Shown in pieces: positions 1-64,000 of a stretch of 64,000 nt of DNA. Source of the DNA: Nibricoccus aquaticus (GTDB lineage: Bacteria; Verrucomicrobiota; Verrucomicrobiia; Opitutales; Opitutaceae); contig NZ_CP023344.1 in assembly GCF_002310495.1 (NCBI RefSeq), positions 4,419,501-4,483,500 on the forward strand. The letters are read 5' to 3'. A model generated the notes under the pieces. It worked only from the letters and a program-made list of their open reading frames with translations, searched no databases and was not told the DNA's origin. The number at the start of each line of letters is the position of its first letter. The first letter of the stretch is position 1. The position numbers and the translations under genes are program-made.

Positions 1-51
1 GGAGTGGTTTAACGAGTCCGGAGGGGTGATGAGACTGCGTCGAGGAAACGA

Positions 52-432
52 TTGCCTGCTTTTAGAGGTCGGGCAGGATCGGTGCTCACGCAACCCGTGA
101 ATACCCCTGACGATTGCCGCCGCTGTGGTGTCTGCTGCTTTTCAAGCCTCGAAAGCTATGTGAGAGTGTCGGGTGATGACTGGACGCGGCTCGGTGATGC
201 GGCCGAGCGCGTGGCACACTTCGTAGGGAATCGCGCCTTCATGCTCATGCGTGAAGGACACTGCGCGGCGCTTGAACTAAGACATGCGGAGGATGGTGCG
301 GCGGAATTTTTCTGCTCCATCTACGAACAACGTCCGCAAATTTGCCGCGATCTGGCGAGAGGTTCGCCGGAGTGCGGCGGCGAACGTGAGATGAAGGGCG
401 CGGGGTTATTTCGCCTTCATGACGTCCGATAG
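52..432 (+). CDS. YkgJ-type cysteine-cluster protein
   Basis: A small protein with a dense cysteine motif, CRRCGVCC at about residues 22-29, and further cysteines near the C-terminus (FFCSIY, QIC, PEC). This spacing is typical of the YkgJ/UPF0153 family, thought to bind zinc or an Fe-S cluster; its function is unknown. The frame is closed by a TAA at 10-12. The first possible start is TTG 52; GTG 82 and GTG 97 are alternatives that keep the whole motif. The 3' end overlaps the convergent MCE gene by 27 bases. Family assignment is good, the start uncertain. Confidence 0.75.
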   Translation: MPAFRGRAGSVLTQPVNTPDDCRRCGVCCFSSLESYVRVSGDDWTRLGDAAERVAHFVGNRAFMLMREGHCAALELRHAEDGAAEFFCSIYEQRPQICRDLARGSPECGGEREMKGAGLFRLHDVR

Positions 433-1344
433 ATCTTTAGGCGCGGGATTTTGGTCGGGGCCGCTTTCTTCAGGGCGAATGGAAATTTTCGGACGCCAGT
501 TGAGCCAGTCTTTCTCGGGCTCGGTCTGGAGTTTGAAAACGGTTTCCTCTTTGGCGGCAGGTGCGAGCGGGCCGTTTTTATCGGAAGGTTCGGGTGTGGC
601 GAAAGCGATGCCGCCGCTGACCAGCGATTCGAGGGACGTGTTTTTAAGTTCGGCGCCTAGCAGGCCGACTTTGAAGGAGAATCCGCCGGCGTTCCAGAAA
701 CGGGAATCGGTGCGCACGAGATCGGCGTAGGCGCTTTCGACGCGGAAGCGGATCAGCACGGATGTGGCGTCGTCGGCGAGGCGGCTGGCTTCGACTTCGC
801 CGACTTTCACCTCGCGATAAAACACGGGGGAGCCGGGATTGAGCGAACCGAGGCGGTCGCTTTGGATGAAGAAACTGCGGCCCTGTTTCGATGGCACCGG
901 AGGCGGTGCTTTTTCGAGACCGGTGAAGTTTTCCGCCAGGTCGCCCTCGCCGGGACGGACGGCGAGTTGAACGCCCGTCAGCAGGGTGTCCAAACCGGTG
1001 ACGCCGGAGAAGCCAATCTCGGGACGCACGATCCAGAATCGTGAATCACGCCGGGCGAGAGCGGCGGCGGATTTCTGAAGCTGCACGCGCACGATGACAC
1101 CGCTGAGGTCTGGCTTCATATCTACAGATGTGACGGTGCCGACGGTGCTGCCTTTGTGTTTCAGCTGAGTCTTCCCGGCTTCGACGCCAGTACCGTCTTC
1201 AAACTCGATCGTCACCTCGGGACCGTGATCGCGGACGGCGCGGAAAATCATCCAGCCCCCGAGTAGCAAGGCGATCAGAGGCACGATCCATATTAGCGGA
1301 AGCGAGGTGGCCCGGGAGATTTTTGGGGTAGCGGAAGTGGTCAT
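406..1344 (-). CDS. PqiB-like MCE-domain protein (two MCE domains)
   Basis: An inner-membrane-anchored protein of 312 residues. One N-terminal transmembrane helix (LPLIWIVPLIALLLGGW) is followed by two MCE/MlaD domains, one beginning near PEVTIEFEDGTGVEAG and the second near LGSLNPGSPVFYREVKVGEV. MCE proteins form hexameric rings or tunnels that carry lipids between membranes. E. coli PqiB has three MCE domains in about 546 residues, so this is a shorter form. The ATG at 1344 overlaps the stop of the upstream PqiA gene as ATGA, showing translational coupling and deciding the start. No PqiC-like lipoprotein follows. Confidence 0.85.
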   Translation of the reverse strand: MTTSATPKISRATSLPLIWIVPLIALLLGGWMIFRAVRDHGPEVTIEFEDGTGVEAGKTQLKHKGSTVGTVTSVDMKPDLSGVIVRVQLQKSAAALARRDSRFWIVRPEIGFSGVTGLDTLLTGVQLAVRPGEGDLAENFTGLEKAPPPVPSKQGRSFFIQSDRLGSLNPGSPVFYREVKVGEVEASRLADDATSVLIRFRVESAYADLVRTDSRFWNAGGFSFKVGLLGAELKNTSLESLVSGGIAFATPEPSDKNGPLAPAAKEETVFKLQTEPEKDWLNWRPKISIRPEESGPDQNPAPKDLSDVMKAK

Positions 1345-1880
1345 TGCGATGGGGTCGTTGAGCTGCGATGCGGCTGGAGCCAAAGTGTGCGCGGGTCGAA
1401 TGCATGAGTGGCGAGGATCGTCAGTACCACAGCGGCGGCAAACGCAACGATACCGGCGCCGGGGCGGATTGTGCTGAGGGCGCCGAAGCGCACGGCGCTC
1501 GTGAGAAACGCCACGAGGAAAACATCGAGCATCGACCAGCGGCCGATGAAGTCGAGGACTGCATACAACCGGGTCAAACGCCTAGCGTGCGGGGAGGGAC
1601 CACGGCGTGCGGCGAGCATGAGGACGACCAGTCCTCCGAGTTTGATGAAGGGGATCAGCAGGCTGGCGGCAGCCACGATCAATGCCAGCGGCCAAAGCCC
1701 GCTTTCGAAAAGTCCCAGAATGCCCGAGTAGATCGTGTCGATCCGGGAAACGCCGCCCGTATCCGAAGTCAGGATCGGAAGCAGGTTGGCGGGAATCAGC
1801 ATGATCGCCGCAGCCAGCGTGAAAGCGAGCGAGCGGGAAAAATCCGGTTGCAGAGCTGTGCTGTTTTTCTGCGTGCTCAT
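1341..1880 (-). CDS. PqiA-domain membrane protein (second half)
   Basis: A 179-residue integral membrane protein with about four hydrophobic helices, matching the second PqiA domain: a helix ending in ANLLPILT, then SGLWPLALIVAAASLLIPFIKL and a GRWSMLDVFLVAFLTS segment, which is characteristic of the family. In E. coli PqiA both domains are in one polypeptide; here they are separate genes. The start at 1880 overlaps the upstream stop as ATGA and its own stop overlaps the MCE gene as ATGA, so the three genes form one coupled operon, probably for lipid transport across the envelope. Confidence 0.85.
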   Translation of the reverse strand: MSTQKNSTALQPDFSRSLAFTLAAAIMLIPANLLPILTSDTGGVSRIDTIYSGILGLFESGLWPLALIVAAASLLIPFIKLGGLVVLMLAARRGPSPHARRLTRLYAVLDFIGRWSMLDVFLVAFLTSAVRFGALSTIRPGAGIVAFAAAVVLTILATHAFDPRTLWLQPHRSSTTPSQ

Positions 1881-2551
1881 GCCCGCGAGCTTTCTTGTGT
1901 TTCCGACCCCAGGTGGAAATTTCGCCACGCGAGCAGGACAAGGACTGACATCGCGGCGTAGCACCAAAAGCCCGGGCCTATTTTCACATCGACCAGGCTT
2001 CCCAGTTTCGTGAGTGCGACGAGGACGCCTAATAGATAAACCTCGGGCATCGCCCAGGGAGCGACGGCGACAGCGAGACGACGCAGGTGGGTTGTCCACG
2101 GGGCTGATTTCAAAAATCGCTCCGGAAGCGTGAGCGCCGCCAGCAAGCCCAGCAGCACAACGGGAAGCAGTCCTGCGCAGAGCGACACCCAGAGAGAGAG
2201 CAGCTGCATGTTTTCGGACCACAGCGCGCGAGCACCCGAAAAAAGATAGCCGACATGCTCGCTGCCCAGTTTGCCGACGGTAACGAACGGCAAGGTCAGA
2301 GCCGGGATCGTGAGAATCAGGGCGGCTGTGACTAAGGCGGCGGTAGTGTCTGCGCCGAAGCGCGAGCCCTTGGCGAGTGTGAGGCCGCAGCGTACACATT
2401 GAGCGCGTTGGCGAGATTTGAGCGCAACCGCGCAATGCGTTTGTCCGCAGAAGCGGCAGGTGAAGCGCGGATGCAATCCGGCTTCCGGGGCGCCGGAGTG
2501 TTCGTCGGCAGGGGTGGGATAGGCCATGGGGCTGCGATGCTGGTTGCCCAT
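1877..2551 (-). CDS. PqiA-domain membrane protein with zinc ribbon (first half)
   Basis: This is the first PqiA domain of the split system. The N-terminus carries two zinc-binding pairs (CRFCGQ and CVRCGL), followed by four hydrophobic segments, including FGADTTAALVTAALILTIPAL and a WAMPEVYLLGVLVALTKLG segment typical of PqiA. It is likely the membrane partner of the downstream PqiA and MCE genes. ATG 2551 is proposed; GTG 2557 and ATG 2524 are alternatives, all upstream of the zinc ribbon. The stop overlaps the next start as ATGA. Confidence 0.85.
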   Translation of the reverse strand: MGNQHRSPMAYPTPADEHSGAPEAGLHPRFTCRFCGQTHCAVALKSRQRAQCVRCGLTLAKGSRFGADTTAALVTAALILTIPALTLPFVTVGKLGSEHVGYLFSGARALWSENMQLLSLWVSLCAGLLPVVLLGLLAALTLPERFLKSAPWTTHLRRLAVAVAPWAMPEVYLLGVLVALTKLGSLVDVKIGPGFWCYAAMSVLVLLAWRNFHLGSETQESSRA

Positions 2552-2637
2552 AGACACACCGAGGCGCGCGGAGTTCGTCGGGGTTTGAGCGTTAGCAGCC
2601 GCAGGGTTTTCCCCGACTCTGCCGCGAACGCACTGAA

Positions 2638-3051
2638 TCAGCTACGGATCGGCTCGCGCATGGAATCCATGGCGAGGGACTTTGCGATGTGGCAGGCGGT
2701 CGCGAGCGGCCGGACTTCGACGGTCATGCCGTAAGCGAGATTGGGGCAGTGGCGGGCGATCTCGGTGGCCTCCTCCATGCCGGAGACACTGAGCATGAAA
2801 TAGCCGGCGATAGCTTCCTTGGCCTCGGCGTAAGGACCGTCGACGAGACGCTCACCGTGTGGGCCGGAGACGGTGCGCGAGGTGGCGATGTCGAGAGCGT
2901 TTCCGCCGGTGGCTTTTCCCTGGCGGGCGAGACCGTCGTACCAGGCGTTCCATGTGCTGAGGATCTGGCGGCGTTTGTCCTCGGACATCCCGGAATAATA
3001 CTCGGGTGATTCGCGGAAGATCAGCATGAAGGGGACGGCGGTGGTGGCCAT
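2638..3051 (-). CDS. YCII/DGPF-domain protein
   Basis: A 137-residue soluble protein of the YCII-related (DGPF) family. It begins FMLIFRESPEYY and has the characteristic block LVDGPYAEAKEAIAGYF, followed by an alpha-beta segment (SGMEEATEIARHCP). The family adopts a ferredoxin-like fold. Members often occur beside ECF sigma factors, but no sigma gene is adjacent here. ATG 3051 is chosen because the family normally starts a few residues before the first beta strand. The enzymatic role, if any, is unknown. Confidence 0.8.
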   Translation of the reverse strand: MATTAVPFMLIFRESPEYYSGMSEDKRRQILSTWNAWYDGLARQGKATGGNALDIATSRTVSGPHGERLVDGPYAEAKEAIAGYFMLSVSGMEEATEIARHCPNLAYGMTVEVRPLATACHIAKSLAMDSMREPIRS

Positions 3052-3165
3052 GGCTGTGGGGCGAAATTTGAAGTCGGAGGGTGTCCGGATCGGGTCCTGT
3101 CGTTCGTTGAGTGTTTGGAAGCCACTCCTCACGGCCAATCCAAATTTCACACGCCACCACTTCCC

Positions 3166-3618
3166 ATGAATTCTGAAACCGTATCGTCGCTCGTCGGAGC
3201 CAGCCAGCCACCTAGGAAGTCTTTTACGCGATTCCTGCCCGTCATCGCGCGCATCCTGCTTGGATTGCCGCTCGTGATTTTCGGCCTGAACGGCTTTCTT
3301 AATTTTATCCCGCCGCCGCCCGAGCCGCTTCCGGAAAAGGCGATGGCATTTGCTGGAGCGTTGATGGAGTCGGGTTACATGATGCCGCTGATCGGTGCGA
3401 CGATGCTGGTCTCGGGCGTGCTGTTGGTGCTCGGACGATTTGTGCCGCTGGCGCTGGTGCTAATGGCGCCATTTTTTGTGAACAGCGTTTTGTTTCACCT
3501 TTTCCTCGAACGCAGCGGGCTGCCGATGGCTCTCCTATTTGCCGCGCTGGAACTCTATCTCGCGTGGGTCTACCGGAAGGCTTATCTCCCATTGTTCGTG
3601 GCGCGTGCTGTGTGCTGA
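3166..3618 (+). CDS. DoxX-like membrane protein
   Basis: A 150-residue membrane protein with four predicted helices: FLPVIARILLGLPLVIFGLN, a helix around YMMPLIGATMLVSGVLLVLG, FVPLALVLMAPFFVNSVLFH, and a C-terminal one around LPMALLFAALELYLAWVYR. The layout and the arginine-containing first helix fit the DoxX/DoxD-like family, whose members are mostly uncharacterised. It diverges from the YCII gene. ATG 3166 is preferred over an upstream in-frame start because the extra residues look non-coding. No Shine-Dalgarno sequence is visible. Confidence 0.75.
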   Translation: MNSETVSSLVGASQPPRKSFTRFLPVIARILLGLPLVIFGLNGFLNFIPPPPEPLPEKAMAFAGALMESGYMMPLIGATMLVSGVLLVLGRFVPLALVLMAPFFVNSVLFHLFLERSGLPMALLFAALELYLAWVYRKAYLPLFVARAVC

Positions 3619-3670
3619 GCGAGTTGAACGGAGCCCTCCTTCTTTTCCCCAACCTTAAATCCCAATACTC

Positions 3671-4201
3671 ATGTTTAAGAAAATCCTTATCTGCCTCGCG
3701 GTTATCATCGTGATCTTTGTCGTCGTGGTCGCGTTGCAGCCATCTGAGTTTCGCATCGAGCGCTCGGTCGTGATTTCGGCTCCAGCGGCAGAGGTTTTTC
3801 CGCACACCAATGATCTGCGGAAAATGCAGGAGTGGTCGCCGTGGAAGAAAATGGATCCGAACGCGACGTATACATTTGCGGAGCTTTCGGCGGGAGTGGG
3901 CGCGACGATGAGCTGGGCGGGCAACAGTCAGGCGGGCGAGGGAAGGCAGACGATCACGGAGAGCCGTGTGAATGAGTACGTGGGCATCCGGCTGGAATTC
4001 CTGAAGCCGTTTGAGTCGGTCTGCGCGACAGCGTTCACGCTGAAACCGGAGGGAAATCAGACGACGGTGACCTGGAGCATGTCGGGAGAGAACGGGTTTA
4101 TCTCGAAGGCATTTTGTCTCGTCATGAGTCAGGACAAGATGATCGGGGAGCCGTTTGAGGAAGGGCTGGCGAGCTTGAAGGCGTTGGTGGAAAAACGGTG
4201 A
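3671..4201 (+). CDS. SRPBCC-family (polyketide cyclase-like) protein, membrane-anchored
   Basis: A 176-residue protein with a strong N-terminal hydrophobic segment (ILICLAVIIVIFVVVVAL), then a START/SRPBCC domain. FRIERSVVISAPAAEVFP is the classic first strand, WSPWKKMDP the conserved WSPW block, and a final helix covers GEPFEEGLASLKALVE. SRPBCC domains form a deep ligand-binding cavity; many are lipid-binding or of unknown function. The domain is probably periplasmic or membrane-tethered. Start ATG 3671 immediately precedes the hydrophobic segment. Confidence 0.8.
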   Translation: MFKKILICLAVIIVIFVVVVALQPSEFRIERSVVISAPAAEVFPHTNDLRKMQEWSPWKKMDPNATYTFAELSAGVGATMSWAGNSQAGEGRQTITESRVNEYVGIRLEFLKPFESVCATAFTLKPEGNQTTVTWSMSGENGFISKAFCLVMSQDKMIGEPFEEGLASLKALVEKR

Positions 4202-4240
4202 CGGTGACGGGCGGGGCGTCCATGAGTGCGGTTTCACATC

Positions 4241-4807
4241 ATGGACGACGTATTGGGATTTTTCGCGCGACTCTTCACTGACCGGCCTTACTGCCTGCTG
4301 GCATGGCCGGGGGCTGCGATGGTTTTGGGGACGTTGATGACGCTGGCATCGCAAGCGACGGCCACGAAACTGGCGATCGTGCCGCGCACGGCGGGCGGAT
4401 TAGTCGGGATCGTGACGGCGCCATTTATCCATGCGAACTTCGCACACCTGATCGCGAATCTACCGGCGTTTGTGGTGCTCGGGGCGCTGATCTTGCGGCG
4501 AGGGGAGGATGAGTTTTTGCGCGTCTCGCTGATGATCGCGGGCGCGCAAGGCGTGCTGCTCTGGCTGTGCGGACGGAAGGCGGCGCACATGGGAATGAGC
4601 GGCGTGATCTTTGGATTCTTCGGCTGGCTGGTCGGGCTGGCGTGGTTCACGCGGGCGACGGACGATCTGCTGATCGCGGGTGGCGTGCTGGTTTTCTACG
4701 GAGGTATGCTGGCAGGAGTGGCTCCGGCGCGAAATGGCACCTCGTGGGAGGGGCATCTTTTCGGGCTGATCGTCGGGGGCGGGGTGGCGTGGGTGCTGAA
4801 TCAGTAG
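4241..4807 (+). CDS. Rhomboid-family intramembrane serine protease
   Basis: A 188-residue polytopic protein with the rhomboid catalytic signatures: an HANFAHLIANLP segment in an early helix, the serine motif GMSG (Ser about residue 120) in a later helix, and a final-helix histidine in WEGHLFGL (about residue 172). Ser and His form the dyad that cleaves substrates inside the membrane. It has the short six-helix form without a cytoplasmic domain. ATG 4241 gives a natural start; GTG 4226 would add five residues. Substrates cannot be predicted from context. Confidence 0.85.
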   Translation: MDDVLGFFARLFTDRPYCLLAWPGAAMVLGTLMTLASQATATKLAIVPRTAGGLVGIVTAPFIHANFAHLIANLPAFVVLGALILRRGEDEFLRVSLMIAGAQGVLLWLCGRKAAHMGMSGVIFGFFGWLVGLAWFTRATDDLLIAGGVLVFYGGMLAGVAPARNGTSWEGHLFGLIVGGGVAWVLNQ

Positions 4808-4862
4808 AGCGGTCTTATCGTCGCTGACCCGGCAGTGGGGATCGTAATCTGAAATGGTGTCG

Positions 4863-4921
4863 CCTCAGCTCGTCTGAGGTCTTCCGGCATTCGCAGCGCA
4901 ACGGCCTCAGGCGAGCTGAGG
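4863..4921. repeat. Intergenic inverted repeat (two 17-base arms)
   Basis: Two 17-base arms at 4863-4879 and 4905-4921 are inverted copies with one mismatch, separated by 25 bases. Each arm is itself nearly palindromic (CCTCAG...CTGAGG). The right arm is followed by CCCTAC. It lies after the rhomboid gene and could fold as a transcript hairpin, but no T-tract follows. It resembles REP-type dispersed repeats; a second GTAGGG-linked palindrome is at 20892-20918. Confidence 0.7.
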
Positions 4922-4973
4922 CCCTACACCAACAACTGAATACGTCCGGTTCGGAGCGCGTCTGCGTGCCGGA

Positions 4974-5444
4974 TCAGGTGGGCTTGAGATCGAGGACGGT
5001 GCGGATTTTTTCGAGGAGGGCGGTCTCGTTGAAGGGTTTCACCAAGAGGCCGTCGGCTTTCAGGGCGGTGAGCGTGTCGAAGACGGCGTGATCGGCGGGC
5101 GAGGGCAGCATGATCACGGGGATGGCTTGAAGCTCGGTCGTAGACTTTATCCGCCGGAGGGTTTCGACGCCGTCCATGATGGGCATGTTGACGTCGAGGA
5201 GGATGAGGTCGGGGCGGGCGCGCTCGATGGCGAAGAAGGCGTTGAAGCCGTTGGTGGCCTCGTGGACATCGCAGGCGAACGGGCGGAGCGTTTTTTGGAC
5301 GAAGCTGCGGAGGCCTTTGGAGTCATCGACCGCTAGAATGAGCGGTGACTTGGCGGAAGGAGCGGGTTTGGTTTTCAAAATCGAAGAAAAGAGTGCTGCT
5401 GAGCGAAAGAGCGACGCATGATCAGCGGCCGGGGCGGCGGCCAC
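4974..5444 (-). CDS. Single-domain response regulator (CheY-like receiver)
   Basis: A 156-residue protein with an unstructured ~33-residue leader and one receiver domain. It has the acidic pair DD at residues 40-41, phospho-acceptor Asp84 in LLDVNMP, and Lys136 in VKPF. There is no output domain, so it probably acts by protein contacts. The conserved Thr/Ser of receivers (CheY Thr87) appears to be Pro114, followed by Ser115, which is unusual. The only upstream in-frame start is GTG 5444, overlapping the end of mgsA by 23 bases; a TTG after the leader is an alternative. No histidine kinase is nearby. Confidence 0.8.
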
Positions 5445-5871
5445 TGGCGCGGGTGTAGTCCTGGTCGATCTGGGCGGAGCTGAAGAGGAAGTCGGCGGTG
5501 GCGGGATTCATCGCGCAGGGGACGTTCCAGAGGACGGCGAGGCGGAGCAGGGCTTTGACGTCGGGGTCGTGCGGCTGCGCGGCGAGCGGATCCCAGAAGA
5601 AGATCAGGACGTCGATGCGCTGCTCGGCGAGGGCGGCGCCGATTTGTTGATCGCCGCCGATGGGGCCGCTGAGGAAACGGTGGACGGGCAGGCCGAGTTC
5701 GCTGGCGATCATGCCGCCGGTCGTGCCGGTGCCGAAGAGTTCATGTTTCGCGAGGGCGTCGCGATGAACGCGCGCCCACGCGAGCAGCGAGTCCTTCTCG
5801 TGATCGTGCGCGACGAGCGCGATGCGTTTGCGGGCGGGCAGCGGGGCGAGTTCGGTGCGGACGAAAGACAT
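5422..5871 (-). CDS. mgsA: Methylglyoxal synthase
   Basis: Converts dihydroxyacetone phosphate to methylglyoxal and phosphate, a bypass relieving sugar-phosphate accumulation. At 149 residues it is the usual length. Diagnostic motifs are all present: [10 protein letters not shown] near the N-terminus, the phosphate-binding [18 protein letters not shown], and [20 protein letters not shown] containing the catalytic Asp. ATG 5871 matches the family start. The gene's first 206 bases are duplicated, with 9 differences, as a truncated fragment at 9491-9696. It overlaps the response regulator start by 23 bases. Confidence 0.95.
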
Positions 5872-6018
5872 GGGACGGCGGAGGCGATGAGACGCGGGGT
5901 GAATCGATGCGATTGCGCCTGCGGGCGTCAACATGTTGGCCGGAGTGTTAATTCGCGCGCACAGTTGGCCAAGCGATGCACAGACGCTGGAAGCGTTTGC
6001 GGAGATGATAGCGCCACT

Positions 6019-6315
6019 ATGAGTGCTACCGTGTTAAAAAGACTCGCGACGGCTGCAGAGGAATCCGCCTGTCTCGAACGCACTATCGCGAACGAACTCC
6101 CGGAGGAGCTTTCCCAGATTTCCGGATCATTTGGATGTCCGGGGCTGCGTGATTCCCCGGCGGGTGGCGGCCGGAGGAAGGCCGGACGCCCGAAGCAGGC
6201 GGCGAAGAAGAGGTGGAGGCTCATGAGCGCCATCGCCGACTTCCTCGATGACGGTCACCCGACGCTCATGGCTTCCGTGTGCGGCTCAAATCTCACCGGT
6301 CAGCAACCCCGATGA
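6019..6315 (+). CDS. Small hypothetical protein, coupled to the next gene
   Basis: A 98-residue open frame from ATG 6019, not recognised. The N-terminal part looks helical ([19 protein letters not shown], then [10 protein letters not shown]). A basic segment with an AT-hook-like GRPK core ([14 protein letters not shown]) follows, and the C-terminus is less ordered. Its TGA overlaps the ATG of the mutarotase-like gene (6312-6315, ATGA), which supports expression as the first gene of the trio ending in the PfkB kinase. A DNA-binding or regulatory role is only a guess. Confidence 0.45.
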
Positions 6316-7376
6316 ACGTTTCTTTCGATATCACCCGCGCCGGCGGGCAACTCAGCGACGTCCGATTCCGTCTCGGCCGCAAAATCGTCGAGCCCTTTTC
6401 GACCGCTCCGTGGTGCGGCCAACCGGAGGCGAAGAAACTCATCCCGCTGCTGCGCGAGTTGCGCGGGGATTTTTTCTGCGCGCCTTTTGGTGCGGGACCG
6501 ACATGCCGCGGGGAAGCGCATCCGCCGCATGGGGAATCCGCGAATGCTACGTGGAAGGTGTGCTCGTCGAAGGCCGGGCGTCTCGTCGCCACGCTGCAAA
6601 CGCTCGTCCGTCCCGGGAAAATCACCAAGGTCGTCGAGGCGCGAGAGGGAGAAACGAATCTTTACCAAGCCCACACGCTGGAAGGTTTTCGCGGCGGGAT
6701 GTGTCTGGGTCATCACGCGATGCTCGATTTCATCCGCAATGGGCCGGGCGTGATTTCCACTAGCAAGCTGCGTCTTGCGCAGGTGCTTCCGGCTCCGTTC
6801 GAAAACCCGGTGCAAGGTGGTTATTCCTCGCTCATGGAGGGCGCGTGGTTTCGCGAGCTCGTAAGCGTGCCGATGGCGGATGGCGGAAGAGCCGATCTCA
6901 CGCGATTCCCGGCCCGCGCGGGTTTCGAGGATCTGGTTATGCTGCACCACAAAGACGCGGACGACTTCGCGTGGGCCGCGGTTGTTTTTCCCGAGAAGAA
7001 GTTCGTCTGGTTTTCCCTCAAGAACCCGGCGCATCTCGCTTCCACCGTTTTGTGGCATTCGAACGGCGGGCGTCACTATGCGCCTTGGAACGGACGGCAT
7101 CGCGGCGTGCTCGGTGTCGAGGACGTCACCGCGTATTTTCATCTGGGTCTCGCGGCCTCGTTGTCGGCGAACCCGTGGAAGAAGAAAGGCGTGCCGACGT
7201 CGGTCGCGCTTTCCCGAGGCAAGCCCACGCGCATTCCGTACATCATGGGCGTCGCGCCGCTGCCCGCCGGTTTCGATTCGGTCCGCAGCATACGGCGCAC
7301 AGCCACCGGCATCCGGCTCCAATCTGCGGACCGGGCGCATATCGATCACGCTGTGGACACCACGTTCATCCAATAA
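6312..7376 (+). CDS. Hypothetical protein, possibly galactose-mutarotase-like
   Basis: A 354-residue protein, not firmly recognised. Features suggest an aldose-1-epimerase-like beta-sandwich: many short beta-rich segments, a PHGESANATWKV block resembling the His/Glu-containing loop of that superfamily, and no signal peptide or membrane helix. It starts in an ATGA overlap with the upstream small gene and ends 19 bases before a PfkB-type kinase, so a shared role in sugar or sugar-derivative use is plausible. Alternatives are another carbohydrate-binding beta-sandwich or an unrelated enzyme. Confidence 0.6.
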   Translation: MNVSFDITRAGGQLSDVRFRLGRKIVEPFSTAPWCGQPEAKKLIPLLRELRGDFFCAPFGAGPTCRGEAHPPHGESANATWKVCSSKAGRLVATLQTLVRPGKITKVVEAREGETNLYQAHTLEGFRGGMCLGHHAMLDFIRNGPGVISTSKLRLAQVLPAPFENPVQGGYSSLMEGAWFRELVSVPMADGGRADLTRFPARAGFEDLVMLHHKDADDFAWAAVVFPEKKFVWFSLKNPAHLASTVLWHSNGGRHYAPWNGRHRGVLGVEDVTAYFHLGLAASLSANPWKKKGVPTSVALSRGKPTRIPYIMGVAPLPAGFDSVRSIRRTATGIRLQSADRAHIDHAVDTTFIQ

Positions 7377-7395
7377 CCGATTTCCGGAGCCAGAC

Positions 7396-8493
7396 ATGAG
7401 CACTCCTATGAAACGATACACTGACTTCCTACAAAACGTTCGCGGGAAAATCCTGCTCGGCTGCGACGGCTTCGTCGATGAGACGTACGAGCTGGTGGAC
7501 GTGAGGCGAGGGCCGGCCGACTTCACGCCGATGAAAAAGCTCAAGCAGTTCGGCGAGCTGATCGTCCAGCGCGCGGATGGCGGTGTGGGACTGGAGCTGG
7601 TGCCGAAGCGCCGTTGCGAGGGCGGTTTTGCGATCAACACCGGCCGCGTCGCCGCGTGTCTCGGTTTGAAGCCGCGTCTGCCCGGTCTCTACGGCGGCAA
7701 GGCCATCGACCCGGCGTACGAGCCGTTCGCGAAAATCTGCGAGCTGCATTCCCTCGGCGATCCGGCGCTGACGATCGCGTTGGAGTTTGGTGACGGGAAG
7801 ATCCTGATGAGCAATCTCGAGGCGGTCTCCACGCTGAGCTGGAGCGATTTCGAGAAACATTTCGGACAGGCGAAACTCGATGCCATGTTCTCGGGCGTCG
7901 ACATCCTCGGGCTCGGCTACTGGTCGCTCACGGCGAATTTCGACGAGCTATTCCAAGGCTTCATGGACCAGTATCGAACGGCGACGCCGCCACGCCGGAT
8001 GTTTTTCGATTTCGCCGACATCAAGAAGAAGTCCAGCGAGAGTTTCCTCCGCAGCCTGGAGTTGATCCGGTCTTTCAGTGGCAAAATCCCGATGGTGCTC
8101 AGTCTGAACGAACATGAGGTGCTGGAGTTGTGTTCGAGGATTGGCGTGGCGCGTCCGGAGCTGACGCCGGCTGCGATCGGCTCGGCGCTGGCGGTTGCGC
8201 GCGAAAAAATCGGCTTTGCGGAACTGGTGGTGCACACGCCGGAGTTTGCGGTGGCGACGAGTGTCACGGAGGGCGTGGCACTCGCTTTGCAGGCGAGGCA
8301 AACGAAGATCGTTCGTCTGGCCGGAGCGGGCGACAGCTTCAACGGCGGCTACCTCTGCGCGTCGCTCGGGGAGTTATCGCTCAAAGAGCGTCTTGTCGTG
8401 GCCAATGCGGTGACGGCTTTCTTCGTCACGCATGGATTTCCGCCGAACCGGGAAGAACTCGCTGCGCAGATCGAAAAGGCTGCGGACAAGTGA
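7396..8493 (+). CDS. PfkB-family carbohydrate kinase
   Basis: A 365-residue ribokinase-fold kinase that should phosphorylate a sugar or nucleoside with ATP. The C-terminal PfkB signature is clear: GAGDSFNGGYL, with residues 310-313 forming the anion hole and Asp313 the catalytic base. The N-terminal GCDGFVDE replaces the usual G-E-N-D-type opening, so the substrate pocket may be atypical. The start at ATG 7396 has an upstream CGGAG that could serve as a ribosome site. It is the third gene of the coupled trio from 6019. Substrate is not predictable. Confidence 0.85.
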   Translation: MSTPMKRYTDFLQNVRGKILLGCDGFVDETYELVDVRRGPADFTPMKKLKQFGELIVQRADGGVGLELVPKRRCEGGFAINTGRVAACLGLKPRLPGLYGGKAIDPAYEPFAKICELHSLGDPALTIALEFGDGKILMSNLEAVSTLSWSDFEKHFGQAKLDAMFSGVDILGLGYWSLTANFDELFQGFMDQYRTATPPRRMFFDFADIKKKSSESFLRSLELIRSFSGKIPMVLSLNEHEVLELCSRIGVARPELTPAAIGSALAVAREKIGFAELVVHTPEFAVATSVTEGVALALQARQTKIVRLAGAGDSFNGGYLCASLGELSLKERLVVANAVTAFFVTHGFPPNREELAAQIEKAADK

Positions 8494-8583
8494 CGCCGCT
8501 GAAGATTGTCGCGAGATCGGCTCGGCCGACGAACATGGCGGGCGTTCTTCGTCGTCTGAATGTGCAAGCAACCAATGAGCCGA

Positions 8584-9138
8584 TCAGTACCGGATTTTCT
8601 TCCAGTCATCGATGAGGCCACGCGTTTTTATCCACGGAAGGATCAGGGCTTCGTCCACGCCGGTCACCTCGATGATCGCACGGATGTCCGCGGGGTGTTT
8701 GCTGGAGCCACCTTCGCGGTAGAAGTCCATTTTCCGCAGAACGACATACTCCGGAGGCGCGACCGCGACGGAGAGATTTTCACCCCACGGCAGGCGACGG
8801 CGAAGCGGCATCGCCCAGGCGTGAAGCGGGTCCGATCCGGTGAGATAGACATCGGCTTTGAAGCCTGAGTCGTGATGGATGAGGTTAAAGTGTCCGCGTT
8901 ACGGCCGGGCTTCTTCGGTGCGAATCACCGACTCGGGCGGGACATAAAATTCAGATTCGGGGAAGGCGCGCAGGAGCGCGGCGCGGGTCGAGTCGTTGAG
9001 GCTCAGCACGACATCGAGGTCGTTGGTCACACGCGGCTGGCCTTAGAGGATCGCCGCGGTCGCGCCGGTCACCATGTAGGGCGCGCCGGTGGATTCGAAA
9101 CGCGCCACGAAGAGGCTCAGCTCATCCGGTGCGTGCAT
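8584..9138 (-). pseudogene. Nucleotidyltransferase pseudogene (two in-frame stops)
   Basis: Reading the minus strand from ATG 9138 gives one continuous frame to the stop at 8584, interrupted only by TAA at 9043-9045 and TAA at 8899-8901. The frame shows a nucleotidyltransferase start (YMVTGATAAIL, stop, GQPRVTNDLDVVLSL) in which the first stop replaces the tyrosine usually found before G-x-P-R-x-T-x-D-x-D. It continues HFNLIHHDSGFKADVYL and EYVVLRKMDFYREGG, typical of AbiEii/DUF6036-like proteins. The upstream small gene overlaps its start by 17 bases, the usual arrangement for this two-gene module. Unless the stops are suppressed, the enzyme is dead. Confidence 0.8.
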
Positions 9139-9346
9139 GGAGGATACGGTCGGCGACGGCGGTGCGGATTTGGGCGTCGCTCCAAGTGGGCTGGCGCTGG
9201 CGGAAACCGGCGGCGAGGAGTTCGAGCATGGAGCGGTTCATGCGGAGCGCCTGGCGCAGGCGGTCTTGTGGGGACATGGCCCGATAGATCGCCACCTGAC
9301 GCTCGTGAGCGATGCGAAGATGGTCTGCTTGGGCGGTGTCGGACAT
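9122..9346 (-). CDS. Small partner gene of the nucleotidyltransferase module
   Basis: A 74-residue mostly helical protein starting MSDTAQADHLRIAHERQ, with a conserved-looking core LRQALRMNRSMLELLAAGF and the C-terminal PTWSDAQIRTAVADRIL. Small proteins with this P-x-W-S-x-x-x-[IV]-R ending are often encoded just upstream of a DUF6036/AbiEii-like nucleotidyltransferase, as here. Function is unknown; a toxin-antitoxin or regulatory pairing is conjecture. ATG 9346 is chosen at the family-like start. The reading frame is intact although its partner is broken. Confidence 0.6.
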   Translation of the reverse strand: MSDTAQADHLRIAHERQVAIYRAMSPQDRLRQALRMNRSMLELLAAGFRQRQPTWSDAQIRTAVADRILHARTG

Positions 9347-9490
9347 TGAGGAACGCTGCAAAGCCCATAGCGGGGTGGCAAGCGGTGCGTTGGTTCCGGC
9401 GACGCGATGCGCGTCTGGGCGAGCGGCGAGCTTTTCAGCTGTGTGCAAAGTTTGACCCTTTTTCCGGCCCTCTAAATGGGCGACTACGTT

Positions 9491-9696
9491 CCGCTGAGGA
9501 AACGGCGGACGGGCAGGCCGAGTTCGCTGGCGATCATGCCGCCGGTCGTGCCGGTGCCGAAGAGTTCATGTTTCGCGAGGGCGTCGCGGTGAACGCGTGC
9601 CCAGGCGAGCAGCGAGTCCTTCTCGTGATCGTGCGCGACCAGCGCGATGCGTTTGCGGGCGGGTAGCGGTGCGAGTTCGGTGCGGACGAAGGGCAT
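9491..9696 (-). pseudogene. Truncated duplicate of mgsA (first 68 codons)
   Basis: These 206 bases match mgsA 5666-5871 without gaps and with 9 substitutions. The copy begins exactly at the start codon ([20 protein letters not shown]) and stops being homologous within SG, just before GPIGGDQQ. The catalytic aspartate region is therefore missing, and the frame closes two codons later. Seven of the nine changes are synonymous, so the copy diverged mostly while under selection or comes from a close relative's gene. It should not make an active enzyme. Confidence 0.85.
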
Positions 9697-9717
9697 GAGA
9701 TGAATAGACGGGATGAT

Positions 9718-10449
9718 TTACCGGCGGCTGTCGTACCACTTTTCGGCGAAGGCTTTGTCCTTGGACTTTTTTTGCGGTGAAAGCCAGAAGGAGCACGCTG
9801 TTTTCATCCACGACCAGAGGCCGTATTTTGACCCTTTGCGACCAGAGGCCGAGAAGGGATGCTTGTGGAGAACCACAAACCGAAAGCCGTTCTTCCCGCC
9901 ATGACGTTTCAAGCGGCGCACGAACTCAGCTTCTTCGAAAATGTAATACTCCTCGGGGAAGCCGCCGATCGCTTCGAACGACGTGCGATCGCAGAAAAGA
10001 AAACCGCCCGGGCACCATTTCAGCAGGCGCATGCTCAGGTTCTTACTTTCCCACGCCCATTTGAACCAGCGAGGGCCGTCGACGATTTTGATCGTGCTTC
10101 CGCACCCCACATGAACTCCGGCACTCATTAACCGGATCGCGTCTTCGAGAAGCTCTGGCGATGGCCATGAGTCGGCATCGACAAACAACAGCCAGTCGCC
10201 GATTGCTGCTCTCGCAGCCGCGTTTCGGGCACGCGCTATCTGGTTTTTGGGTTCGAATACCACTCGGCATCCGAGCGAACGCGCCACCTCCGCCGTACGA
10301 TCCGTGGAGTTGTTGTCACATACGACGATCTCCGAGCCGCCGACGAGCGAAGCGACTCGTTCGAGAGCCGATTTCACGTTCGTTACGCAGAGTGGAAGTG
10401 CACGCTCCTCGTTGAATGCAGGTATCAACACTGAGAGAGTGTGCTGCAT
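9718..10449 (-). CDS. Family 2 glycosyltransferase
   Basis: A 243-residue GT-A-fold enzyme. The N-terminus has the GT2 nucleotide-binding start LSVLIPAFNEERALP, then EIVVCDNNSTDRTAEVA, an RARNAAARAAIGDWLLFVDADS block holding the metal-binding DAD, and an acidic acceptor-site region (YYIFEEAEFVRRLK). No membrane helices are evident. It stands alone, upstream of the scarred region and far from the main polysaccharide cluster. Substrate is unknown. Confidence 0.85.
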   Translation of the reverse strand: MQHTLSVLIPAFNEERALPLCVTNVKSALERVASLVGGSEIVVCDNNSTDRTAEVARSLGCRVVFEPKNQIARARNAAARAAIGDWLLFVDADSWPSPELLEDAIRLMSAGVHVGCGSTIKIVDGPRWFKWAWESKNLSMRLLKWCPGGFLFCDRTSFEAIGGFPEEYYIFEEAEFVRRLKRHGGKNGFRFVVLHKHPFSASGRKGSKYGLWSWMKTACSFWLSPQKKSKDKAFAEKWYDSRR

Positions 10450-10479
10450 TTTCGTGAGGCGCGTTGCAGATCAGCCTAG

Positions 10480-13400
10480 TTACCCAACCCAAGTGCGGGC
10501 GTTGCGGAAGAGTTTCATCCAGGGGGAGTCTTCGCCCCAGTTTTCGGGGTGCCAGCTCATCGCGGCGGTGCGGAAGACGCGCTCGGGGTGCGGCATCATG
10601 ATGGTGACGCGGCCGTCTTTTGTCGTGAGCGCGGTGATGCCGTGCGGGGAGCCGTTTGGATTGAGCGGGTAGCGTTCGGTGATGGCGTGGTGGTTGTCCA
10701 CGAAGCGCGCGGAGACGAGGCCGGAGTCGCTGAAGGTTTTCGCGGCGGTGGCGTCCGGGAATTCGGCGTAGCCTTCGCCGTGGGCGACGGCGATCGGGAG
10801 GACGGAGCCTTCCATGCCGGCGAAGAGAACGCTGGGGCTTTTCTCGATTTTGACTGAGGCAAAGCGGGCTTCGAAACGTTCGGACTGGTTTTGCACGAAG
10901 CGCGGCCAGTGGTCGGCGCCGGGGATGATCGAGTGGAGGTTGCTCATCATCTGGCAGCCGTTGCAGATGCCGAGGGCGAAGGTGTCTTTGCGCTCGAAGA
11001 AGGCCTTGAACTCGGCGCGGGCGCGTTCGTTGAAGAGGATGCTCTTGGCCCAGCCTTCGCCGGCGCCGAGAGTGTCGCCGAAGCTGAAACCGCCGCAGGC
11101 GATGACGCCGCGGAAGTCTTTGAGGGAAACGCGGCCGGTGAGGATGTCCGTCATGTGGACGTCGATCGCGCGGAATCCGGCGCGGGTAAGCGCGGCGCCC
11201 ATCTCGACCTGGCCGTTGACGCCTTGTTCTCGGAGGATCGCGACAGGGGGACGGACATTCGATCCGGCGGAGTTTTTAACCACAGAGGACACAGAGAGCA
11301 CAGAGGACGGAACGGAAGAGGTCTTTGGTTTGGTCTCTGTGACCTCTGTGCTCTCTGTGGTTTCAAATGGGTATTTGAATGTGATCTTGGGGGTGATGCC
11401 GGGGTTGTCCTTTTCGAGTTTGAGTTGGTACTCGGACTCGGCGCAGGCGGGGTTGTCGCGGAGGGCGGCGATGCGGCGGGTGGCGTCGGACCAGACGGAG
11501 CGGAGCGTGGAGATGCCCTCGTTGAAGATGTGCGGTTCGCCGGAGCCGGGCTGAGTGATGCGGAGGGCGAAGTGCGGGTTGAGTCCGCCGATGATCGTGG
11601 TGCAGGTTTTGAAGCCGTGTTCGCGGAGGATCAGGAAAACGTCGTCGAGGTCTTCGCCTCGGATTTGGATGACGGCGCCGAGTTCTTCGTTGAAGAGCTG
11701 ACTGACGGCGGAGTTGGCGGCGAGCGCGGTGATCGTGCCAAGGGGCGCGGGGGCGAGGTTGAGGTCGACGCCGGTGTGTCCTGCGAAGGCCATTTCGGCG
11801 ATGGTGGCGAAGAGGCCGCCGTCGCTGCGATCGTGATACGCGAGGAGTTTTTTCTCGCGGCTGAGCTTCTGGATGGCGTTCCAGAAATTCTTGAGGTCGG
11901 TCGGATTGTCGACGTCGGGCGTGGCTTCGCCCATCTGGGAAACGGTCTGCGCCAGGATGGAGCCGCCGAGGCGGTTTTTGCCGCGGCCGAGGTCGATGAG
12001 GAGGAGGACGGAGTCGTCGATGCGCTGGAGCTGCGGGGTGAGCGTGGCGCGGATATCGGCGACGGGGGCGAAGGCGGAGATGATGAGCGAGGTCGGCGCG
12101 GTGATGCGTTTTTGTTCACCGGAGGCGGCGTCTTTCCAGACGGTGGACATGCTCATGGAGTCCTTGCCGACGGGGATGGTGATGCCGAGCGCGGGGCAGA
12201 GTTCCATGCCGACGGCTTTCACGGCGGCGTAGAGATCGGCGCCGTCGCCGGGGAGCGCGGGCGCGGCCATCCAGTTGGCGGAGAGATTCACTTTGCCGAT
12301 GTCGCCGATCTGGGCGGCGGCGAGATTGGTGAGGGCTTCGCCGACGGCGAGGCGGGCGGAGGCGGCAGCGTTGTTGACGGCGACGGGCGTGCGCTCGCCC
12401 ATGGACATGGCTTCGCCGGTGTAGACGTCGAACGCGGCGGCGGTGACGGCGACGTCGGCCACGGGAACCTGCCATGGGCCGACCATCTGGTCGCGGGCGA
12501 TGAGGCCAGTGACGGTGCGGTCGCCGATGGAGATGAGGAAGGTTTTGTCGGCGACGGTCGGGTGGGCGAGGACGCGCTCGGCGAGCTCGTTGAGCGAGAG
12601 GTGCTGGAGATCGAGGCGCTCCTGCGGACGCTTCAGCGTATCCGCTTTCCGGTGCATGCGCGGGGGTTTGCCGAGGAGAACCTCGAGCGGCATGTCGATG
12701 GGCGTGTTGTTGAAATGGGAATCTTCGAGGACGAGTTTCTTTTCCTCGGTGGCTTCGCCTACGACGGCGAAGGGGCAGCGCTCGCGGGCGCAGAGTTTTT
12801 CGAAGACGGGGAGTTGCGCGGCGGGAACGGCGAGGACGTAGCGCTCTTGCGATTCGTTGCACCAGATCTCGAGCGGGGACATGCCGGGCTCGTCGTTGGG
12901 GACGGAGCGGAGTTTGAAGCGTCCGCCGCGGCCGCCGTCGTTGACGAGTTCGGGGAGGGCGTTGGAGATGCCGCCGGCGCCGACGTCGTGGATGAAGGAA
13001 ATCGGATTTTCGGAGCCGAGCGCCCAGCAGCGGTCGATGACCTCCTGGCAGCGGCGCTCCATCTCTGCGTTGTCGCGCTGGACGGAGGCGAAATCGAGGT
13101 CTTCGTTGCCGGAGCCACTGGCCATGGAGCTGGCTGCGCCGCCACCGAGGCCGATGAGCATCGCGGGTCCGCCGAGAACGATGAGTTTGTCGCCGGGGTT
13201 GATGGCGCCTTTTTGGACGTGCTCGGCTTTGATGTTACCGAGTCCGCCGGCGAGCATGATGGGCTTGTGGTAGCCGCGAAGTTCGGTGGCGGCGCCGCTG
13301 GTGGATGGCACGGCCTGCTCGAAGGTGCGGAAGTAGCCGTTGATGTTAGGGCGGCCAAATTCGTTGTTGAAGGCGGCGCCGCCGAGCGGGCCGTCGATCA

Positions 13401-14526
13401 TGATGTCGAGGGCGGAGACGATGCGGCCGGGTTTGCCATGCTCGTGTTCCCACGGCTGGACGGCGCCGGGGATTTTCAGATTGGAAACAGTGAAGCCGGA
13501 GAGGCCGGCTTTGGGTTTTGAGCCGCGGCCGGTGGCGCCTTCGTCGCGGATTTCGCCGCCGGAGCCGGTGGCGGCGCCGGGGAAGGGGGAGATGGCGGTC
13601 GGGTGGTTGTGCGTCTCGACCTTGCAGAGGATGTGGATGTCTTCGTCGTGCGCGGCATACTCGCCGGTTTTCGGATCGACGTAGAAGCGGCCGCCGCGGG
13701 TGCCGGCGAGGACGGCGGCGTTGTCCTTGTAGGCGGACAGGATGCCGTCGCTGTGGAGCTGATACGTATTCTTGATCATCTGGAACAGCGACTTGTCCTT
13801 GGCGGAGCCGTCGATTTCCCAGGTGGCGTTGAAGATCTTGTGGCGGCAGTGCTCGGAGTTGGCCTGCGCGAACATCATGAGCTCGATGTCGTTGGGGTCG
13901 CGGCCGAGCGTGGTGAAGGCTTTGACGAGGTAATCGATTTCGTCCTCGGCGAGCGCAAGGCCGAGCGACTGGTTGGCGGCGACGAGTGCGGCGCGGCCTT
14001 GGGCGAGGACGGGGACGCTCTGCATCGGACGCGGGGATTCGTGGCGGAAGAGGACGTCGAGCGAATCGAGGTCGTTGACGACGACTTGGGTCATGCGGTC
14101 GTGGAGCTTCGCGCGCAGCGCGGTGAGTTGGTCGGCGCTAAGGACGGAGAGCGGCTTGGTGAGAGCGGAGTTGTCGATCTCGATCCAGTAGGCGACGGCG
14201 CGCTCGATGCGTTTTACTTTCGCGAGGCCGCAGATGTGGGCGATGTCGGTGGCCTTGGACGACCACGGGGAAATGGTACCGGGGCGCGGGGCAACGACCT
14301 GGAGCAGGCCGGCGGGCTCGGCGGTGGATGCGGCGCGGCGCGGGCCGTAGGTGAGGAGTTTTTCGAGGGTTTCGCGCTCGGTAGCGGTGATGTCGCCCTC
14401 GATCTCGGCGACGTGGATGAAGGCCGTGCTGAGGCTGCGGACAGGCAGACCGGCGGAGGCGAGGTCTTGCTGGAGTTTTTGCAGGCGGAACGGTGACAGG
14501 GCGGAGGAGCCGCGAAGGATCAGCAT
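10480..14526 (-). CDS. purL: Phosphoribosylformylglycinamidine synthase (large, single-chain)
   Basis: Catalyses the ATP- and glutamine-dependent conversion of FGAR to FGAM in purine synthesis. The 1348-residue chain is the long single-polypeptide form. A FGAM synthetase part (for example [11 protein letters not shown] and the [20 protein letters not shown] region) is followed by a class I glutaminase domain beginning [17 protein letters not shown], with catalytic Cys in GICNGCQMM and His/Glu in HPERVF. ATG 14526 fits the family start better than the longer frame. Residues about 1055-1083, between the two parts, come from an in-frame repeat insertion (11278-11362). Confidence 0.97.
11278..11362. 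repeat. Hairpin repeat inserted in frame inside purL
   Basis: A left arm at 11278-11306 (AACCACAGAGGACACAGAG...) pairs with a right arm at 11343-11362, which is the exact reverse complement of AACCACAGAGAGCACAGAGG. The left arm has one extra 9-base unit (GACACAGAG). On the purL strand it encodes a Thr/Ser/Glu/Val-rich linker ([16 protein letters not shown]...). A related CACAGAGGACAC repeat lies between genes at 22342-22380. Confidence 0.8.
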
Positions 14527-14767
14527 GGTCGGGAAATAGAGGCTGCGAACGAACAGGGCGGGCGCGGGTTTGGCGATGGGAAAAATGGGCGTGGAGCACG
14601 ACCATTCAAGATCAGCAGGAGGAAGTCGTCCCGTGTGGTGCAGCTGGGTGAGGAGTCTCATCAGAAGTCGTCACGCACTGCGCAATGCGGGTTACTTTGT
14701 GGGCAAAAATTTATTGATGCAGGATCGGCGGTTGTTATCCGGAGGAAAACCCGAAAGGCTCAATCCA

Positions 14768-15679
14768 ATGTGTTCTCTTCCTGCTAAGCGCATCCCTGTC
14801 GTCGAGAAGTTCTCGATCGGGCTTTTCTTAACGACCGTGACGCTCTCGCTGGCCGGTCTAATAGGGCTTTTGTGGGCATTCGCTCCACAAGGAGTCTGGC
14901 AGGCCCAGCTTAACGCGGCCTGGTGGCAATTCGCCGTGATTTTCCTCGGTGTGAAGCTCTTCAACTGCGGGATGGAGTTCTTCTTCCATCGCTACGTGCT
15001 GCACAAACCGGTGATCCCGTTCCTGAGCCGTTTTTATCGTCAGCATACGCTTCATCATAATCTCACGCGTATCGCGCGCCGCCAGCTGCCTGGTGGGCGT
15101 GAAGTTCCGTATGTGGAGAATATCTACCCGATGACGGAGCCGGAGCAGGGTGAAGCGGCCTTTTTCCCTTGGTACACGCTCGTGGTTTTCGCCGCCATCG
15201 TGACGCCGCTGCTGGCGCTTGGCCAATGGCTCGCGCCTACCTTCCCGTGGTTTTTTGCGGGATTTGCCGCGCTCACCGCATCGCTGACGCTCTATGAAGT
15301 TTTCCACGCTATCGAGCACTGGCCGCTGGAGAAGTGGGCACCACGCCTCGAATCTAAGCGCTTCGGCAAATTCTGGACGAAGGTGTACAGCTTCCACCTG
15401 CGTCATCACGCGGTGATCGATTGCAACGAGGCGATCTCAGGCTTTTTCACGTTTCCTGTGTTCGATATGCTTTTCGGAACGTGGGTGTCGCCCAAAACGC
15501 TCTACACCGACGGCGGTGAGTGGAACGCGGAGGAGTTTAAGAGCCCGCGTCCTCATGCGTTTATCCGCTGGTGTGATCGCACGGCGGACAAAGTGGTCGC
15601 GAGCCGACGCACCCGCGTCCGCTCGCATGTCGCGGTGCGCAAACCGAGGCGTCACGCCGAGGCGGCGTTGAAGAAATAA
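14768..15679 (+). CDS. Fatty acid hydroxylase/sterol desaturase-superfamily membrane protein
   Basis: A 303-residue integral membrane protein with the histidine boxes of di-iron membrane hydroxylases: HRYVLH (near residue 74), HTLHHN, HAIEHW and HLRHHAVIDC. Hydrophobic helices surround them. Such enzymes hydroxylate or desaturate lipid chains or carotenoids. An unusually basic C-terminal tail (RRTRVRSHVAVRKPRRHAEA) is cytoplasmic by charge. ATG 14768 is chosen, with GAAAGG about ten bases upstream as a possible ribosome site; ATG 14717 is a longer alternative. It diverges from purL. Confidence 0.8.
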   Translation: MCSLPAKRIPVVEKFSIGLFLTTVTLSLAGLIGLLWAFAPQGVWQAQLNAAWWQFAVIFLGVKLFNCGMEFFFHRYVLHKPVIPFLSRFYRQHTLHHNLTRIARRQLPGGREVPYVENIYPMTEPEQGEAAFFPWYTLVVFAAIVTPLLALGQWLAPTFPWFFAGFAALTASLTLYEVFHAIEHWPLEKWAPRLESKRFGKFWTKVYSFHLRHHAVIDCNEAISGFFTFPVFDMLFGTWVSPKTLYTDGGEWNAEEFKSPRPHAFIRWCDRTADKVVASRRTRVRSHVAVRKPRRHAEAALKK

Positions 15680-15851
15680 AGAGCAATCGTCCCTTGCTAT
15701 CTGGCGGCGCTGCACGAATGTGGCGCCGTCGTAAGATACGTTAGCTGACAGTGACTGGTGAGTCTTCAGGTGAGCTTTGAGAGTTCAGATGATGATTCGA
15801 AACCCGATGATCGGGAACGGACTGACTTAGACGGTACGAACATCAAAACAC

Positions 15852-16196
15852 ATGAACTCCAAACTATACGTCGGAAATCTTTCCTTCAAAACCACCGAAG
15901 ACGTGCTCCGCTCCACTTTCGAGCAATTCGGCACCGTGAGCGATGTCTTCATCGCCACCGATCGTGAAACGGGCCGCCCACGCGGTTTCGCTTTTGTCAC
16001 GATGGGCACGGCTGATGAAGCCAAGGTCGCCGCTGAAAAGCTCAACGGTAACGATCTCGATGGCCGTGCGCTCACGGTCAACGAAGCCAAGCCGAAGGAA
16101 GAAATGGGTGGCGGCGGTGGCGGTGGTCGCGGCCGTAACTTCGGTCCTGATCGTCGCGCCGGTGCGTTCCAAGAGCGCGGCAATCGCCGTTACTAA
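15852..16196 (+). CDS. RRM-domain RNA-binding protein with glycine-rich tail
   Basis: A 114-residue protein with one RNA-recognition motif: RNP2 LYVGNLSF at residues 5-12 and RNP1 RGFAFVTM near residue 44. It is followed by a Gly/Arg-rich tail ([13 protein letters not shown]...). Such proteins in bacteria are often cold- or stress-induced and bind single-stranded RNA. A long leader of about 170 bases precedes it, and a clear terminator follows, so it is probably monocistronic. Start ATG 15852 lacks a visible Shine-Dalgarno sequence. Confidence 0.9.
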
Positions 16197-16243
16197 GTAG
16201 CGCCGATCATGCGGGCTCGGCGTTATGCCGGGTTTCAATTCTC

Positions 16244-16272
16244 AAGCGAGGGCTCGATGCCCTCGCTTTTTT
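16244..16272 (+). terminator. Rho-independent terminator of the RRM gene
   Basis: An 8-bp GC-rich stem GCGAGGGC/GCCCTCGC (16246-16253 with 16259-16266), a 5-base loop and six T residues (16267-16272). AA before the stem can pair with the first T residues. It lies 48 bases after the RRM stop. Confidence 0.9.
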
Positions 16273-16361
16273 GTGGGCGATATTTGGTGATGAGTGATCA
16301 AATGGTTGGGCCTGCGGTTCCCAATCAAGACTGTGAGGTTGGACGCCTGCCTCGCGGTTGA

Positions 16362-17897
16362 TTACTTAGTCTTCTTCGCCAGTCGTTCGATTGCAGCCTG
16401 CTGCTCTGCCGAGGTTACGTAGGGCACCAACTGGTTTATGTCTGCGTGTCGCTTACCGTGAACAGCCTCATAGGCCTTGATTGCGGGCTTGAGCAGTGCG
16501 ATGTCACGGATGGAGGCGGGCGAAACGGTCGTGGAACCAAATCCGTCAGGCCCAATAACCGAATACTGGTCGTACTCCGAATCGATCAGATTGGTCGGCG
16601 TGATCATCCAGTCACCGCCCACCTTCACATTGGGAACTTCAGATGCGGGCGCGACTTTGTACCGTTGCAGCATCGCCGTTTCGATTTCAGGCGCAGCGAA
16701 CGGCTGGAGCTGACTGGTTTCTCTGGGGAACTGCTCTTGGTTCGCGCGCAGATACGCACGCAAAGCGGGTTGCACTGCCGTCGCAAAACGTCGCTCGGCG
16801 AAGTGGCGAATGCGACCGAGCGCGCGACGGTAGTCCTCCGTTGTTTCAAGATTTCCATCTACTGCGGAATGCCAGTCGCCATTGGTCGCGAGTTTGAGTT
16901 CAGGAATGCTCTGCTCGGGCAGACGAGCGAGCACATCGCGAAGAGCCGCGATTTTTTCTTCGGCTTCGGCTGTTTTTGCAGAGACGGGTGAGGTATCTCT
17001 TGCACGGTGGTCCGAGACGATGGATGACAGTCCGTTGGTGAGAGCAGGCTGGTCAGGTCCGCCAAGGAGCAGCGGCGCTTGGACGGTACTGGCAGTCGCG
17101 GCTGAAGATGTGTTTTGGGGTTTGGCGTGATGATAGGTAAGCGCGGAGATGCCGACAGCCACGGTTACGCCAGCGATGATCGCAGATGCTTTTGTGATGT
17201 TCATGAAATGAATCGTTATGAGTGGTGCCGAGGCAGAGATCGCTGCGGTTGTGGCGGTGGCGGTTGTGGAGACAGTCGCAGCCAGTCCCGCAGGAGCGCC
17301 CATGACGGAGTGTGTGCTAAGCGAGCCGCCGAGAATCGCGGCGGTCGAAGAAACTCCGCGCCGCGCTAGCGAGGCACGCAATTTTTCCAATGAACGCCCA
17401 ACACGCATGCGCACAGCTTCGTCGCGCAGACCCAAGATACTGCTGATCTCAGGATAGGAATGGCCTTCAAAGAAGCGGAGGATGACCGCTTGCCGGTCAT
17501 CCTCGTTGAGGTCGTCGAGAGCCTCATCGAGCACGCCACGGACGGTTTCCCACCCGGTGGAAGGTTCATTTTTAGATTGGAGCTCTTGCATGGCATGCAC
17601 CTGTTGTTTCTGGCGCTCTTTTCGAATTTCGCGGCGACGATAGTTGGCGGCGGCGTTGCGGGTACTGGTGTGCAACCACGCGTTCAGCACGGGATGGCCG
17701 GCTAGGCGTTGAGCATTACGAGCCATGGCAAGGAACACCTCCTGGGTGATTTCCTCCGCGGCGTGAGTGTCGCCACCTACGCGTCGGGCAGCCGCTGAAT
17801 AAACCAGATCGATGTGCGCGCGGACGATTGCGGCGAATGAGTCTTCGCAACGGTCGCGAGCGTAGCGGAGAAGGAGTTCTGAGTCCGATGACCTGGT
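16362..17897 (-). CDS. ECF sigma factor with membrane-anchored C-terminal extension; start disrupted
   Basis: The open frame encodes a sigma region 2 (DSELLLRYARD, then DSFAAIVRAHIDLVYSAAARR and AEEITQEVFLAM), region 4 with a helix-turn-helix (DRQAVILRFFEGHSYPEIS, then LGLRDEAVRMRVGRSLEKL), an Ala/Thr-rich linker, one transmembrane helix (ASAIIAGVTVAVGISALTY) and a ~250-residue extracytoplasmic tail. No ATG, GTG or TTG lies in frame between the TGA at 17898-17900 and GTG 17738, which cuts region 2. An adjacent frame from GTG 17913 encodes a plausible MLSPVNQVI start, so a one-base frameshift near 17886 is likely. No separate anti-sigma gene is seen. Confidence 0.75.
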   Translation of the reverse strand, partial: TRSSDSELLLRYARDRCEDSFAAIVRAHIDLVYSAAARRVGGDTHAAEEITQEVFLAMARNAQRLAGHPVLNAWLHTSTRNAAANYRRREIRKERQKQQVHAMQELQSKNEPSTGWETVRGVLDEALDDLNEDDRQAVILRFFEGHSYPEISSILGLRDEAVRMRVGRSLEKLRASLARRGVSSTAAILGGSLSTHSVMGAPAGLAATVSTTATATTAAISASAPLITIHFMNITKASAIIAGVTVAVGISALTYHHAKPQNTSSAATASTVQAPLLLGGPDQPALTNGLSSIVSDHRARDTSPVSAKTAEAEEKIAALRDVLARLPEQSIPELKLATNGDWHSAVDGNLETTEDYRRALGRIRHFAERRFATAVQPALRAYLRANQEQFPRETSQLQPFAAPEIETAMLQRYKVAPASEVPNVKVGGDWMITPTNLIDSEYDQYSVIGPDGFGSTTVSPASIRDIALLKPAIKAYEAVHGKRHADINQLVPYVTSAEQQAAIERLAKKTK

Positions 17898-18089
17898 TCA
17901 CAGGGGATAACACCGGCTAAAACGAAAACAGAACAAAGAACCTGCGATATAGTCGCTATGCGGAGGGATTAGACCTCGCTAGTGGAGCGGATCGTTTTTA
18001 GACTGCCGAACTCATCCGAGAACAACGTGCCGCTTGGTGCGTTGCGTTCAGCCAACCACGCCTGTTTGCCGCACTGCGGCCAGTATTCT

Positions 18090-18302
18090 ATGAGAGACGA
18101 TTATCTTCGCGCCGCCCTGACCGTTATCAACGACCCCAACATCCTCGTGAACGTGGTCTCGACCCGTGTGAAGCAGCTCAAGCGCGGCAGCCGTGCGCTG
18201 GTGGTTTCGCTGGAGAAAATGTCGCTTGAAGACACGGCGCTGCGCGAGGTGGCCGAGGGGAAGATCAGCTACGAACTGGGTGCGAATCGCGAGCAGGGCT
18301 GA
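18090..18302 (+). CDS. rpoZ: RNA polymerase omega subunit
   Basis: A 70-residue protein with the omega pattern: an N-terminal segment INDPNILVNVVSTRVKQLKRG (compare the family's R-x-x-Q-L-x-x-G), then a middle L-x-D-x-A-L-R-E-V-A-E-G-K-I block (SLEDTALREVAEGKISYEL). Omega helps assemble the beta-prime subunit of RNA polymerase. ATG 18090 excludes about 36 upstream codons that look non-coding. It diverges from the ECF sigma gene and converges with dps. Confidence 0.85.
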   Translation: MRDDYLRAALTVINDPNILVNVVSTRVKQLKRGSRALVVSLEKMSLEDTALREVAEGKISYELGANREQG

Positions 18303-18316
18303 GGATGCGCCCGTAT

Positions 18317-18352
18317 GGCACGAGCGCGCACAAATGAGTGCGCAGCCGTGCC
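18317..18352. repeat. Hairpin between convergent rpoZ and dps, possible bidirectional terminator
   Basis: Nested inverted repeats: GGCACG/CGTGCC at 18317-18322 and 18347-18352 outside, GCGCAC/GTGCGC at 18326-18331 and 18338-18343 inside. It fills the 51-base gap between the two convergent stops. There is no T-tract on either strand, so intrinsic termination would be weak. Confidence 0.55.
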
Positions 18353-18353
18353 G

Positions 18354-18848
18354 TCAGGACTTCGCGGCGGCGTGGGCTTCGACTTTCCAGAGAAGGTCGT
18401 CCACGTCGCGCGAGATGCCGGTGAAGAGATCCGCGGTGCCGGCGTCACCCGCCTTGGTGGCGGTCTCGATGGCGGTGCGGGTGGATTCGGCGAAGTGGGC
18501 GAGCGCGGCGGCGAGGGCCTGGACGTGTTCACTGCCGGAGAGGATGTTGAGTGGGTAGGCGGTGAGACGGGTGCCTTCGGCGATGGTCTGGACGGTGCCT
18601 TGGGCGATGCCACCTAGGGCGACGGTGCGCTCGGCGATTTCATCGACGGCGGAGGTGATTTTGGCGGCGACCTCGTCGAAGAGTTCGTGGAGGGCGATGA
18701 AGGCGGGGCCCTTAACGTTCCAGTGGGCCTGTTTTGCCTGGAGGCCGAGATCGAGGGCGTCGGCGAGTTGCTGATTGAGCAGCTCGATCATGGCAGTGCG
18801 GGTGGACTTGGGCTGGTCGTTGGAAGAGTTCCAGAGCGGAGTTTTCAT
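18354..18848 (-). CDS. dps: Dps/ferritin-like DNA-protection protein
   Basis: A 164-residue ferritin-fold protein with the Dps ferroxidase residues: His in KQAHWNVKGPAF, and the following helix HELFDEVAAKITSAVDEIAER holding the Asp/Glu ligands at the dimer interface. Dps assembles into 12-mers that oxidise and store iron and protect DNA. The later helices (ESTRTAIETATKAGDAGTADL and SRDVDDLLWKVEAH) are also family-like. ATG 18848 gives the usual length. The basic N-terminal tail is short. Confidence 0.9.
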   Translation of the reverse strand: MKTPLWNSSNDQPKSTRTAMIELLNQQLADALDLGLQAKQAHWNVKGPAFIALHELFDEVAAKITSAVDEIAERTVALGGIAQGTVQTIAEGTRLTAYPLNILSGSEHVQALAAALAHFAESTRTAIETATKAGDAGTADLFTGISRDVDDLLWKVEAHAAAKS

Positions 18849-19053
18849 GAAGAGAGGACGGTGAGTGTGTGGCCTGAACGAGTAGTCATTGCAGGCGTCG
18901 AGTAAAGCGGTGGACGGGGTTTGCACGGAGTGAAACGCGTGTGTGAAGCACTGAAAATGCGCGACGCGCGCGTGGGCTTATAGACAGACGGCGGACGTGA
19001 GGGCATTGATTCATTGATTCGATAACGTCGTGGGTTACGGTGCGGTTTCCCGC

Positions 19054-20805
19054 ATGAGCGAACTCGATTTCCGGAATACCAACAGCCTGTGGTGCAGCGT
19101 GCTCGTGGAGACGCTCGTGAGATGCGGCGTGCGGCAGGCGGTGTGTTCACCGGGGTCGCGTTCGACGGCGCTGACGATGGCGCTGGCGCGTCATGCGGGC
19201 ATCGAGGCGGTGCCGGTGCTGGACGAACGGTCGGCGGCGTTTTTTGCGCTGGGGCTGGCGAAGCAGACGCGGCGGGCGGTGGTGCTCGTGTGCACGTCGG
19301 GAACGGCGGGGGCGAATTATTTTCCGGCGATCATCGAGGCGAAGGAAAGCGGGGTGCCGCTGATCGTGATCACGGCGGATCGTCCGCCGGAGATGCGGGA
19401 ATGCGCGTCGGGGCAGACGATCGATCAGCAGAAAATTTTTGGGAGTTTCGTGACGTGGTATCACGAGCTGGCGGTGCCGGAGCCGACGGTGGCGATGCTG
19501 CGTTATCTGCGGCAGACAATCGCTTATGCGTGCGTGCGGGCGATGAGCGGAGGAAGTGGATTGGGCGAACGAGGGCCGGTGCATTTGAATGCTCCGTTTC
19601 GCGATCCGTTGCCGCCGATTGAAAATGGAACGGCGAAGGGGATTGAAGGGCAGATCGACGAGGCGTTTTTCGCGCATCTCTCATCGGAGAAAATCGCCAT
19701 AACAAGCAGTGCCGTGCAGCGGCCAATGACGGCGCGCGGACTGATCGTGGCCGGTGCTTATGCCGCCGAACATGCGGACAAATATGCGGAGAAGTTGAGC
19801 GGGCTGGCGCGCACGCTGGGCTGGCCGGTGCTGGTGGATGTGCTCTCGCCGGCGCGGCATCTGGCGATGCCAGGAGTGACGCGGGTGAGCGCGTACGATG
19901 CGATTCTGAGAAACGAGAAAGCGGCGCGCGAACTGACGCCGCGCACGGTGCTGTGCCTTGGGAGCTGGCCAACGAGCAAGGTGCTGCGCGGCTGGCTGGA
20001 GCAGACGCAGGCGGAGACATTGCTGGTCGCGCCAACGACGAACAATCGCGACGCTCTGCACGGGAAGACGCGGCAACTGGTGTTGCCGGTGGAGAATCTG
20101 ACCGCGGTGAGCGGCGGGGCGGCCGATGCGAGCTACGTGCAGGCGTGGATGGAGGCGGAGACGGCGGCGCGTGGCGTGATCGATGCGACGCTGGAGAAAA
20201 CGGCGGAACGGTTCGAGGCGAAGGCGGCGTGGCTGATGGCGCGTAGTCTTCCGGCGGGCACGCCGGTGTTCGTGGCGAACTCGATGCCGGTGCGCGATCT
20301 TGAGTATGTGTGGCCGGTGACGGAGCGCGGTACGCAGATTTATTTCAGCCGTGGCGCGAACGGGATCGATGGCACGCTTTCGACGGCGCTGGGCATTGCG
20401 CACAGAAATGAGAAGCCGGCGGTGTTGCTCACGGGCGATCTCGCGCTGCTCCATGACGCGAACGGGTTTTTGATAAAACCGAAGCTGCGCGGATCACTGA
20501 CGATCGTGCTCATCAACAACGACGGCGGTGGGATTTTTGGGCATCTGCCGGTGGCGCAGTTTGAGCCGCCTTTCGAGGGATTTTTTGCGACGCCGCAGCA
20601 GGTGGATTTTGCGACGCTGTGCGCTGCGCATGGCGTGGAGCATGTTGCCGTGAAAGACTGGGCGGAGTTTGAGACGTTGATCGCGGCGTTGCCAGCGAGC
20701 GGGGTGCGCGTGCTGGAAGTGCGGACGGATCGGAAGCGCGATGCGGCTGCGCGGAAGGAGTTGTTTGCGCGGGCAGCGGAGGCGGTCGGGAGTACGCTGG
20801 CGTGA
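19054..20805 (+). CDS. menD: SEPHCHC synthase (menaquinone biosynthesis)
   Basis: A thiamine-diphosphate enzyme joining isochorismate and 2-oxoglutarate in menaquinone synthesis. The 583-residue chain opens with the MenD pattern (NTNSLWCSVLVETLVRCGV, then CSPGSRSTALT). It has the catalytic-side block DERSAAFFALGLAK, CTSGTAGANYFPAI, and TADRPPEMRECASGQTIDQ. The C-terminal ThDP domain has GANGIDGTLSTALGIA and GDLALLHDANG (the GD...N pattern for Mg-ThDP). Start ATG 19054 precedes the family's N-terminus closely. It stands alone, without other men genes. Confidence 0.95.
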   Translation: MSELDFRNTNSLWCSVLVETLVRCGVRQAVCSPGSRSTALTMALARHAGIEAVPVLDERSAAFFALGLAKQTRRAVVLVCTSGTAGANYFPAIIEAKESGVPLIVITADRPPEMRECASGQTIDQQKIFGSFVTWYHELAVPEPTVAMLRYLRQTIAYACVRAMSGGSGLGERGPVHLNAPFRDPLPPIENGTAKGIEGQIDEAFFAHLSSEKIAITSSAVQRPMTARGLIVAGAYAAEHADKYAEKLSGLARTLGWPVLVDVLSPARHLAMPGVTRVSAYDAILRNEKAARELTPRTVLCLGSWPTSKVLRGWLEQTQAETLLVAPTTNNRDALHGKTRQLVLPVENLTAVSGGAADASYVQAWMEAETAARGVIDATLEKTAERFEAKAAWLMARSLPAGTPVFVANSMPVRDLEYVWPVTERGTQIYFSRGANGIDGTLSTALGIAHRNEKPAVLLTGDLALLHDANGFLIKPKLRGSLTIVLINNDGGGIFGHLPVAQFEPPFEGFFATPQQVDFATLCAAHGVEHVAVKDWAEFETLIAALPASGVRVLEVRTDRKRDAAARKELFARAAEAVGSTLA

Positions 20806-20891
20806 GATTGGCGGGCGAGGGTTTTTCCGGTTGGAGGAACGCGGGTGAGGCGGGACGGGGAGCGACGATTAGGCGCGGGCGTGAGTGAACA

Positions 20892-20918
20892 GCGGGGTTA
20901 AGGCTAACCCGCCCTACC
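20892..20918. repeat. Intergenic palindromic repeat ending in CCCTACC
   Basis: GGGTTA (20895-20900) and TAACCC (20905-20910) form a stem with a 4-base loop, followed by GCCCTACC. It lies between the convergent menD and flavoprotein genes. The CCCTAC tail is shared with the inverted repeat at 4863-4921, suggesting related dispersed elements. Confidence 0.55.
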
Positions 20919-20924
20919 TCGGAG

Positions 20925-22307
20925 TCAGGAGATCTGGTCGGCGATTTCTTCGAGGGGGTAAGTGATGATTTCTGCGAGCGTGGGATGATACCAAGGTGCG
21001 CGGAGGAGATCGAAGACGGTGGCTTTCATCGCGAGCGGGCCGCTGAAGCAGTGGATGAGTTCGCCGGCGTCTTTGCCGACGATTTCCGCGCCGAGGATGC
21101 GGCCGCGTCTCGGTTCGGCGATGACCTTCACATAACCGTAGTTGGCGTCCATGAGGATGGATTTGCCGTGGTCGTTGAACGGATAGCTGGCGACGAGGTG
21201 CGGCGTCTTGGATTTTTTTAGGTCGCTCTCGAGCGCGCCGATGCTGGCGAGTTGGGGATCGGTGAAGACGACGTTGAGGAGGAGCGAGTGATCGACGGGC
21301 TTGAGTTTCTTCACGCCGAACGCGTGACGGGCGGCGAGTTCGCCCTGGGCGACGGCGAGGTGGACGATGTCGTGCGGGCCGGCGACGTCTCCGCCGGCGT
21401 AGATGTGGGGCGCGGTGGTTTGCTGGAAGCGGTTGGTGACGACACGGCCGGAGGCAGTGAGTTTGACGCCGGCGTTTTCGAGGGAGAGACCGGCGGTGTT
21501 GGGCTCGCGGCCGAGGGCGTTGAAGAGATGGGCGGCGCGGCGGATGAGCGTCTTTTTTCCTTGGGTGAAGCGGACGGTGACACCGCGTTTATCGCCGGAG
21601 ATTTTTTCGAGCGACGTGCCGGTGAGGAGCTCGATGCCCTCGTCGCGGAAGGCTTGCTGGACGGTTTCGCTGGCGGCTGGCGAGTGGTCTTTGAGGATGT
21701 GCGCGCTGCGCTGGATGAGCGTGACGCGGGAACCGATGCGGTTGAGGAACTGCGCGAGTTCGGTGGCGACAATGCCGCCGCCGAGGACGAGCACGCTCTT
21801 GGGGATGAAATCGAGATCGAGGACGTCGTCGCTAGTCCAGGCGGGCGTTTCGGCGAGGCCGGGGATGGACGGGGTGCTGACGCGGGAGCCGGTGGCGATG
21901 AGGATTTTTTTGGCGCGGATTTTTTTGCCGTCGGAGAGTTCGACGGTGTGCGGATCGAGGAAGCGGGCGTGGGCGCGGTAGAGGTCGTATTTGCCGGAGT
22001 GCATCGCCTGATCGCGATAAGAGGCGAATTCGCCGATGATTTTTTTCTTGCGCGCGTGGATGGCCTTCATGTCGGCGGACGCGCGGGGGATTTTGAGGCC
22101 GAAGGTTTTTCCTTTTTGGGCGAGGTGGAGAATCTCGGCGATGTAGAGGAGTGTTTTCGATGGCATGCAGCCGCGGAGGATGCAGAGGCCGCCGAGTTCC
22201 TTGGCGCCATCGACGATGGCTACTTTTTTGCCGAGGCTGTGGGCGACGCGGGCGGCATTGAAGCCGGCACTGCCGCCGCCGATGACGAGAAAGTCGTAGG
22301 ATTTCAT
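20925..22307 (-). CDS. Dihydrolipoamide dehydrogenase-like pyridine nucleotide-disulfide oxidoreductase
   Basis: A 460-residue class I flavoprotein. FAD site GGGSAGFNAARVA at the N-terminus; redox-active disulfide GGLCILRGCMPSK (CxxxxC); ATGS; NAD(P)-binding VLVLGGGIVATELAQF; second FAD motif HIYAGGDVAG; and a C-terminal dimerisation domain with the His/Glu active-site pair in YHPTLAEIITYPLEE. The closest relatives by motif are dihydrolipoamide dehydrogenase and mercuric-reductase-like proteins. No E1/E2 complex genes are nearby, so the physiological disulfide substrate is uncertain. Confidence 0.85.
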   Translation of the reverse strand: MKSYDFLVIGGGSAGFNAARVAHSLGKKVAIVDGAKELGGLCILRGCMPSKTLLYIAEILHLAQKGKTFGLKIPRASADMKAIHARKKKIIGEFASYRDQAMHSGKYDLYRAHARFLDPHTVELSDGKKIRAKKILIATGSRVSTPSIPGLAETPAWTSDDVLDLDFIPKSVLVLGGGIVATELAQFLNRIGSRVTLIQRSAHILKDHSPAASETVQQAFRDEGIELLTGTSLEKISGDKRGVTVRFTQGKKTLIRRAAHLFNALGREPNTAGLSLENAGVKLTASGRVVTNRFQQTTAPHIYAGGDVAGPHDIVHLAVAQGELAARHAFGVKKLKPVDHSLLLNVVFTDPQLASIGALESDLKKSKTPHLVASYPFNDHGKSILMDANYGYVKVIAEPRRGRILGAEIVGKDAGELIHCFSGPLAMKATVFDLLRAPWYHPTLAEIITYPLEEIADQIS

Positions 22308-22341
22308 GAAGAAGTTAAACGCGGGCGACGCTGAGTTTTGT

Positions 22342-22380
22342 CACAGAGGACACGGAGCGCGGACACAGAGTGCACAGAGG
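22342..22380. repeat. CACAGAGGACAC-type repeat upstream of the flavoprotein gene
   Basis: Three imperfect CACAGAGG/CACGGAG/CACAGAG units occur in 39 bases, similar to the arm of the purL hairpin repeat (11278-11306). It lies in the 151-base gap between the polysaccharide cluster and the flavoprotein gene, 35 bases upstream of the latter's start. Confidence 0.6.
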
Positions 22381-22458
22381 TCGGAAAGGACAGAATGACA
22401 AGGGCGGCGGAGAAAGAGTCGAAGAGCCGCGTCTGATGTGGCGCGAATACACGGGTGT

Positions 22459-23835
22459 TCAGCGGCCGCGGCCGAAGAGCATCACGTGGATCGTCTTGAG
22501 GATGATTGATGCATCCAGTGTGAAGGAGAAGTGCCGGATGTAATAGAGGTCGTATTCGAGTTTCCGTAACGTGTCTTCGAGATTGGCGCCGTAGGGATAA
22601 TTTACCTGGGCCCAGCCGGTGATGCCGGGGCGGACGAGGTGGCGGAAGTGGTAACAGGGGATTTGTTTTTCGTAGTCGGCGACGAGGCGGTCCCATTCGG
22701 CGCGGGGGCCGATGAGGCTCATCTCGCCACGGAGGACGTTGATGAGTTGGGGGAATTCATCGATGCGGGTGGCGCGGAGGAATCGGCCGATGCGGGTGAT
22801 GCGGGCGTCGCCTTGGGCGGTGTAGAGTGCGCCGTTGTTGTCCACCTTCATGCTGCGGAGTTTGAGAAGGGAAAACGGGGCGCGGTGGCGACCGATGCGG
22901 TTTTGCCGGAAGAAGACCGGGCCTTTGTCTTCGAGGCGTATGAGGATGGCGGCGACGGCGAGGAACGGGGCGGCGAGGGTCAGGCCGATGAGTGAAAAGG
23001 CAATGTCGCTGAGTCGTTTGATACGTTCAAAGACGGGCTCGCGGGCGACGCGGAAGCCTTCCTGGAAAAGCCACGTCTGGTTGAGTCGGTAGAGGGGGAT
23101 TTTACGCCAGTAGATCTGGTGGAAAAGTTCGAGCGTGTAGGTGGGCACGCCGTCGAAGTAGAGATCGACGAGTTGTTGCGAGGCTTCGGAGTTTAGCTCG
23201 CGGCTGGATTCGCGGAGGACGACGGCCTCGATGGCGATTTCGCCGCGTTGGATGTCGCGCAAGAGAGCGTTTAACGCGGTTGATGGGGCGTTCGTGCCGG
23301 CGCTGAGTGGGAGCAGGGGATCTTCGGCGCGGCTGCTGACGTAGATCACTTTTTGTTTCATGCCCGAGCGGACGCATTCGTCGCGGAAGGCATCGCGACT
23401 GGTAGCGTCGCCGATGAAAACGATCTGCCGGTCGCGCCGTTCCCGGATGTAGCGCAGATGAATCCAGCGGCGGTAACTGAGGGTGATCGGGATGAGCGCG
23501 ACGAAGCTGATGGCGACGACGGCACGGCTTTGCTGGAGCGTGTAGCCGGGCGGAAGGACGGTGAAGGTGATGAGCAAGGTCGCGGCCATCGCGGCGAGCA
23601 AGGCGATGGCGTGCATGCTCGTGTAATCGAGGCCGGCCATGTCGGTGCGCTGGCGGTAGCCGTCGATTAAGAAAACGGCGACGACGAGCAGCACGAGAGG
23701 GACGACGAGTGGATCGAAAACGGGACTGCGCAGATCGGCTACGCCGCGAAGCCAGCCCACGACATTGAAGACGAACGCGAGGGCGTACGTGTCGAGCAAG
23801 AGAAGGCCAATGGCCATTTTGCGACCGATCGTCAT
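22459..23835 (-). CDS. Undecaprenyl-phosphate glycosylphosphotransferase (WcaJ/WbaP type)
   Basis: A polyprenyl glycosylphosphotransferase that transfers a sugar-1-phosphate to undecaprenyl phosphate to start repeat-unit assembly. The 458-residue chain has four N-terminal helices, a central CoA-binding-like domain (RQIVFIGDATSRDAF), a fifth helix (IAFSLIGLTLAAPFLAVAA) and the C-terminal catalytic domain: LEDKGPVFFRQNRIGRH, FSLLKLRSM, RATRIDEFPQLINVLRGEM, PRAEW and RPGITGWAQVNYPYG. It is the last gene of the minus-strand cluster. Sugar specificity cannot be read from sequence. Confidence 0.93.
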   Translation of the reverse strand: MTIGRKMAIGLLLLDTYALAFVFNVVGWLRGVADLRSPVFDPLVVPLVLLVVAVFLIDGYRQRTDMAGLDYTSMHAIALLAAMAATLLITFTVLPPGYTLQQSRAVVAISFVALIPITLSYRRWIHLRYIRERRDRQIVFIGDATSRDAFRDECVRSGMKQKVIYVSSRAEDPLLPLSAGTNAPSTALNALLRDIQRGEIAIEAVVLRESSRELNSEASQQLVDLYFDGVPTYTLELFHQIYWRKIPLYRLNQTWLFQEGFRVAREPVFERIKRLSDIAFSLIGLTLAAPFLAVAAILIRLEDKGPVFFRQNRIGRHRAPFSLLKLRSMKVDNNGALYTAQGDARITRIGRFLRATRIDEFPQLINVLRGEMSLIGPRAEWDRLVADYEKQIPCYHFRHLVRPGITGWAQVNYPYGANLEDTLRKLEYDLYYIRHFSFTLDASIILKTIHVMLFGRGR

Positions 23836-23844
23836 GAGGTGCGC

Positions 23845-25080
23845 TCAGAGTGGCGGCTGGGGGGATGTGTTCGCAAGCGGGTTTCCGGAGAGCAGTGAGT
23901 GCCAGCGTGTGGTGGCGTGGTGGAGACGGCCTTCTCGCGCGCAGAAGGCGGAGGAGGCCTGGCCGAGCGCGAGGCGTTGGGCGGGATCGGATTTGAGTGA
24001 GCGAAGTATGGCGGCGAGGCGGGGGATGTCGTCGGGGGCGGAGGTGAAGGCGTGGCCGAAGCGGTTGGATTCGATGACGCGGGCGACTTCGCAGTCGCGC
24101 GGGCCGATGAAGAGAACGGGGCGGCCGATGGCGGCGATGCCGTAGAGTTTACTCGGGAAGACGAGGCGTTCGCAGCCGGTGCGGAGCGTAACGAGGTGGA
24201 TGTCGCCGAGGGCGAGCGTCTCGGCGAGTTGGTCGCGCGGCTGGGCGGGATGGAAGTGAATGTTGGCGAGATTACGTTCGCGGGCGGCGGCTTCGAGTGA
24301 GGCGCGTTGGGCGCCGTCGCCGATGAAGACGAAGGCGATGTCCGTGTCGGCGCGGAGTGATTCGGCGAGCGGAATGATCGAGGTGAAATCGTGGACGCGA
24401 CCGAGATTGCCGGAGTAGGCGATGACGAGTTTGCCGTCGAGAGCCCAGTGTGTGCGGAGAGTGGCAGTGGCGGGATAATCGGGCGGGAGTGGTTGCAGGC
24501 CCTCGGGGGCCCAGTTGGGACAAAGGTGTATTTGGGAGTCGGGCACGCCGCGCTCGCGGAGGAGCGCGGCCATATCGGTGCCGAGGGCGACGCAGGCGGA
24601 GGCGGAGCGCCAGGCGCGGTCGCGGGATGGGCGGGTGAGGGCGGTGAATTTGTGGCCGACGGCGATGGCGACTTCGGGGAAGATGTCTTGAATCCAGTGG
24701 ATGAGCCGGAGGTTTTTTCGTTTCGCGATTCCGGCGAGCGCGACGCCGAGGAGAGGCGGGTCGGTCATGGCGACGAGGGTGTCGCCGGGATGGGCGTGGC
24801 GGGTGACTGCGCGGCGTGCTCCGAGGAGGAAGCGGGCGAAGTCGGCGGTGCGTTTGAGGAGGTTTTTCTGACCGAGGCGCTTTTCGCCGATGCGGATGAT
24901 TTGGACGCCGTGGTGGGTTTCCTCGGAGGGAATGGAGGCTTCTCCTGGATGGCTCGTGATGATGGTGATCGGGAGTCCCCTCGAGGTGAGGGACTCGGCC
25001 AGATCGGCGAGCAGTTGCGCGGTGGCGGGTTGCTCGGGCCAGTAGAAGCGGTTGACGAAGATGACGCGCGGTTGAGGCAT
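23845..25080 (-). CDS. Family 4 glycosyltransferase (WcaI-like)
   Basis: A 411-residue GT-B-fold enzyme with an N-terminal acceptor domain starting VIFVNRFYWPEQPATAQLL, an HWIQDIFPEVA segment often seen in WcaI-like transferases, and a C-terminal nucleotide-sugar domain (VIAYSGNLGRVHDF, FVFIGDGAQRASLE, RLVFPSKLYGIAAIGRPV). The ATG at 25080 overlaps the upstream TGA by one base (TGATG), which sets the start and indicates coupling. The product probably extends the lipid-linked sugar made by the adjacent glycosylphosphotransferase. Confidence 0.9.
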   Translation of the reverse strand: MPQPRVIFVNRFYWPEQPATAQLLADLAESLTSRGLPITIITSHPGEASIPSEETHHGVQIIRIGEKRLGQKNLLKRTADFARFLLGARRAVTRHAHPGDTLVAMTDPPLLGVALAGIAKRKNLRLIHWIQDIFPEVAIAVGHKFTALTRPSRDRAWRSASACVALGTDMAALLRERGVPDSQIHLCPNWAPEGLQPLPPDYPATATLRTHWALDGKLVIAYSGNLGRVHDFTSIIPLAESLRADTDIAFVFIGDGAQRASLEAAARERNLANIHFHPAQPRDQLAETLALGDIHLVTLRTGCERLVFPSKLYGIAAIGRPVLFIGPRDCEVARVIESNRFGHAFTSAPDDIPRLAAILRSLKSDPAQRLALGQASSAFCAREGRLHHATTRWHSLLSGNPLANTSPQPPL

Positions 25081-25934
25081 CAGGTGGAGGCGCGGGCGCG
25101 GCGTTGGCGGTGGATTTCTTGGGAAACCCAATGTTCGTACTTGGCCATGATGCGGCAGTAGGCGAAGCCGGGCGCGCCGTCTAGGAAGCCGCGGCGGGCG
25201 ATGTATTGGTAGAGGAAGCGGAGGAAGCCGCGTGCGGGGAAATGGTGGCTGAGTTCTTTCAGGGCGCGGCGGCGGATGAGTGGATCGGCGGAGCGGATAC
25301 GGCGGTTGAGCGGGGCGGGATCGGTGGCGCGGGCGAGGAAGGCAGCGGCTTCCTGGCGGGCGTAGCGGAGGTGTTTATCGAGGAGTTCGGACTCGGATTG
25401 GGCGGAGAGGTTGTGGAGATAGTTTGCCTGAATTTTGCCGAGGCGCATGTCGGGGGCTTCGCGCTGGCCGTGTCCGGTTTGGATGAAGCGGAAGCGTTTG
25501 GCGTGGGCGAAGCGGGCCTGGTAGGCGGGGAAATCGGTGCAGCGGGGAATCCAGCGGTCGCGGAAAATCATGCGTGGGGCGACGAAGAAGCCATCGAGGG
25601 CGGGAGGATTTTCGGACGAGAGGCGGACGCACTCGGCGAAGAGTTCGGGGGTGAATTGTTCGTCGGCGTCGAGGTGGAAGACCCAATCGTGATGAAAGGG
25701 GATATCGGTGTGGGCGAAGTTGCGTTGCTGGCCGAAGTTCTCGAAACGGTTGACGACGACGCGGGCTCCAGCGGCGCGGGCGATTTGGTGAGTGCGGTCG
25801 GTGGAGCCGGAATCGAGGACGACGATGTCGTCGCAATCGCGGATGCTCGCGAGCGTGGCGGGGAGGTTTTGCTCTTCGTTGAGCGTGAGGATGACGATGG
25901 AGAACATCGGGTCAGACGCGGGCGGGGCGGTCAT
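25080..25934 (-). CDS. Family 2 glycosyltransferase (WaaE/KdtX-like)
   Basis: A GT-A enzyme with FSIVILTLNEEQNLPATLAS, DDIVVLDSGSTDRT, FENFGQQRNFA, and HLDADEQFTPEL, the pattern of the LPS-core glucosyltransferase-like (WaaE/KdtX) group. The C-terminal half (RHLRYARQEAAAF-like helices, PARGFLRFLYQYI) is typical too. ATG 25934 overlaps the upstream ligase gene by 23 bases; ATG 25907, four bases after that gene's stop, is equally possible and starts right at the domain. Its stop shares a base with the next start. Confidence 0.88.
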   Translation of the reverse strand: MTAPPASDPMFSIVILTLNEEQNLPATLASIRDCDDIVVLDSGSTDRTHQIARAAGARVVVNRFENFGQQRNFAHTDIPFHHDWVFHLDADEQFTPELFAECVRLSSENPPALDGFFVAPRMIFRDRWIPRCTDFPAYQARFAHAKRFRFIQTGHGQREAPDMRLGKIQANYLHNLSAQSESELLDKHLRYARQEAAAFLARATDPAPLNRRIRSADPLIRRRALKELSHHFPARGFLRFLYQYIARRGFLDGAPGFAYCRIMAKYEHWVSQEIHRQRRARAST

Positions 25935-27318
25935 GGGCGTCAAGCTGGGCGAGGCGCGCGGCGGAGAAGAGGGTTATCCAGAAGGCGGCGATGACGGCGG
26001 GGCAGCCGAAGGGGAACTCGATCCATGCGTAGAGCAAAACGAGTCCGCATCCGGCGAGCAAGTACGCGGGGAGCGGGCCGGGGCGGTGGCGGAGCGTGGT
26101 GACGACGGGGATCAGGACGAGCAGGCCGATGAGGGCGGTGCCGGTGAAGCCGGTTTCGGCGAGGGATTGGAGCCAGTCGGAATGGGCGTCCACGTAGATG
26201 ATGGGGAGGCTGTCGATGGATTGCTGGGTGTTGTAGCGCTGGAAGACGGGGGCGTAGGAGCCAAGACCCCAGCCGAAGGCGGGACGGTCGGCGGCCATGC
26301 GCCAGGTGTCGGCGTAGAGTGTGGCACGGGAGCCGATGCCGCCGGTGGCGCGCATGGCGGCGAGTTGTTCACGGGTGTCAGTCGCGCGGGCTGCGATGAT
26401 GGGGCGGGCGAGATCGAAGATGGCGTACGCGGCGATGAGCGCGGTGAGGACGAGTGCGAGTGCAGGCGCGAAGCGGGAGCGTTTTTCTGAGGAGCGGCGG
26501 TTGATGAGGCGGCGCAGGGCGTCAAGAAGAGCGAGGCCGAGGAGGAGGGCGACGAGGGCTGATGAAGATCGCGATGTGCTGAGCGGGGCGGTGGCGGCGA
26601 GGAGGAGTGCCGCGACGAGACCGAGGAAGGCGGGCGAGTGGAAGAAGTCACGCGAGTCGGGACGGAGGGCGTGGCGGAAGACGAGGCCGAGCGCGGCGGC
26701 GAGCATGAGCAGGACGAAGGCTCCCCAGTGGTTGTGGTAGATGAAGGAGGCGAAGAACGTTTTGTTGGGCGAGGCGATCGCCCCGAAGAAAAGGCCGGAG
26801 GAGTGCGTGAGTTTTTGGAGCGTACCAAAGATAGCGAGGACGACGGCATTTCCGGCGAGGATGAGCAGCAGGGCGCGCAAGGAATGGCGCATGCGGACGC
26901 ACAGGAGCAGGTTAAAGGCGGGAATGAACAGGGCGTTGAAGAGCCAGAGCTCAAGGAGCGTTTCGGTGGGTTGAGCGCTGCACGGCCAGCCGGTGAGCGG
27001 CGTGATCGGGACCAGGACATTTGCTCCGTAGATGACTCCGGAGGTGAAGGCGGGCTGGAGAGTGCTGAGGAGGACGAGCGCGTTGTATCCGAGAAGCGGC
27101 CACAGGAAGTGGAGCGCGCGGAGCGAGGCGCGTTCGTCGCGCAGGCGGATGAAGATCGCGGCTATCGTGAGGACCAATCCCAAGCTGCCGAAGATCGAAA
27201 GGACGGGACGCGCCCACGCGATGTTTCCTCCGAGGGCCCAGCTGGCGAAGATGACGAGCGCGGCTGCGTGCAGGACGGCGAATAGTTCGAGGAAGAAATG
27301 GCGTGTGAGGACGAACAC
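25912..27318 (-). CDS. O-antigen ligase/polymerase-family membrane protein
   Basis: A 468-residue protein with about twelve hydrophobic segments and the Wzy_C/WaaL-type signature. The large external loop contains SPNKTFFASFIYHNHWGAF, then GIGSRATLYADTWRMAADRP, FGWGLGSYAPVF and YVDAHSDWLQSLAETG, with the D-A-H-x-D-x-L-Q-x-x-x-E-x-G pattern common to O-antigen ligases. These enzymes transfer completed glycan from the lipid carrier to lipid A-core or another acceptor. Its place between glycosyltransferases supports a surface-glycan role. Ligase versus polymerase cannot be decided by sequence alone. Confidence 0.85.
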   Translation of the reverse strand: MFVLTRHFFLELFAVLHAAALVIFASWALGGNIAWARPVLSIFGSLGLVLTIAAIFIRLRDERASLRALHFLWPLLGYNALVLLSTLQPAFTSGVIYGANVLVPITPLTGWPCSAQPTETLLELWLFNALFIPAFNLLLCVRMRHSLRALLLILAGNAVVLAIFGTLQKLTHSSGLFFGAIASPNKTFFASFIYHNHWGAFVLLMLAAALGLVFRHALRPDSRDFFHSPAFLGLVAALLLAATAPLSTSRSSSALVALLLGLALLDALRRLINRRSSEKRSRFAPALALVLTALIAAYAIFDLARPIIAARATDTREQLAAMRATGGIGSRATLYADTWRMAADRPAFGWGLGSYAPVFQRYNTQQSIDSLPIIYVDAHSDWLQSLAETGFTGTALIGLLVLIPVVTTLRHRPGPLPAYLLAGCGLVLLYAWIEFPFGCPAVIAAFWITLFSAARLAQLDAHDRPARV

Positions 27319-27358
27319 AGGGTTTGGGAGAAGACTATTTCCTAAGGACGGACAGGGC

Positions 27359-28549
27359 TCACGAAACTGAAGACGCGGAGAGTGAATGGAGCGCGGCCTG
27401 AAGACCGGCGGATGACTGAGCGTAGGTGTAGCTGGCTATCCGAGTGGCGACGGCGGTGCGGATGGGGGCGGGGTCGCGGGCGAGGACGGCGAGGGCGGTG
27501 GAGAGTTTTTCGCGTAGGCTGTCGGACGAGTTGGCGTGGAAGACCCAGCCGGTTTCGCCGTCGGTGACGAGGTCGCGCTGGCAGCCGACGTGGTCGCTCA
27601 CGAGGCAGGGGACGCCGAGGTGCATGGCTTCGTTGATGGCGAGGCCCCAGGTTTCGTACGCGCCGCGCGAAGGGAGGACGAAGAGGTCGGCGAGGAGATA
27701 GCGCGAAGGCATTTCGCTTTGGTTAGCGAAGGGGAGGAAATGGAGCTGGATGTCGGGCGAGGCTTGGGCGGCGAGCGCGAGCATGTCGGGCTTTTCGGGT
27801 CCGTCGCCGACGAAGACGAGAGCGGTGTCGGGCGGGTTGAGGGCGAGGAAGGCTTCGAGGAGGGCGCGGGGTTGTTTTTGCGGGATGAGTTTTCCGGCAA
27901 AGAGGATGACGCGGGTGTGGGCGGCGAGGCCGAGCTCGACGCGGAGGGCGAGGGAGATGTTGCGGTGGGCGGGCGAGGCGGGATCGAAGTGGGCGGCGTT
28001 GACGGCGTGGGGGGCGAAGAAGAGTCGGGTGGGCGGGACGCCGTGGTGGAGGAAGTAATCGCGGTTGGCAGCGCCGACGCAGGTGATGGCGGCGAACTGG
28101 CGGTAGAGAAACGTGAGGAGCGTTTTCTTAAGGCCGCGTGGCGCGGGGCGGCCGAGAAGGTGGGAGTCGCCGCGGAAGAGGAGCGGGATTTTTTTGCGGC
28201 GGGCCCAGGCGATGAGCTTGAGGTGGGTGGCGTAATTGTAGCCGAAAAGGAGGATGGCGGTGGCGCCCCAGTCATCGATGCGGGCGTGGAGCGTGGGGTT
28301 TTTAAGGCCGAAGAAGCGGAGGGTGCTGGGGCGGCGGGCGGTATTTTCGATGAGTTCCCAGTCGTAGCCACTGGTGAGATCGACGTCCCAGGCGAAGGTT
28401 TTTTTGAATTTCTCGTCGTGAGTTGGCGCGATGCCAGTGTCGTCGAGATAGAAGACGCGGAAGGTGAGCGCGGTGTTGGCGCGGAGCCAGCGGAACCACG
28501 GGCTGTAGTACTGCGTCGGATGCGAGAGGACGATGGCGAGGCGATGCAC
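27359..28549 (-). CDS. Family 4 glycosyltransferase
   Basis: A 396-residue GT-B enzyme. The N-terminal domain opens RLAIVLSHPTQYYSPWFRWL. The C-terminal domain has VILFAGKLIPQKQPRALLEAF, LVFVGDGPEKPDML, LFVLPSRGAYETWGLAINEA and the E-x7-E catalytic block (ETWGLAINE), followed by MHLGVPCLVSDHVGCQRDLV. It begins at ATG 28549 after a 211-base repeat-bearing gap, so this may be the first gene of a separate transcript running to 22459. Confidence 0.9.
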   Translation of the reverse strand: MHRLAIVLSHPTQYYSPWFRWLRANTALTFRVFYLDDTGIAPTHDEKFKKTFAWDVDLTSGYDWELIENTARRPSTLRFFGLKNPTLHARIDDWGATAILLFGYNYATHLKLIAWARRKKIPLLFRGDSHLLGRPAPRGLKKTLLTFLYRQFAAITCVGAANRDYFLHHGVPPTRLFFAPHAVNAAHFDPASPAHRNISLALRVELGLAAHTRVILFAGKLIPQKQPRALLEAFLALNPPDTALVFVGDGPEKPDMLALAAQASPDIQLHFLPFANQSEMPSRYLLADLFVLPSRGAYETWGLAINEAMHLGVPCLVSDHVGCQRDLVTDGETGWVFHANSSDSLREKLSTALAVLARDPAPIRTAVATRIASYTYAQSSAGLQAALHSLSASSVS

Positions 28550-28581
28550 GGTGGAGTCAGAGGGCGGAGCGCGGATTTTTT

Positions 28582-28673
28582 AACCACTGATGGGCACTGA
28601 GGGACACTGATGACGGAGGGAGGAGGAGGCGGCGCAATTTTTGGACAGGATTAACAGGAGTACAGGATTGAGG
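28582..28673. repeat. Two intergenic repeat tracts in the polysaccharide cluster
   Basis: In the 211-base gap between two cluster genes, 28582-28612 repeats CACTGA units (CCACTGATGGGCACTGAGGG...), and 28639-28673 repeats ACAGGATT/ACAGGAG units (GGACAGGATTAACAGGAG...). They look like degenerate members of dispersed repeat families. No open frame or RNA gene was seen in the rest of the gap. Confidence 0.6.
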
Positions 28674-28760
28674 AGGAACTGCGTGCTTGTGGCGGTGGGG
28701 CGGGATTTGTTTCGAGGCGAGGGCGGCGGCGGACGAACAAGTAAGCGGAAGATGGGCGGG

Positions 28761-30179
28761 TTAGTTGATGAATTTGCGGAGGGCGTAGCAGAGGCCGAGG
28801 ACGGCGAGGCAGGCTTGATAGAGGGAGGAGAGCCAGAGGCTGAGGGTGAACTCGACCTGAAAACTCCAGGCGAGGAGGATGACCATGAGGACGCCGCCGT
28901 AGGAGAGCAGCGGGCCGCCTTCGGCGAGGCCGGAGATTTTTTTGAGCAAGGCGGCGAGGAAGGCGGCGATGCCGATGACGCCGAAGAAACCGAAGTTGGC
29001 GTAGGCCTCGGCAACCATGCCGAAGCCGATGGTGGTGCGGTGGGTTTCCTCCTCGGTTTGCAGGCCGTAGTAAACGGAGAGGCGGCTGGTGCTGACGTGG
29101 CCGGGGGGTTTTTCGGGCCAGAAGAAACGCGGGACGAACTGGCCGGGGATGTAGCCGTAGGTCTCGCCTTCGAGGTAGGGATTGGGCTGCGGGGAATTGC
29201 TGACGACGAGGCAGAGGATGTGGAGGAGCGAAGTGCGCTCGATGAGCTTGCTCGTCATTTTGTTTTTCCCGCCGGGCTCGCTTTCGGAGAGGGCGAGGCC
29301 GTGCTGAAACCACGTGGAGTAGAATTGCGGGAGCGTGGAGGCGGGTGGGAGATGTTGTTCCTGGGGCGTCCAGTAGATGGCGCGCATCTCGGATTTGCCG
29401 TTGTGGAGGATGGCGAGTGTGCCGAAGACGACGACGGTGACGACGGCGGGGACGCGGCCGCTGGCGGAGACGTAGCCGACGAGTGCGAGCAGGATGGTGG
29501 AGATCGCCTGGACGAGGACGAGCGTGGCGCCGATGGCGACGCTTTGAGCGAAGAGGTTGAGGAAGAACATCAGCTTTTCGCCGGGAGAGAGACTGCCCTG
29601 GCCGAGGCGGCGGCTGGTGATGAAAGTGCAGATGATGCCGATGCCGAAGAAGACGGCGCGGAGCACGCTGCCGAAGGACGACGGTATCCAATCGGTGAAT
29701 GTGCTGATGATCACGTAGGCGGTGCTGATCGTCATGCCGTGCTCGACCCAGCGGCTGAGCGTGGGACCGATGACCTCCTCCTGCCAGAAGGCGCCGCGGC
29801 CGGGGCGGGTCGGGACCATCGCGTGCACGACGATGGCGGAGATCTGGAAGAGGATCACCTGGAGCGCGGTGTTGGTGACGTCTTCGATGGAGTAGCGGAG
29901 GAGCTCCTCGTGTCCGTTGAGGAGTGGGAAGGCGTAGGTGTTGGCGGTGATGAAGAGGAGGACTTCAAAAACGGGGAGCGAGGTGGAGCCGCTTTTCGCC
30001 CAGCGCCAGGCAGGGACGAAGGCGAAGAGAATCATCACGAGGCCGAGCTGGAGGTGCAGGGAATCGCGGACGTGGGCGTTTGCGAAGAAGTAGGCCTCGG
30101 TGGCGGCGAGCGCGAAGAGCACGGCGCGGCTCATGCGGCGGGCGCGCGGAGAGGAGGAATTGGCGGGAGGGTTGTTCAC
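28761..30179 (-). CDS. Wzy-like oligosaccharide repeat-unit polymerase (putative)
   Basis: A 472-residue integral membrane protein with about eleven hydrophobic segments and a long soluble loop between them. The loop ends YIPGQFVPRFFWPEKPPG, with the R-x-F-W-P-x-K-P motif often seen in EpsG/Wzy-like polymerases, and TTIGFGMVAEAYANFGFFG follows. The start overlaps the upstream glycosyltransferase stop as ATGA (30176-30179). A polymerase role is inferred from topology, that motif and the gene cluster; the family is too divergent for certainty. Confidence 0.75.
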   Translation of the reverse strand: MNNPPANSSSPRARRMSRAVLFALAATEAYFFANAHVRDSLHLQLGLVMILFAFVPAWRWAKSGSTSLPVFEVLLFITANTYAFPLLNGHEELLRYSIEDVTNTALQVILFQISAIVVHAMVPTRPGRGAFWQEEVIGPTLSRWVEHGMTISTAYVIISTFTDWIPSSFGSVLRAVFFGIGIICTFITSRRLGQGSLSPGEKLMFFLNLFAQSVAIGATLVLVQAISTILLALVGYVSASGRVPAVVTVVVFGTLAILHNGKSEMRAIYWTPQEQHLPPASTLPQFYSTWFQHGLALSESEPGGKNKMTSKLIERTSLLHILCLVVSNSPQPNPYLEGETYGYIPGQFVPRFFWPEKPPGHVSTSRLSVYYGLQTEEETHRTTIGFGMVAEAYANFGFFGVIGIAAFLAALLKKISGLAEGGPLLSYGGVLMVILLAWSFQVEFTLSLWLSSLYQACLAVLGLCYALRKFIN

Positions 30180-31546
30180 GCGAGGTCAGCGGGAGCGGGC
30201 GGAACGGCGGCGGCGAAGAGCGCGCACTGGCGGGCGGTCAAGGATTGGGCGAGGAATTCGCGGCGAAAGAAAGCGTCGTTGCGAACGGGATGAGTGAAGC
30301 GGGCGAAGCCGTTGAGCGCGTGATCGAAGAAGGCGATGAGTTGTGAGTGGGCGTCGTCGGCGGGGGCGTTTTCGGAGAAAGTCACGACGGTGGAGCAGGC
30401 GAGTTCGCGCAGCATCGACTCGAGATAGCTGTCGCGGAAGACGACGCTGAGCATGGGACGCGCGGCGAGGTAGTAGGGGTAAAGTTTCGAGGGAGAGTAG
30501 GCGAGGTCGCTGGAGCCGAGGAGGAGGAGGACGTCGGCGCTGGTCTGGATTTGGAGGCATTCGAGGTGGCCGAGGCGGTGCGGGAGTTCGTGGACGAGAT
30601 CAGCAACGCCGAATTCGCGAGCGACGGGGACGACGGATTCTACACCGCGTCCGGGCGGGGCGTAGCTGGTGCCGAGGAATTCGAAGCGGAGGCGGCGAGC
30701 GTCGTCGGGGCGGGCGGCGCGGAAGAGGGAAAGTGCGCGGAAAAGGACCTTGAGCGCGTGCGGCATGATCGGGCCGGCAGCTCCGGTGTAGATGAAGCGG
30801 ATGACCGCCGGGGCGGCGGCGGAGTTGAGAGCTGTGGGTTGAGCGTTGAGAGACGGAATCGGAGGCAGGGCGCGCGCGGCGGCGAGATCGGTTTCGCTGG
30901 CACCGAAGCGTATCACTTCGGCGGGCACAAAGCGGAACCAGCGGTAGCGCTGGCGGAGATCGTCGAGGTAAACCTGTGAGACGCTCATGAAGGCGCCGAC
31001 GCGGCGGAAGGACCAGCCTTCGAGGAGCCAGGCCTGGGCGCGGGCGAGCTGGTATTTCCAACCGCCGGGCGGACGGCGGGAGCCGGGGCGTTCGTAGTAG
31101 TCGGTGCGCCACGGATCTTGCAGGTCGATCACGTAGGGAACGCCGAGCCAGCGGAGCCAGATACGGCCGAGCGTGAAGGTGACGAACTGGGTGTTGCTCA
31201 GGAAAACGACGTCGATTTTTTCGCGGCGGATGAGGCGGGCGCCGGCGAAGAGAAGATGGAACCAGGCGCGGAGGCCGAGGTTGCCGAGACCGAGGCGGCG
31301 GGACCACGCGAGCGAAAATGCGCCGCAGCGGTGGATGCGGATGTCGGCGGGAATGGTGGCGCGGAGGGCGTCTTCGCGGGAGCCGTCCTGGCAGGCGGGA
31401 TCGATGGTGAGGACGATAGGTTCCCAGCCGTTTTCGCGGTAGTACGGAAGGCTCATGCGGACGCGCTGGAGGTCGGGCGCGTTCATCGGCGGGAACGAAG
31501 GGCTCACGATGAGCACGCGGCGAAGTGGGCGGGCGTCGGCGGTCAT
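30176..31546 (-). CDS. Family 4-like glycosyltransferase with repeat-derived insert
   Basis: A 456-residue GT-B-type enzyme: RVLIVSPSFPPMNAPDLQRV at the N-terminus, VPYVIDLQDPWRTDYYERPG in the acceptor domain, and a C-terminal domain with IRFIYTGAAGPIMPHALKV, LRFEFLGTSYAPPG and SDLAYSPSKLYPYYLAARP. Between the domains, about residues 229-241 (PSLNAQPTALNS) come from a copy of the dispersed repeat also found in two other genes. The start overlaps the upstream methyltransferase stop as ATGA, and its stop overlaps the Wzy-like start. Confidence 0.85.
   Translation of the reverse strand: MTADARPLRRVLIVSPSFPPMNAPDLQRVRMSLPYYRENGWEPIVLTIDPACQDGSREDALRATIPADIRIHRCGAFSLAWSRRLGLGNLGLRAWFHLLFAGARLIRREKIDVVFLSNTQFVTFTLGRIWLRWLGVPYVIDLQDPWRTDYYERPGSRRPPGGWKYQLARAQAWLLEGWSFRRVGAFMSVSQVYLDDLRQRYRWFRFVPAEVIRFGASETDLAAARALPPIPSLNAQPTALNSAAAPAVIRFIYTGAAGPIMPHALKVLFRALSLFRAARPDDARRLRFEFLGTSYAPPGRGVESVVPVAREFGVADLVHELPHRLGHLECLQIQTSADVLLLLGSSDLAYSPSKLYPYYLAARPMLSVVFRDSYLESMLRELACSTVVTFSENAPADDAHSQLIAFFDHALNGFARFTHPVRNDAFFRREFLAQSLTARQCALFAAAVPPAPADLA
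30822..30857. repeat. Divergent copy of the intragenic TTGAGAG repeat
   Basis: AGTTGAGAG...GTTGAGAGACGGAA resembles the 37-base repeat at 33552-33588 and 46462-46498 with about four differences. It lies inside a glycosyltransferase gene but is read in a different frame from the other two, giving PSLNAQPTALNS instead of PSVSQ-STLNSQP. Confidence 0.7.
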
Positions 31547-32211
31547 GCGGCGGAGCGGAGCTGGAGCACTTTAATATCCCATGTGAGACCGGCGGGGTTG
31601 TGAACCACGTTTTCGTCGGTGAAGGTGAAGTCCCGATACAGGCGGCGCCAGATGGCTTCGTGGTTTCCCGAGCGGTAGTAGGAGACGATCAGAGCGCCGC
31701 CGGGAGCGAGAAGCGCAGTGAAAGCGCGGGCGACGCGGGCGGGGTCGCGGGCGTAGCCGAGGGATTCGTTGAAGACGATCGTGTCGAAGAGAGCGTCGGA
31801 GGAGCTGGCTGCTGAAGAGTCAGCGGGAGTTGGTTGAGACGGCCAGGTTTCGAAGTCGGTGTGGAGAAACGTTGCGTTGGCGGGAAGGCCGAGGGAGCGG
31901 GCGCGTTGGAGGCCTTCTTCGGAGAGATCGAGGCCGGTGTAGCGGGCGACGCGGTCGGGGACGAGGAGCGTGGCGAGGCGTCCGCTGCCGCAGCCGACAT
32001 CGAGGAGGCAGGGAGACGGATGGAGGCGGGCGATCAGTTGGACGAGGGCGTCGTAGCGGGGCTTTTCTTCGGGGCCGAAAAAGGTGTCCCAGTGACCGGA
32101 GCGGTATTCGGCGTCTAGTGCGGAAGCGGGGACTGGTTTGCCGCCGCCGCGCGGGGCGCGCAGAAATTTATAGGCGGCGAAGTCACAGGCTTTGCGCAGG
32201 AAGCGGAGCAT
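31543..32211 (-). CDS. SAM-dependent class I methyltransferase
   Basis: A 222-residue Rossmann-fold methyltransferase with the SAM-binding motif LLDVGCGSGRLATLL, followed by YTGLDLSEEGLQRAR (acidic residue binding the ribose), and a post-motif block FDTIVFNESLGYARDPARVARAF. It probably methylates a sugar or a lipid-linked intermediate. ATG 32211 shares one base with the stop of the upstream PIG-L gene. Its stop overlaps the next start as ATGA. Confidence 0.88.
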   Translation of the reverse strand: MLRFLRKACDFAAYKFLRAPRGGGKPVPASALDAEYRSGHWDTFFGPEEKPRYDALVQLIARLHPSPCLLDVGCGSGRLATLLVPDRVARYTGLDLSEEGLQRARSLGLPANATFLHTDFETWPSQPTPADSSAASSSDALFDTIVFNESLGYARDPARVARAFTALLAPGGALIVSYYRSGNHEAIWRRLYRDFTFTDENVVHNPAGLTWDIKVLQLRSAA

Positions 32212-32984
32212 CAGTTTTCGAAGAAGTATTCTTCGGGGGCGGAGAACATGGCAACGAAACCCTCGGGGAGCGCGGCGTGTTTTTGCGGTGGCAGCGGATC
32301 GGTTTGCGAGCGGTAGGCGGCCATGGCGGCGAGTTTTTGCGCGTGCTGTTGGGGGAAGCGGTAGCGGTACACGCGGGCGGAGGAGAAGAGGAGTCGCCAG
32401 GCGAGAGACGGGCTCCACCAAGACCAGACGGGGAACTCCAGGATTCGAGGTGAGACGGGGAGATCGGCGAGGGCGGTGGCGACGAGTCGGAAGGCAGCTT
32501 CGTGCTCAGAGCTGCGGTCGTGGCGGCAGGGCAGAAGGATTTCGTCGGGATTGAGGTTGCCGATGAACTCGCGGAGGCGGCGGCTGGTGGCGAGGGCGGT
32601 GGGCGTGTCGAGGTGGGCGAGTTGACCGTCGGGCAGGTCGAGGAAATGGAGCGAGGAAGAGTCGATGCCGAGAGCGATGGCGGCGGCGCGGGCTTCGGTG
32701 GCGCGGAGGGATTTGATGTCGGCGGGAGTTTTTAGCGGATGGCCGGGGTGGGAGGCGCTGCCGTCGGTGAGTAAGAGGATGTGGATGGCGCGACCGGCGG
32801 CGGACTGGCGAGCGATCCAGCCGCCGCAGCCGAAGGATTCGTCGTCGGGGTGCGGGGCGATGACGAGGGCGGGGCCGTGCCCGGGAACTCGATACGGTGT
32901 GGCGCGGAGTCGCAGAGCGAGACGGAGGGCGGTCGAGAAGGCGCGGCGCAGGCGGAATTTTAGCGTGCGCGGCGGGGTATTCAT
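32211..32984 (-). CDS. PIG-L family N-acetyl-sugar deacetylase
   Basis: A 257-residue Zn-dependent deacetylase of the PIG-L/LmbE family. The metal-binding PHPDDESFGCGG motif follows a short hydrophobic entry (GPALVIAP), then LLLTDGSASHPGH and a downstream histidine in HDRSSEHEAAFR. Such enzymes deacetylate N-acetylglucosamine residues on lipid carriers or nucleotide sugars. The C-terminus (YRSQTDPLPPQ) is family-like. It is coupled to both neighbours (ATGA at 32981-32984, TGATG at 32211). Confidence 0.9.
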   Translation of the reverse strand: MNTPPRTLKFRLRRAFSTALRLALRLRATPYRVPGHGPALVIAPHPDDESFGCGGWIARQSAAGRAIHILLLTDGSASHPGHPLKTPADIKSLRATEARAAAIALGIDSSSLHFLDLPDGQLAHLDTPTALATSRRLREFIGNLNPDEILLPCRHDRSSEHEAAFRLVATALADLPVSPRILEFPVWSWWSPSLAWRLLFSSARVYRYRFPQQHAQKLAAMAAYRSQTDPLPPQKHAALPEGFVAMFSAPEEYFFEN

Positions 32985-34198
32985 GCGAGGGCTTTTTCGA
33001 CGAGGGCGAGGAGACGGGGAGATTCTTTTTCCCAGCAGTATTGGGTCTCGGCTAGGAGGCGGGCGGCTTGTTTGCGGGCAAGGAGGGCGCTGGAATCGGC
33101 GAGAAGGTGATCGAGGAGGCGGGCGTGTTCGGTGGCGTCGGCGATGCGGGGGAGGATGAGGCCGGCGTCGGGCGAGCAGGCGAGGACTTCGCGCTGGCCG
33201 GCGGTGTCGGTCGCAACGAGGGCGAGGCCGGCGTTGAGGTATTGAAGGATTTTATTGGTGATGGTGAGGTCGCGGTTGACGATGGCGGGGTCTTCGAGGG
33301 CGAGGCCGATATCGTGTTCGGCGATGAGCGCGGGGAGTGCGGCGTTGGGGACGAGCGGGAGAAATCGGATGCAGGTGCGCTGGGCGGAGGAAAGCGGGGC
33401 GAGGAGTTTTTGTTCGAAGCCGGGGACGGGTTCGCCGAGGAGGACGACGCGGCTGGGGGCGGTGGTGAGTTTCCAGGCGGCGAGGAAGGCTTCGAGGCCG
33501 CGGCCGGGGCCGAGGGTTTGGGAGAACCAGAAAAAGGAGGGAGGCGGAGCAGGTTGAGAGTTGAGGGTTGAGGGTTGAGAGACGGAAGGGGCGGGCTGAA
33601 GGGGGAAGGCGTTGGTGAGGACTTCGGGGCGGGGGCCGCCGTAGCGGGCGTGGAGGGCGTCGGCGAGGGCGTGGGAGGTGGTGGAGACGTAGCGGGCGCG
33701 GTGGAGGAGTTTGCGTTCGGTGGCGCGGAGGAGTTTCAGCGGGCGGTGGGTGCGGTCGGCGGGGAGGAGGTCTTCGGAGTGCCAGTCTTCGAAGTCGGCG
33801 GCGACGGGCTGACCGGAGGCAAGGAGGCGGGTGCCGATCCAGTGAGGGAGCTCGTTGTGGACGATGACGAGGTCGGCGTGGTTGACGCGGGCGGCGCGGA
33901 GGAGGGCGGCGGGGTTACCGAGAGCGTGAATGGATTCGTAGCCCCGCGCGACTAAGCGGCGGGCGAGCCATTGGCGGAGTCGTTGCGAGAATGAGTGGGG
34001 CGCGGGAACGATCTCGTGGCGAAAGTGGCGGCCTTTGAGGAGTTCCTTATCGAGCAGGGCGAGCGCGGGGTCGGGGCTTGGGGTGAGGAGGGTGACGTCG
34101 TAGCCGGCAGCGGCGAGCGTGGTGGCTTCTTTGACCGGGCGCGGATTCCGGCAGGGGTGGCCGGAGCTTATGATGAGGATGCGACGGCGGCTGGGCAT
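32981..34198 (-). CDS. Family 4-like glycosyltransferase with repeat-derived insert
   Basis: A 405-residue GT-B enzyme. RILIISSGHPCRNPRPVKEA opens the N-terminal domain, VAADFEDWHSEDLL and RYVSTTSHALADAL follow, then the C-terminal domain with FFWFSQTLGPGRGLEAFLAA, RVVLLGEPVPGFE, and TITNKILQYLNAGLALVATD. Residues about 203-216 (PSVSQPSTLNSQPA) between the domains are encoded by a 37-base dispersed repeat. ATG 34198 is nine bases after the preceding gene's stop. Confidence 0.87.
   Translation of the reverse strand: MPSRRRILIISSGHPCRNPRPVKEATTLAAAGYDVTLLTPSPDPALALLDKELLKGRHFRHEIVPAPHSFSQRLRQWLARRLVARGYESIHALGNPAALLRAARVNHADLVIVHNELPHWIGTRLLASGQPVAADFEDWHSEDLLPADRTHRPLKLLRATERKLLHRARYVSTTSHALADALHARYGGPRPEVLTNAFPLQPAPSVSQPSTLNSQPAPPPSFFWFSQTLGPGRGLEAFLAAWKLTTAPSRVVLLGEPVPGFEQKLLAPLSSAQRTCIRFLPLVPNAALPALIAEHDIGLALEDPAIVNRDLTITNKILQYLNAGLALVATDTAGQREVLACSPDAGLILPRIADATEHARLLDHLLADSSALLARKQAARLLAETQYCWEKESPRLLALVEKALA
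33552..33588. repeat. 37-base dispersed repeat inside a glycosyltransferase gene
   Basis: GGTTGAGAGTTGAGGGTTGA... (33552-33588) matches 46462-46498 in the asnB-like gene at 36 of 37 positions. It is read in frame, giving SVSQPSTLNSQP in the linker between the two GT-B domains. Confidence 0.85.
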
Positions 34199-34207
34199 GA
34201 CGCGGGA

Positions 34208-35188
34208 TTACTCCCAGAAGCGGTCACGCAGACGGTGCCACCATCGGCGGCTGGCCATGCGGGTTTTGGCTTCGGTCCAGTCGACAAGGCTGGTGTTGAA
34301 GTCGTGGTCGCCGAGCTGGGCGGCGGGGAGATCGGCTTTTTCGATACGGGCGATGAGGTCGGGGAGTTTATTGAAGAAGTCTTCGCAGCGGTAGGGCGGG
34401 TGGAGCGTCCAGCAGCCGGGAGATGGGCCGGCGAAGTCGAAGCGTTTGAGGCCGCGCTCGCGCATGGCTTCGGTGAAAAGATTTTCAGGGAGTTCCTGTG
34501 CGGGGTGTCCGTCGAGAAGAGCCAACAGGCGGGCGCGGAAGGCGGGGGCGCGGGGGACGAGGGCGGTGATGCGTTCGCGGAAGCGGGTGCGGCTGAAAAG
34601 AAAAACGCGGGTGCTCATCGCGGAAAAAACGTAGCCATCGATGCCGCCGATGGTTTCGCGGGGAGCTTTGAGTTGTTTCAGCGAGCCGTCGGTCGTGGGT
34701 GGACCGGGGAGAGGGGAAAAGAAAAGCAGATCGGTCTGCGTGGTGTAGAGCGGGAGGGCGGCTTCGAGCCAGCGGAGTCCGTCGCCGCCGAAGAAGATGT
34801 CGGCGTCGGCGTGAAGGATGAAGTCGTTGCGCGCGTGGTGGAGGCCGAAGAAGTAGGCGTAGTAGGGACCGCCGCGCCAGTCCTTGGTGGGAGGACGGAC
34901 GTCGCCGAAGAATTCGTCGGCGATGGCGTGGCGGGATTCGCGGGAGTAATCGATTTCGACGATGCGGGCTCCGGGGATTTGCGCGACGATTTCGAGGATG
35001 CGGCGGCGGCCTTTTTTCCAGTCTTCGCCGAAGCGCCCGGGGCTGCGGCGGGTGTCGATCGTGAGGAGGATTTCGTTTACGCCGCGCCGCCAGAACTCGA
35101 CTTGATGGGTGAGGAGTTTTTCCGCGAGGCGGTGATCGCCGGGGGCGAGACTGATCTGGAGAGTGACGGGGAAAGGCGCGGGAGGCAT
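34208..35188 (-). CDS. Putative GT-A-fold glycosyltransferase, family not identified
   Basis: A 326-residue protein resembling nucleotide-sugar transferases: FPVTLQISLAPGDHRLAEKLL, an EILLTIDTRRSPGR strand, and a metal-binding-like HADADIFF near residue 130, where DAD would coordinate the divalent cation. The middle (GGIDGYVFSAMSTRVFLFSR) and C-terminus (PSPGCWTLHPPYRCEDFF) are not recognised from a standard family. No membrane helices. A role in the same glycan pathway is inferred from its position among coupled glycosyltransferases. Confidence 0.7.
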   Translation of the reverse strand: MPPAPFPVTLQISLAPGDHRLAEKLLTHQVEFWRRGVNEILLTIDTRRSPGRFGEDWKKGRRRILEIVAQIPGARIVEIDYSRESRHAIADEFFGDVRPPTKDWRGGPYYAYFFGLHHARNDFILHADADIFFGGDGLRWLEAALPLYTTQTDLLFFSPLPGPPTTDGSLKQLKAPRETIGGIDGYVFSAMSTRVFLFSRTRFRERITALVPRAPAFRARLLALLDGHPAQELPENLFTEAMRERGLKRFDFAGPSPGCWTLHPPYRCEDFFNKLPDLIARIEKADLPAAQLGDHDFNTSLVDWTEAKTRMASRRWWHRLRDRFWE

Positions 35189-35191
35189 GAG

Positions 35192-36253
35192 TTAGGGCAC
35201 GGCTTGGGGCGGACGCGCGGACGACGATGTTTCCTGGAAGCGTGCGGCGGTTTCGCGGTCGAGCAAGTCCCACCAATCGGGATGACGGGAGCGGGCGCGG
35301 AGGGTGTGAAATGCAGTGAGCGGGGGGCGGAAGAAGCGGAGCGTGTAGTGAAACCAGTCGCGCGGAGTGATGTGGCGTAGGAGGGCGCGGGCTTCGCGGC
35401 ATTGGAGCGCAGCGGAGATGAGGGTGTCGGTCATCGGCGGGCGTTGGGAGCGGAAGTCGGCGCAGAGTTGACGGGATTCGTCTGAAGAGAGGCGGGCGTG
35501 TTTCAAGAAGCTCGCGGCGAGGAGGGCGAGGGCGGCGCTCCAGTCGCGTGCAGAGTTAGTGCGGGCGGTTTGTTGCGTGATCGTGAACGTGGCGAGCGGC
35601 TGCGGGACGTAGAGAAGCGGGTGCGGAAACATGCGCTCGCGGAATGCCTCGACGCAGCCGAAGGGGATTTGCGGAGTCGGGTAACTTTGGCCGGGGCGGG
35701 AGCGGAGGAGCATGGCGCCGTTGGCGTGGAGGGCGCCGGTGATCTGGCGAAGCTGGCCCCACGGTTGAAGGCGGGGAGAAACGGCGGCTGGTCCGGACGA
35801 GGGCGACGGAGGATTGGCGAAGGTGTTGGTGTCGGTGAGGTGGCCGTCGGGGTCTTCCTGGATGATGTGCTGGTTGCACCACGCGAGCGTGACGGACGGA
35901 TGGGCGTCCATCGCGGCGAGCATGGTTTCGAGGAAGGTGGGCTCCCAGGTGTTGTCGTCTTCGAGGAGGGCGACGAAGGGCTCGGCGGTGGGCTGGTAGA
36001 AACGGTTGAAGGTTTCGATGGGGCCGAGGTTGCGCGCGTGCTGGACAAAGTGGATACGCGGATCGGCGAGGCCGGCGACGAGTTCGCCGGGGAAAGGATC
36101 GGCGGGGTCGTCGTTGTGGAGCTCGCAGATCCAGTTCTGGAAAGACTGGGCGCGCAGGCTGGCGACGGCGCGGGGGAGCAACGCGTGGCGGCGGTACGTC
36201 GGGAGGAAGACGCGGACGCGCGCGGTGGAAGACTCAGGCGGAGACGCGTTCAA
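35192..36253 (-). CDS. Family 2-like glycosyltransferase (paralogue of 40076-41092)
   Basis: A 353-residue enzyme with RVRVFLPTYRRHALLPRAVA, ICELHNDDPADPFPGELVAG and VALLEDDNTWEPTFLETMLA, where EDDN replaces the usual DAD metal motif. It is clearly similar along its length to the product of 40076-41092 (for example CELHND, LEDDN-WEP-FLET, and a shared C-terminal pattern), so they are paralogues. The only plausible start is TTG 36253, overlapping the upstream methyltransferase gene by 20 bases. Confidence 0.85.
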   Translation of the reverse strand: MNASPPESSTARVRVFLPTYRRHALLPRAVASLRAQSFQNWICELHNDDPADPFPGELVAGLADPRIHFVQHARNLGPIETFNRFYQPTAEPFVALLEDDNTWEPTFLETMLAAMDAHPSVTLAWCNQHIIQEDPDGHLTDTNTFANPPSPSSGPAAVSPRLQPWGQLRQITGALHANGAMLLRSRPGQSYPTPQIPFGCVEAFRERMFPHPLLYVPQPLATFTITQQTARTNSARDWSAALALLAASFLKHARLSSDESRQLCADFRSQRPPMTDTLISAALQCREARALLRHITPRDWFHYTLRFFRPPLTAFHTLRARSRHPDWWDLLDRETAARFQETSSSARPPQAVP

Positions 36254-37043
36254 AGATGCGGTTGTGGCCGACGTTGAGGACGTTTTTGAAACCGAGGGAC
36301 GGCATGATCTGGACGGCGCGGGTGACGGCTTCGTGGCCTTTCCAGAAGGTGGTGCCGGGGAGATCGCCGCCGGCGTCGTCAGCGACGAGCCAGCCGCCGA
36401 GGGGAATTTTGGCGGAGAAGGTTTTGAAGTCGGCGAGCGCGCCGTCGTAGCTGTGATCGCCGTCCACGTACACGATGTGGAACTCGGCTTTGTTGAGGTC
36501 GCGAAGGATGTCGGGGGCGTTGGAGAAACCGCGGTACACGCGGACCGCGTCGAAGTTGAGGCCGTGATGAGCGAAGTGGGCGGCGAGGATCGCGGGGTAG
36601 TCCTCGTTGGCGTAGAAGTTGGCGTTGTCGATCTGCTCGCGGAAACGGCGGTCGAGGCGGTAGCGGATTTTATTGAGGAGCTTCAGGGTCGGCGCGGGTT
36701 GCCCGGCGAGCGGGCCGAGGGCGGAGACTTCGACGTCGAGGGCGAGTTCGCGAGCGAGGAGGGACCAGAGGGAGATGACCTGGCCTTTGAAGACGCCGAT
36801 CTCGAGAGCGCGGACGGAGCCGAAGCGTTTCGCGGCGGCGGCGAGGAGGCTGGCCCACATGGCGTGAAAGGCGGGGTCGCCAAAGCCGAGTTTGTTTTCT
36901 TCGACGTGGCGGCGGTGGGCGGCGAGGAGTGGATCGGCCCAGGTGGCGGCAGTGAGGCGGGCGTGGAGCGCGTCGTTGTGCGCGGCGGTGTTTTCGTAGG
37001 CGGCGACGAGCTGGTCGAACGGGATCACGGTGGAGGCGTTCAT
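36234..37043 (-). CDS. Class I SAM-dependent methyltransferase
   Basis: A 269-residue protein with ALEIGVFKGQVISLWSLLA as the SAM-binding motif I, FHIVYVDGDHSYDGALADFK, and LGGWLVADDAGGDLPGTTFW. The VDGDHSYD block is typical of the Methyltransf_24/macrocin-O-methyltransferase-like group that modifies sugars. ATG 37043 overlaps the upstream glycosyltransferase stop (ATGA at 37040-37043). It likely methylates a residue of the surface glycan. Confidence 0.85.
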   Translation of the reverse strand: MNASTVIPFDQLVAAYENTAAHNDALHARLTAATWADPLLAAHRRHVEENKLGFGDPAFHAMWASLLAAAAKRFGSVRALEIGVFKGQVISLWSLLARELALDVEVSALGPLAGQPAPTLKLLNKIRYRLDRRFREQIDNANFYANEDYPAILAAHFAHHGLNFDAVRVYRGFSNAPDILRDLNKAEFHIVYVDGDHSYDGALADFKTFSAKIPLGGWLVADDAGGDLPGTTFWKGHEAVTRAVQIMPSLGFKNVLNVGHNRIFERVSA

Positions 37044-38014
37044 GCGGTGAGGCGGCGGGCGAGGCGCCAGCCGAGGAGTTGGGAGAGGAGTTGAAAGCGG
37101 CCGCTGGCGGGGAACGGGCGCGGGCTGCCGCCGAGGGCGAGGCTGCGGCGTTCGGCGTCGCGGGATAGGTCAGGGGAAGACGGATACAGCTCGAAGGCGG
37201 CCCATTTCCAAGCGAAGGCGGCGGCGGCGGTTGAGCGCGGGGAGGAGTCGGCGGCGAGGAGGTGGCTGAGGGTGAGCTCGACGGAGCGGTGGAGGGAGGC
37301 GAGGGCGCGCGGGTCTTTGCGGCGGCTGAGGGAGCCGGAGAGATTGGAGCGGTAGAAGCTGCGGGCATCGGGGCAGAAGACGATGCCGGTGGAGGCGAGG
37401 GCGACGCGGGCGAAGTATTCGCCGTCGTCGTTGAGCGAGAGGGATTCATCCCAAGGGCCGGCGGCGTCGAGGAGCGCGCGGGGGGCGAGCCAGGCGGCGG
37501 GGTGCATCATGGAGATGGTTTCGAAGTTGAGTTGAAGGAACTCGATGCCGGTGAGATCGCGGGCGTTGGGCGGGGGCGGTTGAGGAAAGGTAATACTGGA
37601 GCGAGTGCTGGGCTCGCCGTTGTGGAGAAACTCGCGGTCGACGCGTACCCAGGAAGCGGAGGCGAGCGCGCGGGGACCGAGTGGAATCAGGCGGTCGAGC
37701 TGGATCGTGATTTTATCGGGGGCGATCCAGTCGTCGGCGTCGAGGAACTGGATGTAGTCGCCGCGAGCGAGGCGGAGGGCGTGGTTGCGGGCGGCGCTGG
37801 CTCCGCGGTTAGGCTGGGTGACGACGCGGATGCTGGCGGCGGAATGGGCGGACGCGAAAGCGTTCGCGAGTGCGAGGGTGGTGTCGGTCGATCCGTCATC
37901 GACGACGATGAGCTCGGTGTTGGGCCAGGTCTGCGCGAGAGCGGAGCGGAGCGTGGTGTCGATCCAAGGAGCGGCGTTGTAAGCCGGGATGAGGATGGAG
38001 AGGAGGGGGGGAAT
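37040..38014 (-). CDS. Family 2 glycosyltransferase without a canonical start codon
   Basis: A GT2 enzyme: LLSILIPAYNAAPWIDTTLR, ELIVVDDGSTDTTLALANA, GASAARNHALRLARGDYIQF and LDADDWIAPDKI. The catalytic domain begins directly at the 5' edge of the frame, yet no ATG, GTG or TTG occurs in any minus-strand frame between the upstream stop at 38089 and about 38000. ATT 38014, two codons before the domain, is the best candidate start. The leader is filled with CTTTCAACATTCACCC-type repeat DNA, which may have replaced the original start. Confidence 0.75.
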   Translation of the reverse strand: MPPLLSILIPAYNAAPWIDTTLRSALAQTWPNTELIVVDDGSTDTTLALANAFASAHSAASIRVVTQPNRGASAARNHALRLARGDYIQFLDADDWIAPDKITIQLDRLIPLGPRALASASWVRVDREFLHNGEPSTRSSITFPQPPPPNARDLTGIEFLQLNFETISMMHPAAWLAPRALLDAAGPWDESLSLNDDGEYFARVALASTGIVFCPDARSFYRSNLSGSLSRRKDPRALASLHRSVELTLSHLLAADSSPRSTAAAAFAWKWAAFELYPSSPDLSRDAERRSLALGGSPRPFPASGRFQLLSQLLGWRLARRLTA

Positions 38015-38088
38015 GAAGAGTGAGGGGTGAAGGGTGAATGTTGAAAGGCGGAGGGACGGAGCCGGAAATAGTGGGAGGCGGTTAAGAT

Positions 38089-39039
38089 TTATTTGGTGGG
38101 TGAGGTGAAGCGGCGCCAGTTGGTTTGAAAGTACCAGCGTTTGGAGTCGGCGACGTAGTGGTGCATGACGGCGCGGCAGGCGTGAGACTCGGGGGGCTTG
38201 GGGCAGAGCACGTAATCGGCGGGCGGAGGAACGGTGCAGGTGCGGCCGGCTAGCAGGACGGCGGCGAGGGCTTGTTCTTGGTAGTACTGCGGACCGCCGC
38301 GGGCGAGGAGGGTGTGGCAGGCGTATTCGAAGCGGGACCAATTGATGTCGTCGCTGCGCAGACCGAGGAGTCCGGTGTTGACGCGCTCGGGGACGGGTTG
38401 TCCGGCGACCTCGGCGAGGAGGGCGAGTGGGTAGCCGTAGGCGTTGGCGAGATCTTCGGCGCGGAGCGGTTGTGTCGGGTGATCGAGCCAGGCGAGCAGC
38501 GCGTCGGGTCGGCGGAAAAAGAGGAGATCGGAGTCGATGAGCAGACGCCAGCCGATGAGGCCAGCGTGGGGATCGGTGAGCTTGCGGAGGAGTGGAAATT
38601 CGCGGCGGCGCTGGCGGAGAGACGGGAAGTTTTTCTCAGGAAGCGCGGCGTCGAGACGGGCTTCGATTTCGGCGCTGGTGAGAATGGTGGTGGCGGGAAA
38701 GAGGCGGAGGATGGGGTCGGAGAATTCGGGCGTGAGCGTGCCGTCGTCGAGGAGGACGGGTGCGAGCGGGCGTTGGGCGGCGTGGGCGAAACTCCAGAGG
38801 CAGAAGGCGGTTTGATACCAGTAGCGGCGGCCGGTGAGCAGGTGGAGTGTGACGGGCGCGGAGTCGGAAGGTGTGGGAAGCAGCGGCAGGTGGTGGGCGG
38901 CGGCTTCCATGGCGGTGCGACCTTGTTCAGTGCGGCGTTGTTCGAAGGGGCCGCCGGCGGAGAAGAATTTTTGCACGGCTCCGACCGGCGCGTGGTAGGC
39001 GCGGTAGATGAAACGTCCGGCGAGCTGGCGGGGATTCAT
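38089..39039 (-). CDS. Putative GT-A-fold glycosyltransferase (GT8-like)
   Basis: A 316-residue protein: VTLHLLTGRRYWYQTAFCLW at the start of the fold, APVLLDDGTLTPEF, and WRLLIDSDLLFFRRPDALL with a DSD metal-binding triad near residue 190, as in GT8-type enzymes. NTGLLGLRSD and YYQEQALAAVLLAG follow, and the C-terminus has an HHYV block. ATG 39039 overlaps the upstream stop as ATGA. The long open frame beyond 39039 is antisense-like and not used. Confidence 0.75.
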   Translation of the reverse strand: MNPRQLAGRFIYRAYHAPVGAVQKFFSAGGPFEQRRTEQGRTAMEAAAHHLPLLPTPSDSAPVTLHLLTGRRYWYQTAFCLWSFAHAAQRPLAPVLLDDGTLTPEFSDPILRLFPATTILTSAEIEARLDAALPEKNFPSLRQRRREFPLLRKLTDPHAGLIGWRLLIDSDLLFFRRPDALLAWLDHPTQPLRAEDLANAYGYPLALLAEVAGQPVPERVNTGLLGLRSDDINWSRFEYACHTLLARGGPQYYQEQALAAVLLAGRTCTVPPPADYVLCPKPPESHACRAVMHHYVADSKRWYFQTNWRRFTSPTK

Positions 39040-40079
39040 GAGAGGGCGGCGGAGTTGGCGGAGTGGAAGAGACGGTCGTAGTCGGCGGCGTCGAGCGTGC
39101 GGACGCGCGAGTAGGGAGCGTTGCGCAGGCGAAGGAGGCGCGCGGCGAAAGCGGGGCCGAGGAGACGGGCTAGTTTTTGGAAGCCGGGCTGGCCGAGGCG
39201 GACGAGCGGGCCGCGTGGAGAGTTTTTCCAGAGGGAAAACATGCGGCGGGTGAAGTCGGGGGCGAAGCCGCGCGGGAGGCTGCGCCAGGAGAGGAAGGCG
39301 CGTTCGCCGACGATGGTGCGGGCGGAGAGGGTGGCGTCGGTGCGCGGGCAGCTTGCGGCGAAGGACTCCATGAGCGGGAGGGCGGCGGCGGCGAGTTTCT
39401 CCCACTGGAGGCTGTAGCGATCTTCTGAATGCACCCCGGCGGCACAGAGCGAGGCGTCGACTTTTCCGATGCGGGCGGGATGCGTGCAGAGGTTGTAGAA
39501 GAGCCAGACATCGCCGGCGGGATCGAAGCGGCGCTCGGGCGGGACGAGCGGCGAGGCGAGGGCGCGGAGGAGGTACTCGCGGCGGTAGATCGGATTGTGC
39601 GGCGCGGGCTGGATCGTGAGGAAGAGTTCGGCGGGCTCGGTGGTGCGGGGGAGTTTTTCGGCGGGTTCGAAGACGGGCGGGGCGTCGGGGGAGGTAGTGT
39701 TGTTTTTGGCGCGGGCCATGTCGGCGTAGAGGACGTCGAAGGAGGACGCGGCGGTGAGCGAGCCGAGTTGGGCGGTGAATTTTTCCGGGGGGATGAGGTC
39801 GTCGGAGTCGAGGAAGAGAATCCATTCGCCGTGGGCGGCGGTGAGGCCGGTGTGGCGGGCGACGATGGAGCCCTGGTTGGGTTGACGGAGAAACGTGACG
39901 GGGTGGCCGGCGTCGAAAGCGGCGAGTTGTTCGCTGAGTGGAGGCGTGGAGCCGTCGTCGATGAGGAGGATTTCAGCGGGTTGACCGAATGCGTTGAGCG
40001 CGGCGGCGGCGCTGCGGAGGGTGTGGCGGAGCGGGGCGAGGCGGTTGAAAGCCGGGATGATGATGGAGGCGGCGATCAT
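39036..40079 (-). CDS. Family 2 glycosyltransferase
   Basis: A 347-residue GT2 enzyme: ASIIIPAFNRLAPLRHTLRS, AEILLIDDGSTPPLSEQL, RQPNQGSIVARHTGLTAAHG and ILFLDSDDLIPPEKF, holding the metal-binding DSD. The C-terminal region has ERRFDPAGDVWLFYNLCT, with a possible catalytic acidic residue. Coupled upstream and downstream by ATGA overlaps (40076-40079 and 39036-39039). No transmembrane helices. Confidence 0.9.
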   Translation of the reverse strand: MIAASIIIPAFNRLAPLRHTLRSAAAALNAFGQPAEILLIDDGSTPPLSEQLAAFDAGHPVTFLRQPNQGSIVARHTGLTAAHGEWILFLDSDDLIPPEKFTAQLGSLTAASSFDVLYADMARAKNNTTSPDAPPVFEPAEKLPRTTEPAELFLTIQPAPHNPIYRREYLLRALASPLVPPERRFDPAGDVWLFYNLCTHPARIGKVDASLCAAGVHSEDRYSLQWEKLAAAALPLMESFAASCPRTDATLSARTIVGERAFLSWRSLPRGFAPDFTRRMFSLWKNSPRGPLVRLGQPGFQKLARLLGPAFAARLLRLRNAPYSRVRTLDAADYDRLFHSANSAALS

Positions 40080-41092
40080 GCGGAGGGCGAGCGGGCTTCA
40101 ACAAAGCGGCGGGCGGTGTGGAGATCAAGGTAGGCCCAGATGGCGGCGTGGCGGCGGCGTGCCCGGAGAATGGAGACGTTGGTGCGGGCGTGGCGGAGAA
40201 GCGAGGCGAGGATGCGCGGCCATTCGGCGAGGCGGATGTGGCGGGCGAAGGAGGCGGCGTGACTGGCGAGAGCAGCGGAGACGAGCAGGCCGGAGAGTTC
40301 GTTGGCGGGGGAACGGCGGGCGCGGTCGGCGAGTTGGGCGAAGGCGGCGCGGTCGAGTGGTGCGTGGCGGAGGTAGGACGCGGTGAGCAGGGCCTTCATC
40401 TCGGCGGCGAGGAGGGAGCTGGATTCGCGGGCGGTGGCGACGGTCCACGCGAAGTTCACGAGCGGCTGCGGGTGAAAAAGAAGCGGGAAGCGCATGGCGC
40501 GTTCGCGGATGGGTTCCATCGCGAGAAAGGGCGTTTCGGGCGGGACGATGAAGTCGGCGAGGTGCGGGCCGGAGCGGATGAGAGCGGAGCCGTTGGAGTG
40601 GACGAGGGAGTCGAGGTGGCGTTCGTGAGGCCAGGAGAAGGCGGCTGGTTGCGAGCTGGGAAAGTCTGCGATGGGCCAGATGGTGCGGCCGGTGTCGGTC
40701 CAGGTTGTATCCGGGTTTTCCTGCCAGATGCGCATGTTGGACCAGGCGACCTGGGTGGAAGGGTTTTTATCCAAGAGGGCGACGAGGGTTTCGAGGAAGG
40801 AGGGTTCCCAAGAGTTGTCGTCTTCGAGGAGGCAGACGTAGCGCTCGGCGCAGGGTTGGAAGACGAGGTTGAAGGTGCGGTTGGGGCCGAGATTTTTTTC
40901 GTGTTGAACGAGGCGGATGCGCGGGTCGGCGGTTTGGGTGACGAGCTGCGCGGGGAAAGGATCGTCGGGGGCGTCGTTGTGGAGTTCGCAGGTCCAGTCG
41001 GTGAAGGTTTGCGCGAGTAGGCTCGCGAGGGCGCGGGGGAGCAGGTGGTTGCGCCGGTAGGTGAGGAGGTAGACGCGGACGGCGGCGGGCAT
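40076..41092 (-). CDS. Family 2-like glycosyltransferase (paralogue of 35192-36253)
   Basis: A 338-residue enzyme: VRVYLLTYRRNHLLPRALAS, TCELHNDAPDDPFPAQLVTQ, VQHEKNLGPNRTFNLVFQPC and YVCLLEDDNSWEPSFLETLV. It shares these blocks nearly one-to-one with 35192-36253, including the EDDN acid motif, so the two probably arose by duplication within the cluster. ATG 41092 is six bases after the upstream stop; its own stop overlaps the next start. Confidence 0.85.
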   Translation of the reverse strand: MPAAVRVYLLTYRRNHLLPRALASLLAQTFTDWTCELHNDAPDDPFPAQLVTQTADPRIRLVQHEKNLGPNRTFNLVFQPCAERYVCLLEDDNSWEPSFLETLVALLDKNPSTQVAWSNMRIWQENPDTTWTDTGRTIWPIADFPSSQPAAFSWPHERHLDSLVHSNGSALIRSGPHLADFIVPPETPFLAMEPIRERAMRFPLLFHPQPLVNFAWTVATARESSSLLAAEMKALLTASYLRHAPLDRAAFAQLADRARRSPANELSGLLVSAALASHAASFARHIRLAEWPRILASLLRHARTNVSILRARRRHAAIWAYLDLHTARRFVEARSPSA

Positions 41093-41098
41093 GGGAGA

Positions 41099-42049
41099 TC
41101 AGCGAGCGCGTGGCGGATAAGCGCGGCCTTCGAAGTGGCCGCAGGTGCCGGACCAGCGGATGAGGGCGGCGGGGCTGCGCCAGGCGCCGAGGGTGAACCA
41201 GGCTTTGAGGCGGCGGAGGTGGAGCGTCCAAGGCGCGATCGGCGGCCAGGGGCTGGCATCATGGAGGAGGAGGAGTTGGGTCCATGATTTTTGAATACCG
41301 TGGTTGAGACGGGCGAGGTATCGCGGAGTGAGGCGGGACGGCGGGATGAGGTGGGTGAGGCTGAGGGCGGGAACGTAGGCGACTTCCCAGCCGGAACGCA
41401 GAACGGAGAAGATGAGGTCGTTGTCGCCGGCGGAGGTAAGCTCGGTACCGCGGCGGTCGGTGAGCGAGGAGGTGTTTTCGAGCCATGCGGTGATGGCGGA
41501 GCGGCGGAGGGCCATGCCGGCGCCGATGGGGGCAAAGTCGGGGTATTGGTTGCGCGTGGCGCCGGGCGGGCGGAGGCCGGTGGAGATTTTTTCGGCGGGG
41601 CCGAGATCGCGGAGGGCGAGGAGCGGAAAGAATTCGCGGCGCCAGTCGTTGTGCTGAATTGTTTTCGTGAACTCGGGGAGGGATTTTCCGCCGAGAGCGC
41701 CAACGCGGGGGAGGCGGGCGAAGGCGGCGAGGGTTTCCGCAAGGTAGTCGGGGGCGAGGACGTTGTCGTCATCGACGAGGATCACGAACTCGGTGGTGGC
41801 GGCGCGGAGTCCGACGCGGCGGGCGGCGGTGAGGCCAAGGGTGGGCTCGTGAAGGAGGCGGAGATTGGGCGGAGCGTGGGAGACGAACTCGTCGGGCGTG
41901 AGCGCGGGCGAGGAGGCGTTGTCGATGAGAAGGGTTTGCCAGCGGTCGGACGGGAGCGATTGAAGACGGAGGCCTTCGAGCGTGCGCTGGAGGCGCGGGC
42001 GGGCGGGGTTGTGGGCGCAAATGATGACGGTGATGTCCACGGGGGGCAC
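41099..42049 (-). CDS. Family 2 glycosyltransferase
   Basis: A 316-residue GT2 enzyme: VDITVIICAHNPARPRLQRT, QTLLIDNASSPALTP, GLTAARRVGLRAATTEFVIL and VDDDNVLAPDY as the metal site, then APIGAGMALRRSAI, the G-x-x-x acceptor region typical of rhamnosyl-like GT2 enzymes. It starts at GTG 42049, directly abutting the TAA of the ATPase gene; GTG 42040 is an alternative just before the first strand. Confidence 0.88.
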   Translation of the reverse strand: MPPVDITVIICAHNPARPRLQRTLEGLRLQSLPSDRWQTLLIDNASSPALTPDEFVSHAPPNLRLLHEPTLGLTAARRVGLRAATTEFVILVDDDNVLAPDYLAETLAAFARLPRVGALGGKSLPEFTKTIQHNDWRREFFPLLALRDLGPAEKISTGLRPPGATRNQYPDFAPIGAGMALRRSAITAWLENTSSLTDRRGTELTSAGDNDLIFSVLRSGWEVAYVPALSLTHLIPPSRLTPRYLARLNHGIQKSWTQLLLLHDASPWPPIAPWTLHLRRLKAWFTLGAWRSPAALIRWSGTCGHFEGRAYPPRAR

Positions 42050-43282
42050 TTAGGACCGAGGCGTTTCAGACAAGGACCATTCCCAGGGGAAGTGGACGGG
42101 GCCGGTCACTTCGGTGCCGGGTGAGCGCGGGTGGAAGTCGCGGCCGAGGTAGTCGAAGGTGAGAGCGTCGGGCTTGTAGTCGTAATCCTGATTCGCGTCG
42201 CCGAGCCAGAAGGAGGCGCGGTAGGTGTCGCTCCGGAGTGGCGGCAGGGTGACGCGACCGGTGATGATGCCGGATGAGGAGGCGGAAGGATTCCACTCGG
42301 GGCCGGTCATGCGGGTGTTAGCTCCGAAGATGGGTTGACCGAAGCGGGTGTAGAGATGGATGCCGACGACGGGCGGGCGGAGCGGGGTGGGCGAGCGGAA
42401 GGCGACGTTGAAGACGAGGTCGCCGGATTGGAGGCGGGCGGTGTCGATCTCGGCGTAGAGCATAGACGGCTGGTCGGGGCGTGGAGAGAAGTCGGCGCGC
42501 GAGACAGTGCCGGTGGCCAGGTAGCCGGAGATGGTTTCGCGGATGGGGCCGCTGGCGCGGACCTGGCCGCGTTCGAGCCAGATGCCCTGGTTGCAGATAT
42601 CGAGGAGGGCGCTGGTGTTGTGGCTGACGAAGAGGACGGTGCGGCCGGAGCCGGTGGAGACCTCGCGCATCTTGCCGAGGCATTTTTTTTGGAAGGCGGC
42701 GTCACCGACGGCGAGGACTTCGTCGACGATGAGAATCTCGGGTTCGAGGTGGGCGGCGACGGCGAAGGCGAGGCGGACGTACATGCCGCTCGAGTAGCGC
42801 TTCACGGGCGTGTCGAGGAACTGCTCGACCTCGGCGAAGGCGACGATCTCGTCGAATTTTTTGCGGATCTCGGCGCGGGTCATGCCGAGTATGGCGCCGT
42901 TGAGGAAGATGTTTTCGCGTCCGCTGAGTTCGCCGTGGAAGCCGGTGCCGACCTCAAGGAGCGAAGCGACGCGGCCATTGAGCGTGATGCGGCCGGTGGT
43001 GGGTTCGGTGATACGCGAGAGAACTTTGAGGAGCGTGGATTTGCCGGCGCCGTTGCGGCCGACGATGCCGACGATGTCGCCGCGGTTGATGGTGAAGTTG
43101 ACGTCGCGGAGGGCGTGGAACTCGGAATCGGAAGAAGGTGGCGTGGACGACGGACGGAGACGGGAGAGGAGGTTGCGCGCGGTGTTGCTGAGTGAATCGC
43201 GTAGGCTCGTGTGGCGCGGCGCGGAGCCGAGGCGGTAGCGCTTCGAGAGGTTTTCGACGGTGATAATGGGCTCGGCAGACAT
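42050..43282 (-). CDS. wzt: ABC exporter ATPase with C-terminal carbohydrate-binding-type domain (Wzt)
   Basis: The ATPase of a polysaccharide ABC exporter. Residues about 1-250 are the nucleotide-binding domain: Walker A VGRNGAGKSTLLK, signature YSSGMYVRLAFAVAAHL, Walker B ILIVDEVLAVGD and the H-loop LFVSHNTSALLD. A ~150-residue C-terminal domain (MLYAEIDTARLQSGDLVFNV to HFPWEWSLSETPRS) has the beta-sandwich pattern of Wzt C-terminal domains that recognise the glycan's capped end. ATG 43282 is two bases after the permease stop. It pairs with the adjacent Wzm. Confidence 0.92.
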   Translation of the reverse strand: MSAEPIITVENLSKRYRLGSAPRHTSLRDSLSNTARNLLSRLRPSSTPPSSDSEFHALRDVNFTINRGDIVGIVGRNGAGKSTLLKVLSRITEPTTGRITLNGRVASLLEVGTGFHGELSGRENIFLNGAILGMTRAEIRKKFDEIVAFAEVEQFLDTPVKRYSSGMYVRLAFAVAAHLEPEILIVDEVLAVGDAAFQKKCLGKMREVSTGSGRTVLFVSHNTSALLDICNQGIWLERGQVRASGPIRETISGYLATGTVSRADFSPRPDQPSMLYAEIDTARLQSGDLVFNVAFRSPTPLRPPVVGIHLYTRFGQPIFGANTRMTGPEWNPSASSSGIITGRVTLPPLRSDTYRASFWLGDANQDYDYKPDALTFDYLGRDFHPRSPGTEVTGPVHFPWEWSLSETPRS

Positions 43283-43284
43283 GG

Positions 43285-44169
43285 TTAGATCACGTCGGAA
43301 AAGTGGCGTTCGGTTTTGCGGAAGTACCAGAGTCCGGTGATGAGGAGCAGCGCGGTGATGGGCAGGGAAATGGCCAGGCCGGAGGGATCGAATTGGGTGC
43401 GTCCGCCGAGGAGGCACCAGCGGAAACCTTCGACCATGCTGGTGAGGGGATTGAGGGCGAGGAGGTCGCGCCAGTTAGGAAGGAGATCGGTGCGGTAGCC
43501 GACGGGTGTTACAAACATGCCGATCTGGAGGATGAACGGGGCGATGAAACGGAAGTCGCGGAATTTGACGGTGAGGGCGGTGATCCAGAGTCCGGCGCCG
43601 AGGGCGATGAGGAGGGTGCCGAGGGTGAAGAGGGGAAGCAGGAGGAGTCTCCAGGTTGGCCATACATCGAAGGCGGCCATCACGGGGAGGGTGAGCGCGA
43701 GCAGGATGAGCATGTCGAGCAGCGCGACGGCGAGCGCGGAGAGCGGCATGATGAGGCGCGGGAAATAGACCTTGGAGATGAGGTGAGAATTTCCGACGAG
43801 GGAGTTACCGGCGTTGTTGAAGGCGGCGGAGAAGAGCTGCCAGGGGAGCAGGCCGGAGAGGACGAGGAAGGGATAGGGGATGGATTCGTCGCCGGCGGGC
43901 ATTTTGGCGAGTTTGCCGAAGACGAACCAGAGGAGGACGGTCTGGACGGCGGGCTGGATGAGGGCCCAGGTGATGCCGAGGACGGCTTGTTTGTAGCGGA
44001 CCTGGATGTCGCGCCAGGCGAGGAGGACGGCGAGTTCGCGGTAGCGCCAGAGGTCGCGCCAGTAGTGGAGGTCGGCGCGGCCGGCTTCGATGACGAGGGG
44101 GGCGGACCGCTCGCTGGCGCTCGCGGCTACGGCGGGCGGGGCTACGGGAGTGGCGGGAAGGGGATTCAC
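43285..44169 (-). CDS. wzm: ABC exporter permease for polysaccharide (Wzm)
   Basis: A 294-residue ABC-2 permease with six transmembrane helices: YRELAVLLAWRDIQVRYKQA before helix 1 (the conserved cytoplasmic helix), LGITWALIQPAVQTVLLWF, and FPRLIMPLSALAVALLDML with the amphipathic NSHLISKVYFPR segment. It ends MVEGFRWCLLGG and helix 6. The N-terminal ~35 residues are Pro/Ala/Ser-rich. GTG 44169 overlaps the upstream stop as GTGA. With Wzt it exports undecaprenyl-linked glycan to the periplasm. Confidence 0.92.
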   Translation of the reverse strand: MNPLPATPVAPPAVAASASERSAPLVIEAGRADLHYWRDLWRYRELAVLLAWRDIQVRYKQAVLGITWALIQPAVQTVLLWFVFGKLAKMPAGDESIPYPFLVLSGLLPWQLFSAAFNNAGNSLVGNSHLISKVYFPRLIMPLSALAVALLDMLILLALTLPVMAAFDVWPTWRLLLLPLFTLGTLLIALGAGLWITALTVKFRDFRFIAPFILQIGMFVTPVGYRTDLLPNWRDLLALNPLTSMVEGFRWCLLGGRTQFDPSGLAISLPITALLLITGLWYFRKTERHFSDVI

Positions 44170-45248
44170 GCGAAGAGGAGGGAGCCGAGGTGGTCGCGGA
44201 AACGCGAATAGGAAAATGTGTCGGCGCGGGCGCGGATGGCGGACGAATCCCATTCGCGGCGGAGGGCGTGGACACAGGCTTGGGAGAGCGCGGGGAGATT
44301 GGCGTATTCGGCGAGGACGCCGGTCTCGGGCGAGAGGACTTCGGGGGCGCCACCGGAGCGGGCGGCGACGCAGGGTTTTCCTTGGGCCATGGCTTCGAGG
44401 TAAACGAGGCCAAAGCCTTCTCGGTGGCTGGGGAGCGCGAAGATGCGGCAGTCGCGGATTTCGCGGCGGAGATCGTCGTCGCCGACGTAGCCGAGGAAGC
44501 GGACGGCGTCGCCGAGGTGGAGTTTTTTGGCGAGGGATTGCAGGCGGGGCAGGTCGTCGCCGCGGCCGACGATGCGGAGGCGGGCGGAAGGGATTTCTTG
44601 GCGAATCTGTGGAAGCGACTCGATGAGGTGATCAATGCCTTTGTAGTTATCTGCCTTGGACAGGCGGGAGATGGTGAGGATGTCGGGGTTGGTGCCGGTT
44701 GGCGCTTCGGAGTCGCTGGGAAGTGTGGTGAGGTAAGGGTCGAGGGCGTTGGGTAGGACGATGGCGCGCTCGGGCGGAAGCTTGGGGATGTTTTTTAGGA
44801 GCTCGCGGCGAGTGAATTCGCTGACGCAGAGAATGCGGTGGGCGCGCTTGAGCGCGAGGCGCTCCAGGAAGGTGAACGGACGCCAGACCTCGATGCCGTG
44901 GGCGACGAGGGAGTAGCGGAGGCGCGGGCGGAGACGTTGGGCGAGCCAGGCGGCGGGGAGCTGGCCGATGTGGCCGCAGACGATCTGGTCGGCGCGTTTG
45001 CTGTGGCGGAGGGTGGAGCGGACGAAACGGGATTTGTGGCGGTTGCAGGCTTCCCAGGATTCGAGGCGTTTGTCGGAGTAGCGGCGGAGGTCGCGGGAAT
45101 CGAAGACGGCATCGTTGAGAACGAGTAGATCGACGTGGCCGAAGGGTTGGGCGAGTTCGCAGAGGGCTTTGAGGTAGAGACGGAGGATGCGCGGGATGCC
45201 GCCCTCGGAGGCGAAGAGTTCGGGGGCGAGGAGGAGAACTTTTTTCAT
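44166..45248 (-). CDS. Family 4 glycosyltransferase
   Basis: A 360-residue GT-B enzyme. KKVLLLAPELFASEGGIPRI at the N-terminus, a mid-domain RYSLVAHGIEVWRPF and HRILCVSEFTRRELL, then the GT4 C-terminal domain: ILTISRLSKADNYKGIDHLI, LRIVGRGDDLPRLQSLA, and the E-x7-E motif SHREGFGLVYLEAMAQGKP. It is preceded by the AsnB-like gene (12-base gap) and followed by an overlapping permease gene. No unusual features. Confidence 0.92.
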   Translation of the reverse strand: MKKVLLLAPELFASEGGIPRILRLYLKALCELAQPFGHVDLLVLNDAVFDSRDLRRYSDKRLESWEACNRHKSRFVRSTLRHSKRADQIVCGHIGQLPAAWLAQRLRPRLRYSLVAHGIEVWRPFTFLERLALKRAHRILCVSEFTRRELLKNIPKLPPERAIVLPNALDPYLTTLPSDSEAPTGTNPDILTISRLSKADNYKGIDHLIESLPQIRQEIPSARLRIVGRGDDLPRLQSLAKKLHLGDAVRFLGYVGDDDLRREIRDCRIFALPSHREGFGLVYLEAMAQGKPCVAARSGGAPEVLSPETGVLAEYANLPALSQACVHALRREWDSSAIRARADTFSYSRFRDHLGSLLFA

Positions 45249-45260
45249 CGGTCGACGGGA

Positions 45261-47228
45261 TTAGCGGCGGCGGTTTACGAAGGTGATGAGGACGGCGAGG
45301 CTCCAGAGGCGGGACCAGTCGCGGCTGACGTCGCGCGAGAGGAAGGTTTGCCAGCGGGCGGTGACGGCGGACGTATTGAAGAAGCCGGAGCGGGCGACGC
45401 TGGAGACGGAGAATGTTTCGTCGAGGAATGGGCGGAGCGTGCTACGCATCCAGAGCGGGAATGGGAGCGTGAAGCCGCGTTTGCGGCGGGTGAGTAGATC
45501 TGGCGGAAGGACGTCGCGCGCGGCTTCGGCGAGCAGGGCTTTGGGGGAGAGCGAGGGATCGTCTTTGAAATGCGCGGGCTGGCGCCAAAGCCATTCGAGG
45601 AGCGGGCGGTCGACGAAGGGGACGCGGAGTTCGAGGGAGTGGGCCATGCTCATGACATCACTGTCGCGGAGAAGAACGTCGGCCATGTAGGTGCGGATTT
45701 CCCAGGCGCTGATGACGGAGAAGGGATCAGTGTCGTTAGGCGGGAGTTCGGAAGAGAGGTGGGCGAGCTCGGGGTGCGGGGAAAAGGGGAAGGTGTTGGC
45801 GAGGTCGGGGGAGAGGAGGGCGGCGCGCTGGATTTCGGAGAAGTTGCGACGCTGGAGGGAGGCGAGGCTGTGGAGGTCGGAGGCGTGTTCGAGGAAGTCG
45901 GCGAGTTTCTGGCGGCGGGTGCGGCCGCGGCGGAGTTGAGCGAGGAAGGGGCGGCGGAGCGCGGAGGGAAGGGCGCGCCAGAGCGGGAGCCAGCGGGCAA
46001 GTTTGGGCGTGTTGCGGAACGAGGGGTAGCCGCCGAAGAGTTCGTCGCCGCCGAGGCCGGAGAGTGCGACGGTGACACCGCAGGCGCGGGCGAGCTGGCT
46101 GGCGTAAAAGGTGTTGATGGCGTCGCCGGTGGGTTGATCGAAGGTGGCGAGGATGCGGGGGAGATCGTCAGCGACCTGTTCACCGGAGAGGACGAGAGCG
46201 GTGTGCTCGGTTCCTAGATACTCGGCGGTGGCGGCGGCTTCAGTGGCTTCGGAGTAGGCGGTTTCGGCGAAGCCGATGGAGAAGGTTTTTAGTTTTGTAC
46301 CCTGCTGGCGCGCCATGAGTCCGGCGATGACGCCGGAGTCGAGTCCACCGGAGAGGAAGGCACCGACGGGGACGTCGGCCAAGGTGTGGGCGCGGATGGA
46401 GTCGTCGAGCTGGGTGCGGAGTTGGGAGCTGAATTCCGCGCGCGAGTAGGCGCGCGGAATTGGTTGAGAGTTGAGGGTTGAGAGTTGAGAGACGGAAGGG
46501 AAAGCGGTGCCGTCGCGGAAGGTCCAATACGCGCGGATTTGAAGGCGATTGTTTTTGAAGGTGGCGCATTCGCCGGGGCGGAGGCTGAGGGCGTCGCGGT
46601 AGATCGTGGCGGGCGCGTGGGGGGTGAGGTAGGCGAGGCAGGCGTTGACGGATTCGGGCGAGATGGCGGCGGAGCAGTGGCCGGAGGCGAGGAGGGCGCG
46701 GAGTTCGGAGGCGAAGAGGAAGGAGCCGCCGGTGGAAACGGGGGTGGAATCGGAAGACGGAGAGGTGGCGGGGCCGAGGGAGTAGTAGAGGGGTTTTATC
46801 CCGAGAGGATCGCGGGCGAGGAAGAGGGATTGTTCGCGGCAATCCCAGACGGCGAAGGCGAACATGCCGCGTAGGCGGGCGAGGCAGGCGGAGCCCCAGT
46901 GGGCGAAGGCGGCGAGGAGGACTTCGGTGTCGCAGTCGGAGCGGAAGGTGTGGCCGACGGAGGAGAGCTCGGCGCGGAGTTGGCGGAAGTTGTAGATGGC
47001 GCCGTTGAAAACGATATGGAAGCGGCCATCGGAGGTGGTCATCGGTTGATGGCCGTGCGCGGGATCGAAGATGGCGAGGCGTCTCATGCCGAGAGTGGCG
47101 GGGCCGTCGGAGACGATGCCGTGATCGTCGGGGCCGCGGTGGAGCATGGCGGCGTTCATGCGTGCGACGGCGGTGTGGCGGGCGTCGGGGCTAACGTGGG
47201 GACTGATGAAACCAGCTATGCCGCACAT
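45261..47228 (-). CDS. Asparagine synthase-like glutamine amidotransferase with repeat-derived insert
   Basis: A 655-residue AsnB-type enzyme: N-terminal nucleophile MCGIAGF (Cys2), class II glutaminase blocks HRGPDDHGI and NGAIYNFRQL, and the C-terminal synthetase with the PP-loop ADVPVGAFLSGGLDSG, SGLGGDELFGGYP and the C-terminal RKRGFTLPF. Such enzymes make asparagine or amidate a sugar carboxylate in polysaccharide clusters; this one heads the cluster. Residues about 243-257 (PSVSQLSTLNSQP) between the two domains come from the 37-base repeat. Amide acceptor unknown. Confidence 0.9.
   Translation of the reverse strand: MCGIAGFISPHVSPDARHTAVARMNAAMLHRGPDDHGIVSDGPATLGMRRLAIFDPAHGHQPMTTSDGRFHIVFNGAIYNFRQLRAELSSVGHTFRSDCDTEVLLAAFAHWGSACLARLRGMFAFAVWDCREQSLFLARDPLGIKPLYYSLGPATSPSSDSTPVSTGGSFLFASELRALLASGHCSAAISPESVNACLAYLTPHAPATIYRDALSLRPGECATFKNNRLQIRAYWTFRDGTAFPSVSQLSTLNSQPIPRAYSRAEFSSQLRTQLDDSIRAHTLADVPVGAFLSGGLDSGVIAGLMARQQGTKLKTFSIGFAETAYSEATEAAATAEYLGTEHTALVLSGEQVADDLPRILATFDQPTGDAINTFYASQLARACGVTVALSGLGGDELFGGYPSFRNTPKLARWLPLWRALPSALRRPFLAQLRRGRTRRQKLADFLEHASDLHSLASLQRRNFSEIQRAALLSPDLANTFPFSPHPELAHLSSELPPNDTDPFSVISAWEIRTYMADVLLRDSDVMSMAHSLELRVPFVDRPLLEWLWRQPAHFKDDPSLSPKALLAEAARDVLPPDLLTRRKRGFTLPFPLWMRSTLRPFLDETFSVSSVARSGFFNTSAVTARWQTFLSRDVSRDWSRLWSLAVLITFVNRRR
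46462..46498. repeat. 37-base dispersed repeat inside the asnB-like gene
   Basis: Matches 33552-33588 at 36 of 37 bases (one G/A difference) and is read in the same frame, giving SVSQLSTLNSQP in the linker between the glutaminase and synthetase domains. Confidence 0.85.
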
Positions 47229-47543
47229 GGGAGGAAGAGCGTGCGGATTTTAAGAACGCGGAGAGGCTGGCGCGGGGGCGCGGAGGGTTGGCGGCGGAGA
47301 GCGGTGAGTGAGTTGGCCAACGGGGTGAGTGGTTGCGGAGGGCGGCGCGCGCAAGCTCAGGGAGCGGCGGGGCTTATGGCAATCATCGGACCGGGGGGCA
47401 GGGAGTTAAATTTGGCTGAAAGTTTTCAGCGGAGCGGCGTCCGCGTATAGGGCTTCGCCTACGCGGTGAGGGGCAGAAGTGTGCGAGGGAGAGGGGCCAC
47501 GCTTTGACAAGCGCGGCTAGGGCGAAGCGGGATGTCCCGCTGA
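47229..47543. other. Gene-free stretch with a hairpin at its right end
   Basis: No convincing gene or RNA was found here. A perfect 7-bp inverted repeat AGCGGGA/TCCCGCT (47526-47532 and 47535-47541) with a 2-base loop lies right beside the stop of the DJ-1-like gene and may help end that transcript; no T-tract follows. The promoter of the polysaccharide cluster should lie in the left part, but no clear -35/-10 pair is visible. Confidence 0.5.
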
Positions 47544-48086
47544 TCAGGCGCAGATGGCTTTGGCGATTTCGGCGGACTTGGCGGGGCTGAAAAGTTTTTC
47601 GACGAGGGTGAGGCCGAAGTCGAGGGAGGTGCCGGCGCCGCGAGAGGTGATGAGGTTGCCGTCGATGACGACGCGTTGGTCCGCGAGGATGTTTTTGAGT
47701 TCGTCGGCGGTGCTGGGGTGGGCGGTGTAGCGTTTGTCTTTGAGGAGGCCGGCGTCGTTGAGGACGGTCGGGGCGGCGCAGATGGCGGCGAGCCATTTGC
47801 CGCTGGTGGCCTGGGCGCGGACGATGGCGGTGATGCGGAGATCGGCGCGGAACTTTCTCACGCCGGGGCCGCCGGGGAGGATGAGGAGGTCGAAGGTGTG
47901 GCCGGCGGGGACGGCGGAGAGGAGGCGGTCGGCGGTCACGACGATGCCGTGTTTGCCTTTGACGGCGGTGGTTTCGCCGAGGGCGGCGACGGTGACTTCG
48001 GCTCCGGCGCGGCGGAGGACATCGATCGGGGTGATGGCTTCAACTTCTTCAAATCCCTCTGGCAAAATGATGAGGACCGTAGGCAT
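47544..48086 (-). CDS. DJ-1/PfpI-family protein
   Basis: A 180-residue protein of the DJ-1/YajL group: TVLIILPEGFEEVEAITPID (Glu of the active site), DLLILPGGPGVRKF, and the nucleophile elbow WLAAICAAPTVLND with the conserved Cys, then ITSRGAGTSLDFGLTLVEKL. Family members are linked to protein/nucleotide deglycation or chaperone activity. It has no signal peptide. Divergent from the epimerase gene, sharing a short upstream region of 18 bases. Confidence 0.9.
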   Translation of the reverse strand: MPTVLIILPEGFEEVEAITPIDVLRRAGAEVTVAALGETTAVKGKHGIVVTADRLLSAVPAGHTFDLLILPGGPGVRKFRADLRITAIVRAQATSGKWLAAICAAPTVLNDAGLLKDKRYTAHPSTADELKNILADQRVVIDGNLITSRGAGTSLDFGLTLVEKLFSPAKSAEIAKAICA

Positions 48087-48104
48087 GGTTGTTTTAAGAA
48101 TACG

Positions 48105-49013
48105 ATGACGAGCGCGAATGCACTTCGAAATTTAAGCGGGTTAAGCGGCAAGCGGCTGGTGGTGTTTGGCGCGGGCTATGTGGGCGGCGAGCTGGCTCGG
48201 CAGGCGGTCGAGGCGGGCGCGCGGGTGACGGCGCTGACCCGAAATGAGGAGACGGCGCGGGCGTTTGCGGCGAAGGGAATCGAGGCGGTGGTGGCGGATC
48301 TCGCGAGTGACGCGTGGCACGAACGGATCGCGGGCGGAGCGGACTTTGTGGTGAACTGCGTGAGCGGCGGCGGCGCGGGGATCGATGGTTATCGGCGGAG
48401 TTATCTGGAAGGGATGCGGTCGGTGGCGGGGTGGTTGACGGCGAAAGGGGGAGCGGGTGCGGCGGTTTATACGAGCAGCACGTCGGTGTATCCGCAGGAT
48501 GGCGGCGTGCGGGTGGATGAGGCGGCGGCGGTGGATCGCGAGGGCGAGCGGCCTCGGGTGTTGGTGGAGGCGGAGGAGCTTTTGTTGAATTTGCCGAAGG
48601 CGGCGGGGAGGAGGGCGGTGCTGCGGCTGGCGGGGATTTATGGGCCGGGGCGGCATCATTTGCTGGAGCAGGTGCGGAGCGGGGAAGTCGCGGGACGCGG
48701 GGAGCATCGGCTGAACTTGATTCACCGGGAGGATATTTGCGCGGCGATCTGGAGCGCGTTGCTCGCGAGCGCGGCGGATGGAGAGATTTTTAATGTGGCG
48801 GATGACGGGGCGGCTCCGAAGAGCGAGATCGTGGCGTGGCTGGCCGGAAAACTGGGCGTGGCGTTGCCGGTTTTCACGGGAGCGCCGGCGGCGGGGCGGC
48901 GTGCGGTGACGCCGGACCGGGTGATCGACAACGCGAAGATCAAGCGGGTGCTGGGGTGGCGGGCGAGTTACCCGAGTTTCCGGGAAGGCTACGTGGCGAT
49001 ACTTGGGGCTTGA
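48105..49013 (+). CDS. NAD-dependent epimerase/dehydratase-like (YeeZ-like) protein
   Basis: A 302-residue Rossmann-fold protein. RLVVFGAGYVGGELARQAVE is the nucleotide-binding G-x-G-x-x-G, followed by VTALTRNEETARAF. The catalytic Y is in YTSSTSVYPQDGG (S and Y), and IYGPGRHHLLEQVRSGEV and INLIHREDICAAIW-like LNLIHREDICAAIWSALL follow. It resembles extended SDR proteins such as YeeZ. The classic Y-x-x-x-K is not obvious, so activity may differ. Start ATG 48105. Confidence 0.8.
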   Translation: MTSANALRNLSGLSGKRLVVFGAGYVGGELARQAVEAGARVTALTRNEETARAFAAKGIEAVVADLASDAWHERIAGGADFVVNCVSGGGAGIDGYRRSYLEGMRSVAGWLTAKGGAGAAVYTSSTSVYPQDGGVRVDEAAAVDREGERPRVLVEAEELLLNLPKAAGRRAVLRLAGIYGPGRHHLLEQVRSGEVAGRGEHRLNLIHREDICAAIWSALLASAADGEIFNVADDGAAPKSEIVAWLAGKLGVALPVFTGAPAAGRRAVTPDRVIDNAKIKRVLGWRASYPSFREGYVAILGA

Positions 49014-49086
49014 AGAGCGCGCGCGGTTGGGCGCATTTGGACGTTCTCACGCAAACTTCAGACCAACTCTAAACCCACTTCATACC

Positions 49087-49395
49087 ATGGCAGGCGTCGG
49101 CAAACTTTTGAAACAGGCTCAGAAAATGCAGAAGCAAATCGAGGGGCTCCAAGGCCAGCTTGATGCGAAGGAGCTCGAAATCACCAGCGGCGGCGGCGCG
49201 GTGAAGATCAAGATCAGCGGCTCGGGCAAATTTCTTGGGCTGACGCTCGATCCGGAGTTTTTGAAGGAAGACGCGAAGTTCGTGTCGGACACGATTCTCA
49301 CGGCGGTCCAGGACGCGGCGAAGCAGGCGAAGGAGCAAAACGACGCGGAAATGCAGAAGGTGACGTCGGCGTTCCAGATGCCGGGGATGTTTTGA
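49087..49395 (+). CDS. ybaB: YbaB/EbfC nucleoid-associated protein
   Basis: A 102-residue protein: KLLKQAQKMQKQIEGLQGQL is the coiled-coil N-terminal helix, and VKIKISGSGKFLGLTLDPEF the beta sheet. A C-terminal helix with KQAKEQNDAEMQKVTSAF follows. YbaB forms DNA-binding dimers and is often encoded with dnaX and recR; here it directly precedes recR. ATG 49087 is the family start. A possible terminator separates the two genes. Confidence 0.92.
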   Translation: MAGVGKLLKQAQKMQKQIEGLQGQLDAKELEITSGGGAVKIKISGSGKFLGLTLDPEFLKEDAKFVSDTILTAVQDAAKQAKEQNDAEMQKVTSAFQMPGMF

Positions 49396-49451
49396 TTTGG
49401 AGCGCGGCGCGAAGTGCGGTCCGCGCGAATTGAAACAAGGCAAATTTGTTT

Positions 49452-49496
49452 TCGCCGGCTTGCGGGGGTTGCACTCCGCCGGCCGGCGATTTTGTT
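49452..49496 (+). terminator. Candidate terminator between ybaB and recR
   Basis: An 8-bp stem TCGCCGGC/GCCGGCGA (49452-49459 with 49482-49489), a 22-base loop, and a T-rich tract (TTTTGTTTTT) follow. The large loop makes this weaker than a classical terminator, so some readthrough into recR is likely. Confidence 0.5.
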
Positions 49497-49510
49497 TTTA
49501 GAGAAATCCC

Positions 49511-50170
49511 ATGACGCCCGCCTTTGAGAAATTACAGAAGCAGCTGAAGCAGCTGCCGGGCGTGGGGTATCGGTCGGCGGAGCGCATCGCGTTGCACCTG
49601 CTCGTGGAGAAGCCGGCGAAGTTACAGGAGCTGGTGGCGGCAATGGAAACGGCGGCGAAGAGTGTGCGGCGTTGCACGCGGTGCGGGAATCTTGCGGAGG
49701 GCGAGTTGTGCGAGATTTGTGGAGACGGGCGGCGCGATCCGTCGGTGGTGTGCGTGGTCGAGCATGTGCCTGATTTGGTGGCGCTGGAGCGGTCGGGCGC
49801 GTATCGCGGCGTGTACCATGTGCTGCATGGAAAACTGTCGCCCATCCAAGGTGTGGCGCCGGAGGATTTGAATTTCGCGGCGTTGCTCGAGCGCGTGGAA
49901 GCGGGCGAGGTGAAGGAGTTGATCCTGGCACTGTCGAACGACGTGGAGGGCGAGGCGACGTGTCATTATCTGACGCAGCATTTGCCGGTGGCAGGAGTGT
50001 CGGCCGGGGTGAATGAGGACGGTGCGATGAGCGTCGAGGAGGATTCAGTGATGCCGGAGAAGATCACGGTGACGCGGATCGGGTTTGGGCTGCCGAGCGG
50101 GGGCGGGGTGCTTTACGCGGACTCGGTGACGTTGAAGAGCGCGCTGGATGGCCGGCGGTCGTATTCGTGA
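49511..50170 (+). CDS. recR: Recombination protein RecR
   Basis: A 219-residue recombination-mediator protein: helix-hairpin-helix LKQLPGVGYRSAERIALHLL, a four-Cys zinc finger CTRCGNLAEGELCEIC, and a Toprim domain with CVVEHVPDLVALERSGAYRG, then ALSNDVEGEATCHYL. The C-terminal Walker-like VTRIGFGLPSGGGVLYADSVT is conserved. RecR loads RecA on gapped DNA with RecF/RecO. ATG 49511; it follows ybaB as usual. Confidence 0.96.
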   Translation: MTPAFEKLQKQLKQLPGVGYRSAERIALHLLVEKPAKLQELVAAMETAAKSVRRCTRCGNLAEGELCEICGDGRRDPSVVCVVEHVPDLVALERSGAYRGVYHVLHGKLSPIQGVAPEDLNFAALLERVEAGEVKELILALSNDVEGEATCHYLTQHLPVAGVSAGVNEDGAMSVEEDSVMPEKITVTRIGFGLPSGGGVLYADSVTLKSALDGRRSYS

Positions 50171-50179
50171 TCCGGGCAC

Positions 50180-50212
50180 AAAAAAGCCGCGGACCTCGGG
50201 AAGGCGCGCGGC
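50180..50212 (-). terminator. Rho-independent terminator of the YjfB-like gene
   Basis: On the minus strand the stem GCCGCG/CGCGGC (50207-50212 with 50186-50191) is followed by six T residues (A-tract 50180-50185 on the plus strand). It lies 22 bases beyond the gene's stop and just after the convergent recR stop. Confidence 0.75.
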
Positions 50213-50233
50213 GCGAAGAGAGTTGAGCGAGGC

Positions 50234-50440
50234 TCAGGCGTAGGCGTTCAGGTTGCGGCCTTTGCTGGAGTCGTCGGAGCGGGGGGCGGACTCGATGAGC
50301 TTCACGGCAGCGGCGCCTTCCTGTTTGATCGCGTCGTTGATCTTCACGGCGACCGCCACGCTGTATTCCTGACGGGCGGCGCTGCCATTGGCACCGGGAT
50401 CGCTGATCAAGGAGGGGTTGACGGAGGACGAGATGTTCAT
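50234..50440 (-). CDS. YjfB-like small protein (putative motility-associated)
   Basis: A 68-residue protein resembling the YjfB family: short N-terminal segment, then EYSVAVAVKINDAIKQEGAA with the V-x-x-x-V-x-x-K-x-x-D pattern, AAVKLIESAPRS, and a final GRNLNAYA, similar to the family's G-x-N-L-D ending. YjfB proteins are often called putative motility proteins; the function is unknown and no flagellar genes are here. ATG 50440 is chosen over longer frames because the extra residues look non-coding. Ends at a clear terminator. Confidence 0.7.
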   Translation of the reverse strand: MNISSSVNPSLISDPGANGSAARQEYSVAVAVKINDAIKQEGAAAVKLIESAPRSDDSSKGRNLNAYA

Positions 50441-50623
50441 GCGCAAGTTATCGGCTTTTCCCTCTGAGAGCTCAAGTGCAGCGAGCGTGGGCGGGCATAA
50501 ATGAGGTGTCTGTGGAGTCGGACTTAGGGGAATGTCCCCAGCGTGGCGTTGCCGGTCGCGGCGGATGGGGAATGGAGAACGTCGCTCGCCACGCGCAGGC
50601 GGAGACATTTAGTCGGGCGCTGA

Positions 50624-50899
50624 ATGACTGATCGCGCCACTTATCTTTCCCGCAGGTTGCTCAGCCGCCTGGCGGATGTTGAATCGGCTGGGGGTTTTTC
50701 GCCGGACGAATCCGGCGGTGCGGCTCTGCGGCGTGAGACGATCGCCAAGATACTGGCGGTGGAAGAGGGCATCACGGATGGCGCCACGATTGCGTTGGTC
50801 GCTGGCGCGGTTCCGTTCCTGGCGCGAGGGCGTGAGCTTTCGAGCCGGGACATCGAGGGCTTTGCTGCGTTTCTGCGGGAGCGGCTGGCGTTGAGTTGA
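50624..50899 (+). CDS. Hypothetical protein (91 residues)
   Basis: An unrecognised small protein from ATG 50624 (MTDRATYLSRRLLSRLADVE). It looks soluble and mostly helical: an N-terminal basic helix, a GFSPDESGGAALRRETIAKI segment and a C-terminal helix FAAFLRERLALS. It is divergent from the YjfB-like gene and ends 107 bases before the tRNA gene. Its amino-acid composition is plausible for a real gene, but there is no neighbour or motif support. Confidence 0.5.
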   Translation: MTDRATYLSRRLLSRLADVESAGGFSPDESGGAALRRETIAKILAVEEGITDGATIALVAGAVPFLARGRELSSRDIEGFAAFLRERLALS

Positions 50900-51006
50900 G
50901 CGCGGAAAGGGGCGGTGCGTTTCAGTGGCGGCGGATCGCGTGCGAAGATGACGCAAAGTTCGTGATTGCGGAGGGCGGGTCGGTGCGTTGAATCCGCGAG
51001 CCTTCT

Positions 51007-51081
51007 GCGGGCGTAGTATACCGGCTATTATGTGTGCTTCCCAAGCATGAGAAGAGGGTTCGACTCCCTCCGCCCGCACCA
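51007..51081 (+). tRNA. tRNA-Gly (anticodon CCC)
   Basis: A full cloverleaf: acceptor GCGGGCG/CGCCCGC (7 bp), a short D-arm (3 bp with one G-T), anticodon stem TGTGC/GCATG (two wobble pairs) with loop TTCCCAA giving anticodon CCC, variable AGAA, T-stem GAGGG/CCCTC with loop TTCGACT, discriminator A and encoded CCA. Reads GGG. The D- and anticodon stems are weaker than usual. Confidence 0.88.
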
Positions 51082-51302
51082 GTTGTCAGAGGCAAAATCG
51101 GTGAGTAGGCACCGACCAGTTGTATCCGAGATTACAGGGAGTTTTATTTTTCTAGCGTCTGACCGAGTGGGCAACGGGTCGAGTCAGTGGGCTGGACTTG
51201 GCGGTAGCAGTGGAAGAGGCCTCGGGAGGGTTTGGCGAGTTGCCCGAGGTGTATTTTTTGCGGCTTGGCGAGGGGGGGCGGATGCTTTCCCATGCGGCTT
51301 CC

Positions 51303-51908
51303 ATGTTCACAGGTATCGTCGAAGAAACCGGCCGTGTGATCTCCTTTAATCAGGAGAAGGCGGCGTGGCGTTTGAGAATCGCCGCGCGCGTGGCGTTGGA
51401 GGGCGTGGCGTTGGGCGATAGTATCGCGATCAATGGGTGCTGTCTCACGGTGGTGCAATTTGACGCGACGCAGATGGAGTTCGACGTGCTCGAGGAGACG
51501 AAGCGGTTGACGAGCATTTCGGTGCTCGCGGCGGGATCTCCAGTGAACCTGGAGCGCAGTCTGCGTTTTGATGGGAAGATCGGCGGACATTTTGTCACGG
51601 GGCACATCGATGGGCTCGGCGTGATCGAGGTTTTTGAGCAACGCGGAGCGGATCATTTTCTGCGCGTGCGCACGCAGCCGGGTGGGGGACGGCACATCGT
51701 TCACAAGGGAAGCATCGCGATCGATGGGATCTCGCTGACGGTTGCGGAAGTGGAGGGCGACAGTTTCGCGGTGTGGCTGATTCCGCACACGGTCGCGTTT
51801 ACTAATCTGCACACCAAGCGCGCGGGCGATCCGGTGAACTTGGAATTCGACTTGCTGGGCAAGTATGTCGAGAAGCTGCTCGCTCACCCTCAGCCACGTA
51901 ACGCCTGA
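51303..51908 (+). CDS. ribE: Riboflavin synthase, alpha subunit
   Basis: A 201-residue enzyme that dismutates two molecules of 6,7-dimethyl-8-ribityllumazine to riboflavin. It has the tandem lumazine-binding repeats: the start MFTGIVEETG, GDSIAINGCCLTV with the conserved Cys pair, then GGHFVTGHIDG in the second repeat, and SIAIDGISLTVAEVEGDSFA and FTNLHTKRAGDPVNLEFDLLGKY. ATG 51303 is the universal family start. No FMN riboswitch-like sequence was recognised in the 220 bases upstream. It is followed at seven bases by the uracil-DNA glycosylase gene. Confidence 0.95.
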   Translation: MFTGIVEETGRVISFNQEKAAWRLRIAARVALEGVALGDSIAINGCCLTVVQFDATQMEFDVLEETKRLTSISVLAAGSPVNLERSLRFDGKIGGHFVTGHIDGLGVIEVFEQRGADHFLRVRTQPGGGRHIVHKGSIAIDGISLTVAEVEGDSFAVWLIPHTVAFTNLHTKRAGDPVNLEFDLLGKYVEKLLAHPQPRNA

Positions 51909-51914
51909 CCTCCC

Positions 51915-52913
51915 ATGCGCGCCGCGCTCACCGCTCTGTCTGATGAATTGAAGCGCCTGCGGGCTGGCGGCGTGAAAACCGTATCGGTCTCCGATCAGGC
52001 GCTGGCGGGTTTGCGGAAAATCGTCGCGGCGAGGGCAGGGCAGAGTGGTGGGAACGTGGCGACAACTTCGACAGCGAGCGGGACGGCGATGACGGACGCG
52101 CGAAAGGGCGTTTTGGCTCCTGGAGGGGCAGCGCCTTCGCCGGTGGAAGGCCGGGCGGGTATCTCGGTTTCAGCAGCTGCGGCCGCAACAAGCGGGCTGG
52201 CGTCACAGCCTGCGGCGACGACTGCTGGTGCGACTAAATTACCGCCGCCTCCTGTGGTGTCGTTGCCCCCTGGAGACAAGCAGACGCGTTGGGATGCGTT
52301 GCTCGCCATGATTAGGAGCGATTCGGTCTGCGTGCAGCATCTGCGGCCTGGCAAAAAAGTGGTGCTGGGTGTGGGCAGCCTCGATGCGAAGATTTTCTTC
52401 TGCGGCGAAGCGCCGGGCGCGGAAGAGGAGATCCAGGGCGAGCCGTTTGTCGGCCCGGCCGGCCAGCTCCTAACTAAGATGATTCAAGGGATGGGGCTGA
52501 AGCGCAGCGACGTTTACATCGGCAACATCATGAACTGGCGTCCGGATCTGCCGACGGTGCCGGGACAGGCGCAGATGGGCAATCGGCCGCCGACCGAGGA
52601 GGAGATCACGTATTGCCTGCCTTATCTGCGCGCGCAGCTGGAGATCGTGAATCCCGATCTGATCGTAGCCTTGGGCTCGACTGCGGCGCAGGGACTTTTT
52701 GGCTACGGCAGTTTCAAGACGCTGGGAGAAATCCGCGGCAACTGGAAACCGTTTGCCGAAAAGCCGGTCATGGTGACGTACCATCCGTCGTACATCCTCC
52801 GCAATCCCACGAACCGCTCGAAGCGGGCTATTTGGGAAGATCTTCTGAAGGTCATGCAGCGCGCCGCTCTTCCGATCTCGGACAAACAAAAATCCTTTTT
52901 CCTGGATAAATGA
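51915..52913 (+). CDS. Family 4-like uracil-DNA glycosylase with altered Fe-S cysteine positions
   Basis: A 332-residue protein of the uracil-DNA glycosylase family 4/5 group (SPO1 polymerase-like). Motif A GEAPGAEEE is at residues 164-172, with GEPFVGPAGQLLTKM following, and motif B YHPSYILRN has His290. About 85 N-terminal residues (40-125) are Ala/Ser/Thr/Pro-rich and probably disordered. Of the four cluster cysteines expected for family 4, only Cys139 and Cys234 are aligned; the second position is His142, and the third appears to be Trp208. A 4Fe-4S cluster is thus doubtful. It overlaps opgG as ATGA. Confidence 0.88.
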   Translation: MRAALTALSDELKRLRAGGVKTVSVSDQALAGLRKIVAARAGQSGGNVATTSTASGTAMTDARKGVLAPGGAAPSPVEGRAGISVSAAAAATSGLASQPAATTAGATKLPPPPVVSLPPGDKQTRWDALLAMIRSDSVCVQHLRPGKKVVLGVGSLDAKIFFCGEAPGAEEEIQGEPFVGPAGQLLTKMIQGMGLKRSDVYIGNIMNWRPDLPTVPGQAQMGNRPPTEEEITYCLPYLRAQLEIVNPDLIVALGSTAAQGLFGYGSFKTLGEIRGNWKPFAEKPVMVTYHPSYILRNPTNRSKRAIWEDLLKVMQRAALPISDKQKSFFLDK

Positions 52914-54439
52914 AACGACTCCTGACTGCCGCCACGTTCCTCGCCTCATTCGCCGGTGTCTTCGCCTCGAATAGCGACGACATGCCCTTCGACTTCGAGG
53001 TGCTGCAATATCGCGCCAAGGCATTGGCCTCAAAGCCCTACGCCACGCATGAAAGCCGCGTGCCGGACTCGTTGCGCAATCTGACGTACGATCAGTACCG
53101 CGACATCCGCTTCGAGCCCAACCGCGCGTGGTGGATGCGGGAGCGCCTGCCATTTCAGCTCCAGTTTTTTCATCCTGGTTTCATCTACAACAAGACGGTG
53201 CAGCTCTCGACGATCGAGCCGGATGGGAAAGAGAGTCCGGTCGAATTCTCCACGAAGCTTTTTTCATATGGAAAAAACACCGATCTGGGCCGTGTGCCCG
53301 GCGATGTGGGCTTCACCGGATTCCGGATACACTACGCTCTGAATAATCCGGCCTATCTTGACGAACTGGCAGTCTTCCAGGGGGCGAGCTACTTTCGCGC
53401 GCTCGGGCAGAAGATGCGTTACGGACTCTCCGCGCGCGGCCTCGCGCTCAACACCGCCGAGCCGGGTGGCGAGGAGTTCCCGATCTTTGAGGAGTTCTGG
53501 GTAAAGAGGCCCGCTGAAGACTCCAAAGACGTGGTTGTTTACGCGCTGCTCGACAGCCCGAGTGTGGCCGGTGCCTATCGCCTCACGATCGCGCCCGGCG
53601 CCTCAACGGTGATGGAGGTGAAAGCCGCTCTGTATTTGCGTGAGAGCGCCAATGTGAAGACCCTGGGGCTTGCTCCGCTGACGAGCATGTTCTGGTTCGG
53701 TGAAAATTCTTCGTCACGTGAAGGCGACCTGCGGCCGGAGGTTCACGACTCCGATGGAATTTTAATGGAGCGCGGCACGGGGGAATGGGTGTGGCGGCCG
53801 TTGACCAATCCTGGTGCGGTCCGTGTCGCTGCTTTCAGCGATGAAAACCCCAAAGGCTTCGGCCTAGTGCAGCGCGACCGTGCATTTTCTAACTACGAAG
53901 ATATGGAGGCAGCTTATCACCTCCGGCCGAGCGCCTGGGTGGAGCCGATTGGCAAATGGGGCCGTGGATCTGTGCGCTTGGTCGAGCTGCCGACGCCCGA
54001 TGAAACCAACGACAACATCGTCGCGTTTTGGACACCGGAGGCGCTACCGCCTGCAGGCAAGCCGTTGGTATTTGAATACAAGCTTCACTGGTTTATGGAA
54101 AAACAGGGAGGCGCCAAGGGGCCGCCCGCTGGCTTCACGTCGGCTACCAGGCAGGGCTTTTCCAAGACGCACGAACCGGAGCTGCGCCGCTTCTGGGTAG
54201 ATTTTGACGGCGCTTACCTGCAGGGGGCTGGCAGCCCCAAGATCGAGGCTGTCGTGACGGTGGGCGCAGGCGCCGAGCTCGTGCATCAGGATGTCCAGAA
54301 AAACCAATACAACGGCACGTGGCGCGTGGCATTTTCGATCAAGCCCGATGGCTCTGGAAAGCCTGTGGAACTCCGTTGCTTCCTAAAACGGGAGCCCCAT
54401 ATCCTGACAGAAACATGGAGTTACCTCTGGAATCCGTAG
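52910..54439 (+). CDS. opgG: Periplasmic glucan biosynthesis protein OpgG/OpgD
   Basis: A periplasmic protein needed for osmoregulated glucan branching or release. The 509-residue chain opens with a signal peptide (KRLLTAATFLASFAGVFA) and the family start FDFEVLQYRAKALASKPY, followed by LTYDQYRDIRFEPNRAWW. The central domain has SYFRALGQKMRYGLSARGLA and FPIFEEFWVKRP. The C-terminal half shows TSMFWFGENSS, GEWVWRPLTNP, GFGLVQRDRAFSNYED and the Y-x-x-R-P-S-x-W-V-E-P patch (YHLRPSAWVEP). The start is set by ATGA overlap with the UDG gene, and it overlaps the next gene by 25 bases. Confidence 0.95.
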   Translation: MKRLLTAATFLASFAGVFASNSDDMPFDFEVLQYRAKALASKPYATHESRVPDSLRNLTYDQYRDIRFEPNRAWWMRERLPFQLQFFHPGFIYNKTVQLSTIEPDGKESPVEFSTKLFSYGKNTDLGRVPGDVGFTGFRIHYALNNPAYLDELAVFQGASYFRALGQKMRYGLSARGLALNTAEPGGEEFPIFEEFWVKRPAEDSKDVVVYALLDSPSVAGAYRLTIAPGASTVMEVKAALYLRESANVKTLGLAPLTSMFWFGENSSSREGDLRPEVHDSDGILMERGTGEWVWRPLTNPGAVRVAAFSDENPKGFGLVQRDRAFSNYEDMEAAYHLRPSAWVEPIGKWGRGSVRLVELPTPDETNDNIVAFWTPEALPPAGKPLVFEYKLHWFMEKQGGAKGPPAGFTSATRQGFSKTHEPELRRFWVDFDGAYLQGAGSPKIEAVVTVGAGAELVHQDVQKNQYNGTWRVAFSIKPDGSGKPVELRCFLKREPHILTETWSYLWNP

Positions 54440-55014
54440 ACGCGCCTCTTTCGCGCTTCCGTCCCCGCACCGGGACGATGGAGGCGTGGAACGCCGCCTA
54501 CGTGCGCGTCGAGGATTACCTGCGCGCTCATCGCATCCACAACCGTCTTCATCAAAGCCGCCTGATTCAGACAGTCTTGGAGCGCGCCGCACGCAGGCAC
54601 GAAGCCAACCCCGCGCTCGAGCCGACCACCCTCGCCGCCGAGGAGATCGAGGCGTTGATGGATGAGTGGTTTTCCGAAGTGCTCGATAATAAAAACCATC
54701 CTCAGGAGCGCGTCGCGACGGCCGGGCGCGTTGCCATGTTACTTTCCGATGGTCCGCAAAAATGGCCTTACGCCTTTCTGGACAGCCAAACGATTCCTGA
54801 GGATTTCACCCGCGAAATGCGCGCCAGTTCCATGCAGGCCGGGCCCGACATGACGTTCTCCAACATGGCTCCGAGGCCTATCGATCTTGGCACCATTAGT
54901 GAAGCGGCCGGCGAGACGCTGGAGCGGTTCGAGAAGTGGCCCATCCTGCGAACGCTGGTGCTATGGGGATTTTTTCTGGCCACGCTGCTCGCCATCTTCC
55001 GGGTCACACGCTGA
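54415..55014 (+). CDS. Hypothetical membrane-anchored protein between opgG and opgH
   Basis: A 199-residue protein, not recognised as a family. The N-terminal ~170 residues look cytoplasmic and mostly helical (ESVDAPLSRFRPRTG, NRLHQSRLIQTVLERAARRH, LAAEEIEALMDEWFSEVLDN), and one C-terminal transmembrane helix (ILRTLVLWGFFLATLLAIF) ends it. It starts inside opgG's last codons and ends 33 bases before opgH. E. coli OpgH carries a cytoplasmic N-terminal region before its first helix that is missing from the OpgH here, so this gene may supply that part in trans, an idea resting only on size and position. Confidence 0.75.
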   Translation: MELPLESVDAPLSRFRPRTGTMEAWNAAYVRVEDYLRAHRIHNRLHQSRLIQTVLERAARRHEANPALEPTTLAAEEIEALMDEWFSEVLDNKNHPQERVATAGRVAMLLSDGPQKWPYAFLDSQTIPEDFTREMRASSMQAGPDMTFSNMAPRPIDLGTISEAAGETLERFEKWPILRTLVLWGFFLATLLAIFRVTR

Positions 55015-55047
55015 GTAGCGACGCGACCAAGCATCACGAGTATTCCC

Positions 55048-57198
55048 ATGCGCATCGTCTCGAACGATTTTATTGACCGCCCCCGGCTCGCTCGCCGTCG
55101 CCGCACGTTCTTCACAGCGGTTTTCATCCTGACCAGCCTGGCCACGTGGTTCATGGCCGATTTGCTCTGGCAGGATGGCGGACAGCTGAGCGTGCTGGAG
55201 TGGACGCTGCTCGGACTGTTCGTGCTGCTTTTCACGCACATCGCGATCGGTTTCGTCACGGCACTGCTCGGGTTTTATGTTGTGAATCGCGGTGGTGACA
55301 GCCGTCAGATCACGAGCACGGTGAAGCCCGGCGAAGAAGTGCCGCTGGCCAGCACTGCAGTGATTATGCCGGTGTTTAACGAAGACGTGAGCCGTGTGTT
55401 CGAGGGTATGCGCGTGATCTTTCGTTCGCTGGAGGAGACTAAGAAATTAGAGCACTTCGATTTTTTCATGCTCAGCGATTCCAATCAGCCGAATCAATGG
55501 ATTCAGGAGGAAGTCGCCTGGGTGGAGCTCTGCAAACAGGTCAGTGGATTCGGGAAAATTTTTTACCGGAAAAGACGCCAGCAAATAAACAAGAAGGCCG
55601 GTAACGTAGCCGATTTCCTGCGACGCTGGGGCAAAAGCTACCGCTATATGGTCGTGCTCGATGCCGACAGCATCATGACGGGCGAGGCGCTCGTGAAGCT
55701 CGTCGCCACGATGGAGAAGAACCCCGGCGTGGGTATCATCCAGACCGCGCCGCGACTGGTGAATGGCGAGACGCTTTACTCCCGCCTGCAACAGTTCGCC
55801 AATCGACTCTACAGCCCGATCTTCCTCGCCGGGCTTAATTACTGGCAGCAGTACGACGGCAACTATTGGGGCCACAATGCCGTGATCCGTGTGCAGCCAT
55901 TCATCGATCACTGCGCGCTCCCGGATCTCCCAGGTAGTGAGCCTTTCGGCGGGCGCATCTTGAGTCATGACTTCGTCGAGGCTGCTCTTATGCGAAAGGC
56001 CGGCTGGGCAGTCTGGCTGGCAAGCGACATTGATGGCACTTACGAAGAAGGCCCCCCGACATTGATCGAGAGCGCCAAACGCGATCGCCGCTGGTGCCAG
56101 GGAAACATGCAGCATAGTTGGCTGCTCGCAGCCAAAGGCTTTCGGCCGATCAACCGGTTCCATTTGGGTATGGGCGTCATGGCGTATGTATCGTCGCCGC
56201 TGTGGCTCTTTTTTTTGGTGCTGAGCACGATTCACGTGTTCGATCTCGTGCGCAGCCCGGCGCATGGAGCCGCGCTTGAGATTCAGACCTCATTCTTTGG
56301 ATACATCATTGCCGTGCCTGAGGCATTCACGCTGTTCGTCTTCACGATGCTCCTGCTCTTTTTGCCCAAAATCATCGGCGTCATACTGACTGTGCAGGAC
56401 AAAAAGCAGGCGGAACGTTTTGGCGGCCCGGGCGCTGTCGTGCTGAGCGCGCTGATTGAAAACGCATTCTCGGCGCTGCTCGCGCCGGTGAACATGCTAT
56501 TCAACAGCAAATTCGTCGTGTACACGCTGCTGGGACAGGGCGTCTCGTGGGTCACACAGAAACGTGGCAGCGACGATGACGACACGGACTGGCGCGAGGC
56601 GATCATCACGCATTCGCCGCACATCCTCTTCGGCGTCGTCTGGGGCGTCTCGTCGTACATCATCTCCCCCGCGTTTTTCTGGTGGCTAAGCCCTGTGCTT
56701 GCCGGGCTTGTGCTTTCCATTCCGATCTCGATCGCGTTGAGCAAAGTCAGTCTCGGCCAAAAGGCCCGTCAGTGGAAAATTTTCCTGACTCCCGAAGAAA
56801 CGCAGCCGCCTTACGAGTTGCGCCGCCTTCGCCAGAATCTGGCCGAATGCTACAAACATATGCGCCCGATTGAGTCGTTGCGCGCAGACTACGGGATGCT
56901 CCAAGCCGTGCTCGATCCCTACGTGAATGCCGTGCATGTTTCACTTCTTCGGCAGCGCCGGCCGAGTGAAGAATCGCGGGATTACTTCGCGCAGCTACGC
57001 ATGCGGCTACTCAGGGAGGGCCCTGCTGGATTCACCACAAAAGAGAAAATGGCGCTGCTGCTCGATGCCGATTCGATGATCTGGCTGCACCGCGAACTCT
57101 GGTGCATGCCGAGCCAGGGATTGGCCGAGTGGTGGAGGCTCGCCGTGCGACAATACAACGTATTGACCGCCGCGCCCATCACCGCGCTCTATCGCTAG
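55048..57198 (+). CDS. opgH: Glucan biosynthesis glucosyltransferase OpgH
   Basis: A membrane glucosyltransferase building the linear glucan backbone. It has 716 residues against about 847 in E. coli, starting almost at the first helix. Helices at the N-terminus (FFTAVFILTSLATWFMADLL, VLLFTHIAIGFVTALLGFY), GT2 domain TAVIMPVFNEDVSRVFEGM, MVVLDADSIMTGEAL, YWGHNAVIRVQPFIDHCALP, LSHDFVEAALMRKAGW and DRRWCQGNMQH (the R-W motif), then more helices. The missing piece is the N-terminal cytoplasmic domain. It follows opgG and an accessory gene in one operon. Confidence 0.95.
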   Translation: MRIVSNDFIDRPRLARRRRTFFTAVFILTSLATWFMADLLWQDGGQLSVLEWTLLGLFVLLFTHIAIGFVTALLGFYVVNRGGDSRQITSTVKPGEEVPLASTAVIMPVFNEDVSRVFEGMRVIFRSLEETKKLEHFDFFMLSDSNQPNQWIQEEVAWVELCKQVSGFGKIFYRKRRQQINKKAGNVADFLRRWGKSYRYMVVLDADSIMTGEALVKLVATMEKNPGVGIIQTAPRLVNGETLYSRLQQFANRLYSPIFLAGLNYWQQYDGNYWGHNAVIRVQPFIDHCALPDLPGSEPFGGRILSHDFVEAALMRKAGWAVWLASDIDGTYEEGPPTLIESAKRDRRWCQGNMQHSWLLAAKGFRPINRFHLGMGVMAYVSSPLWLFFLVLSTIHVFDLVRSPAHGAALEIQTSFFGYIIAVPEAFTLFVFTMLLLFLPKIIGVILTVQDKKQAERFGGPGAVVLSALIENAFSALLAPVNMLFNSKFVVYTLLGQGVSWVTQKRGSDDDDTDWREAIITHSPHILFGVVWGVSSYIISPAFFWWLSPVLAGLVLSIPISIALSKVSLGQKARQWKIFLTPEETQPPYELRRLRQNLAECYKHMRPIESLRADYGMLQAVLDPYVNAVHVSLLRQRRPSEESRDYFAQLRMRLLREGPAGFTTKEKMALLLDADSMIWLHRELWCMPSQGLAEWWRLAVRQYNVLTAAPITALYR

Positions 57199-57252
57199 CA
57201 AGCGGTGCAATGATGAGCGGGTGAGCGTGGCGTGAAGCGTCCGTTCGGGTAT

Positions 57253-58803
57253 TCAGCTTTTCGCTTCAGACGTCCGCCCGTACAGCACGCCAAGTTCCAT
57301 CAAGTAGTCAGCTGATTGTGAGCGCAGTGCAGATAATTGGGCGGTCTGATAACGCCACTGCCAGTTGCCTGCCGCCACGCCAGGCGTGTTAAAGCGGGCC
57401 TCGGCACCCAGGCTGAGTAAATCCTGCAACGGAATCACCGCCAGGTTGGCGACTGACGCATAGCTGGCGCGGATAAAATCCCAGCCAGCCTCTGCGCCGC
57501 TAACGCGAAAATAGCGCCGTACATGATCCCTAGTCTTTTCGTCGGTCGAGTGATACCAGCCAAGCGTTGCATCGTTGTCGTGAGTACCTGGGTAGACGAC
57601 GCTGTTGGCGCGCTGGTTGTGGGGCAGGTAGGCGTTTTGCGCATCGCCGCCAAAGGCGAACTGCAAGATGGCCATGCCGGGAAGCCCGGTCGCTTCACGC
57701 AGATCCACGACAGACGGCATAAGCTCTCCCAGGTCTTCCGCGATCAAGCGGGCGTCCGGCATAGCTTCTTTTATCGCCTGGAAAAACGCGGTTCCAGGGC
57801 CGGGCTTCCAAGAGCCGGTTTTTGCCGTCTTCGCGATGGCAGGAATCGACCAATAAGTATCGAAGGCCCGGAAGTGATCGATGCGAAGCACATCGCAAAC
57901 CTGAAAATTGGTCCGCAGCCGACTGAGCCACCAGCGGTATCCATCCAGTGCATGGGACTCCCACGCATAGAGCGGATTCCCCCAAAGCTGGCCATCCGCC
58001 GAAAAGTAATCCGGGGGAACTCCTGCCACAAAAACCGGCTGCCCACTGGTCCGGTCGATTTGGAAGAGCTCGGGATTCGACCAGACATCCGCACTATCGC
58101 GGGCCACAAAAATCGGGGCGTCGCCGATGATCTCGATACCGAGCCGCTGGGCCTTTTGGCGAACTTCACGCCACTGTCCGAAAAACAAGTACTGGAAAAA
58201 TGCATGAGCTTCCGCGCGCTCATAAACTGAATCAGGAAGCCGTGAAGACTGCGCCTTTTTGAAGAAGCGAACGCTATCAGGCCATTCCCACCAAGGCTTG
58301 GGATGGTGATGATCCTTGAGCGCCTGAAAAAGCCCAAACGGCTCCAGCCAGTCGCGCTGCTCAGCGCGAAACCGCTCGAAATCCCCATAGGGCAGCGGTT
58401 GGCTAGGTTTTGTCTTAAAATTCGTGTAAGCTCGGAAAAGGGCCGGCCACTTCGTCACATAAAGCCAGCCAAAATCGACATGATCTCGGGGCAGAGCAGT
58501 CAGCGGGGCTAGGTCGGCATCAGAAAGTAGCTCAGCGCGCACGAGTGCGTTCAAGTCGATGAGATAGGGGTTTCCAGCAAACGCCGAAAAACATTGGTAG
58601 GGTGAGTCCCCATAGCCAGTCGGCCCAAGTGGGCATACCTGCCAGTAACGAATACCAGCTGCTGCAAGTAATTCGAGCCAGTCATCAACCGCGCTATTCA
58701 AAACCCCGATACCTTGAGCGCCAGGAAGACTAGTCGGGTGCATAAGCACGCCGACACTCCGACACTTCAGCCAGGAAAATAGCGGACTGGAAATATTGGA
58801 CAT
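57253..58803 (-). CDS. malQ: 4-alpha-glucanotransferase
   Basis: A GH77 amylomaltase of 516 residues that disproportionates alpha-1,4-glucans. Opens VGVLMHPTSLPGAQGIGVLN and has AGIRYWQVCPLGPTGYGDSP, YQCFSAFAGNPYLIDL, and GDAPIFVARDSADVWSNP. Catalytic regions are VLRIDHFRAFDTYWSIPA (nucleophile Asp), LIAEDLGELMPSV (acid/base Glu) and PGTHDNDATLGWY (transition-state Asp). ATG 58803 gives the family length; the open frame upstream of it is unlikely to be coding. Convergent with opgH. Confidence 0.95.
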   Translation of the reverse strand: MSNISSPLFSWLKCRSVGVLMHPTSLPGAQGIGVLNSAVDDWLELLAAAGIRYWQVCPLGPTGYGDSPYQCFSAFAGNPYLIDLNALVRAELLSDADLAPLTALPRDHVDFGWLYVTKWPALFRAYTNFKTKPSQPLPYGDFERFRAEQRDWLEPFGLFQALKDHHHPKPWWEWPDSVRFFKKAQSSRLPDSVYERAEAHAFFQYLFFGQWREVRQKAQRLGIEIIGDAPIFVARDSADVWSNPELFQIDRTSGQPVFVAGVPPDYFSADGQLWGNPLYAWESHALDGYRWWLSRLRTNFQVCDVLRIDHFRAFDTYWSIPAIAKTAKTGSWKPGPGTAFFQAIKEAMPDARLIAEDLGELMPSVVDLREATGLPGMAILQFAFGGDAQNAYLPHNQRANSVVYPGTHDNDATLGWYHSTDEKTRDHVRRYFRVSGAEAGWDFIRASYASVANLAVIPLQDLLSLGAEARFNTPGVAAGNWQWRYQTAQLSALRSQSADYLMELGVLYGRTSEAKS

Positions 58804-59100
58804 AATATTTATTGTGCGAAGTAATGATTTATTGCTGATAGCAGACATGAGCAGCGATTGCCCAGCGGGCTGATCTAGCTCTTGAACGTTGCGCCGAATA
58901 CATCGCCGCTCAGTGGCAATCTCAACGCTGAACCGTCTTCGAAAAGCATTCACGCCATTAAAAGCTGCATTCATGCGCGATCCGCCACACGGCCAAAGTG
59001 ACGGCTTGAAATCTATCGCCGACAAAATTGAGGAAGGTGCGCAGTTTTCGGCAAAGCATGCGGAGTGATGCCTCGGGATATTCCTTAAACTGAAAGCACA

Positions 59101-62100
59101 ATGCCCACTTCTATGCGCACCGAATCTAGCACGGTTTCGACTGATCTTCGCGACGCCATCAACCTTCGTCTGGCTCTTTTTGCCGGCGATGGCTCGATTG
59201 CCCTCGGGACTGAATTTGAATCGTTGACGCATCCGCTTGTCGCCCGATTCCACGAAATTTCCCGTCAGTTAAAAAATCCTCTCTGCCCGGCGGACCATCG
59301 CATCCAAATGTGGCTGGATCATTACCTCGCCGCTTCAGGTGGTGCGCCCCGACTTCCCACTCACACACTTGTGCTCGATCGACCCGGACTTGCGCGAGCC
59401 CTCTCGCTGCCTGCCGATGCCGACGAGCATTCCTCGCCGCTGCTTAAGAGCTACCGTGTGCGGCAGGGCGTGCTGCATAATCCCGCCAACGACCGGCGCA
59501 CCACTCAGGGTGTTTTTCATATCGCCGAAGGCGGGCTCCCCATCCCCGATGATAAACTGGCCGTGCCTGCAGCCACCTACGGAAAACTGCTGTCACGCGC
59601 CTTTGAGGCCTCAGCGGAATCGATGCGCCTTCCCTACACACAAGCACAGGCCCGTCCCGCTGAGTGCTTTGTCTCGTTATTGATGCGGCCCCTGCTCTGC
59701 CCTGCAGTCCCCGGATTCATAGATGAAAAACGCATCGAGATCAGATTCTTCGCCCCAGGCTCTCTCGTCAGCAATCTGGACTTTGTCGAATCCATCTTCG
59801 GAAACGCCGGAGATCCGTATCTGCCCGTCAACGACGCGGGCCTCGATATTGATCACTGGACCGGCCATACTGGTTGCGTCATTCTCGCTCCGCACCTGAC
59901 GACTGTGACGAAAGAAAGCGTCGGCCTTCCTCGTTGGGATCACGCCACTCTTCGTCAGCAGCGAGACGGCATGTGCTGGAAAGACTCCACTGAACTCTAC
60001 AACAACGGTTCTGCGTTCAAGATCACTGCGCGTGATGAACATGGAGTCATGGTCACTATCATCGCCGACAACTATTACGGCTACTGCAAGAAAGAGGTGA
60101 AGACGCAGATCAGCTACGCGACTAATCTCTATGGCCTAACCGAAGAGGAACATGCCGGCGGCGCACTCGTGTATCCCAGCTACGAACTAGAAAACGAATT
60201 CACCGGATACTCCGAACCGGAAAAATACTCGCTCGCAACTGTGCTGAAATCCTGGGGCGGCGAGTTCTCGATCCAACCCGCAGGGCATGCGATCCATGAC
60301 ACGCTTCCACAGATCATCCTGGTGCCAGAACGCACAACTTTCAGCCTGCGAAAACAATTGGTCAGCTGGCTAGATTCCTCCGGTCAGACGAGGTCGATCA
60401 AACTCCTCGCAGAGAAAACCTACGTGCGCCCCAGTGGTTATCGCGTGCATATGGAGCAAGTCCCAGGCGAACGCTCCGCCTGGCGGCTCGTCGGTACGTC
60501 CGCCGAGGGCACGCTCTGCCATAAGCCCTGCACCGTCTCAGGCGGCGGAAAATCCGAAATCTCCAAAGCCATAGATTACGCCATCCTGCCTGGTCACGTC
60601 TTCATAGCGGACCTCGACCGTGATTTGGACCAGATTGACGGCATTCTTTCGACGGATACATCGCGTCGTTTTCGAGATCCAGTCCGCAACAATCAGGATC
60701 TCCGCCCATTCCTCAGTCCCGCGCGCTCACTCGGCAGCGTCATCAAGCTCCTGACTCCCTCACGTCGCGAATATTCAGATGAGTACAACGCCTGGCTGCT
60801 CTCCATACCTCAGCACATCAAAGAACTGCTCTTCGTCCTTAAACGATTCTACAAGCCGGAGTGGGGTGCCTCCTGGCGCAGTCACTTCACCGTGGACACG
60901 ATCAATGGCCGTCCTGGCTACGAGCTGAAGCTCGATGGCGCACGCGTGGTCAATCACAGCCTTCGCGTCGGCTTCAGGGAAGACGGCTCATGGCGTGTCT
61001 TCGGTTTGCGCAGCGATTTTCATCCCGCCGCCAAAGTCCAGATGGAAGACGACATCACCGCCTCCGTCGTCGTCCCGCGCGCTAGCCTTCCCCCCGCATG
61101 GCTGCCTGCGCGTCGCACCGATCATGCAGGCGGCGTCATGCCTGTTCCGCCCCAGGGTATCTCCCTCAAGTTCGTCCAGAACTGCGAAACCCGTCTGTTC
61201 CAGCGTCCGGACGATGCCATCCACCGCGGTTACGACCGCCAGGCGGAGGCTGATATGGCCACCCCCGGCACGTTCCTTTCCAACTACGAACCCTTGAGCG
61301 CTGACGATGCGAAAACCCTGCTCGACGATGCCGTTGGCTACCGCGCCTACTCCGCGCCGATGCGCGAGCTCATCGGCGCATCGGCCTCCGAACCGGCCTC
61401 GCCCCAATACTTCGTTTCTTCGGCGCATCCGCGTATCGTTGACGGAAAGCCCACAAAAAACCCGCGCTACCTGCAACTCCGCCCCGACATCGCCGACCCC
61501 GTCGGCACCTCCCTCGCCGCCCTGTGCGCCCGCCTTCACCGTAACCTAGGCCCTCTCGATCCACTGTATTCGCCGGTTAACGTCGTCGTTCCCGGACGCC
61601 GCAACAATCCTCCAGAAAGCCGGATTCGCTCCCTCGCCGTCTTTAACCCCATTCACTACCTTGATCTGCCCGAGCTCTTCATGGAGTTCATCAGCAGCAT
61701 GACCGGGAAATCGCCCTCCACCACCGGCGCCGGTTCCGAAGGCGCCCTGACCAAAGGCCCGTTCAACGCCCTGTCTCCCATCATCGACCTGAACGCCACC
61801 CTCGTCTCGCTTATTCTCACCGGCCATGACGGATTTCTCTCCGCCGCCGGCTACGTCGGTCCTCACGTCCGGGTCGATCACGACGTCTCCCTCCTGATCC
61901 CGGAGGTTTTTTCGCGCATGACTCCGGTCGAGCGCGACGCCCGCACCTTGATCGCCGACGGCTGCCTGGAACCCTGCGAAGACTTCACGCACAAAGGCAG
62001 ACGCATCCTCGCCAGCCGCCTCGGCTACCGCATCACCACCCGCTTCGTGCGCATGTACTTCGGCCGCGTGTTTAATCACCCGCATGCCGTCTTCACGGAT

Positions 62101-62619
62101 GAGATGCTTCGGCCCGAACTCCAGGACGCGGATACATTTGCCGACGGGATGGACAACATCGTCACCACCCATCAACGCGTCGCCGAAAGCTATTTCGCCG
62201 ACCGCAGTATCGAACTCGCCTGCCCGCCACTTCGCGCACTGCTCCACATCATGGCTCACGGCGGATGCGACGGCGAAACCCTCGCCTCTCCCGGCGTGCG
62301 CCAGCTCTTCACTCGCGACTCCCTGCTTGCCAGCGACTGGTACGCGCGACGTCTGGATGCCCGGCAGCAGGTCGATGTCCGCCTCTGGACAAGGCATGAA
62401 CGCTACCTCCAGGACATCCTGGATCGCCCGCGTTACCTCACTCCCGTGGAACACAAATCCATCGATGACCGCCTCGCCCGCGCACGGGAAAAACTCACCC
62501 TTGTGCAGTCGCCCGCGTACCGCACGTCCTTGCACGGCACGCTCGGTGCCCAGCCGCTCGACGGGCTGCTCTCCGGCAAAACCAGCGCATCTCCCGATCA
62601 CACCGCACACAGCAATTAA
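59101..62619 (+). CDS. Large protein resembling PPi-dependent phosphoenolpyruvate carboxykinase
   Basis: A 1172-residue soluble protein. Motifs recalling the PPi-type PEP carboxykinase family are DNYYGYCKKEVKTQISYATN (residues ~323-342), TEEEHAGGALVYPSYELENE next to it, and CHKPCTVSGGGKSEISKAID with Gly/Lys/Ser near 481-485 in place of a P-loop. The chain length and these blocks match that family (about 1100-1200 residues), which reversibly makes PEP from oxaloacetate with pyrophosphate. A possible catalytic Lys/His set is not assigned. It is divergent from malQ; the CoA-transferase downstream fits a succinate route. ATG 59101, or ATG 59113, is the start. Alternative: an uncharacterised relative without that activity. 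Confidence 0.65.
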   Translation: MPTSMRTESSTVSTDLRDAINLRLALFAGDGSIALGTEFESLTHPLVARFHEISRQLKNPLCPADHRIQMWLDHYLAASGGAPRLPTHTLVLDRPGLARALSLPADADEHSSPLLKSYRVRQGVLHNPANDRRTTQGVFHIAEGGLPIPDDKLAVPAATYGKLLSRAFEASAESMRLPYTQAQARPAECFVSLLMRPLLCPAVPGFIDEKRIEIRFFAPGSLVSNLDFVESIFGNAGDPYLPVNDAGLDIDHWTGHTGCVILAPHLTTVTKESVGLPRWDHATLRQQRDGMCWKDSTELYNNGSAFKITARDEHGVMVTIIADNYYGYCKKEVKTQISYATNLYGLTEEEHAGGALVYPSYELENEFTGYSEPEKYSLATVLKSWGGEFSIQPAGHAIHDTLPQIILVPERTTFSLRKQLVSWLDSSGQTRSIKLLAEKTYVRPSGYRVHMEQVPGERSAWRLVGTSAEGTLCHKPCTVSGGGKSEISKAIDYAILPGHVFIADLDRDLDQIDGILSTDTSRRFRDPVRNNQDLRPFLSPARSLGSVIKLLTPSRREYSDEYNAWLLSIPQHIKELLFVLKRFYKPEWGASWRSHFTVDTINGRPGYELKLDGARVVNHSLRVGFREDGSWRVFGLRSDFHPAAKVQMEDDITASVVVPRASLPPAWLPARRTDHAGGVMPVPPQGISLKFVQNCETRLFQRPDDAIHRGYDRQAEADMATPGTFLSNYEPLSADDAKTLLDDAVGYRAYSAPMRELIGASASEPASPQYFVSSAHPRIVDGKPTKNPRYLQLRPDIADPVGTSLAALCARLHRNLGPLDPLYSPVNVVVPGRRNNPPESRIRSLAVFNPIHYLDLPELFMEFISSMTGKSPSTTGAGSEGALTKGPFNALSPIIDLNATLVSLILTGHDGFLSAAGYVGPHVRVDHDVSLLIPEVFSRMTPVERDARTLIADGCLEPCEDFTHKGRRILASRLGYRITTRFVRMYFGRVFNHPHAVFTDEMLRPELQDADTFADGMDNIVTTHQRVAESYFADRSIELACPPLRALLHIMAHGGCDGETLASPGVRQLFTRDSLLASDWYARRLDARQQVDVRLWTRHERYLQDILDRPRYLTPVEHKSIDDRLARAREKLTLVQSPAYRTSLHGTLGAQPLDGLLSGKTSASPDHTAHSN

Positions 62620-62659
62620 CCCCACGCCCGCCAGCCTCATCTCCAAATCAAACCCATCC

Positions 62660-62965
62660 ATGAGCGCCAAAACATTCATCAACGTTCTCCGCTTCGAGCT
62701 TTCGCCCGACACCCGCCGACAGATCCAGTCGTCCGTCGATCCTCTCTTCAAACACGCGCGCCCGGTTAGCCGCGTCGATGTCACCATCGAAGGGGAATAC
62801 ACCGACAACACCCGCATCCTCTATAACATTACCGTGCGAGCCCAGTTGCCGGACGAAGTCCTCTTCGAATTGAAACAAGGCGACAAAATGCTCACCACCG
62901 TCCAGGCTGCGGTCATTGCTATCGAAGAGCGGCTGCGTGAACACTCCCCGCTGTCATCGACCTGA
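62660..62965 (+). CDS. Short HPF/RaiA-like (ribosome-associated) protein
   Basis: A 101-residue alpha-beta protein: FINVLRFELSPDTRRQIQSS, VSRVDVTIEGEYTDNTRILY, ITVRAQLPDEVLFELKQGDK and VQAAVIAIEERLREH. The beta-alpha-beta-beta-beta-alpha order and the V-D-V-T-I-E strand resemble the N-terminal domain of ribosome-hibernation factors (HPF, YfiA); the C-terminal dimerisation domain of long HPF is absent. It starts 40 bases after the PEPCK-like stop, probably in the same transcript. A different ribosome- or nucleic-acid-binding role is possible. Confidence 0.55.
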   Translation: MSAKTFINVLRFELSPDTRRQIQSSVDPLFKHARPVSRVDVTIEGEYTDNTRILYNITVRAQLPDEVLFELKQGDKMLTTVQAAVIAIEERLREHSPLSST

Positions 62966-63012
62966 AGCCGGAATTCTCTTCCGGCCGCTTCGCTCTTAAA
63001 CTCAGCCACCCC

Positions 63013-64000
63013 ATGCCCCTTCCCTGCCCCACGTCCGCTCCATCTGCGTCTGCGCAGTTCCCTGTTCTGACAGCGCCCGAAGCCGCCGCCCTCATCCAGC
63101 ACGGCGACACCCTTGGCTTCAGCGGTTTCACGCCCGCCGGCACCCCCAAGGCCGTCTCCCGCGCCCTCGCTCTCCGCGCCCAGGCCGAGCACGCCGCCGG
63201 CAACCCCTTCCAGGTCGGCGTCGTCACCGGCGCCTCCACCGGCCCCTCCGTCGACGGCGCCCTCGCCGCCGCCAACGCCATCTCCTTCCGCACCCCCTAC
63301 CAGTCCGACCCCAACCTCCGTCAGCGTATCAACTCAGGCGAGACGCACTTCTTCGACATGCACCTCAGCATGCTCCCGCAGAACGTCCGCTACGGCTTCC
63401 TCGGCAAATTCTCCTGGGCCATCATCGAAGCCTCCGACGTCACCGCCGACGGCCAGATCGTGCTCACCTCCGCCGTCGGCGCCGCTCCCACCTTCTGCCG
63501 CGTCGCCGACCGCATCATCATCGAACTCAACCGCCATCACCCCGCCGCCCTCCGCGGCTTCCACGACATCTACGAACCCGTCGATCCTCCGCACCGCAGC
63601 TTCATCCCCGTTTTCTCCCCCTCCGACCGCGCCGGCACTCCCTACATCCGCGTCGACCCCAAAAAAATCGCCGGCGTCGTCTTCACCGACCTCCCCGACG
63701 AAACCGCCGGCTTCGAAGACCCCACACCCGTCACCACTCAGATCGGCCAAAACGTCGCCAACTTCCTCGCCTCCGAACTCCGCCGCGGCGCGATCCCTCC
63801 CTCATTCCTGCCCCTTCAATCCGGCGTCGGCAACATCGCCAACGCCGTCCTCGGCTCCCTCGGCGCCCACCCCGACATCCCCAAATTCAGTATGTACACC
63901 GAGGTCATCCAGGACTCGGTCATCGAGCTCATGCGCAGCGGCAAAATCGAATTCGCCAGCGGCGTCTCCCTCACCGTCAGCCCCACTGTCCTCGCCTCCA
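63013..64000 (+). CDS. Acetyl-CoA hydrolase/succinyl-CoA:acetate CoA-transferase (partial)
   Basis: The N-terminal 329 residues of a class I CoA-transferase, cut by the window's right edge. Family features: SGFTPAGTPKAVSRALA, a VGVVTGASTGPSVDGALA block, RTPYQSDPNLRQRINSGETH, and LQSGVGNIANAVLGSLGAH. The expected catalytic glutamate is Glu297 in MYTEVIQDS, matching the AarC-type enzyme. Such enzymes exchange CoA between succinyl-CoA and acetate or hydrolyse acetyl-CoA. ATG 63013 follows the HPF-like gene by 47 bases. No Shine-Dalgarno sequence is visible. Confidence 0.9.
   Translation, partial: MPLPCPTSAPSASAQFPVLTAPEAAALIQHGDTLGFSGFTPAGTPKAVSRALALRAQAEHAAGNPFQVGVVTGASTGPSVDGALAAANAISFRTPYQSDPNLRQRINSGETHFFDMHLSMLPQNVRYGFLGKFSWAIIEASDVTADGQIVLTSAVGAAPTFCRVADRIIIELNRHHPAALRGFHDIYEPVDPPHRSFIPVFSPSDRAGTPYIRVDPKKIAGVVFTDLPDETAGFEDPTPVTTQIGQNVANFLASELRRGAIPPSFLPLQSGVGNIANAVLGSLGAHPDIPKFSMYTEVIQDSVIELMRSGKIEFASGVSLTVSPTVLAS

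Follow-up and report, generated by a model that had tools for sequence, protein, structure and literature searches.

The maintenance of structure, redox sensing and damage search have all been proposed as roles of the iron-sulfur cluster in DNA glycosylases, and the matter is a standing question. Family 4 uracil-DNA glycosylases (UDGs) are characterised by four cysteines for a [4Fe-4S] cluster, for which a stabilising role has been proposed (PMC5295032). The same report describes Cys-to-Ser changes in the family 4 enzymes of Pyrococcus and Archaeoglobus, which led to the loss of approximately 40% of the activity (PMC5295032); the cluster is thus dispensable for the chemistry of the family. The catalytic residues and their roles were listed for UDGa of Thermus thermophilus (Tth; PMC5387724).

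Here, we analysed a UDG gene in a stretch of 64,000 nucleotides from Nibricoccus aquaticus (Verrucomicrobiota, Opitutales; NZ_CP023344.1, positions 4,419,501 to 4,483,500), which is called the window below. Instead of the four cysteines of the family, its product carries Asp136, Cys139, Trp208 and Cys234 at the cluster sites. We consider it rather probable (roughly 70%) that this protein represents an active family 4 UDG, which lost the [4Fe-4S] cluster and in which protein packing takes over the structural job of the cluster.

Gene, fold and cluster sites of the window protein

The reading frame given in the first-pass annotation was borne out; it lies on the forward strand, starts with ATG and encodes 332 residues (Table 1). 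The protein scored 156.1 bits against the NCBIfam model of family 4 UDGs (TIGR00758, cut-off 125.3) and 132.3 bits against PF03167, and it stayed below the cut-off of the archaeal equivalog model. Other families fit less well. The score of 135.6 bits against the UdgX model TIGR03914 is below its cut-off of 189.95, GEAPG is found instead of GEQPG, and a KRRIH-like loop is absent. Motif A is also distinct from GLAPA, the corresponding motif reported for family 5 UDGs (UDGb; PMC10359453), and the family 5 structure 2D3Y matched at an E value of 1.3e-4 only. The motifs GQDPY and HPSPL of family 1 Ung are absent. An AlphaFold2 model, built from a 70-row alignment, reached block pLDDT values of 97-99 across residues 111-320, save 88 and 94 at residues 211-230, and its best match among solved structures is the UDG 1vk2 of Thermotoga maritima (Z 27.6, rmsd 1.6 Å over 187 residues, 39% identity). 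By all tested features except the four cysteines, the open reading frame encodes a real family 4 UDG.

Table 1. Features of the UDG locus, given in window positions.
Feature	Position	Strand	Remarks
Riboflavin synthase (RibE-like) gene, directly upstream	51306..51908	+	PF00677, two stretches; 6 bases from its stop to the UDG start
Family 4 uracil-DNA glycosylase gene	51915..52913	+	332 aa; UDG domain at approximately residues 120-332; TIGR00758, PF03167
N-terminal conserved helical segment, residues 1-44	51915..52046	+	Modelled helices 2-17 and 27-44; blastp
Low-complexity linker, residues 45-102	52047..52220	+	Ala/Pro/Thr/Gly/Ser-rich; pLDDT under 50
Cluster site 1, codon of Asp136 (Cys in the family)	52320..52322	+	Alignments; residue directly before modelled helix 137-141
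Cluster site 2, codon of Cys139, retained	52329..52331	+	Alignments; C in 132/144
Motif A GEAPGAEEE, residues 164-172	52404..52430	+	Tth counterparts of E165 and E171 are E41 and E47
Cluster site 3, codon of Trp208, aromatic replacing Cys	52536..52538	+	Aromatic in 139/140 Opitutales rows from whole genomes
Enlarged loop between sites 3 and 4, residues 211-222	52545..52580	+	10 residues shorter in the T. maritima and Tth enzymes
Cluster site 4, codon of Cys234, retained	52614..52616	+	C in 141/144
Motif B HPSYILRN, residues 290-297	52782..52805	+	H290 corresponds to Tth H155

In the window (51306-54439) and at homologous loci, the UDG gene follows that for riboflavin synthase and precedes the periplasmic glucan gene mdoG in a head-to-tail arrangement; in the window it overlaps the start of mdoG by four bases. 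Riboflavin synthase and UDG are likely encoded on one transcript; a scan of the region for promoters and terminators gave nothing useful. Among 76 Opitutales loci, many of them with short flanks, which makes the counts lower bounds, at least 46 had a riboflavin synthase match and at least 20 an mdoG match as neighbour. Further downstream, the window contains an open reading frame of 1172 residues (59101-62619, forward strand) that matched no Pfam family at E 0.001.

The N-terminus had been described as long, disordered and unusual. It is indeed long, and the model supports disorder in the linker (Table 1), but its length is hardly unusual: the median distance from the first Met to the start of motif A is 119 residues for 70 four-cysteine relatives and 139 for 156 Opitutales open reading frames, which are rough values, since first Met positions were taken in stop-to-stop frames. 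The first 48 residues found a blastp match (E up to 1) in 114 of 165 Opitutales rows, in a file from which the window row itself was absent.

The cluster sites were assigned by phmmer against the T. maritima structures 1L9G/1VK2 and by a 70-row profile aligned with 1UI0 (T. thermophilus), 1VK2 and 4ZBX (S. tokodaii). Both alignments agree, and the CxxC pair of the family corresponds to Asp136-x-x-Cys139. They confirm the first-pass count of two missing cluster cysteines, with Cys139 and Cys234 left and Trp208 at site 3. His142 had also been named as a site residue, which proved to be a misreading of the CxxC slot shifted by one ligand; the true site 1 is Asp136. As a ligand, His142 was rejected, because it lies three residues past the CxxC pair and varies from sequence to sequence (H 100, N 17, Q 13, E 8, R 5 and K 1 among 144 Opitutales sequences that have all six catalytic residues and are called intact below). 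An extra cysteine, C163, adjoins motif A. It occurs in 52 of the 58 intact sequences with C136 versus 52 of 86 without and is therefore no stand-in when C136 is lost, hence it was rejected as substitute ligand as well. Other cysteines filling the cluster sites, which would have spoken against the initial interpretation, were looked for in both alignments and in the 144 intact sequences and were not found; the comparison thus supports a loss of the cluster. The residue preceding site 3 is Asn in 133 of the 144 intact rows, and Lys or Arg in four-cysteine rows. The longer loop between sites 3 and 4 is shared by two class-mates with four cysteines (L241 and L242), hence its enlargement partly predates the cysteine loss.

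Spread of the cysteine loss over Opitutales

Of 132 Opitutales genomes, 125 gave a match to protein P0001, and in at least two of the 125 (G037, G364) the sole match is a different, GQAPG-type protein. For the main count we used 140 rows from whole-genome searches, which were not selected by the Trp motif and represent the best-matching family 4 gene per genome; a fragment from G400 and most matches weaker than approximately 1e-40 were left out. Not a single one of these rows keeps four cysteines: three remain in 59, two in 64, one in 16 and none in one. Site 3 is occupied by W in 132 rows, F in 5, Y in 2 and S in 1, and site 1 by C in 69, D in 48, N in 8, S in 7, H in 6 and A in 1, with one gap. 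Sites 2 and 4 are C in 121 and 131 rows, respectively. Judged from these sequences, the loss of cluster cysteines is a lineage trait of the order as sampled and not local to the window gene.

For the pooled counts, 189 loci including that of the window were reduced to 175 after deduplication, 165 at 90% identity and finally the 144 intact sequences. In the pooled counts only, 80 loci were included that had been found by two patterns, one of which is NIMNWRP, so that this part is biased to the Trp motif. The 70 four-cysteine relatives comprise 30 rows from a search of the phylum, 32 from pattern-found loci and 8 others; the 30 phylum rows were the top scorers of their search and hence lean to canonical sequences.

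In the order, a further twelve sequences were examined that are second copies or weak matches. Four are of the UdgX type (L368, L372, L373, L374). Three second copies from two genomes (L369-L371) are degenerate family 4 sequences, with VYEAPS or VYETPS for GEAPG and HAS or HTS for HPS; their catalytic Asn is gone, and they are still open frames next to an intact copy. The remaining five (L375-L379), from five genomes, belong to a different GQAPG-type protein of the UDG superfamily with four cysteines, and we thus rejected the idea that the order is wholly devoid of four-cysteine genes of this superfamily.

Catalytic residues and the fate of the cluster

Motif A and motif B, which had been called intact, are so, beginning at G164 and H290, respectively. 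Furthermore, all six catalytic residues of Tth UDGa (E41, E47, F54, N80, N89 and H155) are present in the window protein, as E165, E171, F178, N204, N223 and H290. By homology to the Tth enzyme, the uracil would be held between E165/A166, E171, F178 and N204, while H290 would stabilise the leaving uracilate and N223 would position the water. An enzyme of this kind should be able to excise uracil from DNA in both double- and single-stranded form.

The six residues are complete in 144 of the 165 Opitutales sequences (non-redundant at 90%) and in all 70 four-cysteine relatives. At least one is missing in the other 21 members of the order, and several are missing in the C-T-W-N rows (the letters give sites 1 to 4) and in L265 and L364. 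A search of the window genome with PF03167 found, apart from the window gene, only one family 1 Ung (L002; GQDPY, HPSPLS), and uracil repair is thus probably redundant in this bacterium. Both observations would be compatible with a degenerate or repurposed protein without glycosylase activity in a genome that relies on Ung. We give this explanation hardly any chance, since the window protein retains all six catalytic residues together with an intact motif B and intact conserved columns, and the gene occurs commonly across Opitutales. The C-T-W-N copies (L264, L360, L361, L363; order family f15), in which N204 is changed to P and N223 to K, are apparently inactive descendants kept as open frames.

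The fate of the cluster can be assessed from the retention patterns among the 144 intact sequences. C136 is kept in 58 and replaced in 86, exclusively by D (62), H (9), N (8) or S (7). In 76 of these 86 sequences C139 and C234 are both kept, which exceeds the expectation under no constraint and speaks against wholly free sites; in the remaining ten, C139 is also lost (L, F or V) and C234 is kept in every case. Among the 58 sequences with C136 beside an aromatic site 3, C139 is kept in 56 and C234 in 55, and the three rows that lost C234 (L021, L082, L296) indicate that this cysteine is not indispensable for packing either. Some of the relatives with three cysteines could still bind something.

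The joint retention of C139 and C234 and the limited choice at site 1, where D and H are metal-binding residues, might point to a different metalloprotein, in which one metal ion (Zn or Fe) is bound by Asp136, Cys139 and Cys234, with Trp208 as a lid. Such a site appears unlikely to us, because the ten intact sequences without C139 keep C234, and the cysteine at site 4 is also retained in class-mates whose site 2 is A or V. Moreover, metals are poorly bound by N and S. The residues D, N, S, H and C typically act as helix N-caps, and in the model a helix starts at residue 137 right after site 1, which explains the narrow choice at this site without a metal. The persistence of Cys234 in the absence of C136 and C139 speaks for packing rather than ligation. 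The first-pass annotation had left the choice between another metal and none; its view that a [4Fe-4S] cluster is unlikely agrees with the comparison, and the choice leans to none, as Cys234 persists in ten of ten sequences lacking both partners.

A labile or site-differentiated iron-sulfur cluster could also be assumed on the remaining ligands, i.e. three cysteines in many relatives and two cysteines plus Asp in the window protein. There are precedents for unusual ligand sets: UdgX is reported as a 4Fe-4S protein (PMC10359453) although its third site aligns with His, and the cluster of NsrR is described as held by three Cys and one Asp (PMC5411485). For the window protein, we regard a retained cluster as very improbable, because Trp is no ligand and bulky at a ligand site, two cysteines and one Asp leave three ligands at best, and related N-L-W-C, S-F-W-C and W-A-F-C sequences have the intact catalytic set. 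Five class-mates from the genome families f19 and f23 (L245, L251 and L256 with W-A-F-C, L259 with N-V-Y-C, L267 with N-A-F-C) have one cysteine and all six catalytic residues, hence the catalytic set survives in proteins presumably unable to hold the cluster. In L270, a second copy in a class-mate genome of f19/f23, catalytic residues are lost too.

In the preferred explanation, an active enzyme that has shed its cluster, Trp208 stands in for the third ligand and would probably fill the cluster cavity, Asp136 takes the place of the first ligand and would probably cap helix 137-141, and Cys139 and Cys234 would remain as ordinary side chains. An overall failure of cluster assembly is an unlikely cause, because the window genome encodes at least one HhH-GPD protein (L366) with the classical C-x6-C-x2-C-x5-C motif. 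A second HhH-GPD protein of this genome (L365, on C1 near 2685722), which we take to be endonuclease III-like, has C-terminal cysteines in the order C-x4-C-x4-C-x2-C, unlike L366, and possibly represents another altered cluster site.

Within the order, site 2 is also lost and the catalytic set kept in several members with N-L-W-C, S-L-W-C or S-F-W-C (L322, L323, L330, L342, L343, L345, L098, L100, L106). Where the genome size is known, they mostly come from genomes of approximately 0.8-1.1 Mb, and two of L098, L100 and L106 are from Puniceicoccales.

Origins of the aromatic site 3 and comparison with known systems

The number of origins was estimated on a careful tree of 70 rows, from which UdgX-type rows as well as the cluster-site and loop columns were removed. 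On this tree, Opitutales form one clade (100/99) that joins with the class-mates (95/85) inside four-cysteine Verrucomicrobiota, and five alphaproteobacterial and two phage rows form a separate clade (98/82). The fewest changes needed were two at site 3, nine at site 1, three at site 2 and two at site 4, counts that by themselves cannot separate gain from loss. A single origin of the aromatic site 3 was rejected (p-AU 0.0058), with an unsettled bootstrap and long viral rows (L144, L149, L152). It was not rejected on a quick tree of 119 rows, four of them of the UdgX type (p-AU 0.81); the constrained tree was 33.8 log units better there, so the free search was poor. Hence, the aromatic residue likely arose twice, on the Opitutales side and in Alphaproteobacteria. 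The order of losses that fits best begins with site 3, followed by site 1 many times, and sites 2 and 4 sporadically. A more far-reaching scenario, for and against which we see the odds as even, is that cellular family 4 UDGs shed the cluster at least twice, in the ancestor of Opitutales and their verrucomicrobial class-mates and in Alphaproteobacteria, each time with an aromatic residue at the third site, and that a stepwise series from C-C-C-C over C-C-W-C, D-C-W-C and N-L-W-C to W-A-F-C survives today.

If true, this surviving series represents a natural experiment on the purpose of the cluster in DNA repair. The stepwise loss of ligands with the catalytic residues kept offers natural enzymes that carry four, three, two or one of the ligands for comparison. 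In practice, the cysteines of proteins that pass TIGR00758 should be checked before they are annotated as iron-sulfur proteins. PDB searches with the window protein, the 70-row profile and an Azospirillum protein did not turn up any structure of a cellular enzyme of the Trp type; the matches, shared by all three queries, were canonical, UdgX and family 5 entries plus one phage polymerase, save that family 5 was not hit with the Azospirillum protein at that cut-off. In titles and abstract openings of the open-access literature we found no description of family 4 UDGs lacking the cluster; most subscription papers are outside this scope, and prior notice elsewhere is possible.

The canonical UDGa enzymes of T. 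maritima (TM0511, 1VK2), T. thermophilus (1UI0) and S. tokodaii (4ZBX) share motifs A and B and the six catalytic residues with the window protein, which differs from them by Asp at site 1, Trp at site 3, the longer loop between sites 3 and 4 and the long N-terminal leader. A similar pattern of sites is seen in alphaproteobacterial UDGs, sampled as ten rows from plasmid records (Azospirillum, Methylobacterium, Ruegeria, Tritonibacter, Shinella and Sinorhizobium), some of which are closely related to one another. Eight read F-C-W-C and two F-C-W-L; they share Trp at site 3 (10/10), Cys at site 2 (10/10) and Cys at site 4 (8/10) with the window protein, whereas they differ by Phe at site 1, a Pro preceding the Trp (PWRPP) and the lack of the loop insertion. 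An Asp at their site 1, as read from FDGC, was rejected, since the alignment gives Phe at this site and Asp one residue on. The catalytic set is complete in eight of the ten rows, and motif A is degenerate in the Shinella and Sinorhizobium rows. Two phage records from freshwater and gut (L225, MW462191.1; L239, MT836093.1) encode UDGs of the same F-C-W-C type with the full catalytic set; relatives of the L225 protein were not found in the scanned viral contigs.

Viral UDG domains resemble the window protein in that 13 of the 26 with a non-Cys site 3 carry W, Y or F. The sample comprises 80 loci with 64 distinct domains, distant rows in which the alignment of the N-terminal sites is unsure. Four cysteines were counted in 35 domains, three in 2, two in 4, one in 4 and none in 19, and site 3 is C in 38, Y in 6, W in 5, H in 4, I in 3, V in 3, F in 2, E in 2 and T in 1. 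These domains are distant from the window protein (best match approximately 40% identity), have mostly lost the N-terminal CxxC stretch entirely and often carry H, I, V, E or T at site 3. They are often part of long frames (viral contigs L159-L221), some of which are annotated as DNA polymerase and many of which lack all four cluster cysteines. According to these alignments, the loss of cluster ligands is recurrent and wider than the order, with an aromatic residue as a frequent, not the sole, replacement at site 3.

UdgX of M. smegmatis (6AIL) has the same fold as the window protein and likewise a residue other than Cys at site 3, which is His in the profile alignment; its GEQPG motif and KRRIH loop have no counterpart in the window protein. 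UdgX-type rows (L237, L257, L266, L268, L269) were excluded from the aromatic group, and their apparent C-C-W-C pattern in MAFFT was rejected as a gap artefact, as HMMER places His at site 3. Finally, members without an iron-sulfur cluster are reported for MutY (PMC11078426); this "clusterless" MutY is, like the window protein, part of a glycosylase family in which the cluster is absent in some members, but it belongs to another protein family of the helix-hairpin-helix type.
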